Source: Diphasiastrum complanatum
Taxonomy: Eukaryota; Streptophyta; Lycopodiopsida; Lycopodiales; Lycopodiaceae
Direction: 5' to 3'
NCBI GenBank assembly: GCA_029204225.1
Contig: CM055097.1
Coordinates: 14,666,282 to 14,730,281, forward strand
Length of the DNA stretch: 64,000 bases
The notes beneath the pieces are model-generated. The model did no database searches. It was not told where the DNA came from and saw nothing but the letters and a program-made list of their open reading frames with translations. Positions 1-64,000 of this stretch are shown piece by piece (the stretch's first letter is position 1; the number at the start of each line of letters is the position of its first letter). The position numbers and the translations under genes are program-made.

Positions 1-1982
1 CATCACAAACTTCAAAGGGCTTAACCTCGCATATTCTCCTCTGCCAGGGCACCTTCTTTAGATTGCCCACTGGAATGCTGCAATGACAGAGTCCTTGATT
101 TCATCAAGTACTGCACTCCCTTACACATATCAACCACCATATTTGGTCCTGTCGTATCCGGTCCAAAACACCAGATTTTCTTTGCAAGATCTTTGTCCCA
201 GCCAAACTCCTCAGCCAAAATCTTACTTCTAACCTTGGGATCATCTCTTGGTCCAATGCGCCCTTCATCTATTGCTTCAGGAAGACCGTCCTCCAAAGGC
301 CTAGCTTCGAAGTATAATCGATTGTGCTTGTTTGGAGACTTGCTCATGACTGTATGATTCGATTTCTCCAAAACTGTCTCTCTGAATGAAACAACCGGAT
401 CAGATACAACAATCTCAGCACCTCCCATGAAATCGTCCTGCAAATCCTTCAGGCATATCTCCAAATGCAACTCACCTGCCCCGGCAATAATGTGCTCTCC
501 TGATTCTTCAATGGTGCAAACAACCATAGGATCTGATTTAGCAAGACGTTTCAGTCCTTCCACTAACTTTGGAAGGTCAGAAGCAACCTTGCACTGCACA
601 GCTACACGCACTACAGGTGAGACAGAAAACTTCATAGCACGAATAGGATGGGCATCAACTTCCTTCTCATTGGTAAGAGTAGCATTTTTAGTGATGAACT
701 GGTCAAGTCCAACCAAGGCAACAGTATTTCCACACGGAACATCTTCAACTGACTCTTGTCTCCTGCCCATCCAAATAACAGTTCGCTGGACACTCTTGGT
801 ATAAAGATCCTTTTTCTGACCAGGAACATAATTTGGCCCCATAATGCGGACTTTTAATCCAGTGGAAACTTTACCCGCAAATACTCGTCCAAAAGCAAAA
901 AATCTACCTTTGTCTGAAGCAGGAATCATCTTGGAAACATAGAGCATGAGAGGACCATCTGGGTCACAATTTCTGATAGCATTTGCATAAACGTCATCCA
1001 AAGGGCCCTCATAAAGATTTTCAACGCGATATCGCTGAGCCTTGGCTGGCGAGGGTAAATGAAAGATCATCATCTCAAGAAGAGCACTGCTAGCAGGCAG
1101 CCAGGTCTGCATCACACGTTTCATCAGGCCTTTCCCATCAAATCTTTCTCTTCACCTTTCAGAGAAACATTAAGCTTTTGTAACATTGGCCATAACTTGT
1201 CCTTTTGATCATTCATACATATATTAATAATCTGCTTGATTGGATTGTAAATAAATTGCACAAAGCCTCTCAAACAAGTAGGAGAACCAGTATTTTTAGA
1301 TGTCCATTTCTTGGTAGCAGGATCAAAATAGTTCTCCCCCCAAAGCCGCTCCATCATTTTCTTCTCGTCAACATTAAACTTTGAGGCATACATTTTAGCA
1401 AAGTTTGTGAGTGTAAAAGCCCAACCATGCAAGCCAGCAGAAAAAGCGACTGTTCCCTTCTCTGGATATACTTGGACATCACCAAGAAGGTTATCTTCAT
1501 AGGTAGCCATGATCACGTTAGCATTCTCAATGACACGTTGAAAAGTCTGATAGGCTTCTTCTCCATCAACCTGCAACTCTAAAAAACACCTGTCCATTTT
1601 ATTGACTGTAAGAACAGGCCTGATTCTCTCACCCAAAGCCTGACGGAGAACAGTTTCAGTTTGAACACAAACTCCTTCAACACAATCTACCACCACTAAT
1701 GCCCCATCTGTAATCCGAAGAGCTGCAGTCACCTCTGATGAAAAATCTACGTGTCCAGGTGAATCAATCAGATTGATCAGGTACTCATGGCCATCTCTCT
1801 CCCCTTGAAGTCCTTGACAGCAGCATCTTCCATCTCATAATACAAAGAGATACCAGTAGACTTTATCGTGATGCCACGCTCGGCTTCATCTTGACGAGTG
1901 TCAGTCAGTCGGACATCTCCAGCATCCGCTTGAGCAATGATTCCTGCTGCTGCCACCAGTGAGTCTGTGAGAGTTGATTTTC
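1..1982 (-). CDS. eEF2: eEF2 exon 3 (GTPase domain to domain IV), frame-disrupted, partial
   Basis: It begins at ATGCAG|GA AAA TCA, completing G-K-S of the P loop. Open segments are 1982-1805, 1800-1129 and 1124-115, with short offset stretches after that. The breaks lie in short runs (GGGG where five G are expected, CC where three C are expected, a lost A before GAAATC, an extra A before TCTAAA). The final break gives an in-frame TAA after the residues NMRG. Between breaks the sequence reads as clean eEF2, including the '[16 protein letters not shown]' block. Confidence 0.9.
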
Positions 1983-2565
1983 CTGCATGTGTACCAAAAC
2001 AAGAGTCAAAATGTATGCAGACATGACTTCAAAAGCCATAAGTGTACCATAGCACAAATGGCCTATATTCTTGTGTGCAGGAGACACAAATTACTGAAAC
2101 GATATCCCTTTTGCCTACATGAACAAGTAGGTTTACATGCTACTTACCCGAATACACTTGAAGAATACCAAATTTGGGCTACACCCCCAAGGTTCTTTTC
2201 ACATTATTTCTCAGAGCCAAAAAAGATTAAAAAAATAAATAATGTAGCAGACAGGTATTAACACTTGCAATCTAAGTATCGTAGTGTCCACCTCATAGAG
2301 CTGTCTAACTTCTGCATGATATTAGGAATTGTAGAAACTCTTAACATGTTTGTCTCCTCGACACAACTTTGACAGACTACTAATCTTACCAAGGAAGAAA
2401 ACTTTACAGACAATAATTCTCGAAATATTTTTGATTAACTAGAAAACATCTATTGGAAAAAAAGCTACCACGATGCAAATCAAAACTTCCAATATCACTT
2501 AGTAAAACATCACTTTTGACATTGACAGATATTTAAAATCCGTTACTAAATCGGACAACTTTTAG

Positions 2566-3238
2566 GCATAGAACCCACGGTTCTCAGAACCGTGGGTCCT
2601 GGGAACTGCAGGGTGAACCGTACCACGGTTCATGAACCGTGATACGGTTCCTCTATTTGATTAATTAATTAATTAATTGATTACCAAATTCACAGATTTC
2701 ACAGATGATTTCATAGATTTCACAGATGATACAGATTCGACAGATTTCACATGATGTACAGATGATTTGACAGATGATACAGATGATTTTGACAGATGTG
2801 AAATGATCTGAAATCATCACTGATTTGACAGATTTCACAGATTTCACATGATGTACAGATGATTTGACAGATGATACAGATGATTTCACAGATGATACAG
2901 ATTTACAGATGATTTTACAGATGATACAGATGATTTCACAGATGTACAGATGATGTGTGTCATTTGACAGATGATACAGATGATTTCACAGATGATACAG
3001 ATGATTTCACAGATTTCATAGATGAATTCACAGAATTCACAGATTTCACAGATTTTTTTGGCCCTTTTTTTGCATATTTTGGGGTTATTTTTGGGGGGGA
3101 ACCAAAAAAATTAATTAATTAATTAATTAATCAGTACGGTTCACCACGGTTCTGGGCAAAAAAAATTAAGAACCATACAGTTCACTGTACGGTTCTCAGA
3201 ACCGTGGTGAACCGATAACAGTTCATTAATTCTATGCT
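2566..3238. repeat. Fold-back (MITE-like) element with minisatellite core in eEF2 intron
   Basis: The ends are inverted: GCATAGAA on the left and TTCTATGC on the right. Both flanks carry nested palindromes of ACCACGGTTC/GAACCGTGGT (for example CCCACGGTTCT/AGAACCGTGGG at 2573-2596). Inside are (TTAA) runs at about 2662-2680 and 3108-3132. Between these lies a tandem array of CAGATGATTTCA / CAGATGATA-type words (about 2690-3055). No transposase is present. No clear target-site duplication was found. Confidence 0.6.
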
Positions 3239-3572
3239 TTTCATTAGATGATAGGTCCTATACATTCTTGAAAGAAGCATAGAGACAATAACGAATCAAG
3301 TTTTAAGCCATAATATTCCAATCTCAGACAAGGATATCTACTAGAAAACTGACTTTGTTGAACTTGTACACAAGACTATACACTGAAGAAAGTTGTTCTC
3401 GTTTGTCTGCTTGGCATGCCTTTCACAAGGCAAATAGTAGCAACTACTCACTTCACAAAAAAGGCCAATATTTAAATAGAAGATTTTGTCAATTCTAGGA
3501 AACTTTACAAAAACATCACTTTCCCCTCCCATAAGTTGTACAACCCTTTGAAAAATGTCAAAGAACATAATA

Positions 3573-3657
3573 AGTGCTCAGAATCAAAAGTTTCTCTTCA
3601 GACCGTCGAACCGGATCAGAAACTCTAGTCCGAAATATCTTTTATCATCATAGCACT
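3573..3657 (-). ncRNA. Box C/D snoRNA in eEF2 intron (copy 1), predicted 25S rRNA 2'-O-methylation guide
   Basis: Read on the minus strand, the same sense as the host gene. There is a stem AGTGC (3657-3653), C box ATGATGA (3651-3645), 25 nt, D' box CTGA, then D box CTGA (3581-3578) and a closing stem GCACT (3577-3573). The 12 nt TCGGACTAGAGT just before D' pair perfectly with the conserved plant 25S rRNA run ACUCUAGUCCGA. By the fifth-base rule the methylated base would be the U in GAC-U-CUAG. From memory that matches yeast 25S Um2421, guided by snR78. The C' box is degenerate and I found no target for the guide upstream of D. snoRNAs spliced from introns of translation-protein genes are well known. 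Confidence 0.75.
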
Positions 3658-3798
3658 GAAAGGACAAAATTATATACATACTACATATGTGATGTACATC
3701 AAGGAAATACGAATACAACTAGTAGATGATGTTACATGGCAATGCCCTCAGTGTCACATTTGAGATCATTTACCAAGAAAGTTCAGTTGACTATGATG

Positions 3799-3892
3799 AG
3801 TGCTCAGACAGTCAAAATTTCTCTTCGGCATGGTCAAACTGGATCAGAAACTCTAGTCTGAACAATCTTTTGACATCTTACCAGTAACCACT
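3799..3892 (-). ncRNA. Box C/D snoRNA-like copy 2 in eEF2 intron (degenerate C box)
   Basis: Homologous to the unit at 3573-3657. D box CTGA is at 3807-3804, with closing bases GCACT/AGTGG. The D' guide is CAGACTAGAGTTT before CTGA. The 25S match is 9 bp, then one A-C mismatch and a G-C pair. The C box region (around AAGATGTC) has drifted from RUGAUGA, so this copy is probably weak or dead. Confidence 0.45.
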
Positions 3893-4380
3893 GAAAGCTC
3901 AGACTTGTATACACATACAATTTGACATATATCAGGGATACACTAACGGAAAGCTAGTACATGATGTTAAAAGCCCTCTGAATCAAACATACTCACTCAC
4001 CATGAAAGACAAGATTTAGATAGAATATTTTCGGAATGATCTAAAATTCTAAAAACCTCCAGGAATAACATCACTTTAACACCTGGCAAAAAGTTACTTC
4101 CCCTCCAATGTGTCGTTCAAGTGTACAAGTACTTGTTGGAACAAATTATGTATAAAGTCTATAAAAAATTACCAATGTATGACACAGGTTACTACTCACT
4201 ATCAACTTTACAAGCCCCTTCAACCAATTTTTCAAGACCATTCAAGTTCAATCTAATAAAACCACAAACAGTATGTTAATGAGGATGACGAACAAAGGCA
4301 GAGGAGACAAAAATACTTCAGATTGAAAGATCGGGATTCAACAACATGATACATTCAAATATTCCGAGTTGAATATGATG

Positions 4381-4457
4381 AGTGCGTGGACAGTCAAAAG
4401 TTTCTTTTCAGGCGGGTCAACCCGAATCAGAAACTCTAAATCAAAACATCTCAGTGT
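4381..4457 (-). pseudogene. Decayed box C/D snoRNA copy 3 in eEF2 intron
   Basis: It aligns with the other units, but both the C box and the terminal D box are lost (CCAC where CTGA is expected). The guide has changed to TTTAGAGTTT, which breaks most of the rRNA match. It is kept as evidence that the family arose by tandem duplication and is decaying. Confidence 0.45.
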
Positions 4458-4595
4458 GTATCCACATACAAAATAATGTAGATCACAGAAATATTAGTGG
4501 ATGTAGTGCATGACATTACGTAGCGAAACATTCTTAAGCCAAATGCCAGATCATTCCTTGAAAAAGTGTACTGAATGCCCCAAGATGAATATGAT

Positions 4596-4686
4596 GAGTG
4601 CTCAGAGATTCAGAAGTCTCTTGTCAGACAAGGTCAAACCAAATCAGAAACTCTAGTCTGAGATATCTTTTATCATCTGAGCACTC
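4596..4686 (-). ncRNA. Box C/D snoRNA-like copy 4 in eEF2 intron (strong closing stem)
   Basis: The outer stem GAGTGC (4686-4681) pairs with GCACTC (4601-4596), six perfect pairs, next to D box CTGA (4605-4602). The C box position reads CAGATGA, two changes from RUGAUGA. The D' guide CAGACTAGAGTTT precedes CTGA as in copy 2. The stem has been kept while the C box drifted, so function is uncertain. Confidence 0.55.
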
Positions 4687-4799
4687 AAATCAGACTCATA
4701 TACCCATAAAACTGATGAATATCAGGGAAACACTAATAACAAGCCAGTACACAATTCACACAGCAAAGCTCTCTGAGTCAAATGTGAGAACATTCCTCG

Positions 4800-6234
4800 G
4801 ATGCTCAAAGGACATGATTCCCTCTCCCTCACAAAAAGTATCGGCATGCAAGAAGGCCAAATCTTTTTGCTAAGTGGCAGTTGTGGAACCAAAGAGTTGG
4901 TAACCCTTCACATTATTGGACAGAGAAACCCCTCGTATCCATTTGTATGTGTGTGCATTTGTATGAGAGAGAGAGAAGAGAGACAGACAGAAGGGGACCA
5001 GGAAAATCAGCCATGTTTGAAGGAGAGACAACCTCAGTAACTCCAACTCACGCCTGAAAATTGCAGGTTGCAATGCAGGACAAAGGACTATTAAAAGACA
5101 AAAAACTGAGTGTCAATAGAAAGGCAAATCCAAATTTTATGCCTCAAATTGCGAGGCAAATTTGGAAAGTCAGCTTTCATAGATCATGGCTATGTTTAAA
5201 TAAGCTCAAGTCTTTTTACACTTTCAATTCAAGCCTCAAGGGACACAACACCGGTGCTGTGTTCTTAGTAAAATACGCTGCTCTCCAACAATACGTGATA
5301 GAGATTTCCCTAATATCAAGGCAATAAAGTATTGAAAACAGGAGTAAAGGTAAGGGGAACAAGAGATCTCAAACCACAATTTGCTGCATGCTTCAAAACA
5401 GCTCAAAACCGCAAGTCCTGATTCATAAGTAGCAGTTTTCTTAAACTGCGGGTTCATGGTTTCTCGAACGACAGAACTGACAAACAAATTATTTCTTTTA
5501 ACTCTAGATTTATGTATGACACAATTGTTTTTCTTTATATAGATATGTCTGTTGTACTGCTAAGGTTATTACATTCTGGGAAAGTTAAATGAAAGGAGAG
5601 TAAATATGTTCTTTTTCACTGGAAACATCTAAAATACGAGCAAGAAAATAGTAGGGCTGAACAGCACAGCACCATTCTGGTGAGGATCAATCATGTCCTG
5701 CAGTGTAAGAATCCCTTGCTGCTGGGATCCAGAGCTTGAAGCCCATGTTGTCAGGTAGTGTATGAAATTCTTGTAAAAGGTTTTTATCACATAAGAAAAG
5801 TTCCTGTATGTATGTTATGTATACATTCTAAGTAAGCAAACTTGTTTGTAACAAGTTCTAGGACCTTGAAGTGTCAGCCTTCTGTTCCGATCTCTGTCAT
5901 AATTGTGTTGCTCTTTCAATATCAAATATCCTTAAACATTTGGTCGTATGACAGAATTGCAAACAAACTTATATAGCAACTATATATGTTATACAATATG
6001 AGTATTATGAATGATTATGGATAATGTTGTGTAAGTCTAGTGATGTACGTAATTTAAGGACTTCCCAGACTTACTTATTGCACATAATTCAGGGTCGCTT
6101 TAAACTTACTAATCCATTCACCAAAAACTTACATATGACCATCACCGCTATAGAGGATTGATAGGGAAACAATCACTGGGCTGTAAACAGGACAGTGAAT
6201 GGGAAAGAAGTAACCAGTTTCTTAACACCCTCCA
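4800..6234. other. eEF2 intron remainder, exon-like open stretch at 5640-5805
   Basis: Mostly featureless AT-rich intron. On the minus strand an acceptor-like ATACATACAG near 5804 is followed by about 57 open codons ending at a stop near 5635. These include a Ser/Gln-rich part (SSSGSQQQG). The peptide is not recognised. It may be an alternative terminal exon, an old gene fragment, or chance. Confidence 0.25.
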
Positions 6235-6895
6235 AATGTCCATTTTGCACGTCCAACAGACAGACACTCAGATAAAGAACGTCTCATATAAAATTTCTTA
6301 AAGACCTCGGATAATCGGAGCGACTGGCCAATCATCTAGATCCAATTAGTGAAATTTAATCTCGAACAACATAAGTACCTAAGCACAGAGGGAATAGCAG
6401 AAGACTACGCAGTAGGCAGGACGGTGGTTAAGATGAAAAAATGATTGGTGAAGCAATCTAGAAACTTTTGATGGCAAAAAAGGGAGCTCGCTGAGAAAGG
6501 AAGCAGACAAAGAATTCCAGCTACGCACGACATCCAAATATGCATTTGTCATGTCCAATCGACACACTCATTTCATGTCATTCGTTTTCAAACATCTTCG
6601 ATAAATGGAACGATCAACCCACTAGCTAGGACAGATTTTTTGATACAATCTTTCAAAATCTAACATAAGTAAGATATGTCTCATGACAATTTTTTACTGT
6701 GCAACAACACGGTGGGGTTGATTCCCGACGCGAACTTGAGTTAAGCAAAAGCTGGCTTTGATCTAAAATTCTTACTAAAGAGGTACATACTTAATCCTCA
6801 CTACATACGTCAACACTAAATTAAGACTGCCTATGATGTTGACTCTTACCAAGCGGTGCATACTTAATCCTCACTAAGCATGTCAATACTAAATT
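6235..6895. repeat. Diverged local duplications in eEF2 intron
   Basis: A roughly 150-bp stretch at about 6236-6400 recurs in diverged form at about 6538-6690 (both hold cgtcc/tgtcca, cgacACACTCA-like words and ctcgga/cttcgataa). A second short duplication, 'gtRcatacttaatcctcac', occurs at 6783 and 6856, an offset of 73 bp. Confidence 0.5.
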
Positions 6896-6964
6896 AGGCC
6901 AATCCTGTTCTCACACAGAACAAGATCAGGCAAAGAATTTCTATGCAGACTCAAAACTGCGTAC

Positions 6965-7052
6965 CATGGTCGACGTGAGCAATAACGGACATATTCCTGA
7001 TGTTATGCTTCTTGTCCATGATCCTCCGAAGCTCGTCTGACGTGAACTTCAC
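6965..7052 (-). CDS. eEF2: eEF2 exon 2 (residues 2-31)
   Basis: Twenty-nine codons plus one base, from an acceptor TATACAG to the donor G|GTACGC. It encodes [20 protein letters not shown] then [10 protein letters not shown]. The glycine codon is split so that the P loop (HVDHGKST) is completed by exon 3. No disabling change is seen in this exon. Confidence 0.95.
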
Positions 7053-7230
7053 CTGTATAAGCGAAATGACGATCAGACAAGCGCAAAAAACCCGCGCTTC
7101 AAATCCTTTCACCAAACGAAGCGCATCTAGAAGGAAAATGCTCCCTATGAGGTTATCAGTGCCAGATCCATGCAAAATGGAAACAACGAACACACGGATG
7201 AAAAATGAAGCGAAAGTAGACGTAACTTAC

Positions 7231-7233
7231 CAT
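7231..7233 (-). CDS. eEF2: eEF2 exon 1 coding part (start codon only)
   Basis: The ATG is followed directly by a perfect GTAAGT donor (7230-7225). The next exon begins GTGAAGTTC (V K F), giving the canonical eEF2 N-terminus MVKFT. An intron right after the start codon is, as I recall, a known trait of plant eEF2 genes. The bases to about 7380 upstream would be 5' UTR. Confidence 0.9.
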
Positions 7234-7880
7234 TTTGGCGGGCTTAAAGAATCCCGGAAACGAGAAGATGAATGAAAAGGAAACCAAACAGCTTGTGCTG
7301 TAATCAAAACAGAAACCGGATGGAAGAAAATGGATGACTCGCAATTAGATTCGAAGCATTAGCGCTCTCGATCCAGAGATGAGGTTTGGATCGCGAACGA
7401 AGAAGCCGCCTGAGGAGGAGGTGCGCGCCGCGCCAGCTCCCAATTTGCGACGAAAACTATTTCACAAGCTTCAGCTTTCGGCTCTTGCTTGTAGGATCTC
7501 CAGCCCTAGCCTTCCAGCCGCTAGCCACCCTGGACATATTCGCTGAATGGCCTGTCCAAAGATTGCCACGTGTATCTACTCACAACGTGGCAAGATCTGA
7601 ACGTCTAAGAATCACGGACTTTGTATCATTCCGTGCGGCGCGATATAGTTTGAGCCCGATCGCTTGGATCTCCGCCACGTGGTGTATGGTGATTCAATTT
7701 CTAGGCTTCAGAAACGTGGCGAATTTCGAACGTTTATGCTGAGATCTAACGGTTCTGCGCTTTAAATCGACGGGTGACTTTAAGGCAATCCGACGAAGAG
7801 TACACGTTTCTCAGATGTCATTTACAGAAACGTGGCAAAATCTGAACGGTCATAACGAAATCTAACGGTAGCACGCTCTT
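7234..7880 (-). promoter_or_regulatory. eEF2 upstream region with repeated ACGTGGC / TCTGAACG modules
   Basis: Upstream of the eEF2 start, the core ACGTGGC or its G-box form recurs at 7565-7572 (GCCACGTG), 7584-7603 (AACGTGGCAAGATCTGAACG), 7675-7682 (CCACGTGG), 7711-7732 and 7827-7850. ATCTAACGGT occurs at 7743-7754 and 7858-7870. CACGTG palindromes are binding sites for plant bZIP/bHLH factors. The role of the compound module here is inference. A telo-box-like AAAACCCTAAA (minus strand) lies near 8057-8067. No convincing TATA box or transcription start was fixed. Confidence 0.5.
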
Positions 7881-9650
7881 GAAATTTCTTGGGATATTTG
7901 GTGTTTTTTGACCTTCAAATGCCCTTTAATTGCTATTCGTCGCCCTTCAGGGATGGAGAGGTCTTGGCTTCACAAAGCCCTAATAAGGGAATAAGAATTA
8001 TCCCACAATATTTTGTAGAAACTTTGGCCTTGTGATGCAAGTTAAAGCTTTAAATATTTAGGGTTTTGGCTTGCCTTGCATAGCAAGGTATTTCATAGAG
8101 GGGAAGTTTCTATTCTCAATGAAAGCTCGTAAGCTAAAATGCATGCATTTCGAAAACAATGTGGTTCGCATAAGGTGGGTTCTTAAAGAGGACCTTCCTC
8201 GATTTGAGACACTTTCAATTCCAACCATAGTAACCAAGTTGCAATTCAACGCCCTCCCAAGTTGATTTGAATTACATGCTTACACCTTTTTCATTTGGAA
8301 AAAAAACAATCTTTTTTCATTATATTTCAAAATTTGGAAATAAAGTGATTAAATCTATTACAAATTTTCTTGCTTAGAACAAACTTCATAAAATACTCTA
8401 GATCGATCAAATTCAAATCTACTAGTAACTTGTGTGTCCAACTGTCTTAAACCAAAGTGGTGCAAAAATGGGGGACCCTTCCCCTATGTAAAGACCCACT
8501 ATTAAATTTCTTTTTGTTGGAACTTAAAGTCACCACTAGTTCAAATTTTACTCCTTTTCTAAGTCGAAACAAATTAAGAATATTATTGTTTGTGAGAGTG
8601 ACCTTACAAATTTACAATTTTCTCTCGTCATTTATGTGAGGTTCTATTATAATGAACTATCATATATGTGGTTATCTAACGGACATATGCTTCACACTTC
8701 AATTGACATGTAGTTATTTATCATTGTCACCAAAGAGCGAAAGGGATAAGCAAAAGCTTGAGATCAATACATGGTGGCTTCACCCTCGAGTCATGGTATG
8801 TGAATGATGGTGACGAAAGAGAACAGACAATTGCAAAATAAAACCCCATGATGAAGATGGATGAATGTCCACAAAGATATATAGGCCTCGGTGGCATTTG
8901 TGCATATGCCCATCCAACCCGACTACATGCTAAACATAACTCTAGTTACTATTGATAGTTCTCAACATGCATATAGTCGTTACTCACCATATGCTGCTAC
9001 ACATCGCATTATTTGGGTGCTTAGATCCTCTCAAAGGTTATTAATCATTAAACTAACATTGAAAGAAATTTCAAAACAAAACTAATAATTTCAACTACTG
9101 AAGGCCTAATTAATACCCATGTCTAGAATCATTTCGAATGGATGTAACATTCTTCCTTTCTTGAACTGCTTATGTCCTCAAAATAGAGAGATTTGTCTTA
9201 ATGCTAATTTTTTTTCTCAAGAATCACCATCCTCGATAAACAAGATGCATTCCATGTCACCCAAACTAGTATGGTCCATATGTGTGAGCTACATTAATGC
9301 AAAAAATCTATAGGAGGATGCACTTTCTATGATGACATATCTCCAAAACAGACCAAAGGGCTTACATAGCCTCAAAGAGGCATCAGAAAAACATTCTTAA
9401 ATGTTCATTAGATATTAATAAAGCCATCTATTAGGTCCATAAGAGCATCATGAAAAAGAAACAAGCAAAAATCACATTTTGGAAGGTGCACTAGCAAATA
9501 TTAAGAAATAATTCTTGGCCTCAAGCAACCAAAACCAAAGTTTGATAACTCAATCCAAAGGGCTCTTTGAACAGCTTGCTAATGTTCCACCTATAGAACA
9601 ACTGATCAGATAGATCTTGATTCTACGAACAAAGTGCGTAATTTACTTGG
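7881..9650. other. Intergenic, nothing recognised
   Basis: AT-rich sequence with only short open frames and no family resemblance. I see no RNA gene or repeat structure beyond short A/T runs. Confidence 0.5.
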
Positions 9651-9659
9651 AAAAGGATG

Positions 9660-10110
9660 AGAAAGAAACGAACGCGAACTCGAAACTTTTCTATTCATGA
9701 CCAACTCGAAAAGATTCACGAAGGATTCACAAAATTTGTCTTGCAGTCAACTCAAAAAGATTCGTGAAACAGTGTCTTGTGGAAGCTCGTGGCTTTCTTG
9801 TTGAAGCTCAAAAGATTCGCGCAGAATCTTGTCCCGAAATTTTTAGTTTCTTGTTCAAGCCTCAGATGTCGCGAAATTATCGCGAACAATTTGCGAAATC
9901 TTCTGGACGGTTTTTCAAGCTCACTTGTCACGAAACTATATCGAACAGTTCGCGAAATATTCTAGCTTCTTTTCAAGCTCAAGAATTGTCATCTGTCGCG
10001 AACGATTCGCGAATTACGAAAAATGTCGCAAAGAGACAAATGTCGCGAACAATTCGTGAAACACGAAGCTGAAACGAAGAGGATTGTCGCGAAATATTCG
10101 CGAACAGAAT
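9660..10110. repeat. TTCGCGAA-rich segment
   Basis: The words TCGCGAA, TTCGCGA, ATTCGTGAA and ATTCACGAA recur more than a dozen times, many as the palindrome TTCGCGAA or as GTCGCGAA(N)nTTCGCGAA pairs (9868-9900, 9995-10010, 10087-10104). Spacing is irregular. Similar CG-rich words occur near retrotransposon LTRs at 22.5 kb and 29.9 kb, so an LTR origin is possible. Confidence 0.5.
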
Positions 10111-10479
10111 CTATTCGGCTCTGAGAAACCAGAATGTTGTTGAATATCAACCGTCCAAACGATTGAATTCTGTTACAGAAGGAAAAAGGCCAAAGGATGT
10201 CATGTGCCAAATCCAAAACTAATAGCAATAACAATGAAGTAAAGCTAATAGCAAGAAAAATAACAAGACAATCATGATAGCATATCAATAGAAAGCTAGA
10301 AACATGGAGATCACCACAGAATCACATTAGTGACGAAAGAAAGAGTACAAGATATGAACATGAACATTGATCATGTGGATAGGGCACATGAGACCTAACA
10401 ATGGAGATCCCTATGACTCACATTCACAAGGAAGCTAGAAGCTCTCACTTGTAAATGAGCCAAAAGATTCACAAAATGA

Positions 10480-10930
10480 TGTCTTTTGCCTAGTTATAGA
10501 CGATGCTCTTACTTAACTTAACTTAACTATCTTGAGGGATAGTTAGCCCTTGTTAAGTATTATTTAAACTAGTTTGGGCCCTTGTTGGCCTATTATCCTT
10601 ATTAATTACTTTGGCGGGCCTAAAGAGGGAACCGCCTTGTTCTTAAGGCTAATAGCTCCTTTTGGGCCTATAAAGCTTACAATGGATATTCTAATGCGTT
10701 GAAAAACATTGATGTACTAAAAGTACATGACAAAGGACTTATCTTGTAACAATATAAATACATGTGCACTTATAGTAATAATATACTCTCAGATTCAAGC
10801 TCGAACTTAGACTCAGACTGACTTATTTACTTATGCACTTGCGCACTTACATACTCTTCGTAAAAGAGATACCACAAGGCAGCAAGTAAAATGTATATTG
10901 ATTCAGACTCATAGTTATAAAAATTTGTTT
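10480..10930 (+). repeat. LTR-like segment with TATA motif
   Basis: A GGCCC-rich stretch (10577-10670) is followed by TATAAATAC (about 10752-10760), then CTCAGATTCAAGCTCG and pyrimidine-rich sequence. This order resembles the U3-R-U5 of plant LTRs. No second LTR, primer site or polypurine tract was found, so it may be a solo LTR fragment. Confidence 0.3.
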
Positions 10931-10963
10931 TCTGATCAAAGTTTCAGTCGTTTATCTGATTAT

Positions 10964-11185
10964 CTAATTGTCTATCACATTCGCGCATATATTTCCAATT
11001 TTCGCACCCATATTTTCGCACGCATAATTTAATGGTTTTCTACCCCACCATAGTTCATGTGGTGTTGTGTGAGAAACACCTAATTTTCCTATCATGTTCT
11101 GGATGTAGGCAGCTATAGCTACTGCTTTAGCCCATAGCACTCTTGGTGCCTTCGAATAGGCCATCATGCACCTTGCGGCTTCCAT
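10964..11185 (-). pseudogene. Family A copia integrase C-terminal fragment
   Basis: MEAARCMMAYSKAPRVLWAKAVAIAAYI... followed by PHELWWGRKP is the conserved copia block downstream of the catalytic Glu ('...A..TA.Y..N'). The element stops soon after, at a truncation near 10960. Confidence 0.75.
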
Positions 11186-11507
11186 GAGAGTCCTGTTCTT
11201 TCTTTCTGCAATACCATTGTGTTGTGGTGTATAGGATGTTGTCCTTCTGTGAAGGATTTCTCGATCATTGCAGAAATCAGTGAATCAATTTGAGATGTAC
11301 TCTTCACCATGATCTGTTTTGATATGCTTCACCTTGTTTCATGAAGGATTTCTCGATCATTGTAGGGATCAGTGAATCAGTTTGAGATGTACTCTCCACC
11401 ATGATCTGTTTTGATATGCTTCACCTTGTTTCATGTGCATTTTTTGCCCAGTTCACATATTCTGTGAACTTGTCAAATGCCTCTGATTTGTTGTGAATGA
11501 AGTAGAC

Positions 11508-12068
11508 TTAGGTGAACTTACTGTAGTCGTCAATGAAGGTTATATAGTACTTGGAGCCTCCTACTAAGATCACATCAAAAGGTCCATAGATGTTTGAATG
11601 TACCAGCTCCAGAATCTTTGTTGTTCTGTAGGAGTCTCTAGTAAATGGCATTCGAGACATCTTCCCTCTCATGCACGCGTCACAGGTGGTCAAACTAGTT
11701 GCATTCGAGATGCTTACTCCTATGATAACTCCATGTCGGCTTGCTTGATACAATGCCATTGAGTTCATGCGGCATAGTCGCTTGTGCCATAGAACATCTG
11801 TAGAATCATGGGCTTGATGTGCTTGATCTGTTGGTAGGCGTACATTCAAATGATACAAGTTGCCTTTTTGTCTTCCTTGTGCGATCAACATACTAGTGCT
11901 GGCTTCAACGACATTACATGTTTCGTCTGAAAACATCACACGCATCCCAACATCTGCTATCTTTGCTACTGACAGCAAATCTTGCTGCAGTGTGAGTACG
12001 AAGAGAACATCTTCGAGTCGTCGGTCTCTGCCGTTTGTATTGAGCAATAATGAACCAATACCATTCAC
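11508..12068 (-). pseudogene. Family A copia GAG-pre-integrase and integrase N-terminal region
   Basis: It contains LWHKRLCRMNSMALY (the H of the zinc-binding pre-integrase domain), then TCDACMRGKMSR (CxxC) and the integrase start with FIDDYSKF. A frameshift ends it before the second catalytic Asp. The nearest relative in the window is 24496-24804 (minus). Confidence 0.8.
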
Positions 12069-12137
12069 TTGGTGTTTTGATCCATCTCCAAGTACTATGA
12101 ATCTTGATGGATCAGTACTTCAAAAGTCATACATTAT

Positions 12138-12344
12138 TCATCTTGATGTAACAAAGTGTGAAGTAGCTCCTGAATCAAGGATCACCTCTTGTGTGTCAGA
12201 TGTGGAGGCTGCACACACGTCTGTACACAGATAGGTCTCTCCCTTCAATATGAGAGAGGTCTTTATCTTCCATGCTAAGAAGTTTGACCCGGCTGAGTTG
12301 AGGATTGTGCAGATCTTCGATTGTATACTGTTGATTGATGCCAT
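12138..12344 (-). pseudogene. Family A gag N-terminus fused in frame to protease
   Basis: The first ~33 codons match the family's gag start (MASI..IQSKICTIL...NFLAWK). After GETYL the reading jumps to CTDVCAASTSDTQEVILDSGATSHF, the copia aspartic protease motif (DSGA). In the sister copy at 30192-31397 about 1 kb of gag and zinc knuckle lies between these parts. An exact frame-preserving deletion has removed it. Confidence 0.75.
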
Positions 12345-12431
12345 TGTTGTAGATTGTGTTTTTCAGCTATTCTATCTCCTAGATCTGATAGCTCTTTTGC
12401 TATATTAGGTCTCAGATATGAGCATGTCGTG

Positions 12432-12443
12432 GCTCTGATACCA
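12432..12443 (-). other. Retrotransposon primer binding site
   Basis: TGGTATCAGAGC on the minus strand matches the 3' end of initiator Met tRNA. This is the usual primer of plant copia elements. It lies 4 nt after the LTR end. Confidence 0.85.
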
Positions 12444-12447
12444 CTGA

Positions 12448-12960
12448 TGAGGAAATCTCTACTCTGACACCACTGTTGAGAGTGATCTCAATCCCAATAA
12501 GGGTGCAGTGGGTATCCAGACACGAATTGTTTCGTCCTCTGGTTCCTTTTATTGAGATTCTCACGGAAACAAACCCAGATGGAATTCGATTATGTCCTCG
12601 GGTCTACTACCCTCTGTGATAGGATCTACAATCCTCCAAGGTGAGGCCAAAACACTGTTGACCTACGTAGAATTTACTTATGCATTTGACAAGGTAAAAT
12701 CAGTGTGTGGGATAAGATTGAAACCATCTGATTACAAACATACAACTATCATACAATTAGGCATTCGATCATGTTCAAGACAAGAAACTTTTTTGCATAA
12801 AAACATTTACTGCATAATCAGAGAATTTTTTAAGCGTTGTTGTGACAGACCACACAATGCATCGGCGTGAAAGAAACTCTGTCTTTTGCGAATCAAAACT
12901 TGTCGAGCTTGCTAGCGGACTTCTTGAACCTTAGCTTGCTGGCTAATAGTGCTCAGCTTA
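12448..12960 (-). repeat. Family A 5' LTR (approximate upper limit)
   Basis: The 3' end is set by CA just before TCAG and the primer site. It shares with the segments at 23.4, 32.0 and 42.0 kb the words GATCTACAATCCT, 'tgACCTACGT', 'AATGCATCGGCGTGA' and 'GCTAGCGGACT' (strand adjusted). The upper limit is a guess from loss of similarity. Confidence 0.6.
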
Positions 12961-14200
12961 ATTGGTATGTATTGTCAATATGCTATGACTGCATAATTAA
13001 TCATCAGGATCTACACAGTGTTTGGGAAAACCGGCATTCTTAAGGAATGGAACCGACATCTTTTCCCAGAAATCGACAACTACAAAATTTTGCAAGACTT
13101 TTTACATGGTAAATTTGAGATTTTATAGGGGAAAATCGGAAAGTAGAAGCATATCCCCTGGTAGTAGCTGGAATACTCCTTAAGATATGGGATTTTTGAG
13201 GGAAACCTCAAAAAAGTTTCCTGAACACTGGGATCTATATGTATGTAGAGAGGAGGACACGATTAGCAGATCAGGAGATTACAAGAGGTTGTATGGAATT
13301 CTGACTTTTCGCACGTGTGAAACCCAGAATACTTCATTCCATTCTATCTCCTTTATGCTAGGTCCAAAGGTATTGACATTACAGCTTCTTGAAAGCTAGA
13401 AGAGCCCTCTTTCTATTGCAATTGGTTTCAATTCATTCTGATGAACCTAGTAGGAGTTATAAGCTCTTAAAGAAGGGTAGGGAGAGACCAAAACCCGTAT
13501 GGACACTTTTTGATTTGAATATATTGCATGCATGATTCATCATTCACAGTTTTTGTACTCAATCAAAGGTAGAATTAGATAAGTCAAGATTTTGTTGTCA
13601 CATTCACATCATTTCACACAAAGGGTTGTGTTTGAGTTGCATGTGTGTTTCTAGAGTGTTTTTCATTCATTTGAAACTCGTGGAAAAATTTGACATCAGA
13701 CTTGTAAGTGCTTCATCATGAGATAGAAGCTAGATCCAAATTCAAAGTTGTGAGCAAATAATCAGATAATTGTTGCAAGTTTTTGGCATAGGATTTGGTA
13801 GTATACCCAATTGTTTTTGGTTCCTATTGTAAAAAAGAAGCAACACATTCAAATTTATCTTTTGAGTATACCAATTCAACAAACTCGAGATCTAGACAAA
13901 GTTTTGAGTCATTTAACACATAATTTGAGTATATTTGAGTCAATAGTGTTGTCTTTAAGCATTTCACACATGCCAAAAGAAAAAAGAACCAAAATTTGTC
14001 TATACTCCAATTCACTTTGAGAGGTTGATCTAGTTTGCATTGTATTGGTGGAATATTTGAGACTTATCTCAAATATAGTTCCAAGATTTCACATAGGATT
14101 TGGTAGTTCACCCTCTAAAAATTCCTATAGTGAGAAGTATAGCAACATTTAGTTTGTTAGGAACAAGATCAAACATATTGTTGTCCATTTACAAGAAGTC
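12961..14200. other. No gene; possible retrotransposon leader sequence
   Basis: No long open frame. The word 'cataggatttggtag' followed by 'ttcctatwgtgaaRaa.aagcaacat' occurs at about 13790-13850 and again at 14092-14152, a diverged duplication of roughly 300-bp offset. It sits just before a copia gag start, so this may be untranslated leader. Confidence 0.35.
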
Positions 14201-14208
14201 TTCACATT

Positions 14209-14445
14209 CATGGCATCTGTAGAAGATTCTCTTTGAAGCTAGTGAGAGACTAGATACCTCCAACTATTCAGTTTGGAAGGATAGGATAGAATCTTTGTTG
14301 GTTCTTTATGGTGTAATGGACATAGTATTAGAAATTGAAGTTGAACCTGAAGCTTATGATGAGGCTCAAAGGTTCAAGAAGAGAGCAAGGATTGCTCTTC
14401 AATTTCGAAAAGTTTTTCATCATATAAAATCGGATTCTTGAAAAG
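14209..14445 (+). pseudogene. Ty1/copia gag N-terminus fragment
   Basis: After an ATG near 14209 and an early frameshift, the plus strand reads SERLDTSNYSVWKDRIESLL and then YGVMDIVLE...EAYDEAQRFKKRARIAL. This is typical of the copia gag start (L.G.NY..W). It ends abruptly where gypsy sequence begins near 14450-14530. Confidence 0.65.
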
Positions 14446-14527
14446 TGGAATAGATCTAGTAGATCTAATATGAGAAAGTTTTTTGACAAATCTAGATCCA
14501 ATCTCATTATCTATTTGATCTAAATTT

Positions 14528-15250
14528 GTGAAGATGGTTGTCCCTGGAGCTGCTCCTAGAGGTGCTCCACAGGAAGTCAATCCAATTATTGTTAGAAGAG
14601 CACCCCAATTGGATCTACCCAAATATAATGGATTAACAGATCCAGTTAGATTTCTTCATGTCTATGCTGAATCCTGTGAAGTCTATGGTGAGATTTATCC
14701 TCGAGATAAACTTAAGTTGTTTCCTATGGCCTTAACAGGCGCAGCACAAGATTGGTACTATAATCAAGATGAAACTGAACGTACATATTGGGAGGTTGTT
14801 AAGCAAGCCCTGATCACACGGTTAAACCACGAAAGTTTATGGAAGACCCTTTCCTACTTTTAAGTAAAATTAAAATGGAAAAGCGAGAGATGGTTCGAGA
14901 TTACATTGATCGGGTGAAACGTCTTAGATCTGAATGCGAACCTGAGTTGATTAACGAAAATGCCATGATTATGTGATTTTTGTCAGGTCTACCAAAACGG
15001 ATCAGACGTGAGTTGAAACGCCATAATGAGTATGCACTCTTGCAAAATGCTATGGACGATGCAATTCGGGAGTAGGATGAAGATTCAGATGAGGAGCCAA
15101 ATATCAGTATGTTGCCTTATACAGCAGGGCAGACTACTACGACATCTACCACTATTGCATCAACGAATGCCAATGCTACTGCAGAAATGATGCTCAATGA
15201 GTTTGAGAAACTTGGGAAGAACCAGCAGAAACAGATGGAAAAGTTGTAGT
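14528..15250 (+). pseudogene. Gypsy gag (retrotrans_gag) region
   Basis: The reading includes LPKYNGLTDPVRFLHVYAES, FPMALTGAAQDWYYN and later YIDRVKRLRSECEPELINEN...FLSGLPKRIRREL, the hallmark gag blocks of plant gypsy elements. A frameshift lies near 14850, and stops lie at about 14974, 15073 and 15247. Confidence 0.8.
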
Positions 15251-16311
15251 TGCAATTTGATGAGAAGATCAAAGCATTGAAAAATTTCCACGGGGAAGCA
15301 AAGAAGGAACCTGAAAAGCTTGCAAAGACTTTTCCTACCAGGGAAAATGTTTGGTGTTCTATTTGTAGAGGAAATCACATAGTGAACGAGTGTCCTCAAT
15401 TGAAAAAACGAATGGAAATCAGTGTTTGCCATCTATGTAATTCACCAGATCATGAGACTGCTTTTTGCAACTTCAACCCTCGAATAATTCAACAATGGTA
15501 TGACCATATGGGATATCGAGAACCACAATATGGAGGTAATCCAGCAGTAAGACCGCGACAATTTGCTCTTGGATACCCAGAACGTTTAGCTTTACCTGCC
15601 CCACCAAAGCACTCCGCTCCTCCAGCCAATTTTATGGAACCAGAACTTGACGAAAATGCTGAGCAATGGAACTATGGAAATGATCAAGCAAGTGGATCTT
15701 CAGGTGGATCTTTAGAACAATATGCCATTGATGTTGCTGCTCAACAACAAGCCTCCATAAATTGGACCAGAGCACCACTCGGATGCTTTGCATGTAGAGA
15801 AAATCACAAAGTTGCAGAATGCCCAAATAAAGAAAACTGTGTACCATTCTATCGTGACTGTGGTTACGGGCATTGCTATAAAGACTGTCCAGCAAGACTG
15901 AAGCCACCGCCAGCTACAACATCTGTAAATTTGATAACAATTAAGCAAAGACCAGCAACTCAGAATAAATCAAGCGCAACCTTGATGGTGGTCACTAGAG
16001 CACAAAAGCAGAAAGAACCAGTAATGGATCCAGTACCTACTGATTCTATACCATTGAATGATATACCAACAACATCGAGAGTCTATCCAAATCTTAATAC
16101 AGAAAAACGAAGATATCAGGATATGAGACAGTGGATCAAACATCTGCAAGAAGAGGAGGAGCTTGAAGCTGCTAAAGCAACAACTGAAGTTCATTCTTCA
16201 CCATTGCAGCCGCCAAGAAATTTACGTACGGATATGAATGATCAGTTACATCATCTTGAAGAACCCTCCAGAAGCACCGCATACAGAACTACTCATGAAC
16301 ATTTTGTCTAG
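15250..16311 (+). CDS. Gypsy nucleocapsid with several zinc knuckles
   Basis: A 353-codon open stretch. CSICRGNHIVNEC and CFACRENHKVAEC fit CX2CX3HX4C, and CHLCNSPDHETAFC fits CX2CX4HX4C. A fourth, YRDCGYGHCYKDC, has lost its first Cys. Multiple knuckles suggest RNA binding and packaging. The distal part is polar and charged (EEEELEAAKA), leading into the protease. It is the longest uninterrupted piece of the element. Confidence 0.75.
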   Translation: MQFDEKIKALKNFHGEAKKEPEKLAKTFPTRENVWCSICRGNHIVNECPQLKKRMEISVCHLCNSPDHETAFCNFNPRIIQQWYDHMGYREPQYGGNPAVRPRQFALGYPERLALPAPPKHSAPPANFMEPELDENAEQWNYGNDQASGSSGGSLEQYAIDVAAQQQASINWTRAPLGCFACRENHKVAECPNKENCVPFYRDCGYGHCYKDCPARLKPPPATTSVNLITIKQRPATQNKSSATLMVVTRAQKQKEPVMDPVPTDSIPLNDIPTTSRVYPNLNTEKRRYQDMRQWIKHLQEEEELEAAKATTEVHSSPLQPPRNLRTDMNDQLHHLEEPSRSTAYRTTHEHFV

Positions 16312-16529
16312 CAAGATTAATATTTCATTGGGAGAGTTCCTGAAGTTGGTGCCAAAAGCAAAAGAAGTCTTAGCGCAAAAGTTAACTCAAGAAGAACTAG
16401 AAGTCCATCAGGAGCCGCTTTTTTGTGCTGGATTTAAAGAATCTAACGAAGTACTCCATGTTGGAGCCGATTGGAAAAGTTAACAAAGGAATATCACTCT
16501 GCCGATACAACATAGACAATTTTCTAAAA

Positions 16530-16940
16530 AAACAGTCGGGATAGATGGAGGTTCAAGAGTTAACCTGATTTCTATAAAGCTATGTGCAAAATGGGGCCTT
16601 ACGAAGATTAAGCCTGCTACTTTTGCTATTAAGCTAGCTGATCAAACGACAGTTCGTCCATGAGGAATGATAGAAGATATACCTGTCAGAATTGCGGGAG
16701 TACAGTTCGTCATTACTTTCGTAGTGATGGACTTACCGGAAGTGCCAAATGTCTACCGAATTCTATTAGGACGTCCATGGTTACGAGTTGTGCAAGTAAT
16801 TCATAACTGGAGTACCAGAAAAATCACTTTTGAAAATCGTGAACGTGCAGTTAAAATTGATCCTACAACTTGGACTATCAAACCAGTGGTTCAAAAAGAG
16901 GATAACAATTCGTCAACAATAGATCATACTTGTGATTGAC
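16530..16940 (+). pseudogene. Gypsy aspartic protease
   Basis: GIDGGSRVNLISIKLCAKWG carries the catalytic D(G)GS-type motif. It is followed by ITFVVMDLPEVPNVYRILLG and RPWLR (the conserved ILLGRPWL). One in-frame stop lies near 16661. Confidence 0.75.
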
Positions 16941-17265
16941 CAAAGAAAAATTTGGGAGTTCATTACGATTCTCAAATGGATACTGTCAATTGGAATGAAG
17001 CTCTTGCAACAATTGATTGTACAGCAGGATATATGTGTCAACAAGATACTCAATCAGATTTGAGCGAGATTTCCTTATTAGATCGAACTTTGGATACACC
17101 AATCACGTTTCCACTGAATGTGCCGAATGTAGCCTGGATATCAACGGAACCTATACCAGATCCAATTGAGGATGAACTCATTCCTATGAGTCATGCCTTG
17201 ACTTATGATGGCAATGCAAAACTTACGGATGAGCAGATTCTAAATCATATGGATCCAACCTGTTA

Positions 17266-18600
17266 TTGATTGAATTTGACTTTCGAATTGTGGTTCGAAA
17301 GGGCAAGCAACATTATCTAGCCGATCATGTTTTGCGAATTGAATCCGCACCAGTTAATACTGAAGTGGATGATGAACTGCCAGATGTTGCATTGTTCTAT
17401 GTTGAAGCAGTCCCTGACAAAAGTACAGAAGAGACAATTGATTCATAAGGCTCAACCTTATCAATTAATTGTATCGTCGTGGATCAGATAATATTTTATG
17501 AAGGTGTGTTTTACCGCATGAAGTACCAGATTTAATCATGTTTTCACATGATGGCATGGGTGGAGGACACTTCTCTACAGATATTACTGTTCGCAAAATT
17601 TTACAATCAGGTTGTTGGTGGCCTACGCTTCACAAGGACACAAAAAATTTTATTCAGACATGTGATGTTTGCCAACGAGCACGACAACCTACTCGACAGA
17701 ACTATGAACTCTTCCTTCCGGTTTTATCGCAAGCACCATTTGAAAAATGGGAACTGGATTATGTTTGAGCTATTCACCCTGTCGCGCAAGGATCTCAGGC
17801 CCGATACATTATCGTCGCAACTGATTATATGACCAAGTGGGTAGAAGCCAATGCTGTCAAAGTTGCTGATGCGAAATCTACGACCAAGTTTCTATATGAA
17901 AATATTATAATCAGATTTGGATGTCCGATCGATATTGTCAGTGACCAGAGTACACACTTTGTCAATCAAACAATAAAGTGTTTACTGAAAGATTTTTTTG
18001 TTATACACAAATTTAGTACTCCCTACTATCCCAGAGGGAATGGCCAAGCCGAATCTTCCAATAAGATTCTCTGCACCATTATGACAAAGACAGTTGAAGC
18101 GAGTCGATCTGATTGGGAACATAAACTATATGTAGCATTATGGGCATTCAGAACCGCTTACAAAAATAGTACAAATCAAACACCTTTTCAACTGGTTTAT
18201 GGTCAAGATGTTGTCATGCTGATTGAATTTTTAATCCCATCCTTATGCATAGCAGCAACGGAACGATTAAATGATGATAAGTCTTTACAACTCTGTCATG
18301 AAATTATGTGAAACCCGATTGATGGCAGTTCATGCCTTAGCAGCAGAGAAAGTCCGCCATGGCACGATCGTCGATTACACAAAAAAGATCTGAAAGCAGG
18401 AGATCTGGCATTGATGTACAAAACCAAGCTGATCAAGGGAAAGTTGAAGTTTATCGGTGAAGGCCCGTATAAAGTGAAGGAAATCTTGAACTATGGCGCA
18501 GTAATTCTTGAGCACTTGGATGGAAAATGATTTGATACTCCGGTGAATGGCAGCTGATTACGCAAGTTTTGGCAACCTGCTCCGCCAGTTCAGCAAGCCT
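17266..18600 (+). pseudogene. Gypsy RNase H tail and integrase
   Basis: FDFRIVVRKGKQHYLADHVLRI is the C-terminal end of RNase H. The integrase zinc domain follows, with H-x7-H (HDGMGGGH) and CDVC. The core has D in TDYMTKWVEA, D in SDQSTHF (normally SDRGTHF) and E in GQAESSNK, spaced as in D,D-35-E. After VYGQD come KLIKGKLKFIGEGPYKVKEI (the chromodomain-less C-terminal GPF-like block). Frameshifts lie near 17765 and 18310. Confidence 0.8.
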
Positions 18601-18610
18601 GATCTCAATA

Positions 18611-19409
18611 TTTTTTTTAAAAAATTTAATTGTTTTTCAATTTTTTGTTTTCAGTACTTAATTTGCTGAGATTTTTGGAAAAAGACAGTAAAAAAAAAAA
18701 GAAAGTAAAGCAAGAGATAAGAAAAGACTAATGAGCAAAAGTCATAAAGTCATCAACATAGGCAAAAGGAAGCACAATAATTTTTTGATGGAAAACGACT
18801 TAGAAAATCACTGTTTTGGTCAGATTTGGCCTATAGTACCAAAAATCTTTGCTGAGCTCTCAGACTGTACATCCACTCTAGATTTATCTAATTTAAGGTG
18901 GGCGAAGGTTTATGTTAAGAGAAAATCCAGTTTTTGAGTTAGGCGAAGTATCATTGATATGTCATTTTGGGAACCTTCGTCGAGCATCTTAACCTCGTTA
19001 GGAACTTTCGCCGACTTGCTAGACGATCTTAAAATGTTAAAATTAGGTTGACCATAGGTCCAGATTGTGAAAAAATAAATTTATGACAGTACCTGGGCAA
19101 AAGACCCTCTTGGGCGAAGGTTCATCCTTCGTCGGACCTGGAAAACATTCGCCTGATAGGTTCAAATCCCCAGAAACCTTCGTCGAGATTTTTATAGCCT
19201 ATTTTCACAGTACTGAACTGATCAGCCAAACTAGTATTCAGTGTAATGGACCCACCAAATTCACCTATAAGTTGACTGAACTCGATTCATTCCTCACTTG
19301 TGCTAGCGAAGCTCTTGGAAATTTTTCTTGCAACCAAAGCCTTCCAAAATTCTTGCATAAATTTCTGATACACTTTTACGCGTTTTATATTTCCTTTCTG
19401 ATCATCATG
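18611..19409 (+). other. AT-rich spacer with GCGAAGGTTC / CTTCGTCG words
   Basis: It starts with a poly-T/A run (18610-18660). The sequence then contains repeated 'cgaaggTT' and 'ccTTCGtcg' words (about 18900-19190) like those in the LTR at 22.4-22.7 kb. An open frame begins at 19083, in the same frame as the downstream coiled-coil ORF, and may be its true upstream part. Confidence 0.4.
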
Positions 19410-22097
19410 TCTTCCACCGATATTTCCCAGTCTCCACACTATACTATCCATCATGATGTCCCATCTGCAATGGACATCATGATTCTTCCTAGCACAAGCA
19501 TGGTCACTCAGTGGATGACCCTTGCGGAGCCGTTGCTCACTGCAATGGGTATTCATGAGAGAGCCTTTTCGGGTCGCATCAATATGGATTTCATCACTCT
19601 TGCCTTCAGTACGTGGAAGAAAGAGAAATCCAAATTTTATATCACTTTCCAAGGAGCTACACATAAGGTGCGTGTCACTAAGGCCGCCCTTCCAGCTATA
19701 GGTATAGCATCTGGCACGCAAGCCTCACCCAATCATAAGCATGCCAAACAGACCATCAAGCCATATATTGACCTCACCAATGATCTGCACTGGACCAATG
19801 ATGGCTACTTTCTGGAAGCCATCACTGAACCTTCAATCCACGTTGCTGCCCAATTACTGAACAACTTCCTGATGGTTGGCAACCTCAGGAAAGACCGCAT
19901 CACATCACAGATCCTCCATAGGATAGTGAAGTCCCACACCAAGTTAGCCAAAGCCCCTCTTGAACCGTATAATTGGTGAGCTCAAATGAGCTATTAAGGC
20001 CAATACTAAGCAGCAGTTTCTTGCTGACTCTTTATTGTCCCTTTTAGCCGCTTCTCACTTAGAAAACAAAATCCATGGCTTTCACCTAGATTATGTGCTT
20101 TCAGTCTACGAAGAAGCACCAACCGAGTCATCTCACCAGGCCGAGTTTTCATAGTCATCGTCGTCAATACAGCGAGATTGTTATTCCTGACTCACCTTCC
20201 GCGTCACGACGTTGCACTAGGCATACTCGTCAGCTCCGCTTCCACCCCCTGCTGCTGTTCGCACTGAACTTTTCATTCCCCCAGTCTCTGATGCTTCCCT
20301 CGCCTCTGCTTCCATTCAAGGACAGTTTGTGACCATTGGGCTACCATTCCCATCACAGTTGTCCAGGCCACCTCACTCACACACACTGAAGCCACCTTAC
20401 CAAACACACAGTTCTTCATGGATATGTTCGATGATTCCGATCCCCTTGGGGCCACCAAATTTTTTGAAATGCCCCAGAGCCCTACGCCCTTTGAACTCCA
20501 ATCCCCTGGAAGAGGATTCGGACATATCCATGAATCTATTGTTGGTGTTGAAGATGTCAGCCATCAACCTCATACGGAAGATAGTCCAGCCGCACTTCGG
20601 GTCGACAAAGTTGTAAAATCACCAAAATAGTTCGATGCCACAATGCCTGAAGGGTTTGAAGAGGAAGACCATTTCGAAGAAGAAGACGTAGTGGCACCTC
20701 TTCCATGCTAACCAAGGACAGCTCCATCACGTCCTTCTGCTACTGCCGCCTCCACAACCGTCGATTCTGGGGATGCTCTAGGTTTGGTTTCAAGCCTTGC
20801 GCAAGTGATCCAGTCGATGCTGGATAAAAAGAAAAAAATGGAGCATAGAATCTCTGATCTGGAGTCCAAAAACACTCTGATCAGCCAGAAACTTGTCCAG
20901 CCGGGTCGAGGGTTGAAGATTGCCAAACAACACAAAGACAAGGCAGAAGCCAAAAAGAAGTTGGCCCAGCAACAAGCTGATCGCTTGGAAGAATACATCA
21001 GCTCCCTGCAAAACGCCCTGACAACCGCGCAGGATCAGGTGGATAAGGCCGTGCAGGATGCCAAGCAACAGGTACAGATGGTTGAACAAGATCGCACGCG
21101 ACTTCAAGGTGAATTGGATGCGACCACCCTTGAGTGTGATGCGTATCTTCAAACGCAAATACCAGATCATCCGGTCACACCGACGGAGATCGCGTATCTG
21201 TTCAAAAAAGTGGAGACATACAAAGTGGCCCTTCAGGGATTTCAAGGCCGCTTTGATAGGTTCAAAGGAGCAGCTTCAACTGAGTTGGCAAAGGCTAAAG
21301 AGACCATTACCGCCTATGCAAAAGCAACCGCTCGAGTGTTGGAAGCCGGACCACAAATCCCCGTACCGGTCATGCCGCAATTCTTCTCTCCGTGCCAAGA
21401 AGTCGTACCAGTGGATACAGGGGTTGATTCGAGCATGGACCAGAAGGGAGCTCCAGATATAGCAAACCAACCGCCAACCATACTGGCAGTACAAGCGGGT
21501 CCATCTTCATCAAGGACAACACCTCTATTCAGGAGGCCCATCAGCGTCGAGGACCAGATCCAGACCTTCTTAAAGCAACATCCGCATGAGTCCTCGCGTG
21601 GTGGATGGGTTTTGAAGTTTAAGACCTCTGAGATCGAGGTCAACAAAGAGTCGGACAAAATACCTGCATTGGGAGAGCAGCCGACATGGAGAATCACGAT
21701 TTTTGAGAAAACTCCGGAATCAATTAGGAGTTACGTCGCCAGCCCTGGCCAATTGCGGGTAGATCCATATTACGTGCCAATGCCGCAAAGAAATAAATGA
21801 AAATATTTGGGATTGGCTATGGACAAGATCACCATCCATATGCCCAATTGGCCAATCATCCATCAGCCTTACAACTGGACCATCTCAGTGGATTTCCACC
21901 GCGCCTTACAAGCCTATCAACAAGAGTGTGTCCACTCTCCAGATTCAATGGTGCGACAATCGGCAATGTTTGCTAAAAATCTAACTCTGTTGGCGTCAGT
22001 GGCAACCAGATGGGATGATTGCCTCCCTCCTCTGGCATTCGATCCAAATAAGCCAATGGCCTCAGAGCAAATCAAAGATCAGGGCTTTGATATGTAG
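19410..22097 (+). pseudogene. Decayed long ORF with central coiled coil, unrecognised
   Basis: About 890 codons. One frame is used at 19410-19979, 20418-20630, 20784-21800 and 21807-22097; a neighbouring frame bridges 19980-20330. The N-part (TQWMTLAEPLL...MGIHERAFSGRINMDFI) looks globular. The middle (about 20784-21330) is a Lys/Gln/Glu coiled coil (KKKKMEHRISDLESKNTLIS). The C-part is Pro/Ser-rich and ends MAVF-less at GFDM. It sits between gypsy integrase and a copia LTR and is richer in C and G than its surroundings. It could be an accessory retrotransposon ORF or a captured host gene. I cannot name it. Confidence 0.55.
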
Positions 22098-22239
22098 CAT
22101 TCTAGATTGTGCTCTAGTCTCAGATCTGTTGGTAGATTGTAGTATTACTCTGCAGGTGATCTGCGTGCGACCATAAAGCATGGTAAAGATTATTCACACT
22201 TTTGGTGTGGTTTCCTACACGTGTGAAGTTGTTGGATTT

Positions 22240-22365
22240 TTCACAAAACAAACTACATGGCAGCAGATAATTTCACAAAGGCTCTATCAAAGGAGCAACA
22301 TCTCAAATTTAACAATATGTTAAATTTGAAGATCATGGTTTTTTAGGATCCACATTAAAGAGGAG
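22240..22365 (+). pseudogene. Copia RNase H C-terminal tail and polypurine tract
   Basis: The plus strand reads AADNFTKALSKEQHLKFNNM, the conserved copia ending (ADIFTKAL..). It is followed by AAAGAGGAG immediately before the LTR. Everything upstream in this copia element is missing. Confidence 0.7.
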
Positions 22366-23098
22366 TGTTAGATTTCTTATGCTCAGTCTTAAACAAATCG
22401 TTCAAGTAAAAACCGAAGGCCGACTACTTGTTTCGGCCCTTCACATTTTTCCTTTGAGATTTTTGTGCCTTAATCGTTTTTAAGGCACCTTCGTCTTTTT
22501 CGCACCTTCACGAAAAATGCGACACAGTGGCCAGAATGTCTTGGAATCCATTCAGGCCCACCTTCGCCTTTTTCGTCTTTTTCTATGCCTTCGCTATAGG
22601 CACCTTCAGGATTTACATACATTCACTCTAAGGGCACCTTCGGGTTTTTCGCTACATTGATAGACCGACGTCGCCAACTTATCATTAAAGCTAAACAACC
22701 AAATATCCCAAGGGCGGTTACCTACTTTTGTACGTGTACAAATACTGGAGTAAATGACATTTAAGGCTTATAAGATATTTATCTCTCGACACTTGTAAAT
22801 ATACATACACTAGCTGAATCAAGCTCTGTAAGTGTTAATCAAGTTTTTGTTTTAACATTATAATCAGAGTTCTTGTGTAGCCAGCGTTAACATGCTCAGC
22901 AAGCTGAAGTTATTACTTCAATCCATTGTACTCACTGTTGATATTAATCAAAGTGCAATTTTTGTCTCACCACTATATTGTTCATTTGCGCAATTTGTAT
23001 GAATGATTCATCTTGAATATTTCTGCTGCTAATTGTTGCGTTTCCGCTCCTACATGCTACGCTCAAGTTTCCGCTGCCTGTTTCCACGTTTTACAACA
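22366..23098 (+). repeat. Copia 3' LTR (733 bp)
   Basis: It starts TGTTAGAT after the polypurine tract and ends TTTTACAACA, so the termini are inverted. The U3 part is rich in CCTTCG/TTTTTCG words. A second LTR copy is not evident. It does not resemble the family A LTR. Confidence 0.65.
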
Positions 23099-23379
23099 GA
23101 ATGGATTTTGGAGCCATAAACTTTGCATGCATGTTCTGTGTAGTTGAGTGAAGCTATTTTGAGGGTTGTAGATATAGTTATCAAATTGTGGAACTTGAAC
23201 CATGGTAGAAAAGTCCAATATTTTGGTTTTTTAGGTATTTTAATATTGATTTCATGTTTTTTTAAGCCTTCTTCATAGTCTTCTGCATCAACCTCCTATT
23301 CATATCATTGGTGGTGTAGGAAAGGTTCTGCGAAACTATTAGAAAGGTTCTGCGAATTCTTCCTCAGAGAATGCGATTA

Positions 23380-24810
23380 GAGGTTGAATAAATCAGCTAT
23401 ATCATTCCTACAATCCTTCAGAGTGTAGACAGACACTGCTGATCTACGTTAATAGATTAATATAGCATTCAACAATATCAAACCAATGTGCGAAATTGAA
23501 TAAACAAGTGAATCAGACACACAAATTGTAGCAGACAAATTTTCATTCAAGATCATACAATCATACAGAATAATATGTGCACAACAGCTACAATATTATC
23601 TATTGATCTTCTTGATTCTTCAAGCATTGCATGACAGATCCATGCAGTGCATTGGCATGAGAGAAATACAGTTATTCTTCTTCATGGATTCCATCTCCTC
23701 ATTCATGGCTTGGATCCATTTGTCCTTATCTAGACATTCAATTGCCTCCTCGAATGTCTATGGTTTACCACTGAATCCACAGAACTCTTCTGATGTAGAA
23801 GCAGGGCTGCCTGGCACATATCTTGTTGGCGCTCTTCGTTGTCTTGTCGACCTTCTAGGAGATCCTCTTGGAAATACAATACCTTTGTCTTTGTCTGCTC
23901 TACTAGGTTCGGAACCATAAAATTTTTTCGTTTTCGTGTTCATTTTTTTGCTCTCTTTGTCATAGTTGGCAGATCATAGTACTGTCTTTCAAGAACTTCA
24001 TAGCTGATAGGATCATCATTGGCCATTGTTCTGCTCTCATCAAATTTGACATCCCTGACTGTCTTCACCATATTCGTTTCTGGCATGTAGACTCTATAGT
24101 ATGACGAATTGTTGTCATATCCTACAAGATATCTCTGTTCAATTTCTCATCAAGCTTCTTTCAAAGCTTATCAAGAATATGTGCATAAGCTGCACAACCA
24201 AAGATTCTGATGTGAGCCAAATTAGGTTTTTCTACCCCACCATAATTTGTGTGGTGTCGTGTGAGGGACACCAGACTTCCCTGTCCTGTTCTGAATGTAT
24301 GCAGCTGTAGCTACTGCTTCAGCCCACAGATGCAGTCCTTCTGTGAATGATACCACGATCATTGTAGAAGTCAGTGAAGCGATTCGAGATGTATTCTCCA
24401 CCTCAATCTGTCCTGATCTATTTCACTTTGTTGCCAGTGCATCTCTCTGTCCAATTCACATACTCTGTGAATTTGTCAAATGCTTATGATTTATTCTAAA
24501 TAAAATACACTCTGGCAAATTTACTGTACTCATCAATGAAGGTAATGTAATATTTCGAGTCTCCTACTGAGATCACATTGAAAGGCCCACAGATGTGAGA
24601 ATGCACTAACTCCAGAATCTTGGTCGTTCTGTAGGAGTCCTTGACAAATGGAGTGCGTGACATCTTACCCTTCAGACATGCATCACAAGTGGTCGAACTG
24701 TTCGCATTCGAGATGCTGAGCCGATATTGGTAATGAGTGGCCTGGTAAGGGAAAAAGTGCAGGTCATTATTTTCAACTTCTGACATCACAGTTGGCCTCG
24801 ACATACTGCT
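23380..24810 (-). mobile_element. Family A copia remnant, integrase and linker joined to LTR
   Basis: On the minus strand: integrase N-part (24804-24496), broken integrase sequence, the linker with RRSTRQRRAPTRYV (about 23918-23760), the start of reverse transcriptase (AIECLDKDKWIQAMNEEMES, to about 23677), then an abrupt jump into LTR sequence (23676-23380). Most of reverse transcriptase and all RNase H were deleted between the two. The right end abuts an unrelated plus-strand copia at about 24840. Confidence 0.8.
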
Positions 24811-24848
24811 TTTAGCTTACGGTAGAAGTTTCAAGTAGTTTTGCAATC

Positions 24849-25470
24849 ATGTTTCTGAAGTCAAAGCTGAATAGTGCCCGAATGGAGCAAGGAGAGCACA
24901 TTCAGACGTACATGACCAGAATCAAGACAATGAGGGATGAACTGCATTCTATTGGTGAGCACATACCTGATGTGGAGCTGGTGCACAATGCATTGTGCGG
25001 CATTGCAGAACCCTATCAAATGTTTGAAAGCGGAACAACATCAAGAGAAAGATTGCCAACCTTTGACGAGCTCATCGGAATCTTGATGCATGAAGAGCGA
25101 CGACGAGAAATGGTAAAAGTTAGACGTCAAAATACTGACGATCAGACACTTGCGACCCGTCAAAAACAAGACAAGGGCAAGGGCAAGAAAAAGTCTATAT
25201 AGCAATTTGCCAAGACTCAGATGAGGGATCTTTCAGTAAGACCAAGAAGAAAGACAAGTTCTTCCATTGTGGTAAAAAGGGCCATTGGAAGAGTGAATGT
25301 CGCAAATTTCTGGCGGAACAAGACAAGGGAAAACCAAAACAAGCAAGTAACCTTGTCGATGAGGGTGAGATTGAAGACTCTAGCATCTTCATATCTGCAT
25401 TGTCATATAATCAAGATGATCAGGCGTGGTATATTGACTCGGGAGCCACAAGACACATGACAAGTAACAA
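24849..25470 (+). pseudogene. Family B gag (UBN2-type), zinc knuckle and protease
   Basis: MFLKSKLNSARMEQGEHIQT and MTRIKTMRDELHSIGEHIPD are the gag core of copia elements. The zinc knuckle reads FFHCGKKGHWKSEC: the first Cys is replaced by Phe, so zinc binding would be impaired. The protease reads WYIDSGATRHMTSNKDWF (DSGA). Confidence 0.8.
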
Positions 25471-25875
25471 GGATTGGTTTAGTAGCTTGAAAGTGTTGGA
25501 TAATGGAATGTCCGTTTCACAAGCAAATGGTGTTGTGTGCAAGATCAAGGAGATATGCACCGTTTCAATCCAACTACTGATGGCAAATGCAGGTTGATCA
25601 GGGTACCTTACGTACAAATTTTGAAGAAAAATCTACTTTCTGTTGGAGTCATTACTGATCAAAAGTTGAAAGTAGAATTTTCCCATGATCGTTGCTTTGT
25701 GAAGAATGTGAACCAAAAGTTCAAAGTTATTGCAGATGGAGTAAGATAGCCCAATACAAAATTGTACATGTTGAATGCTACAATCAAGGGGCAACAGAGA
25801 CTCGTATCGTCCATTCCATTGCAAACTGAGTTGTGGCATAAGAGGCTTGGTCACTTGAACTAAGGAAGCCTCAGT

Positions 25876-26640
25876 TTGATGAGAAAATTGGAGATGGTAA
25901 CAGGATTGTCTGCCATACAAGACCACTTGAAATCTATGTGCGAATCATTTGTATATGGGAAGCAACATCGAGAGACGTTCAATAAAGGTGGTGTTGCAAG
26001 GGCAAAGAACATCCTGGATTTGATCCACACAGATTTATGTGGGCCTATGAGGACTATGTCCTTAGGTAAAGCCTTCTATTTCATGACCTTTATTGATGAT
26101 ATGTCACGTAAGAAGTGGATCTACTTCTTGAAGAAGAAATCGGATGCATTTGACAATCTCAAAAGCTTCAAAGCATTGGTCGAAAATCAGACAGATAGAA
26201 ATATCAAAGTCCTGAGATCAGATAGTGGAGATGAGTACAAGTCTAATGACTTCAATGATCTTTGTGATCAATGTGGGATCAAAAGACAATTTACGCAAGC
26301 TCATACTCCTGCTCTCAATGGTGTAGCTGAGCGCAAGAACCGTACGATTGTGGAAAGTGTCATATCTATGTTAGCTAAGATGAAACTACCAAAAGATTTT
26401 TGGTCAGAAGCATGCGCAGTATGACAGTCTATCTTCAAAATAGAGGTCCTACCATTGCCATACCTAATATAACACCTAAGGAAGCATTCACAAAGAAGAA
26501 GCCAAAGGTGAACCACTTGCGAATCTTTGGATGTAAGGCCTTTGTACACATTCCTAAGGAAGAGAGACGTAAACTTGATGTGAAAGCTATCAAGTGTATA
26601 TTCCTAGGATATATTGATCGTGTGAAGGGCTATAGATTTT
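25876..26640 (+). pseudogene. Family B integrase
   Basis: Catalytic residues are visible: D in LIHTDLCGPM, D in LRSDSGDEYKS (normally SDNGGEY) and E in NGVAERKNRTI. The zinc-binding part just upstream is damaged. A stop near 26420 interrupts the C-terminal part, which resumes with PKEAFTKKKPKVNHLRIFGC. Confidence 0.85.
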
Positions 26641-26967
26641 GATCTAGTGGAAAACAAAATCCATGTAAGCCGTTATGTTATCTTTGATGAATCCAAGATG
26701 TATGAAGACGAGGATGCTAAGAAGATAGACAGGTCCAGTGGGAAAGATGGTATAGTGAGGATAACTCCTGATGATGATCCATTTATTGACTTTCCAAGTG
26801 ATGAACATGAGGATACATCTCAAGATACTACTACTCAACCTCTAGAGAAAGGTTGGAGAGGTAGAGACCAACATTTTGGTGCGAGAAGGATTGAAGTTGC
26901 AGGTGACAAACGCTAGGAGAAGGATGTACCGTGAGATACATTTTCACCAGGAAGCCGATCACCTGAC

Positions 26968-27982
26968 ATGAAGCTCCCTAAGTGGTTTGAGAGATTGTTG
27001 GAGAGCCGCGACATGGATGACTTTCCAGGATCATCTACCCAAGGAGAACTACGAAGATCAACAAGAGAGAAGACACAACCTGAAAGTTATGAAGCAAATT
27101 ATGCTCTCTTATCTAGCATTATTCAAAGCAAAGAACCTTCGACTTATGGTGAAGCGAAGGATGATGACATTTGGGTCAAGGCCATGGGAGAGGAGATGGA
27201 GTCAATTGCTAAGCATAGCACATGGGACTTAGTAGAACCACCAATTGGCAAGAAACCCATTGGTTGCAAATGGGTATATAGAACTAAGTACCATGCAGAT
27301 GGAAGTATAGCAAAGCACAAGGCAAGATTGGTGATCAAAGGGTATGCACAAAGTAAAGACAACGACTATGATGAGACCTTTGCGCCAGTATGTAAGTGGA
27401 ATACTCTACGTCTACTTGTTGCTTTAGCTTCACATTTTGGCTGGCCTTTGCATCAGATGGATGTGAAATCTACTTTTCTAAATGGTGAGTTAGAAGAAGA
27501 GGTGTTCATGGATCAACCTGAAGGCTTTGTAGCGAAAGGACAATAAAATAAAGTATGTCGCTTGAAGAAAGCGCTTTATGGTCTTAAATAGGCACCACGT
27601 GCATGTGGTATAGTAGGATAGATGCTACTTTCGTTCAAAGGGGATGGTGAGAACACATTCTGATCCAAATATGTATGTCTTATGCTTTGATGGTATGGTT
27701 GCTTTGATTGCTCTTTATGTTGATGACTTGATTATTACGAAAAATAATCAAGAGATGATAGACATGATCAAGAAAGACCTCATGGAACAATTCGAGATGA
27801 CAGATTTCAGCCTGATGCATTATTGCCTTGGAGTAGAGGTGTGGCAAAAAAGACACGAAGTGGGTTTAACACAAGTGAAGTATGTCAAAGAGTTGTTGCA
27901 CAGGTTTAGGTTGCAGGATTGCAAACCAGTTAATACTCCTATTGAACCAGGTAAAAAGCTTTCTAAGCTTGATGAGTCATAA
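26968..27982 (+). pseudogene. Family B reverse transcriptase
   Basis: It contains PIGCKWVYRTKYHADGSIAK, KARLVIKGYAQ, the DVKSTFLNGELEEEVFM block (normally DVKTAFLNG) and the catalytic YVDD (ALYVDDLIIT). There are breaks at 27546 and around 27580-27640. Confidence 0.85.
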
Positions 27983-28112
27983 TCATTTGATGCTACGCTG
28001 TATAGGCAGCTAGTAGGGAGCTTGATTTACCTTACCACGACTAGAACAGATATATGCTATGTTGTTGGTATTGTAAGTCGGTTTATGACAACACCTACGA
28101 AAACGCATTGGA

Positions 28113-28640
28113 ATGCATTATGTAAAAGGCACTTCAGATTATGGCTTGATTTACAGAAAGCATGAGGGTTTACTTGAGTTGTGTGGCTATGTGAATGCGG
28201 ATTGGGGAGGTGACTATAATGATCGTAGATCCACAACAGGTTATGTATTCCAGTTTTGTGGTAGTTGCTTTTCCTGGTCTAGTAAAAAGCAAAGTACAAT
28301 TGCTCTATCCATCACAGAAGCAGAGTATAAGGCAATGTGTAGTGCAGCACATGAAGCTATATGGTTGAGACAAATCTTGGAAGAAGTTGGCATGAAGCAG
28401 AAAAATCCCACGACGTTACATAGCGACAGTCAGAGTGGCATTCAGCTAGCAAAGAATCCAGTGTTCCATGCGAGAACCAAACACATTGAGATTCAATATC
28501 ACTTTATACGTGAGAGGCTGCTGAGTCATGAAATTCATGTTGTTCACTGTAGTACGGAAGAATAACTAGCTGATATTTTCACTAAGCCACTTGTTGGAGA
28601 AAAGTTTGATAAGTTTAGATCAAAGCTTTCTATACTTAAA
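28113..28640 (+). pseudogene. Family B RNase H and tail
   Basis: YVNADWGGDYNDRRSTTGYV, ITEAEYKAM, HSDSQSGIQLAKNP and HARTKHIEIQYHFIRE are standard copia RNase H blocks with the acidic residues present. One stop lies at 28563, then LADIFTKPL closes the reading. Confidence 0.85.
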
Positions 28641-28842
28641 GTTTGTTGACTTTAAAACTATATATATGACTGTATAAAAAGTAGACTCTACTTTAAGGGA
28701 GACAGTTAGAATTAAAGTAGAATCATTGTGCTATTGTATTGTGGGTCCTATCAGTCGATACTCAATAATAATGCACACAACAAAATTTGTGCATTGCTCA
28801 GTCTGAAGATCAAGGAATTCACGGATCCAGATTAAGAGGGGG

Positions 28843-29300
28843 TGTTGGATTTACTCCTTCTACTCTCTTAAATCCCATTTTCAATTTGCCTCCATTCTTG
28901 CTGCATATTTACTAACGTTGTCACACAGCTTGCATATTTACACGCAAATTTGCACAGACGAATAAAGGGTGAAAGAATTGCGAACACTTTGTTTTGTAGG
29001 GTCGAAGATCTTGCGTAGTATAGCCCTCCCGCTTGTCAACAAGGGTTAGATCACTGGATAAGTACCTAACTATGCATAGATGCAGTTGGCCTCGCCACGA
29101 GGCAAGTCGACGGGACATGCATCCTGCCAACAGCAACCTGGGTCATGCATGGGTTGCCTGAGTGAACAACTATATGTATAGTGTAATTTCATTTTGAGAA
29201 ATACAGTTTCATTTTGATTTGGCTTACTCTTACAAAAGGAGTATTTGATAATCTATCGGATTTGAATTGAATTTTCAAAAATGGTAGTTTGGCAGTAATT
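28843..29300 (+). repeat. Family B LTR (3' limit approximate)
   Basis: It begins TGTTGGATTT straight after the polypurine run AAGAGGGGG (28834-28842). A TATA-like CTATATGTATAG lies near 29170. The 3' boundary and a primer site could not be fixed. A gag start follows at 29469. Confidence 0.55.
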
Positions 29301-29468
29301 GCCATTTTTAAAGCTTAAGGGCAGTTGTGAGCCATTTTAAGGCCAAAATCTTTAATTTGGCTTAACTTCCAATTCATAGCTCGGATTGGAAAGTGGTCAT
29401 AGACGTCATTTGTCAATTTCACAGCAAATTTTTCATTTTTGCAATCCTTACTCATATAAGTGCAATTA

Positions 29469-29713
29469 TGGCAACTCTAAGCGAGAGTGTCCTCAATGAG
29501 TCAAGCAAATTGAAAGGAGCCAGCAACTATGCAGTTTGGAAATTCAAATTGAAGAACATTCTGATGGAAAAGAAGCTATGGGAGATCGTGACAGGTGAGG
29601 AGACAAGGCCAATGATTGAAGAAGATCAGCAGACATTTGATAGGAGGAAACAGAAAGCGCAAAATGTCATCACCTTTTCTTCTCATCTACTGATCGAAGC
29701 CATTGCTTCTTGA
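29469..29713 (+). pseudogene. Copia gag N-terminus downstream of family B LTR
   Basis: MATLSESVLNESSKLKGASN and YAVWKFKLKNILMEKKLWEI form the copia gag start missing from the family B element. It ends at about 29688 where an inverted family A-type sequence begins. The order is internal region, LTR, gag start. This suggests a tandem pair sharing one LTR, or integration of a one-LTR circle, later truncated. Confidence 0.7.
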
Positions 29714-30208
29714 AGTCTGTTTCTTTGCTGATGGATGTCTGTCTGAATGCTTGGCCTCGTGGATCTGCCAGCTTCTTGGTTATGCCATAATATGACAGGA
29801 TAACCTGCTCTTATACCACTAGTGAGAAGACAAGGTGATTGACTGATGAGAAATTCATCGGATTTGCGAAACTTTCACGAAGGCGAATCAATCACGACTC
29901 GATTCAGCTGGTAGTGTCCAACGGTCGCATCTGAACTCCATCCAAGCTGAAGAGAGTCGTGATTGATTCACCTTCGTGAAAGTTTTGCGAATCCGACAAA
30001 TTTCTCATCAGTCAATCACCTTTTCTTCTCATCAGTAGTATCAGAGCAGGAACCGAGGGCTTTGTCCGAATCATACGAGCTAACATAGTGGTCTGTAATC
30101 GTGAAATGCTGGCCCAGTGTGATGAAGAGAGACTAGGAGGCCAAGCATTCAGACAGACAACCATCAACAAAGAAACAGACTTCAAGAAATAATGGCTTCG
30201 ATCAGCAG
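29688..30208. repeat. Large inverted duplication of a copia 5' end (LTR end + primer site + gag start)
   Basis: Left arm 29688-29910, right arm 29945-30208, 34-bp centre. Each arm, reading outward, holds the last ~110 bp of an LTR (GTGATTGATTC..CCTTCGTGAAAGTTT), the end CTTCTCA, a primer site (TGGTATAAGAGC on the left, minus; TAGTATCAGAGC at 30036-30047, plus), a leader ending CAGACTTCAAGAA, and the gag start ATGGCTTCGATCAG. The leaders differ in length (about 45 against 90 bp), so two non-identical elements are joined head to head. Confidence 0.85.
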
Positions 30209-31679
30209 CATGCAAAACAAGATCTGCACGATACTTGATTCTTCAGGATCTAATTTTCTAGCTTGGAAAGTTTTAATACTCAAGGGTGAAGGACTCTTTC
30301 CCTGGGTGGATGGCACAGAAGAAATGCCTACAACAACAGGCAAGGAACTATGCAAATGGAGGGAGAAAAACGACAAGGCAGTAGCCTTGCTATCATCTTC
30401 CATCGAAGATAGCCTTACACTTGACTTGACTACACTCTCCAAAGCTAAGGAGATGTGGGATGCATTGCTCACAAGATTTCAGATGAAATCAAGAGGTCAT
30501 ATCATGATGTTGGAAGATCACCTGACAAATCTACAATGGGATGGAAAAGACCTCACCTCCTTCATGAGAAAGATGAAGGATTTGTTTCTATCTCCACACA
30601 ACTCTGGAGCAGAGAATGCAATATCAGCTGAGAAGCAGCTCACGTACCTGTTGAGAGCCTTACCTTGATCTTTTAAGATGACACGAACCCTGCTCGCAAA
30701 AGATCCTACCATGAATCTTGAAAAGGCGATTGTCGAGATTCGAGAGGAAGTTGAGGCCAGAGAACACCTTGATCACAAGGATGATTCTGACCAGGCCCTC
30801 TACGGCAACAAAGAAAAATCCAAGAAACAATTCAAGCCTAAGAGGGAGTTGAATCAGAGGCAGGATCGTGACTAGCAAGTAGAGGGGACCTGCAGGAGCA
30901 ACTGAAAAACCAAAGGGAGGCCGAAACAACAAGATACAGACAAGAAGACCTGCGTGAGATGCAGAAGAGACGGACATACAGTAGATACCTGGTGGCTCAA
31001 TCCCAAGATTGAGTGTATACATTGCCATAAGAAGGGTCATGCAGCCATGGATTGCCGCCAAAACCCAAGAAACAGATTAGCACAGAACAAACAGGAGAAC
31101 AACAATAGTTCTTCCTATGTCGAGGAGGCCGAGAGATCGAAGATGGGCGAAGAAAGAACGAACAGAAATTGTTCGACCGCCTACAACTGTGAAGATGTGT
31201 GTGCAACATCAACGTCTGACACACATGAGGTGATCCTAGATTCAGGAGCTACCTCACACTTCGTGACATCAAGACGAATAATATTTGATTTCAAAAGTGC
31301 GGATCCCTCAAGATTCACAGTTCTTGGAGATGGATCTAGACATCAAGTGAACGACATTGGTTCACTGTGGCTCAACACCAACGACAGAGACAGATGACTC
31401 AAAGACGTTCTGTTTGTGCCTACTCTGCAGCAAGACTTGCTCTATGTAGCAAGAATAGCAGATGTAGGGATGCATGTGGCATTTTCTAATGAAGCATGCA
31501 ACATGATTGACGCCAGCACCAACACTCTCATAGCTCAAGGCAGAAGGAAAGACAACCTATATCATCTAAAGGTTCGCCTACCTGAAGATCAGATGCATCA
31601 GACCCATGACGACTCACCAGACACTCTGTGGCACAGAAGACTCTGCCACATGAACTCAATGGCACTTTACCAGGGATAG
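30192..31679 (+). mobile_element. Family A copia internal region, gag to pre-integrase
   Basis: gag begins MASISSMQNKICTILDSSGS (30192). A stop at 30666 is followed by more gag, two zinc knuckles (CVRCRRDGHTVDTW, degenerate, and CIHCHKKGHAAMDC, canonical CX2CX4HX4C at about 31018-31060), then protease VILDSGATSHFV (31230-31265) and pre-integrase LWHRRLCHMNSMALY. It breaks at 31679. Integrase, reverse transcriptase and RNase H are deleted. The sequence at 31680-31990 is unrelated and not recognised. Confidence 0.85.
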
Positions 31680-32029
31680 ATGTGGTAAGGTGACAACAAT
31701 ACACCCTTATCCCTGATTTCACATGGGAGATGGAGAAACAAAATGTTTCTATTGGCAAAGCTTTGCTAGCTTTCAATCCTGAACTTTTGACAAAAGACTA
31801 CATGACACGACACGACACAACATGGAATTAGTCGTGCTCCTCAACTGACCAAGAAGATCAGCCAAGTACCATAGGGTACAAATATTTGCAGAAGTACTCT
31901 AGATCATGGCTAATCTACTACTCTTGCAATTCATGATTAGTTGTAGATGTTTAATCTCTCTAATTTGGAAGTTACATAACGTGACTATATACTTTTTGTT
32001 TGATGCATAATATTGTAAGCAAGACAAGA

Positions 32030-32854
32030 GTCAGAAGACGAAAATACAGAATACATGTCCGCCTGCGTGCGAGACAATTTTGTAGAAGATCTGTAGATCC
32101 AAAAGTCCGCTAGTAAGCGAGACATTATTCATGAGAGAACTGTATTTCTCTCACGCCAATGCACTACATGGATCTATCATACAATGCTTGAAGAATCAAG
32201 AAGATCAATATATAATATTGTAGTTGTTGTGCACATATTATTTTGTATGATTGTATGATCTTGAATGCAAATTTGTTTGTTAAATTCACGTGTCTGATTC
32301 ACTTGTTTATTCAATTTCGCACATTGGTTTGATATTGTTGAATGCTATATTAATTTGTTAACGTAGATCAGCAGTGTTTTTCTACACTTTGAAGGATTGT
32401 AGGAATAATATCTGAAGGATCTGAATTCCTGACAAATTGATCTTGTTCACGAATCCTTTCACTTCACGATCACTTGGCTATAAGGATAAATCAATTTCAG
32501 AGCTCACCTAAGTTTCGTTTCGTCTCGTCTCGTCTCATCTCGTTACAGAGCCTGATTGATCTTTTCGTAAATGCTTGTGCTTCATTTCGTTTCGTGTTGT
32601 TTCGCGATCTCTATGCTTTCAACATGAATCAATGTCAGAGCTCGTTTAAATCTTGCTTCGCTTCGTTTCATTTCGTTTTCGTCTAGATTTCATCTCATTT
32701 CGTTTCGTTGTGTTACAGGGCCTGATTGATCCAAGACGAATTATTCTCAAACAGGAAAATAAATCGAAAACTATTCGCAAATGATTCGAGATTTTTATCA
32801 GTTTGTCACCAGAGTTCTAGTTGGAATCTGTATTTTCTGAGTGCATTTTTCGCA
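32030..32854 (+). repeat. Family A LTR, plus orientation
   Basis: It ends TTTTTCGCA before TCAG and the primer site. It carries family A words: GTCCGCTAGTAAGCGAGAC, CTCTCACGCCAATGCACTAC, and GATCATACAATCATAC in reverse. It also holds a run of CGTTTCGTCTCGTCTCGTCT-type words (32510-32720). The start is not fixed. Confidence 0.65.
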
Positions 32855-32858
32855 TCAG

Positions 32859-32870
32859 TGGTATCAGAGC
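32859..32870 (+). other. Retrotransposon primer binding site
   Basis: TGGTATCAGAGC, complementary to initiator Met tRNA, lies 4 nt after the LTR end CA. The gag ATG follows at 32961. Confidence 0.85.
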
Positions 32871-32960
32871 TTACCTTGTCAAAGTCTGACATCTATCAGA
32901 TCCAAGAGGCTAAGTATTCAAACAAACAACCATCAACAAGTGAACACGAATTCAGAAGCA

Positions 32961-33315
32961 ATGGCTTCAATCAGCAACATACAATCCAAGATCTATACAG
33001 TTTTGGATTTGTCAGGATCTAACTTCCTAGCATGGAAGGTAAAGACCTTGCTGACACTAAAGGGTGAAGAATTTTTTCCCTGGGTAGATGGCACAGAGGA
33101 GATGCCTACAACAACAGGCAAGGAGCTACACGAATGGATGGAGAAGAATGACAAGGCAGTAGTCTTGCTATCATCATCCATCGAGGATAGCCTCACACTT
33201 GACCTGGCTACACTCTCCAAAGAAAAGGAGATGTGGGATACACTACTCACAAGATTTTAAATGAAATCACGCAGTCAAATAATGATGCTGGAAGATCAGC
33301 CGACAAACCTACAGT
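32961..33315 (+). pseudogene. Family A gag N-terminal fragment
   Basis: MASISNIQSKIYTVLDLSGS then NFLAWKVKTLL...VDGTEEMPTTTGKELHEW closely parallels the copy at 30192. A stop at 33258 and truncation near 33315 end it against a minus-strand copia. Confidence 0.8.
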
Positions 33316-34991
33316 GAGGCAAAAGCGTTTGACTTCTTGCTTATGAAATAAATCCAAATGCATCTGCTATAATCATCAATAAAGGTAATAAAGTAATAGC
33401 AGCCACTAAGAGACTCTAGTCTGCATTGGTCCACATAGATTACTGTGGACAAGATCTAGGATGCCACTGGCTCTCCTTGCTCCACTTTTGGAAAACCTCT
33501 CTCTATGTTGTTTTTCCAAAATGCAACCTGCACAGATTTTTCCTTCAAAAGAAATATCAGGCAATCCAATAATTAGATTACTTCTTTTCAGAATCTGTAA
33601 ACTTTGAGCACTGATATGACCAAATCATTGATGCCAAAGATCACTTTGACTATCAACAATGCTTACCATAGCTTGAGTAAAAGATCTCGCATTCAATTTA
33701 TAGAGTCAATTTTAGTTGACTCTAGCTTCTGTAGCAATCACTTTGTAGTGATTCTTGATGTCCTTGACGAGACATTTGTCGCTATCAAACTCAACCTTAA
33801 GTTGTTGAAAAGCCATCGTCCCAACTGATAGTAAATTGTTGGCTAAACCAGGAACATATTGCACATTGCTTATCCGCTTTATCATTCCGCTGACTAGCTT
33901 CACTGGTACCACTCCAAATCCTTTCACAGGTAACAATTGGCCACCAGCTTGTCCAACTTCATCGCCATTGTGGATTTCCTTGAATTTCGAAAACCACTCC
34001 TTCCTCAAAGTCATGTGCTTGGACGTTCCACATGTACCAGGTATCCTTTGCTTCGTCACTTGTCATTAGCGCCGCGATGAACAAGTTTGAGCTTTCACCT
34101 GCATCATCTTCATATTGATCATCATCGTCAGTGATGTTGATCAACATAATTGTCTTCATAATGATCGTCATCAAATTGATGTTGATCAGCATAATTGTCC
34201 GCTTGCCATTTGTCTTTTCTTTGTGCTATCTCCTTTTGTTTCTTGAAGCATTCACACTTCCAATGGGCAATACCTACAATTTCCAGGTTTATTTTGCTTG
34301 GAATAGCCACGTCCTTGACCTCGACCTTGATTTCAATTGCCTCGTGAAATTGTTGAAATGATCTTTGGCTTGAGTTTTTTCCTCTCGATTGATACCTACC
34401 ACTGCCAAATCTTCCGCCTCGTCCTCTAACTGCAAGAGCTTGATCATAGCCCCTGTTACAATGATTCAAGTTCTCTTGATGTTGCTCTTCCTGCAAAAGT
34501 AATCCACCTAGCTCTTCATAGGCTGGAAGATCCTCCCGTGTGGCAATGCTTGTCACAAACATCTGATGTGACTCACTCAAACTGTTCAATGTCAATTGAA
34601 CAATCTCGCGATCCTGTACTCGCTCTCCAACGGCAGCTAGTTGATCACGAATCTCCCTTACCTTCAATAGGTGATCGATGATAGTTGCACCATCATCCAT
34701 CCGTAATGTGTGCAGCTTCGTCTTTAGGTATAGCACTCGAGATGTGTTTGTGGTCTCAAACAATGCCTTCAACATATCCCATGCTTCTTTCGGTCCTTCC
34801 AAATCCGAAATGTAGGGAATGATAGCATCTCTTACTGACGCGAACCATTCATCTTCGTCTTTGTTGACTTTCATGTTCGCGAAACTCTTCGTGTTTCGTG
34901 TCTCCAGATGTTCGAGTTCATGAACATCTTCGTCAGGCGAAGGGCTGAAAGCTAGCAAGGCTTTGTAATCAGAAACATTTTGTTTCTTCAA
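33316..34991 (-). mobile_element. Ty1/copia family D remnant (gag, protease, integrase start)
   Basis: gag (34991-34128) includes AWDMLKALFETTNTSRVLYL and LTLNSLSESHQMFVTSIATR, plus an Arg/Gly stretch (RGRGGRFGSGRYQSRG). The zinc knuckle is split by a frameshift near 34285. The protease motif is replaced (TWYMWNVQ where a TWYLDSGA-like motif is usual), then HMTLRKEWFSKF and NNLLSVG follow (34059-33712). The pre-integrase and integrase start continue in broken frames to 33316. No LTR was seen. Confidence 0.8.
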
Positions 34992-37900
34992 ACGGATGGT
35001 TGTTAGGCCTACACATACCTAGTTCAGATTTGCTGCTAGCTCATATATGCTTAAAGTACTTTCATCTGCTCTATGTCTGACTCGAAACAATTGATCTCTT
35101 GGGATGAGAAAATGTTGGACATAAGGGCTATAGAAGTAATAATATGCTATCCCTTGTCATACTACCTGACATAAGTCTCCTGGTAGGGGAAGGTCACTTA
35201 GTGTCATACTTGTCATGGGAAGTCTATCGAGGTTAACGCTTGCTCAATGGGTTGCAATTTTAAGGTCTGTGTGGTCACTAATATCCGTTGCTAATCTATT
35301 TTGATGTATAGTGTGGCCCTTACCCAAAATCCCTCGTTACCAACTTCAAGTGGTAAGTCTCCAGTTCGAAGGCCACGTACCGTAGTATCGAGTTCTATGA
35401 TGGTCACATAGAGTCCAGTGAAGCGAAGTATAGGACAATATCGCTGAGGTCGGTGCTCATCTGTCATGCCCTTGATGTTTAGGCCCTTTATCTCGTTATG
35501 CTGTGATACTGTTCTAGTGGCAAAGACTCCCTCTCAGCTTAGGTGGATGCTTTGAGGCTCAACAACTCTAGAACGTGTGTGTCTTTCCTACTCGTCATAG
35601 ATTTTATTGAACTTTTAGAACATTCTACTCTCTCCAATTCATTCCTCTCTACACCCAATAATTCCCTTGATGATATCACCTGACCCCTTATGTTGAATAC
35701 TCACATGCTACTATATACTCGTAGAGTAGGTGTAGTTTAAATCATAACTCATCACTCTTGGCCCTTCATTTCCCAAAGATGGTTTTAGGAAGTGTGTATT
35801 CCTTTCATCTAGAGTTTACGTATCGTGACTACAAAGGTCAACATCCCTTTCAAAGTTAGTGTTCATAAGGTATCGTCTCAAGACAACTAATGGTAGCATT
35901 TGTTGTCATGACACTCATTGATGGTTATCCAAACTCATGTCTCTCTTGGGGTTCAGTCACAACACGTAAGATTGATATTTCAAGCATGATTATCCTAAGG
36001 TACGTTTTTAGAAATGTTGATGTGTGAGGCTCTTAGAATGGTATCACATGCTATAGATGACTCCCCGATGGTTGGCATACATGCTATAGATGACTCCCTG
36101 ATGGTTGGCATACAAACATTCCCATGTTATTATGGCATAATTTTTCCGTATAATTTTTCAACATGTGTCCCGAACACTGTTAGCCCCTTTCAAGTAAACC
36201 CATAAAAACATCCCTTTCATCAACGTTCATTACTACAAGTATAGGTGATGATGATCATTCCACCATTGTATCTCTTTTTCTCAAAGTCTTCCAGTTTTAA
36301 GAGTTCAAACTAAGGAAATTTGGTATTCTTGGTTGGAACAGTGGTGTATCTTGTTTTTATTTTTTGTTTTCTTGGGTTTTTTTGTTTTTCCAAATGGTTT
36401 TACGTGGGCTAATATGCTCGTGCTAATGCGTGGACCCGAGTTCCAAGGGCCCGAGAGTCCTATAGTGCCCGTATATTCCGACGACACACTAAAGACCATG
36501 TTCTAAATGAGGATTAAAGAATCGATTTAGTGTTGATTCCTAGGCTTGAGAGAATATTTTGCCTCTTTGAGTCTTATTTAGCTCTCCCTCTATATTCCAA
36601 GAGATGGGGACATAATAACCATTATAAGATTTCCTCAACTATATGAACTAACCGTGTACCACATTCAAGATAATGTCATGTTTCTTAAATGACACAAAAC
36701 CAGTGTTGAGGAAAGTAGGTACTTCAGTATTGCTAGAAAGTTGCGCTCAGTGAAGTGAAAAGGGAGGCTCGGTCACTGCTATGGGTATCGCGTTGATCTC
36801 CAAAATGGATGTAGGGCCCACTTACAGTAAACCCTTTCTCTTCAGATCATTTCTGCCCATTCAGAAGTCTGTTGGCTACTTGAAGAGTGCGCAAGGACAG
36901 GCATTGTCTATTTTGCAGACTCGTGAGGAGCGCACGGATGCTTCATGGAGGATCAGGCAGAATGGAGGTGCGGCCACCTGAACGTTGCTCAATGCAGAAG
37001 GCGCTATGTTGTTTTCTCTTGATTTTTCAGTCTTCTGGCTATTGTACTCCTGTGGCACGTTCGCAGATAGGTGCTTGACAGGTTGTGATGGAGCGCTGTC
37101 CATGCTGTGTGGAGAGCGGATTTTCTGAGCCAAGTAACCATTCTAAGTTGCTGTTGGAAGAAGATTATCATTGCATGAGTTGAATGATGCTTCACAGCTG
37201 TTAGCCACAGCCTCCTGTTAGTAACAGAGGGTAAGAGATCGCCGGTGCCTCTGTTTCCCATAATCATGTTTCTGACAGCTTAGCTCCATGTGAGAGTTTC
37301 TCAATACTGGTCAACAGGTTTGGATGTACATTTCAAAGCTCTTCTAGATCTAGAAATACACTCAAATGGTCTAACTGAGATAATGGTAGCCACTGGTGCT
37401 GGGATTATACATAACACTCAGATCTTCTATCACAGAAAATGCTCCTCACCTCAAGGCAATAGAAAGTACATTAGTTTACTGAACACATTATTGGATACAC
37501 TTCACAATAGACCGAAACTTCATATCACAGCTTGAGAACATCTTCAAGAGTAGAGCTTAGTTTATGAACTCTTTTCACAGAGATTCCAGGAACATATAGA
37601 GGCTGGGAGAACCTAACAAACCCAATACTTCTTTGAATTTGAAAATCACAGGAAATCCATCACCACAGCCATATCACCAGAGAACAGCAAACCAATAGTA
37701 GATTATGGCCATAGTATCCAATCTTTGAACATACTCAGCAGTGTGAAGATCACCTCAAAAACCTGCAGGTGATAGTGAATTGAAAAAGTCTAAACCTCAT
37801 TGCACACAAGAGAACTTGCACCTCATAATAGAACTTGAAACCCTTTTTCAACATAACGTTTGCCCATCATCTTATAATCCTGGAGCTCACCTATCTTCTT

Positions 37901-38398
37901 CACTTTGGCATCTTGCTCCTCTTTTCATTCTTCTCAGCTTTCACTAGTCACTTCTGAAGGCATTAAATGTGATTTGATTTTTTAACCCATGTGCCTATGG
38001 AAGACTCCCTCATGCCTATTTGGTTTTAGGCCCATAGTAGTGCATAGTGCCCTCTTAAAGAGCCCATAACCTTTGAATTACCCATTATGATTACTTTTCC
38101 CTTTAGGTTGCATTAAAGGATGGTTGGCCCCTTTTCCATGTGCCTATTAGGAGGGCACTTTACCAATTGCCATGCTTTTTGCAAATTGATTCCTTAATAA
38201 TGGTTCCAATACCCATAGCTCCCATTTATTGGCTTCCCCATTTCTTTTGGTATTAAGAGTGATTTGATCTTTTTCCCATATGGCTATTAGGAAGCCCCAT
38301 GGCTAATTTTCCTTAGCCCTTGGTCCATTGCTCATTTGGTCATAAAGTCACGTTCTTTTTTTTTTTCTTTGACATTAGTCTCCTTTTTTGATGTTGCA
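34992..38398. other. Intergenic, mostly unrecognised
   Basis: No gene or element recognised. A 33-bp direct duplication (CATGCTATAGATGACTCC...) lies at 36047-36112. Imperfect repeats of 'ccATgtGcCTATtaGgagggc' occur at about 37990, 38147 and 38277. The overlapping short frames at 36.8-37.5 kb have no family signal. Confidence 0.45.
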
Positions 38399-39716
38399 CT
38401 ATGTAGATTCCTTAACCTTAACCATTTGATTTTTTGACTCACAATTTTGTATTTGTGGTAACTTAGCCCCCTCAACCCACTGAGCAGCAACCTGAAAACA
38501 TAGTACTTCGGCTTTTATATTAGTATCGAAAATCACAATACATTGCAAAGTCTTATTTGTAATACCGTAAAAATTTATGATGAATGTTAATAACTGATTA
38601 ATGTCAATAAATAAATTGTTGGAATTGTTATAAGCTAGACTTTCTCCTTTTGAGCAATACACTTCATTGATATGAGATGGATTCCAACTATTGTCTGCAT
38701 ACCGTGGTTTAATATGTCTTTTTTTTTTTAAAAGATGAAATGGTCGTGGGATTGAAAACTTTTTAATATTTACCTGTGCAAATGCCTCCTTTATTATCTT
38801 AAACATTGTTGCATATGCTTCTCTACTGATGCTAGAAAGTCACATGCCCTCTGAAGCAATGTAGTATCTAATATTTTTCCAACTTCATCCATAATGCTAT
38901 CAATAACTGAAGCCTTAATCTTTTTCATTTTGTTATTATTTAACATTGATTTCATAGATTTAGAAGTCAAGATAGAGCCTAGTGGTTTCCAATTGAAATC
39001 TCATCGGCCAAACAACCAATGCTGATCTGCATTGCAAACATAATGTTCATGAAAATGTCAGTAGAAATTAGGGCACTCATAGTATCAATATATAATAAGC
39101 AAATCAACAGAAAGTTGAAATGAATAAATAACAAAATTATTGATTATGAATGAGACAAAAAGTGCAAGCAATATTCAATACCAAATAAGCTATAACTTAC
39201 TTGAATGCACGGATTCGTCTTTTTCTATGACCTCCTCTGGATGATAGATCACATATATCCTTGTTTACCAGTCTTTTTCTCTTGTTGCTTCGGACCTTTC
39301 TGTTGAGCACATCCATATCTTTAACAAGAGACAAATATGAGATACGCATGGATTGAAATGCAATTTTTATCCCATCATTACTAGTTGTATAATTATGCAA
39401 AGAAGATTTCAACTTTTGGATCTCCTCCCTGAGCATTTCATTTTCATCCAGACAAGTTTTCATTTTTGTAGATTTTTCCTTGATTCCTCTTCCAAATATG
39501 TATTCTTTGCATTGAATGTGCATTCCCACAGAGCATCAAATTCTCACAATAACCCAAAAGGCCATTTTTACCATGACACATATAGATTATCAATTGACTC
39601 ACCAAATGAAAATCTGGATGTTGCAATGAACATGGATCAATAGGATACAATGTTCCTGATGACCATAAATCTACATGTTTTAGCTTTTCCTCCCTGTATC
39701 GGACCATATCAATCAT
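38399..39716 (-). pseudogene. Unrecognised gene-like fragment with coiled coil
   Basis: Minus-strand pieces: 39716-39530 (start MIDMVRYREEKLKHVDLW), shifting frame into 39529-39199. The second piece holds a coiled coil (LDENEMLREEIQKLKSSL) and a basic tail (RSNKRKRL, GGHRKRRIRAF), followed by a perfect CAA|GTAAGT donor. A further stretch at about 39040-38770 (KKIKASVIDSIMDEVGKILD) ends at CAG|GTAAAT. Another follows at 38806-38399. It looks like several exons of one decayed gene. No family was recognised; a transposon-borne gene or captured host gene is possible. Confidence 0.35.
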
Positions 39717-39720
39717 GTTT

Positions 39721-39975
39721 GTGAGTGTTGTGCTTTGTCAAAGTCACATAGACTACCTTATACTAGATCTACATCTAGACTTACAAAGCCTTTTCAGGTT
39801 GTACATTCAGATATTCATGGAATTACTACAATTAGCAATAGTGGAACTAAGATGTAAGTAACTTTCATTGATGATTTTTGTAGCTTTTGTTGGATCTATC
39901 TACTAAAGAGAAAAGATGAAGTGTATGATTTCTTTGTTAAGTTCAAGAATGCAAGAGAGAACCAATTTTCTATGG
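39721..39975 (+). pseudogene. Copia integrase fragment
   Basis: The plus strand reads CECCALSKSHRLPY, VVHSDIHGITTISNSGTK, VTFIDDFCSFCWIYLLKRKD and FFVKFKNARENQF. This is the start of a copia integrase with the first catalytic Asp (HSD). It starts exactly where the minus-strand unknown gene begins and stops before the second Asp. Confidence 0.7.
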
Positions 39976-40427
39976 GAAAATATGGGCCCAAAGAGGGCCC
40001 TATAAGAAATGCCATGTAGGAGAGAGAAAAATAATCATAAAGTAATTATAATATCATTTTCTAACTTTTTTACGCATCTGCCCACACTACTTTCCATGTA
40101 AATGAATGCACCTTAGTTTAGTCACATCAAACTGCACTAGTGTTTAACCATAGTTAAAATATAATTTTGTAAAATGTTAAAATATTTTCTCCCAATAGTT
40201 GGGAACACTCAAAAATTTGAATTAGGAGTGACATTTCTGAAAAAAACCTACGCCATCTCTAACTCCAGGGTAAAAAACAAGTGTTTAGCGCCATCACAAT
40301 CTCCAGCAGAGTCGTTAGCGCCATCTCTAGCTTTGTTATTGTCATTGTGTTGTTTGTACCTATACTACTATACTGATGACAAAGCTTTATCATCTTCATG
40401 TGGATCTGTCACCAGAATATGCTTCGC
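39976..40427. other. No feature recognised
   Basis: Short AT-rich stretch between two copia fragments. 'GCCATCWC' words repeat (40252, 40290, 40319). Confidence 0.4.
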
Positions 40428-41446
40428 TCAGGATGAGAAATTCAAAACAACCCAAATTGTTAAGGAAGTTGGAAGAGCCATTACCTCCAATGACCATAAG
40501 TTGAAGTGTCCCATCCTTTTACGCCAAACCTCTTGAATAGGTATTTGCTCTCTTGCAACACATCCAGCTTGGTTAGCAATAACACAAGCATCTAGTTTGA
40601 ACAATTTCTCTTGCCTTTTACCTTTTGCAATCAAGATATCCTTCCTTTTGAACATGCAAGCATCTCCATCAAACTCAACTTTGAGGCCTTTACACTAAGT
40701 AAATTCTTGATAATAAATGGAATGAACAAAACATCCTCCGAATGAACATTCCTATTTCTAGAGAGAGAAATAAGAATTGTGCCAATCCCTTTGATTGCAT
40801 GCTCACTATCATTGGCCGTGTAGATTACCCTCTTGTCATCTCCATATGCCAATAAAGAAGTGAAATACTCTTTGTGAAAAGTCATGTGTGAACTTGCTCC
40901 ACTATCAATCCACCATGGATCTAGATCTCCATCATTAATAAGCATACATGAAGACATCATAAAAGCATCTTCATTTGCATTTTGAATATACAAACCATCC
41001 TCATCAAGAGTAAGATTACCTTGCTTGTCTCCTTGATCCATCTTCTTCTTGTAGCACTCACTTGCAAAGTGTCCTTTGATGCCACAATAGAAGCACTTGA
41101 GCTTTGATCTATCTTTCTTTTTACCATTTGAAGAAGCTTCTCCTTGATCTTGCCCTTTAGACCACTTACTTTTGCCTTTGCCCTTGAATTTGCCCTTGAT
41201 GAACATAGCCTCCTCTCTAGCCCTATATTCTTCATTGATCAAAATCTCTTGAAGATCAATCAAACTTGAAAAAGTCTTTTGAATAGCAAGACTTTGAACA
41301 ATGTTAGCATGAGCATCCAACAATCCATTAAGAATAACTTGAACAAGCTCTCTTTCCTTAATACTCTCATCAATGCAAGCACTATACTTGTGATATCTTG
41401 CAATTTTGTGTGTAGAATGTTCATTAAATGCTATTTTCAAATCCAC
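40428..41446 (-). mobile_element. Ty1/copia family E: gag C-part, zinc knuckle, protease, pre-integrase
   Basis: VQVILNGLLDAHANIVQSLA is gag. A Lys-rich stretch (KGKFKGKGKSKWSKGQDQG) precedes a canonical zinc knuckle CFYCGIKGHFASEC (CX2CX4HX4C). Protease WWIDSGASSHMTFHKEYF is intact, followed by KNLLSV. A frameshift near 40640 precedes pre-integrase (WRKRMGHFNLWSLEVM). One open frame covers 271 codons, so decay is mild here. Confidence 0.85.
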
Positions 41447-41529
41447 ACATGTGAAATATAGTGGCTTACTATTTTTGTATGGACAACAATATCATTTTAT
41501 GTTTTGATTTATGTTTGATCAAGATCTAT

Positions 41530-41850
41530 TAGAATGATGTTCTGGATATTGTTGTGGGTTTGGAAGAGAGACCAACAACACAACAAGATCAAGTGAGGTA
41601 TGACAAGAGGGCCAAAAGAGCTCTACACATGATAAAGATGAATGTTACCAATGAACTTCTCAAGGAAGTTGGTAGGTGTACTTCATCAAGTGAGGCTTGG
41701 GAAGCTTTGAAGAAGCTTTACGAGTCCAAGTCTACTTCTAGAGTGTTGACCTAAGAAGACAAATCTTTCAAAGTTTGCAAAAGAGTGAAGAGAGCCCAAA
41801 TACTTTTGTTTTGAGAGTGAAAGCTTTGAAAGATAAGTTTGCGTGCACCA
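41530..41850 (+). pseudogene. Copia gag N-terminal fragment, opposite strand to family E
   Basis: GLEERPTTQQDQVRYDKRAK and TSSSEAWEALKKLYESKSTSR are the gag N-terminal blocks that family E lacks on the minus strand. The two parts point away from each other around 41450-41530. This is consistent with an inversion inside one element. A stop lies at 41752. Confidence 0.7.
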
Positions 41851-41989
41851 ATGGATAGTAGTGTTGAGAATGTCGATGATTGGAGTGCAATTGTTGCACG
41901 AAACGAAACCGAAGGAGATTCGCGTTCGCACTTTCTTCTCTTCGAACCTCGATTGCTGTGATACAACTGATGTGTATCTTAGCATGAAC

Positions 41990-42395
41990 AATGGGTTCAC
42001 TGTACTCAGATAGAATTTGATTCTAACTGGTGGCTACTATTGCTAGATCAAATCTACAATCTTCTAGAGTGTAGACAAACTACTGACCTACGTTTTTTTT
42101 AAAAAATTGTGTAAGCATTCAACAAGAATGAGCCAGTGTGCGGAATAAGAATAAACAGTTGAACATGTACTGACAATGATCAAACATTAAGACATTCGAT
42201 ATCATTCAAGATAAAGAAAAAAAAAACATGTACATTATACCTACTATATTATCAACGATCTTTTCTTGAGCACTATGTGACAAACCCACCCAGCGCGTCG
42301 GCGCAAGAGATACTATGTCTCTCACAAATTATATCAGACAGTCTCGCTTACTAGCGGACTCTGAAGAAACTTAATATTTTTACCCACAAAGCGCT
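41990..42395 (-). repeat. Family A LTR fragment, minus orientation
   Basis: It shares with the other family A LTRs 'AAATCTACAATCTTCTAGAGTG', 'ctGACCTACGTT', 'AAGCATTCAACAA', 'GCGCGTCGGCGCAAGAGA' and 'CTCGCTTACTAGCGGACTC' (all plus-strand reading). No internal region is attached. Confidence 0.6.
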
Positions 42396-42439
42396 TTTAG
42401 CGTGTGAGCCTTTACCTACAGAAATACACTAGATTTCTA

Positions 42440-43418
42440 CACAGACAGCAACCGACTCAACCGAAGTCCCCGACGCCAACGAGTTGCCAAGCCACCAATC
42501 TCAACCCAAGTCATCGACGACACCGAAGTCAAGACTCAGCCGAAGTGGCCGAAGTCCCCAAAGACAACAAAGGCATTGAAGACAAACCAGTCTCCAAAGG
42601 CCGAAATCCCCGAAGTGTCCGAAGTCACCAAAGTGACCGACGAGGACTCAACCTCAGAAATGTGCCAAAGCCAAAAGTCGAGCCAGCCATGTCAAACGTC
42701 AAGTATGTCATCAAATCTTGACGAGCGTGACAGTTTGAATGTCATGACTCAACCGTTAAGCCCTTGTAGTTAAGCAAAGTAGCAAGACGTAGTTAGCTAA
42801 TGTTTTAACTTAAACTATCTTGTAATGCTTAGCTAATTTAGTTCTTGTAATCAAACCAAGCATGCTATATGTATTGGAGGTCGGATACATATAGAAAAAG
42901 ATAAAAAGTAAGAATCATACACAGAGTGTGTATGAAAGAAAGAGGTTGATGAATGCAGTCTTGCAGTAGCAGATGCATATTATCAGACCAACGATTTAGT
43001 GCTAGTAGTAGCTAATTCCCAGTAAGGGAGAATACCTCTCTTACCTCCACGCGTTGATATGAAAAACAGACAACACTCAAAAAGATCATTGCTGTATACT
43101 TGATTTTGGTAACATAGACAACTTACAGTTCTTCTGCTCAATGTATGCAATCTTTGAATGTTGTGATGCTTGCTCAATTCATAAGTAGATATACTTCTGC
43201 TGTCATTTGACATTATTTAGTATTCATAAATTAGTATCAAATTAGCGGTAGCTATCTATAGTTTGGAGGATGTTGATCGCGGAATGAAGCAATAGCGTCC
43301 TCGGATAGATTGGCTCCATCTGAGCTCATACCAGTGAATCACGGCTAGCTTCGACTTTGAAGTGTTTGAGGTCTCCGACTTCTTCGAATTCCAGAATTTA
43401 CATCAGTGCTATCAGAGC
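42440..43418 (+). repeat. Copia family F LTR and primer site, CCGAAGTC-rich start
   Basis: CCGAAGTC/CCGAAG words recur about ten times at 42455-42630. The LTR appears to end at ...TTACA (43402). TCAG and a primer-like TGCTATCAGAGC (43407-43418) follow, the same spacing as in family A. Two further near copies (CTATTAGAGCCC at about 43430, TGGTATTAGAGTTG at about 43456) follow. The left limit is uncertain. Confidence 0.45.
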
Positions 43419-43627
43419 CCGGTTCACTCCTATTAGAGCCCAGATTCACAACTGTGGTATTAGAGTTGCTCGGAGAACCGAAGTTGTCGAAGCCGACATC
43501 AGATTCACAACAAACTCTTGGACATCGATTGGCAGTTCTATGCCTAGCGTGTTCGTCATATTTATATATGGATTGAGAGAAATGGTTTACTCTAATCACT
43601 GATTACAAGAACGGTTGGTTAAGCATG

Positions 43628-44784
43628 TTCTAACAACACTCAGTTTGCCATCGACATTGTTCGTGGAGGTGGTTCTCCTTCTGGTTCTTTGGATGATATC
43701 CTTTGTACTTGGAGCATGAAGATCCATTGTTTTTCGGTCTTCGGGTGTTTTGAGCTTCGTGGCTTTGTGTCTTCCTTCGGCCTTCAGCTTCCCCTTCGAG
43801 GTCCTTTGGTCTTCAAACTTTGGGTCTTCGCCTTTGAGTTTTCGTTCGTTTGACCTTCGTGTCTTTGGGTCTTGGCCTTTTTTGAAACCGTTATGTAGGT
43901 GGTTATTGTCTTTGGCGGTTTCTGCCTGGGGGTAGTTCCTTTGTATTTCTGCAGACACAAAGACCTATTGGTCCTTTCGTGCATTTCTATAGACACGAAT
44001 TCGAAAGCTATCAAAGCTTTGTGGCTAGAAACATTAAGTTTCTTCAACTCCCTCTCAAAGCGTTCATCCTCTACCTTTCGAACATCCCTTTGTCTAAGGG
44101 CTTAGTAAAGATGTTGGCTACCATCTGCTTCGTTCCAATGAAGGTGGTTTTCAATTCGTTCCTCTCGACTAGGTCCTATATCAATTGATATTTGATTGCA
44201 ATGTGTTTCATCCTTGAATGAAGCACAAGATCCTTCGTTAAGTGTATGGCAGATGTATTGTCCATTTGCAGAATTAGAGGCTCGTTGGTGGTTTCACCTA
44301 GTCCGTTGAGGAACTGTCTGAGCCATGTGCTGCCGTTGGCCATCTTGGTGGCTGCGACATATTCTGCTTCGTAGGATGACTGAGCGGTGATGGTCTGTTT
44401 CTTGCTGGCCCAGAGAATGGCTGCCTTTGCTGCGATGGTGCACCCTGCTAAGACGCTTTTACAGTCATCCTTGAGTGATGCCCAACTTGCATCGCTATAG
44501 GAGTGCAATTGGAATCCGGCATCACGTGAGTAAGACAACCCAAAATCCTTGGTTTTCTGAAGGTACTGTAGAATTCACTTCTCAATCTTCCAGTGTATAG
44601 GACCTGTGTTCACGTTGAATTGGCTCATCCTAAACATGGCATAAGCAATGTCAGGACGTGTGTTAACTGCTAGATACATCAGCCATCCAATTAGCCTCCT
44701 ATAAGGCGTGTGTTGCATGGCCTCCTTCTTCTCTTCATCGGTTTTCAGACCATCTTCATTTGTCAGAATCGTTCCTACAAGCAT
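43628..44784 (-). mobile_element. Copia 3' part: reverse transcriptase end, RNase H, tail
   Basis: Reverse transcriptase end (PYRRLIGWLMYLAVNTRPDI, AYAMFRMSQF) at 44784-44575, one stop (KW to K-stop), then RNase H at 44538-44176: LHSYSDASWASLKDDCKSVL, SSYEAEYVAATKM, QMDNTSAIHLTKD and RMKHIAIKYQLI. The tail reads KQMVANIFTKPLDK. After a Lys/Asp-rich noncoding stretch, a polypurine-like GCAAACTGAG precedes TGTTGTTAGAAC near 43640, a likely 3' LTR start. Confidence 0.8.
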
Positions 44785-45700
44785 TCACAATAACATATCG
44801 CGCGGATTCCGACGTGGGCATTCGACGTATTTTCAGAAATTTTATAATCCGTCGCAGTTCGACACATCGGAATTCGACGTCCAGGCAAAAAATCCCAAAA
44901 TCGACGTCCGGTGATCGAAAAATTGTGGCGGCAACCAATTGTTTCTCCAATTGTATTTTCTTCATGAATTTGTTTTGTTCTTTGTTCTCTCATGTCTATT
45001 AAAACTTGACGTTGCTTGTAACTAAACACAAATGGATCAACTCCGTGGAATGGCATTCAATTTATTGGCTACACACATTAAACAAATTCAATTATTGACA
45101 TATATAAATTGACAAATATTATAGAAAAAAACAATCATGTCAAGTTAACAATCCTTAACGTCTTCCAAATTCGATGGTTGACCCTCATCTTTTTGTCCAA
45201 ACTTCCACAAATGATTTTCAACAATGCGTCTTTCACGCAAAGTTTTGCCCATGACACTTGACGCATGTGCACCATATTTTATTTGAAAATAATTTTTATG
45301 CGAGAAACAAACATCAAGTACATGTCACTTTACCACAATATTCAAAGTCATATAGTAACAAAGCCTTTTTGAATAAGAAAACATGCATGTTTAATATTTA
45401 ACTTTTGTGACTTGAGTAGTGTCTTCATCGCTAGATCAATCTGAATGTAATCCATTTCTTTGGGATAAACTGCATATATGCACATGTACAAAACAAATTA
45501 TTGTATGATTCTCATGTTTTGATTATTAGTTAGTACGATTCTTATACGTTGTCACTTACATGATTCTTTTGCATCTAGTTGTAGGTTATAAACGCATTCA
45601 TATCCTTTTTTTTTTTATCACATGTATGAAAGTTTAAATCCAATATGCATTAAAGTTTTGTCGTTGATTTTCTTTTTTTCTTCATTTCAATTTATTAGGG
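44785..45700. other. Spacer; CpG-rich patch at 44800-44930
   Basis: TTCGACGT/ATCGACGTCC-type words occur four times at 44809-44910 in otherwise AT-rich DNA. The remainder to 45700 is AT-rich with no feature recognised. Confidence 0.4.
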
Positions 45701-45709
45701 TTTATTGTA

Positions 45710-46290
45710 ATGTTTTATATGTTTATGAATGTAGAAAACATGTCGGGATCTAGCAGTGGTGAGAGCTCGGGAGGCTATGTCTCAAATTTCTATGCATCGT
45801 TATCTTCCGAGCAAAAAGCAGAATTGCAAATTTTGCTTAGTCAAGATGAAATTGCAGGTCCCTCACAAGCGGCCGCGGCTCCCACACCTACCGAAGAGTC
45901 ATCCACTAATCTGTATTACGATGTGGATCCTGAAGGTAACATAATCGTCAACTGCAAAGGTCGGGTGGTTATGGACCACTTATATTCTTGATGCCAACGC
46001 CATTTTGGCGACAAATTGTTCATGAAATGGTCCAACCAATCAAACGATCTGAAATGGCAGGTTGTTGGTAGCCGATCTAAAATGGAAGGTTGTTGGTAAC
46101 CTTTGTAACAAATTCTCACAAGATGAGGAATTCGAGTTGAAGGAAATCTATAAACATATGAGTTTATGGGTTAGACATCGTTGTGATACATTACGACGAA
46201 TATATAGAGATGGGCAATCAAAACCCTCATGGAACACAATGCTCATACAGAGAGCTTACCATACTCTTGACCAACCGACTCGTCCGACTT
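45710..46290 (+). pseudogene. Possible CACTA-type transposon ORF remnant
   Basis: The plus strand has MSGSSSGESSGGYVSNFYAS and YYDVDPEGNIIVNCKGRVVM. After frameshifts come KVVGNLCNKFSQDEEFELKE and HMSLWVRHRCDTLRRIYRDG. The order (Ser/Pro-rich lead, then a short domain with regularly spaced Trp and basic residues) resembles the ORF accompanying plant En/Spm transposons. I cannot confirm the family. Confidence 0.3.
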
Positions 46291-46299
46291 GACCACAAG

Positions 46300-48345
46300 T
46301 GGACCACATGAGCGACATGGCTTAAACTGAGGAAATCCCACTGCCACCATGAGCCTTACATCCTCCTCTAGCTAGGCTAACATCCTATCAGGCACTTACA
46401 AGCACAAACCTGTAAAGCTGACATAAATGAGTGACTGATGCTCAACCTGAGAAAATCTTACTGCCATCATAAGACTATACCCTCACTGGATAAACAACTA
46501 GTAGACATAATGACAAGTCAAAGAGCATCAAATGATTACTTTGTTTCTAACGTAGCAAATGCACAACCACATACGACTCCATCTCAGATCTAGACTCCCG
46601 TGACAAGGTAACATGCAAGCCCACACACATTCATGCAAACCAATACGAATGATAAAGTATCAAATACATGACCAAGGTCTGCCCATGAGTGGTATCTAGT
46701 CGTACCAACACCTGTGCCACCTGTAGTTAACTGTCTATTCTGAGTAAGTCAACTCAATTTGCCATATCAGTATTGCATCATGGATGCAGATTCTAGTGAT
46801 GATAGGGTGTAGATCGTTTGGTTTGGGCCATGGAAGATCTCACAGGTTCACTTGGAGGGATATTGGCATGCACAGTCATGTGAGAGACTTGATGGTGGCC
46901 TTGGAGTTCACATCTCAATGTATTCTCAGGGAGTGGTTTGGAACCATTCACAGGAGTAGCTTGGAGCTAGTTGGGGGAATACAGGTGGAAACTACAAGGC
47001 AGATGATCAGATCTTTGTGATCAGGGATGGCATTGGGATACCTAGTAGGGATAACACTGTAGGATGACATTGGATGTTCATCAGGGGGCAGTTATTCTAG
47101 ATTGGACTTGAGTCTTTGGATGGACAAGACTTACAAGTGGGATTCAGGATGGAATCAGAAAGCTGCAAACACAAATTGACAAAGCGTGAAGCTTTGGGAG
47201 CCAACTCTAGGTTGGAGAGCTGATGAAGATCGCACGGGATGTGAGAGGTGGAGTAGGTCAAGCTTTGGAGTTCGACTTGTCAAGCAGGATGGTGACCAGG
47301 ATTGGAGACATCAGGTGAGCATAGTATGTGGATGACAAGTCCATTGTGGTGGCACTTAGGGAGATGCTACAATTGCTCAGGTATGATATGTCATTTGATG
47401 TATGGACGATGTTCTTTAGCTGGTGCATCATGTGGTGACCTAGGGACGGGTCAAGCCTACTTGGAGGTAGGTGGCATGGAGTGTACCTGGGGTGGTAGAT
47501 ATCCTGAGGGCATGGAGTGCATTATGGGGTGATGTGGATCCAGCATGCCCATGGTGTGAGCCAGCAGGTATGGAGATGGTTGCTCATGGAGTGACAGCTG
47601 ATACTTTGGCAAGTGACCAGGTGAGTTGCATGGTTATATGCACAGTGATCTCCATGTTGGCATCACATGTTGTTTCTATCCATCATCTTTTGGTAAGCAG
47701 GATGCAACTTTTGGTTAGATCCAATTGGAGTCTAGTTGTACTATAGGTGGACAGATTCTTGGGGAGCTATTAGCGGGTAATGGATACTTGGTGATCAGAT
47801 GGTACAGGGTACAGGGTTCTGGAGCTATCCTACCTAATATGCTATGGATGGTGGGTGAGTTTCACATCACGATGGTGGATCTAGTTTGCATTTGCTTTGG
47901 CTTGGACACTATGATGAATGTATTGGTGAGATAGGCTCCTTGGTGGGAGGCCTATATACTGGTCAAATCAGAGTTGGCAATGTCAAGCATGGGAAGTTGA
48001 GCCTGCATGAGATGTAGAAGAGGCAAATCATTATCAGTATCTTTGGGAGATGGGCGAGCTACTCAGGTATAGCCTATGGTGAGGTTTGTGTACATTCATT
48101 CAGTGAGTCCTTGGTAGACTCTTGTGCTTGGAGCATGAGGAATGGATGGGGATCAGCTTTCAGGACTTATTGGACAGTTGGATATGCTTGGACGTGAGGG
48201 CATCTTGTTACAGGTGCGGGCCATGGTCGGAGACCTGATTTGGTGTGACAAGTGGTGTAGCAGCGAATCTATAGGTGGCACAAGTGTTTGTACTATAGGA
48301 CACCATTTATGGGTAGGCCTTGGTCATGTATTTGACGCTTTATCA
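46300..48345 (+). other. Unrecognised region with strong G-over-C strand bias from 46.8 kb
   Basis: From about 46780 the plus strand is rich in G and T and poor in C, with many TTGGAG, GGTG and TGGATG words and short open frames that do not align to anything I know. It may be old, heavily mutated element sequence. Confidence 0.35.
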
Positions 48346-48349
48346 TTCA

Positions 48350-48720
48350 CTGGGAGCCCAGCACCACATTGCTTGGCGCCTGAGGGCCGCTACTCCGGAC
48401 CAACGCCACATTGCCTGGCGCCCGGGCGTGCTGCCTAGGACCTAGGGCAACCACACACGCGGGTGCTCAAAAATTGGGCGCTCTCAAGAGAAATTTCTTA
48501 GGCATCCGCCCATTTGAGCAGGGCCGGGCAAATGTGCCACGTGGGAATCCCCCATTGGGCCAAGGCCAAAGGCTAAACAAGTGTGGCGCCGTGTAGCCTT
48601 AAAGCCTGAGCTGGAGTGAGCCTTGAGAAAAGAGCTGATAATTGGGATGGAGGCAATTGATACCGAGGGAGGAGGCACGACCATTGCTCGGAATAACCGG
48701 CATAGCCTAGGAATGGAACC
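48350..48720. repeat. GC-rich patch with GCCACATTGC(C/T)TGGCGCC duplication
   Basis: ACCACATTGCTTGGCGCCTG (about 48362) recurs as GCCACATTGCCTGGCGCCCG (about 48404). G/C content rises sharply against both flanks. It could be part of an LTR or a fragment of a different repeat. Confidence 0.4.
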
Positions 48721-50550
48721 TACAACTTTTCTAAATAACCGATTTAAGAGATAAAATGTAGGATGTTGACTTTCTAAAAACCGATAAAAAATTTATTTTG
48801 TAAGAAATTTTATGTTTAGTAAATACATGTAGGATTCTAAATTATTGGCTTTTGAATATATAGGATTCGTGTAGATTATTATAGTACTTCAGAAAACCAC
48901 GTAAAATTTTGAAATGGGAAAGTTCTACTTTGTAGCTGTTCGATCTTTTGCACAATTTTTTTTATATAAGTTACGTTTGTAAACCTATTTGTACTTGGCT
49001 AATTTCTAACTTTATAACACATTTTTCCATGAAAGTAATTGTTGGACCGAGCTAGGTTTCAAGAAAAATAGTTGAATGCCAAAGATCCTTGAAATTTATG
49101 AAAAAAATTTATTATGATGAATATAATTCAGGATATCAAAGATAATTTTAATCGATGCATTATTCTTTTAACAAAGCTACGTATTATAATAAACTACAAT
49201 GTTTGATACGTCTAGGATTTTAGAATGCAACATTTTTGAGTTGAACGTTTGAGAACAAAGTTTTTTTAAAAAGCCCACATCCATTAAAAGATATAATATT
49301 TTAGGAAAACTGGAGGGAGGTTTCCCCAAGCACTGGACTCACGACGATCCAGCGAGCAGGTATTTGTACTATATTCATGAACGGTCGTTGAACTGATTAA
49401 ATGAGCGTATGCTTTGAGAGCTTGGGCTCTTGGAGAAATCCTTCTCTGCTTCATTTGGTATTATAAACATCTTCGTCCTTGTACATGTGTTGACTGCAGC
49501 GGATGGCCTATCTTTGTATTAGAACGACTCAAATTAGAACACGTGCTGATAATCGTTTAGGTTGCATAAAGTATGGATTGCAAATGTAGATTTCTGATGT
49601 GAGGATGATAGTAAAATCATTCCTTCCAAACATTGTGAGTTCATAATCCTTTGTAAAATTATACGATGACAATCTATTCTCAGTTTACATTTCTGGAAAT
49701 GCTTGTTGAGTGATGTTTTTGATTATCGTGCTGCAGCACTTGTCTTAAATCTTGATATGTAGAATAGAATGAGTACTATGATAGTCATATGTTAGACAGT
49801 TTAGTGCTCTGGATGTTAAAGAATCAAATGAATCTGAAAATATGAGCATAATGCATCAACGATATGAGTGAGAGAGAACCGTGTATCAATGCATATCAGT
49901 AATTACAAACAAAAGTAGGTTATACATTGGAAAGCTGTACTGGGAATAGAGTGGCCGAGATGATATCATTCGATTCAAGGACAGGCAAATGCATACAGTG
50001 TGGAGAGGATCATGCCCCCCTCTTTTATAACGAATCGCGATAGAGCAACATCGATCTTGTACTGCAAAACTAAATGGGCAGTACCTCGTAATCATCACTG
50101 GTTTGAGGATTTTTCTACGTGTGAATCGGCTGAATCTGACCTGCTTGCGCAGAGAGAGTACTACGAGAATGCACGCAGAGTTCTTTGAAGTTAAAATTAA
50201 AGTTTTCGGTCGAAATAGCTCCTGAAATTCATACAAGGTATCAATAAAATAGCTCCGTGTGCGTGAGATAATCGATCGTAATCGTCAAAAATGGTTTTAG
50301 AAACCCTCAGTTCATCCATTTGATGAATAACAAACAATCATACAATAAGAAAGCTTAGCCAGCGGTGTTTAAGCCCCTTAATGCATATCAACAAATAAAG
50401 ATAAGACGAATAAATTTTTGTATTTACACGCGGAATTTGACTTCTTTAGCAATTTGGACTTGCACTAATTGTGCACGTATGAAACCCATTTTCAGAATGC
50501 TTTACCTCACGTCTAATCTTCGGGAAAAGTTTGATAGGCAAAGGAAGAAG
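48721..50550. other. Intergenic downstream of the GT47 gene
   Basis: AT-rich with no open frame of note. It is the 3' flank of the glycosyltransferase gene and would hold its 3' UTR and polyadenylation signals near 50.3-50.5 kb. A single signal could not be assigned. Confidence 0.5.
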
Positions 50551-50967
50551 TCATCCTCCCCAGTCAGGAATCATTAACCTGCTCCTTCTGTGAATTGCTA
50601 ATTTCACAGCTGGAAGTTTTCCACGGACTTGCTTCCACACCATATTCACTGCATCATCTTTTTTCAGAGGATATTGGTACTCGAAATGGTGTGAAACTTC
50701 TCTCAATCTCCGCCACATCTTCAACCAGAGGTCTTTGTCAAAGTTTTGCAGGTGGCGTAAGAGATGATCAGGCTTGAGAGCATCTGCCACAGAGAAGAAT
50801 AGACAAAACTCCTTGTAGTCGAGTTCATCCTCAAATGGAAGCTCAATGCGATCGCTCACTATGACTGGCACACAGTGGCTCACAATTGCATCGAATAGTC
50901 TGCAAGCAGAGGGTGTATCTCCTGCTGGGTGCAGGCAAAACTTTGATGAGCGCATCCCTTTTGTTAC
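50551..50967 (-). CDS. GT47 exon 4 (residues 342-479) and stop
   Basis: It starts at GACAG|GTAACA ([10 protein letters not shown]) and ends with TGA at 50553-50551. It holds the most conserved exostosin block ([20 protein letters not shown]) and the C-terminal [17 protein letters not shown]. Confidence 0.95.
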
Positions 50968-53900
50968 CTGTCACCATATCGATCAAGGGAAGCATAGCCC
51001 ACTTTAAATGGCAATTCTACGGACTTTTGATTGTCCAAACTTCAAGTAGAGCAGAATAGAAAAATACTACAAATAATAGAGCTGTGCATGAAAGTCTGCT
51101 AACGAGCTGTATTTTCATCAAAAACTATAGAATTTGTAAGCTTTATTGTACTCAAAAGTGACAAGTTCATAGGAGCTTTAACATGCTTGTAATTTCATTT
51201 CAGTTGGCACAAAGTTTCTTTGGTCCCAGGTTCGAGCCTCCCCTTGGAAACCAAGAAGCATTTCAGTTGGCTATCATGAGGGGTTGGCTCAGTTGGTTAG
51301 CTTGACATCCAAAATTTCTTTGGTCTCAGGTTCGAGCCTCCCCTTGGAAACCAAGAAGCATTTCAGTTGGCTAGTTAAGGGTGTTGGCTCAATTGGTTAT
51401 CTTGACATCCAAAGTTTTTTTGGTCTCAAGTTCGAGCCTCTCCTTGGAAACCAAGAAGCATTTCAGTTGGCTTAGCTGGTTAGCTTGGCATCCAAAGTTT
51501 CTTTGGTCCCAAGTTCGAGCCTCCTCTTGGAAACCAAGAAGCATTTCAGAATTGGAATATTTTTAAGAGCTTGTTTATGAGATTATGGAGTGGGTAATTT
51601 AAATAATCATTGGGAGGCAAATCACCTAAAACCATCTAGCAAATCTCACATGAGTGGTTCTAGATTTATTTTAATGTCATTCACTAGATGAGTTTACGTA
51701 ATTTGTCAACCAATGTCCATTAAGATACATAATTGACCTATGCGAAGATGCCACATGGCAACAATAGGAGCAATAACCAACTCAAATATTAACTGAAGTA
51801 GTTTTGAATTGTGTCAAGGTTATTGACAAGCATAAGATCATTGAAATATTCAAGCCCAAAATTGAATGGCCCATGCCATATGGTACGATGGTCAAATTTT
51901 CGAGCTTCAAGCAATTGTGTATATTGGTACGATGGTCATGTTTGTCGGATCCTTATATTGACTATTATTAATGTCTTCTACTTATTTTTAGCATTAATAC
52001 AAAATAAAACATATATGTGACGATTTACTTTCCTATCATCCCATCCTCCATTGTTGCCTCTACTTGGTTGTACTGTCTTCCCCCCCCCCTCACCCGAATT
52101 TTTTTTTTTTTTGTAGATGTGAGTGCACTCAATACTTTTGATGGAACTCCTTCCATTGCTCTCACATAAACATTGCAAAACATGGGTATAAGCAACTGAT
52201 CATGAATATTTATTACCTTCAACATACGTAACTATGAGGTCCTTAAAACTACTACTTTTTAGCCATATGAAATGTCTTTTATTGTTAGCCTTTGTGTTAC
52301 GTATCCACTTTGAGTATGATTTGTTCTAAAATGTTCTCTTTGCATAAATTGAACCTAGGTCTTTTATGATATCATCAATCAATATAACCAATTGAAACGC
52401 TATCCTTGAGGACTTATTTTAACTCTTGAAAACATGAAAGCTAATTATAATTCCATTTGGTGTCAAATCATGGAAAGGAACTATTCTCTACTCTCCCAAC
52501 CTTCTTCATGTATGTGATTTTCCCTCCTTTGCTTTCCCCTTGGAATAACCAATTCTTGTCATTGCTAGGATGTGAGGGTATTCCGCCTTGAAATTGTGAT
52601 TGGCTACATGCTCAAATCGTTTGGGTCATTATAGAGTAGTGTCCTACATTATCTTTCAAAGATAGTTCATTTTTTAGGATGACTTACTTAGTGTGTCCTC
52701 ATTGGTCTATGTAAGTTTTTGGAAAATCTATTACAAAAATTTTTCCCACTCTCTCTAGGTGTTTTGGACTTAAGGATGAATATTTTTTTAGTACATAAGG
52801 GTTTATCTATACTCACGTTGTTTTCTCCTTGCCACCTCATAAAAGTTTAGAGTTTCATTTTAGTTATAATTTTGGTAAGTAGTTTCAAAAGGCTAGGTCC
52901 TTTGGTGCTTAAAATTCAAGAATTGAACATATTTTAGTGTTGGGGGAGCTCTTGTAGACATGGCATTTTTATTTTACATGGAGGATGAACAACGTAGATC
53001 AAGGCTGAGGTGAGGAGCTGATAGCTTTGTTAAGACATATGAATATTAATAAGGTTAGGGGAGAAAGTGATCGGATCTAAATTCCTTGAGTTATGAGATT
53101 AGAAAGTAAGGTGTGTGAGGCATACACTCCTTTTCTCATTTTTTTAAGGGATTGTCTACTTTAGTTGGCTATTAGAGCTAGGCTAAACATGTCTTGCTTT
53201 AAGATATTCAATTGGGCCAAGAAGCAGTCAAGGGTAACACCACTTTCTTTGCATATTCTCTTTGTGTAGAAATTTGAGAGCATTAAGTATATTGACTTCA
53301 TCAAGTTGGGCTTCTAAGATTACTCTTTGCTCAACAATGACTTTCTTTATAGTTTGACAATAGGCCATCATATGATGTCTTGATCCGGGGCTAAATATGG
53401 TCTCATAGTGTAAGGTTATAAGTCTTGGACCATGAGAGGGGCATCATTGTAAAGGAAGTCATGACTTTAGCTCATCGATGCCTCACTATATTGTGTTGGG
53501 CCATGGCTTTTAGAAGGAGGAGGAAGGGAGGTAAATTTGATTCTTGAATTGACTAGAGTCAAGTGGATTCTCTTGCTTTGGACAACGACTTTTATTTTGT
53601 CTAGCATTTTAAGTTGACAGATTAGATATAAATCTTCAATAGCCTTCCATTTTGGACCATTGTTGAAGGTTCTCTAAGTAGTAATGTGATTAAATTTGGA
53701 ATGAAAATAATTTATATAATGTCATTACGTGACTTTTGACGTTTTTCATCATTTTTGCTTGAAAGTCTTTGCCCTTGAAGAGCTTGGAGCACAGGCTACT
53801 ATGAAAGGTAAAGATCTCAAAGACTTTTTTTTACATTATTCTCTCTCTATAATGTTGATTTAACTTCTTTTCAACTTTATTGTCAAGAAGAGGAGCCAAT

Positions 53901-56900
53901 GCATCCAACAAGGTGATGACTTGATATTGGAGATTCAAGAAGGTGTATATTTATGTTACACGCGAGGGAGGGGGGGGGTGCAATTTTATTTATTACAAAC
54001 ATAGATTCTATCTAGTTTGGTTGATCAAAAGTCCAAGCATCCTCTGACATTGTTCTTGGGTGGGCTTTGAAGGACACAAAAAGACCTATGGTAGTCCAAA
54101 AGGTCAATCCATCATGGAGTCTGAAGATCTTTGTACAATATAGTAAAGGTTCTACTAGGGTTGCTCTTAGTTCTCACATACATGTCTAAAATTGCTAGAA
54201 AGAAGCATAGGATAGGAGGTAGTAAGTTCTATTATAACCAAAAGTCTCATCTTACAATGGCTTGTGGCAATCATCTCCCATCTTCTAGCTCAATTTTTTT
54301 GTTTTGAACTCCTAATTTCAATTTATGGTTGCTCATTGCTTGCATTCACTTGATTTCTTCAAGAGCTGCATACAACTTCATATAGATGTTAGGCTATTTT
54401 CAAGATTTGTCTATGGGAGAAATGCAAATACATGTCACTTCTTGATGGTAATGACATCCCCAATCAATGCCCACATTCTCTCTCTCTCTCATATTTTCTT
54501 ATGTGCAAATATATTAAAAGAAGATTGTCACATAGATAATAACCTATGCAATGTGGCATTTGAGTTTGTAGTACATAGGGATCGATGGTATATAGGTTGG
54601 TCTTCCCATACTTAGTATTTTTTTGCCCAATTTTTACCCAATTTTTAGATTGCTTAAATAGTAGAATGGGTAGCAATACTCCTGCGCCCCAAAGTTTTTG
54701 CTTTTGAGAAGCTGATTATAATGCAGATTCTGTTTCATAATGGCATGTGAAATAAGCCAAACTATCCATTACGCAATGGAAGAAACCTAGGGAGATGTCA
54801 TTTTGCCCAATAAGAAATCACATGCTTGGTCCCTAAGGCCTAGCCTATGACTCAAGCAACATAATGTCAATAGATTCTCCATGGATCTTTCTGTAATACA
54901 TAATGCATAGTTGCATTTTTTGCCCATTTTTTAGACTGCTTAAAAAGTAGAATGGGCAACCCACTGTTTTAAACATTGATTATGTTTTTCAGACGCAAAT
55001 TCTACTTCATAATGGTCCTATGAAAAAAACTCATCTTCGAAAATGTTGATTATGTTTTTCAAATGCAAATTCTACTGCATAATGGTCAGGCAACAACTAT
55101 GTATTACGCAATGGAATGAGCCGGGCACATGACATTCTACTTGGTAAAGAATCATAATCTCTCCAGGCCTCGCCAATGACTTTTTACCGAGCAGAATGTC
55201 TTCTGGCCGCTTGCTCGTTCAATAATACATAGGTATAGAGTCGAGTTTAACCTCACCCTAGGATAGAACTCAAAAAAACGCTCGTTCTTGTATAATGTGA
55301 CCATCACTAGGTTTTACCTCTGCCACACCATTAGGTGTAGCCGTGCCAGCTCGAAAATGTACACCGTCAGTCCTTCTCAGGATCCTTGCCAATTTTGCAC
55401 GGACAAATCCATCCTGCAAAAACCAAGAGTGTCCTCAGTACTTATACACATGTATACATATATCACAAACATGATCTGGATTATAAGGGGTCAGCCTAGT
55501 ACAATCCCGTATAATTAAGAATGTATTGCAGCTAAAACTCTTTTCAATACATGTTTGAGACATCTCACAATTTACATGCAATCAATTCAGCATTACATTG
55601 CTTTTATATTTTTCTGTCTGGCTGAAAAATATCTATTTGTGTCTGATGGATCTGATTTGAACTGCTAATGCTAAACATAATTCTGAAAAAAAATTGAGTA
55701 ATTCTTTGCTAATTAGCCAGCAATAAGTTCATTGTTACAGTGCATTGCTGTTCAGATGGGGCTCACATCTTTTCTGAAAATTCTTCCTTGAAAAAACAGC
55801 AGAATTGTTCTCGATCCAAAGGGGTCTTCAGCCTCATCTTCGTGATAAGTTGACACCATATGCGTGTATGGTGCTACAACATCTTTACTAAGCCGTGCCA
55901 CTCTTTTAGAAAAGCGCCAAAAGTCTGCAACGATGAATATTGATGCATTTAGACGATCTTTGAAAAATCTAAATGCATTTGGATGATGAATGACTATAAC
56001 ATGGTCGCGACCTCCAGATCTCTGCCACCATTTTGATGCTGTCAGGAATTCGACAAGCTCCGCCTGCAGACGAATACATCATGTAGAGTCACGAGTGTAA
56101 GACTGTAAGTCCGAATTTCTACGATGAAGGGCCTTAGGCTAGCTGAAAATCGCTGGATGAAAGCTGAGAGAAATTTGCACACTAGATAGTTTCGTCATGA
56201 TATGAGCTTTTTTTTGAGGATGCACTCATAATATCATATTGAGTCTGGCAGTAACATAAAGAACGTTGGAATGTGTGATTGTAGATATGGAATTTATTGC
56301 TGTGCTGCTTAAGCATGTAGACTTTCTATCCTTCCAACAGTGTTCTGATCAAAATCAGCTTACCTTTCATTCACTATAATGTCAATCAAGATCCTTTGTA
56401 TTATATCCATTGTCACAATTAGAAGATGCAATAATAAAATTATCTTGTTTATTCTTTAGCCTTGGGGATTGATGATGTGAAATATTTTTCCAATCAGTTT
56501 GCCAATAAGTGCAGCATAGGCTCTCATTCGTTTCTTGCAGTTTTGTGTAAAGTAAAAGACATAATTGCCGTAAAAGACGTAACTACATTAATTTTCTGAC
56601 CGCAATATAATCCTTTGCTATTGATCCTTGAACGGCGGTGCGAGCGATCTTGATCAAAGAAGTTGTACCGTATAAAGAACGATAATATACTAAACAGATC
56701 AAGAGTGCAACTAGGCATGACAAACAGATTAAGTTGTGTTTTAGAATCCTGGAGAAAGAGATTACCTGCAAATTTTTGTCCTGTTCTGTACTGACTGGAT
56801 CCCTCATTTTGTGACTGTGCATATTAAAACTTACGGAAGAGAAGAAAGGCACAAAAAAGACATCTGCGTTTATCGGATCCTTTACCCTCACAGCTGATCT

Positions 56901-57395
56901 GTTTTCTGCCCCCAACGTTTGATCACCCAAGAGGCTCATCATCATCCAATATTCCACGTTATGCTGCTTGGAAAGCCCAGACTTTGCCCAAATAGGCAAG
57001 TCATTCTCTGGCCAAGGCAAACTTTGATTTGCGTCCTTTGTCCGGAGTAAACCTAGGTTAAATCTTCGAGGAAGATCGTACATGAATACCTTCAACGTTT
57101 TGTCACATTCCCTTTCGGTATTAAACGAAGGAGAAAATTCGGCATCACCTGTTGCTGTAGATTCATCAAACAACCTGTTTGTGGAATTATCTCCTACAGA
57201 ATGTAGGCTCTGACCTGACAATTTATGCGGCGTTGGTACTGCCGCATTGAGCTTCATGAGTTGCCTTCCTATAGTGCTATCATCATCTTGATGCAAGTAG
57301 TAGATGGGGTCTGAGAGAGATCCAGTATGATATGAACTTGTAAGCAGAGTGGAGACGCCTACCATACTTACTATCAGCAACAAAACCTTGAACAT
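50551..57395 (-). CDS. GT47 exostosin-family glycosyltransferase, four exons, 479 residues
   Basis: Likely a Golgi type II membrane glycosyltransferase of cell-wall or proteoglycan synthesis, related to plant ARAD-like/exostosin proteins. Exons are 57395-56766, 56063-55767, 55413-55318 and 50967-50551. All introns are GT-AG and phase 0. Residues 1-25 form a hydrophobic signal anchor ([17 protein letters not shown]). The exostosin domain starts near residue 101 ([12 protein letters not shown]). Later blocks are [35 protein letters not shown], and [20 protein letters not shown] with [20 protein letters not shown]. It ends IPDWGG. Length fits the family. No stop or frameshift is seen. The sugar donor and acceptor cannot be told from sequence alone. 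Confidence 0.92.
51203..51550 (+). repeat. Tandem of four tRNA-like units with A and B boxes in GT47 intron 3
   Basis: B-box-like RGTTCGAGCC starts at 51229, 51329, 51429 and 51512, so spacing is 100, 100 and 83 bp. A-box-like TTGGCTCARTTGGTTA precedes the second and third at 51284 and 51384. Units share TTTGGTCYCARG and CTTGGAAACCAAGAAGCATT (a short hairpin TTGGAAACCAA). The word pair matches the D and T arms of a tRNA (Ile-like). It looks like a tRNA-derived repeat multiplied in tandem, on the strand opposite the host gene. Confidence 0.7.
51551..55317. other. GT47 intron 3 remainder
   Basis: Intron sequence with no coding signal. Poly-C/poly-T tracts lie at 52080-52113 and a G tract near 53972. 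A duplicated 'gattatgtttttcaRaYgcaaattctactKcataatggtc' occurs at about 54977-55017 and 55046-55087, with a related 'TTTTTAGAYTGCTTAAAWAGTAGAATGGG' at 54640 and 54929. Confidence 0.5.
55318..55413 (-). CDS. GT47 exon 3 (residues 310-341)
   Basis: Thirty-two codons ([20 protein letters not shown] then [12 protein letters not shown]) from TTGCAG|GAT to GAG|GTAAAA. It joins the flanking exons in frame. Confidence 0.9.
55767..56063 (-). CDS. GT47 exon 2 (residues 211-309)
   Basis: Ninety-nine codons from CTGCAG|GCGGAG to GAT|GTGAGC. It carries HHPNAF, the VADF(W)R block and the [11 protein letters not shown] region typical of GT47. Confidence 0.93.
56766..57395 (-). CDS. GT47 exon 1 (residues 1-210)
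   Basis: Signal anchor, a variable stem (residues 26-95) and the start of the exostosin domain, including [10 protein letters not shown] and [15 protein letters not shown]. The donor is CAG|GTAATC at 56766/56765. This ATG is the only one that puts a hydrophobic anchor at the N-terminus. Confidence 0.93.
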
Positions 57396-58149
57396 CGTTT
57401 TATTTCTCCTCGTCTACGTTTTTGCCACGCAATCTTCAGTGCTCGTAAAAGTCATCACTAGAACAAGGAAGAGAAGATTGGAAAGGGATAGTACTAGTTT
57501 CTGTACCAAAGGTCCAGGGAAAAATGATAGATACACCCAGTTCCACCCAAGTGCTGCAAAGAGAAGCAGGAAAATGTGAAAATCAGACAAATAAAAATCA
57601 TATAAAATGTAATATGTTCCACGAATGGTTCCATACTTCTGAAATAACTGCTTGCTGGCATTCTGCGAACAATCTGCAGTTGCAGCTAGTTATAGATTTA
57701 GACAGAAGAAATATTCCATTTCATTGGCCTTCAGAGATAATCGTAACATGATGTGCATGGATCCTCAAAAAATTGCAACAGCAGCGCCTTGTTATTACGA
57801 TCTTAAAATCTCACAACATCCTTACATCACTGATTGCATTTTCCACGTAAAGAGTTAGCACCAAAATTCGCAAATATTGACTGCTTGGCAAACTTCGTCC
57901 CTTCAAGAGGAAATGCCTATCTCAATATGTACTACTAAACACCTCAGGATGATTCAATCTTCCAACCTTTGTGCGTTGTGGAACTTATGATGCCAAATGA
58001 CAGCCATTTTTAAATATTCAGGCAAATAGGCCAGTGCTTCTTATAGGGCGCAACGATCGGAGGAGCAATTGCAGCTGGTATAGCCCGAAACTTGTTCATC
58101 ACTAGAAATGTCATCCATTTCATAATTTAACTAGATATAATTTGTACTC

Positions 58150-58199
<50 letters not shown>

Positions 58200-58200
58200 A
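57396..58200 (-). promoter_or_regulatory. GT47 upstream region with long (GA)n / (CT)n tract
   Basis: A perfect dinucleotide tract (GA on plus, TC on the transcribed sense) spans 58152-58198, about 760 bp before the start codon. TC-rich tracts near plant promoters and leaders are common. Regulatory use here is inference. No TATA box was assigned. Confidence 0.35.
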
Positions 58201-58645
58201 CAGACCTGACTAGAATGGAGATCCCGAACTTGATCAGCTGCATAGGGGGAGCTTCAGCTCCAGCAATAGCATGCAAACACGGCTACAAAATTGATGCTAC
58301 GTCAGAATACGAAAAACAAGATTTCAAAACGTCCATATTCATGTTTTGCTGCGCATTTCCCCGATCCGCACGGCTAATTCCAAGAAAACAAAAGTTATCT
58401 ACCATCTCTCCCGTCGCACGATCGCCTTGATAACATGGAGCTCAATATGTATCTTTGGACTGGTATCGTTCATCCCCAGGTGGGTTACTCCTGGTAGCAC
58501 GCTGAGCTGCTGGAGCCGAGAATACAACTACAAGCTGTAGCCCACCGTCGGATACAATATGATGTAGCAGATGGATATATGATTAATATCTAAATATGTT
58601 TGCAACTCCACTATGGAACATAATCAATTTTCTCTTAACCAGCAA

Positions 58646-58712
58646 CATAATGCCACATGTCCGCTATCAATGCTCACTACATAATGCCACATGTCCGCTA
58701 TCAATGCTCAAG
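58646..58712. repeat. 34-bp direct duplication
   Basis: CATAATGCCACATGTCCGCT followed by ATCAATGCTCA occurs at 58646 and again at 58680. Confidence 0.8.
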
Positions 58713-58770
58713 ATTGCTATGTATCTCTATAAACATTCTCCATGAAATCTTATAAGAATTGATCCTTGTC

Positions 58771-58947
58771 CATCGCAGCGTGGTGCTTGGATAGAGTGGT
58801 TGACTGCGACCAGCAGGCTCGAATCCCAGCCGCTGCGTAGTGACATTGTAAGGAGCTTGCTTCGCACTTGACATTGCCCACATGGCATGGCCAGGCTGTA
58901 TATATTGTGTATAATCCACTAGTGACATAACTCTCTATAAAAAAAAA
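58771..58947 (+). mobile_element. SINE with 17-bp target-site duplication
   Basis: The flanks are AAGAATTGATCCTTGTC (58754-58770) and AAGAATTGATTCTTGTC (58948-58964), one mismatch. Inside are an A-box-like TTGGATAGAGTGGTT (58787-58801), a B box GGCTCGAATCCC (58816-58827), and a 3' end TATAAAAAAAAA. Size (about 177 bp), pol III boxes, A-rich tail and duplication are all diagnostic of a tRNA-derived SINE. Near-identical duplications suggest fairly recent insertion. Confidence 0.88.
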
Positions 58948-59454
58948 AAGAATTGATTCTTGTCTACTCTCTCTCTCTCTCTCTTGTTCAGATAGAAAGT
59001 TGGCTGCGGTAGCACTCGTGAGGAGTGATAGTGTACATGTGGCATTACGTCATTGGTTAAGAGAAGTTTGATTATGTTCCATATTGGAGGCTTGTAAATA
59101 GATTTAGATCTTGACCGTTTATATCTCTCTTGCTACGTCCCGCAGCTAGCCTGCTACACGTAGTAGCCCAGCTCCTGATGAACGATACCTAGTACATGAC
59201 CTAAAAAAATCATAGAAATGGACAACCATAACCATAACCATATTATATAATAGTTGCAATAATGGACAAGGATCATAATTACTTACCCACCCACTCATAA
59301 CCCTATGGGAGTTGGCACCAAAGAGCATAAAATTACTTTCTTAAACTTTGGGACATAAAGGAGCAAACTTGAGGTGTAAGCTTCTTTTTATTGGAGCACA
59401 CACACACATCAATCAAGCAACCATTTACCTACCTATTACACACCTTGGAACTTA

Positions 59455-61379
<1,925 letters not shown>

Positions 61380-62060
61380 TTCAAAGTTCAGATCTCAAGT
61401 TTAATAACTTGAAGTCATTGAAGACTTGGCCATCTTCAAGGACTTCCACAAAACTTGCATTTAGATCAAGTCTGCAAAAATGCATTACCTTTTTCAACAG
61501 CTTTGGCGTTTTCGCATTTCCCCGAAATGCGACATTTGCATAGTTCAAAAGTTTAACTGTTTTTAACACACCTTCGGCTCTTTGCAAAAAATGCGCAGAG
61601 AGAGAAATCTCGAAGGTCATCTAATTTTCATGCGTTAGACTGTTTTGAAGACACCACCGATTTTTTAAACACACCTTCGGCTCTTTGCAAAAAATGCGAA
61701 GAGAGAGAAAAATCCTGAAGGTCGTCTAAAATAAACGAGGAACGTTCCAGCGCCCTCCTTGTCCGCGTCAACGATGCTGAATTATTGACCGTAAATACTA
61801 TGTATAGTTGTCACAGAAGCCATACACTTCCAAGTACAACGGCTTTCCTAATCAGGTGACAAGCATTGAATGTAATTAATACACGGATGAAGTTTATAAA
61901 TAGATCATCCAAGCATAGATTATGTGTTGCTCCATCCATGAGACACATTATTTGAGCCTCCCAATTATGTCATCATTTTTGGTTGTAATTGTTATTTTGT
62001 ATTGTGCTTCAGTGTAATACAGCAGCAGCTTGTTTTTATCTGTGTACAACGTAGATGAAT
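61380..62060 (+). repeat. LTR-like segment with tandem U3 repeat and TATA box
   Basis: AACACACCTTCGGCTCTTTG with CAAAAAATGCG follows at 61565 and again at 61668, offset 103 bp, each ending in GAAGGTCRTCTAA. A hairpin TCGCATTTC/GAAATGCGA lies near 61512-61532. TTTATAAATAG is near 61889. The CTTCGG/ATGCG words resemble the copia LTR at 22.4-22.7 kb. No internal region is attached, so a solo LTR is likely. Confidence 0.45.
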
Positions 62061-62515
62061 GCTTGTTGTGATTGAATGCACTTTCATTGCTATTTGATCG
62101 CGCTTGTTTACTCACTCTGATCAGAACACGAACATCTACGACTCCTCAGTTTCTAATCAGACGATGGCTATCTTTGACGCCTGAGGAACTCGCGTTATCA
62201 TACTACTCTTCCATTTCCTTCAAAATCACGTTGAATCTGATTTTAGTAGTACCACACACAAACCATCTCTAATCTTTTCGGCGGACTATCCTTTTGTTTC
62301 AGAGTATGAATTAATTTTTAAGATCCTATTGGGCAATTAGAACACTTAAAGTTGTGATTACATTTATCATAAGCTGTCTATTAGATTGTTTTTGCATTTA
62401 ACAGTTGATTAGAATGGGAGAACTGCCTTCCGCAATATTTTTGCTCTCTTCTCCGTTCACATTCTTCTATCTCCCTTGCCCCATCATCTTGGATCTCTCA
62501 CTCTCTTTCACATTC

Positions 62516-62518
<3 letters not shown>

Positions 62519-62603
<85 letters not shown>
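62519..62603. repeat. (CT)n microsatellite
   Basis: An uninterrupted run of about 42 CT units. Confidence 0.97.
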
Positions 62604-62606
<3 letters not shown>

Positions 62607-62699
62607 CTCTTCTGAAACCATGGTATGTTCATGAATCTGATATGCATATGTATGAATGGTTGTTTAATACCATTTGCATGTCATAAGAAACCATATCCA

Positions 62700-62892
62700 T
62701 TGCTTAATGACCATGCATGTCAGTTTAGACTCTTGCATGTCATGCCATCCTTTGCATAATGACCATGCATGTCAGTTTAGACTCTTGCATGTCATGGTCC
62801 ATGCATGTCAGTTCAGACTATTGCATGTTAAGATTCTATGATCCATCATGATTGCATGTCAAGTTTCTATGATCCTTCATGATTGCATGTCA
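62700..62892. repeat. CATGCATGTC minisatellite
   Basis: 'gaccATGCATGTCAGTTtagactcTTGCATGTCAtg' occurs at about 62709 and 62760 and in shortened form at 62801. Variants with TTGCATGTCAAGWTTCTATGATCC follow at about 62850-62892. Confidence 0.75.
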
Positions 62893-64000
62893 AAAGAATT
62901 AAGATTTATGAAGAAAATCCAATGCTTCTGATAAGCTAAATTTGGAATGAAGACCATTGAAAGGAACTAAGTTTATGTTCCTATTTTGAGTCCCTTTGTG
63001 GAATCCAATGTATATGTAATTGGCATAGGCCAATTGGTTTTGCATAATGAAAAGAAATATATTCCTTCGGGGGGGGGGGCGGGTGTGTCCCCATCTTGAC
63101 CCCTCAGTGCTTCTGCTGTATGTGAATGAGTTTATGTGACCCATTGTTTTTCAAGTCTAATTTGATTTCATTTAAGTTGATTCAAGACTAGCTTTATGTG
63201 AATGATAAATCAATAAGTCTATTGGCCTTTAAGATTTTATGAAGAGACCTTCTCTTTGAGTTCACAAAGAGTATGTATAAAATGATTTGGAGGAGGTAGG
63301 GGTTCCCCATAACCTAAAGCAACAATGTCTTGAAACCATCCTATGGACTACGCAACAATGCCTTTGTTAGCTTATGAATCGGATAAAAGGTAAAGCTTCA
63401 GTACTATCCCAACCAAAGAATAGTCGGATATACATCTCAAGGATGCATAGAGAGAGTTACACAGTTTTACATAGTTCCTCTTGACAAACCAAGAGTGAAC
63501 TCTTTGAAGCCTTTATTCTTATTCCAACAAGGTTACATAAAGCTAAAAAGTAAAATACAGTACTGAAAAGCACCATAAAGCATAACCACTTTCAAGACGT
63601 CTACCTTGTTAAAAATATCACTTCCAACTTGATGTACCTTGTAGATCTCAAGGTAATTGATCTTGATATGATCTCACACGTGTGGAGTCTGTTCCCACGT
63701 GTGAAAGAATGTACATAAGTCACTTTTATAAAGCTAGATTGATTATAGTTTGATCTACACTAGTGTAGAATTGACCTTTGAGTAGAATCTTGAAAATGGT
63801 CAAATTAGTCAAACTTTATGTAAATAGATTGGACTTCCATGTGAATGAGTTATTACTCACACATGTCAAGATACCATTCACACGTGTGGATAAGCTTCTA
63901 GATGATAAGATAAGAAGATTCCATTAGATCCTATTTTATAAGGAATATTCCTATAAATGTGGAAGACCAGCTTTTTGTTTTCTAGCCAAAGAGAATAGTC
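62893..64000. other. Intergenic; ACACGTGT palindromes near right edge
   Basis: A G tract lies at 63069-63078. TCACACGTGTGGA, CCCACGTGTGAAAG and TTCACACGTGTGGATAAG occur at 63675, 63694 and 63881. A TATA-like motif near the right edge could make this the start of another LTR, but the window ends. Confidence 0.35.

Follow-up and report, generated by a model that had tools for sequence, protein, structure and literature searches.

Results

An Array of Box C/D snoRNAs in the Second Intron of an eEF2 Gene

The analyzed stretch of DNA (64,000 nt, referred to as the window) begins inside a gene for the translation factor eEF2, which is encoded on the minus strand. Exon 1 consists of the start codon (7231–7233) and is followed by intron 1. 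Exon 2 (6965–7052) encodes 29 amino acids and ends with the first base of a further codon, and exon 3 (1–1982) is cut by the window start. Between the last two lies intron 2 (1983–6964; 4,982 nt), bounded by GT and AG. When exon 3 was compared with an inverted duplicate of the window described below, five single-base gaps and three mismatches were found. Six of these eight differences, three of them indels, fall within the first 103 bases of the window exon. The frame is open in the duplicate, where it runs for 828 codons, including some read-in from the intron, and ends in YEDKL. The indels of the window exon are likely an assembly error near the sequence edge. A telo box is present within 1.5 kb upstream of the start codon, and no site II motif (TGGGCY) was found in the same 1.5 kb.

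Intron 2 hosts a tandem array of direct repeats (3563–4794, minus strand) containing four copies of a box C/D snoRNA. The array has the sense orientation relative to its host, a coding eEF2 gene, and the end of copy 1 is separated from the 3′ splice site by approximately 1.6 kb. A previous sequence-only reading had placed a box C/D snoRNA family between positions 3567 and 4690 on the sense strand of an eEF2 intron. Class, host, and strand agree with our analysis, and the two positions bracket all four copies.

Copy 1 (3573–3657, minus strand; 85 nt) is a complete box C/D snoRNA by its boxes, stem, Rfam match, and guide pairing. It has the C box ATGATGA (3645–3651), a D′ guide (3622–3632), the D′ box CTGA (3616–3619), a C′-like box (3595–3601), and the D box CTGA (3578–3581). 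Read from 3657 to 3573, the order is AGTGCT-ATGATGA-...-CGGACTAGAGT-TT-CTGA-...-CTGA-GCACT, in which AGTGC and GCACT form the terminal stem, as had been described. Only copy 1 combines a C box of the form RUGAUGA, a CUGA D box, and a terminal stem, i.e., has fully canonical boxes. Three further copies, described earlier as lying on the same strand in various stages of decay, were confirmed. Copies 2 (3799–3885) and 4 (4597–4686) have intact D′ and D boxes, and copy 4 also keeps the terminal stem. Their C boxes, AAGATGT (3873–3879) and CAGATGA (4673–4679), respectively, carry two mismatches each, and these two copies appear weakened. Copy 3 (4378–4471) lacks the C box, has CCAC as its D box and a damaged D′ guide, and retains the D′ box and the 3′ stem strand; judging from these changes, it is a dead pseudogene. 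For copies 1, 2, and 4, the repeat unit is approximately 210–225 nt long and comprises the snoRNA with about 100 nt of its 5′ flank, and the start-to-start spacings in the array are 228, 583, and 217 nt.

An interspersed element occupies positions 2577–3236 of the same intron. Its ends carry ATTAATTA runs together with ACGGTTC motifs, and a ACAGATGAT repeat lies within it. The intron of the other eEF2 gene contains pieces related to this element, mostly in the opposite orientation. Elsewhere in the window, reading frames inspected by eye included remnants of several copia-like retrotransposons and a gypsy-like one (11500–44600), as well as pieces resembling an exostosin-type glycosyltransferase gene (50551–57413, minus strand).

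The Array Is Related to Plant SnoR37

Alignment to a snoRNA collection had been proposed as a check. The whole window was scanned with 4227 Rfam families at E ≤ 1, and five matches were obtained. The four highest bit scores belong to the four copies, all of which matched RF00333 over model positions 1–100. The scores were 44.4, 36.3, 30.1, and 25.9 bits, with E-values of 4.4e-6, 8.7e-4, 0.048, and 0.74, the last being that of copy 3. By E-value, copy 3 ranks behind an unrelated SCARNA7 match elsewhere in the window (0.62). All four scores lie under the RF00333 gathering score of 55, and the window scan at gathering scores gave no matches, so that the family is visible in E-value scans only. 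Copies 1, 2, and 4 were combined with the relative on contig C23 described below into a model, which recovered copy 3, not among its inputs, at an E-value of 5.7e-7. Weaker Rfam names at the copy sites (snoR38, snoR64, snR56, and others) were lower-scoring cross-matches and were set aside.

In the RF00333 consensus, D′ is preceded by the guide GGACUAGAG and D by the guide CCCUUGGCUGU. Arabidopsis SnoR37 has been assigned to 25S C2366 and U2422 (PMC8053127), and the guides of the consensus fit both residues. The D′ guide for U2422 is exact in copy 1, has one mismatch in copies 2 and 4, and is damaged in copy 3. Since the scores stay under 55, we call the array SnoR37-related and not a full member of the family. 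Its guide sequence indicates that the RNA belongs to no new family, the predicted target being that assigned to plant SnoR37. Seven C/D families, snoR37 among them, are conserved across land plants (PMC5122169).

The same D′ target has been listed for Neurospora CD5, snR78, snoR37, and U52 (PMC2780460), as well as for Guillardia GtNM-R6, human SNORD52, and SNOR37 (PMC6461891). In a comparative table, with the column identities as we infer them, Um2422 shares a row with Um3925 and Um2421; Cm2366 and Cm3869 likewise stand in one row, where we could read none of the entries as a yeast Cm236x (PMC11542601).

The D′ Guide Pairs with 25S rRNA Sequences of the Same Genome

The Diphasiastrum genome was searched with a 110-nt piece of 25S sequence; of the 39 matches obtained, six loci were read (L040–L045). 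The 12-nt guide of copy 1, TCGGACTAGAGT, is the exact complement of ACTCTAGTCCGA, which is present in five of the six large-subunit (LSU) loci (L040–L043 and L045; absent from L044), as expected from the exact 25S complementarity claimed before. The target of the family's D guide, ACAGCCAAGGG, is present in four loci (L040–L042 and L044), and three loci (L040–L042) contain both targets. The fifth base before D′ in copy 1 is an A that faces the first U of GAC-U-CUAG, the residue singled out by the sequence-only reading. A distance of 56 nt separates the two target residues, C and U, in L041 and L042, the same as between positions 2366 and 2422 in Arabidopsis.

On L042, the D′ guide of copy 1 forms a run of 13 pairs (one of them G–U), which was matched by none of 40 shuffled guides. 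The guides of copies 2 and 4 form 10 pairs with one A–C mismatch beyond, and these runs were equalled by seven and six of the 40 shuffles, respectively; copy 2 has this mismatch to most of the 25S copies read. The D′ duplex energies, computed with assumed target letters, were −22.3, −16.1, −9.6, and −16.1 kcal/mol for copies 1–4, −20.2 kcal/mol for the C23 relative, and −19.0 kcal/mol for the Rfam consensus. In the LSU-like locus L044 (contig C3), ACTCTAGTCTGA stands in place of ACTCTAGTCCGA, and this variant is perfectly complementary to TCAGACTAGAGT, the guide shared by copies 2 and 4.

The pairing scans used L042 (with shuffles) and L041 (without shuffles), neither of which is a clean whole 25S gene. 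As five other rRNA anchors, with assumed sequences, were absent from the 10 kb around L041 (L046), no clean complete 25S sequence was obtained. Plant 25S searches of viral contigs gave 0 and 2 matches, one of which (L001) is a eukaryotic LSU piece. Searches of a genome contig collection gave 0 and 11 matches; a gathering-score scan of six of the latter identified no LSU sequence. A separate observation is that 23 of the 39 matches represent one recurrent piece of LSU rRNA, 43–45 nt long and with 87–91% identity to the query. Sixteen of the 23 are on contig C20, 15 of them between 16.9 and 20.1 Mb, and the piece may belong to a dispersed or satellite repeat.

Thus, copy 1 has more than 10 nt before D′ complementary to rRNA and is predicted to direct methylation at the U equivalent to Arabidopsis U2422. 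The corresponding yeast residue is Um2421, assigned to snR78 (PMC5199042), which is the equivalence given for this target in the sequence-only reading.

The Second Guide Is Lost in the Array and Kept at Another Locus

The D guide for C2366, which makes up the other half of the family's usual pair, is kept in none of the four copies. This loss was overlooked in the sequence-only reading. In copies 2 and 3, TTTTGACTGT has taken the place of CCCTTGGCTGT. Its C-to-T changes still allow G–U pairs, and a G-to-A change sets an A opposite C2366, the very residue to be methylated. In copies 1 and 4, the guide is degraded further. The D-guide energies were −4.7, −5.8, −8.9, and −2.5 kcal/mol for copies 1–4 vs. 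−21.6 kcal/mol for both the C23 relative and the Rfam consensus. A search for alternative D-guide targets on L042 gave best runs that were equalled by 19, 27, 15, and 34 of 40 shuffles for copies 1–4, respectively.

The genome was searched with RF00333 at E ≤ 10, and seven matches were obtained: copies 1, 2, and 4 in two loci and a site on contig C23. This is a lower bound, as 59 of 160,419 first-look candidates were scored, and copy 3 was unlisted. The C23 site (C23:31959040–31959129; L030:1501–1590) holds a SnoR37-like double-guide snoRNA scoring 52.1 bits, under the gathering score. Both its guides are exact; its C box ATGAAGA and D box CCGA are non-canonical. On L042, its D′ guide forms a 13-pair run with more G–U pairs, which was equalled by three of 40 shuffles, and its D guide forms an 11-pair run. 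A putative H/ACA snoRNA resembling snoR2 (L030:1172–1309; RF01292, 38.6 bits, under the cut-off of 44) lies 191 nt upstream. The telo box AAACCCTA is found approximately 410 nt before the H/ACA match, and site II motifs are present further upstream only. In plants, the promoters of many snoRNA genes are marked by telo boxes that occur in association with site II or TEF motifs (PMC3022908).

Sites with GACTAGAGTNTCTGA, a 15-base guide-plus-box pattern, were also counted genome-wide. There were 12 matches vs. 8 for the reversed control; six of the 12 were copies 1, 2, and 4 in the two loci, one was the C23 site, and the remaining five showed no C/D context by eye. The pattern CCCTTGGCTGTNYGA gave eight matches vs. 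four for its control. One of them was the C23 site, and the other seven had no D′ guide or C/D layout by eye, five being in one unrelated repeat context. When a model (R1) was run on 12 loci of the two sets, the C23 site scored 84.7 bits, and L079, L057, and L080 reached just 17.4, 15.1, and 12.2 bits (E-values of 0.067, 0.22, and 0.96). On L079–L081, Rfam gave one match, a sub-threshold snoU6-53.

These counts bear on whether the likeness to SnoR37 might have arisen by chance. The 15-base pattern is not rare, and RF00333 yields sub-threshold matches at E ≤ 10 in 8 of 14 control genomes as well. However, chance would have to account for four full-length matches on the same strand within 1.1 kb that have the highest bit scores of the window, and for a 13-pair LSU match. 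We give this explanation practically no weight and, in our view, it is already refuted by the window Rfam scan, the match of the held-out copy 3, and the pairing on L042.

The Copies Look Old, and Their D′ Guide with Its Box Is the Best-Kept Part

The flank divergence between copies is 0.34–0.60 (Jukes–Cantor; 0.34–0.47 among copies 1, 2, and 4), so the duplications look old. When copies 1, 2, and 4 are compared, the D′ guide together with the D′ box has 16 of 17 columns conserved, and the ungapped part of the flank has 52 of 96 (Fisher p = 0.001, neighbouring columns being taken as independent). Kept in the same copies are 4/4 columns of the D box, 5/5 of the 3′ stem strand, 5/7 of the D-guide stretch, 4/7 of the C box, and, as aligned, 0/7 of the C′-like box. 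The snoRNA outside boxes and guides is kept about as well as the flank (24/41). This pattern is consistent with a period in which the U2422 guide was under selection, after which copies 2, 3, and 4 decayed. As copy 1 alone has fully canonical boxes, the duplicating family of the sequence-only reading is better pictured as a tandem duplication that is old and mostly in decay.

Decay might also have gone to completion, with all four intronic copies being pseudogenes and the C23 snoRNA alone guiding both U2422 and C2366. The latter outscores the copies, keeps both guides, and sits behind the H/ACA match in a common plant polycistron layout, and the D guide is lost in every intronic copy. Set against this are the non-canonical boxes and sub-threshold score of the C23 snoRNA, the canonical boxes and exact D′ guide of copy 1, and the better conservation of the D′ core than of the flank. 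We consider this alternative unlikely and prefer the reading in which copy 1 is a working guide.

A Second eEF2 Gene and an Inverted Duplicate of the Window

A search of the genome with the eEF2 protein gave 24 matches, including four strong exon 3 matches, two on contig C6 and two on contig C4. In the one of the two C4 copies that was read, intron 2 is of similar length (approximately 5.2 kb). It contains no RF00333 match at E ≤ 1 and no TAGAGTTTCTGA motif, and one GACTAGAG was found on the other strand. At E ≤ 1e-3, the stretches that it shares with the window intron are interspersed repeat only. Because the C4 copy read is without the array, the array was either gained by or lost from one eEF2 lineage.

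Nearly the whole window aligns in inverted orientation to G000:C6:14048926–14114049, approximately 560 kb away, which carries a second cluster of the snoRNA copies. The alignment comprises nine blocks (>95% identity, >300 nt) of 97.2–99.4% identity. The two sequences are identical between 3566 and 4695. Shortly beyond the 3′ end of copy 1, at 3562, additional bases are present in the duplicate; 19 gap bases were counted in 1983–3565, and the 11 displayed ones are at 3562. Inverted pairs 0.2–0.8 Mb apart were also found for the C4 eEF2 gene, a C13 marker, and a C1 marker. These several pairs point to unmerged alleles that scaffolding set side by side and not to real duplication, so the inverted duplicate of the window is probably an unmerged allele.

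The position of the array raises the question of whether the intronic copies act in cis, e.g., on eEF2 splicing or mRNA level, and not on rRNA. Such action would suit their sense orientation inside the host, and snoRNAs acting on their own host locus have been reviewed (PMC11028025). Nevertheless, the best-kept element of the array is an rRNA guide with its D′ box, and the copy read of the other eEF2 gene does without such an RNA. We regard a cis function as very improbable and retain the reading of copy 1 as an rRNA guide.

Discussion

We think it highly probable that copy 1 is a SnoR37-related intronic guide acting on U2422, that copies 2 and 4 are weakened and copy 3 is dead, and that C2366 is left to the C23 snoRNA. 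Copy 1 would be transcribed together with the eEF2 pre-mRNA, cut out of the intron, and bound by the usual box C/D proteins 15.5K, Nop56, Nop58, and fibrillarin. Its D′ guide would then pair with 25S rRNA, and fibrillarin would methylate the U equivalent to Arabidopsis U2422. Over time, the snoRNA in one eEF2 lineage would have lost its D guide for C2366 and been tandemly duplicated along with its flank, and methylation of C2366 would depend on the C23 locus. Weighing against this reading are the RF00333 scores under the cut-off, the E-value rank of copy 3, the missing D guide, the C-box mismatches of copies 2 and 4 and the shuffles that equal their D′ pairing, the flank-like conservation of the snoRNA outside boxes and guides, and the distance of copy 1 from the 3′ splice site.

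The array has the D′ guide, the U2422 target, the box order, and the full-length RF00333 alignment in common with plant SnoR37. With yeast snR78 (Um2421) and Neurospora CD5, it shares the D′ target site, and we liken it to them by target. As snR78 has been described with a single functional element (PMC2780460), the one-guide form has a precedent; the partner guide of CD5 differs (26S Am856). Animal SNORD52 (28S U3904/Um3925) likewise shares the target. It has been called homologous to SNOR37 in a study that numbers the Arabidopsis sites U2411 and C2355 (PMC6461891). Vertebrate SNORD37 (U37) is also a box C/D snoRNA in an EEF2 intron. In chicken, it lies in intron 6 and targets 28S A3207 (PMC2653536), which differs from the target of the array. 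We view the likeness of name and host as a probable coincidence.

An intronic position is nothing unusual for a plant snoRNA; in rice, it applies to 31 of 109 loci (PMC3022908). In the literature that we searched, which covered few subscription papers, we found no report of a snoRNA in a plant eEF2 intron or of this array. The function is ordinary and well known. What is new in detail is that the host gene is eEF2, that the guide for C2366 has been lost, and that the C23 snoRNA contrasts with the array.

A more specific proposal, which we put forward tentatively and would not rely on, is that the two loci may have divided the work. The eEF2-intron copies, with the canonical boxes of copy 1, would serve as single guides for U2422, and the C23 snoRNA would keep C2366 under relaxed boxes. 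The two marks would then be tied to the transcription of a translation factor and of a snoRNA polycistron, respectively. The C23 boxes depart from the canonical ones at the fifth base of the C box (U to A) and the second base of the D box (U to C). In the kink-turn, these changes would turn a U–U pair into a possible A–C pair.

With its four copies of differing divergence, the array offers a clean natural example of how snoRNAs arise and decay within one intron, and the comparison is completed by an eEF2 paralogue without the array and a double-guide relative elsewhere in the genome. It could serve to test the move of a guide RNA into the intron of a translation-factor gene and the uncoupling of two rRNA marks made by one RNA.
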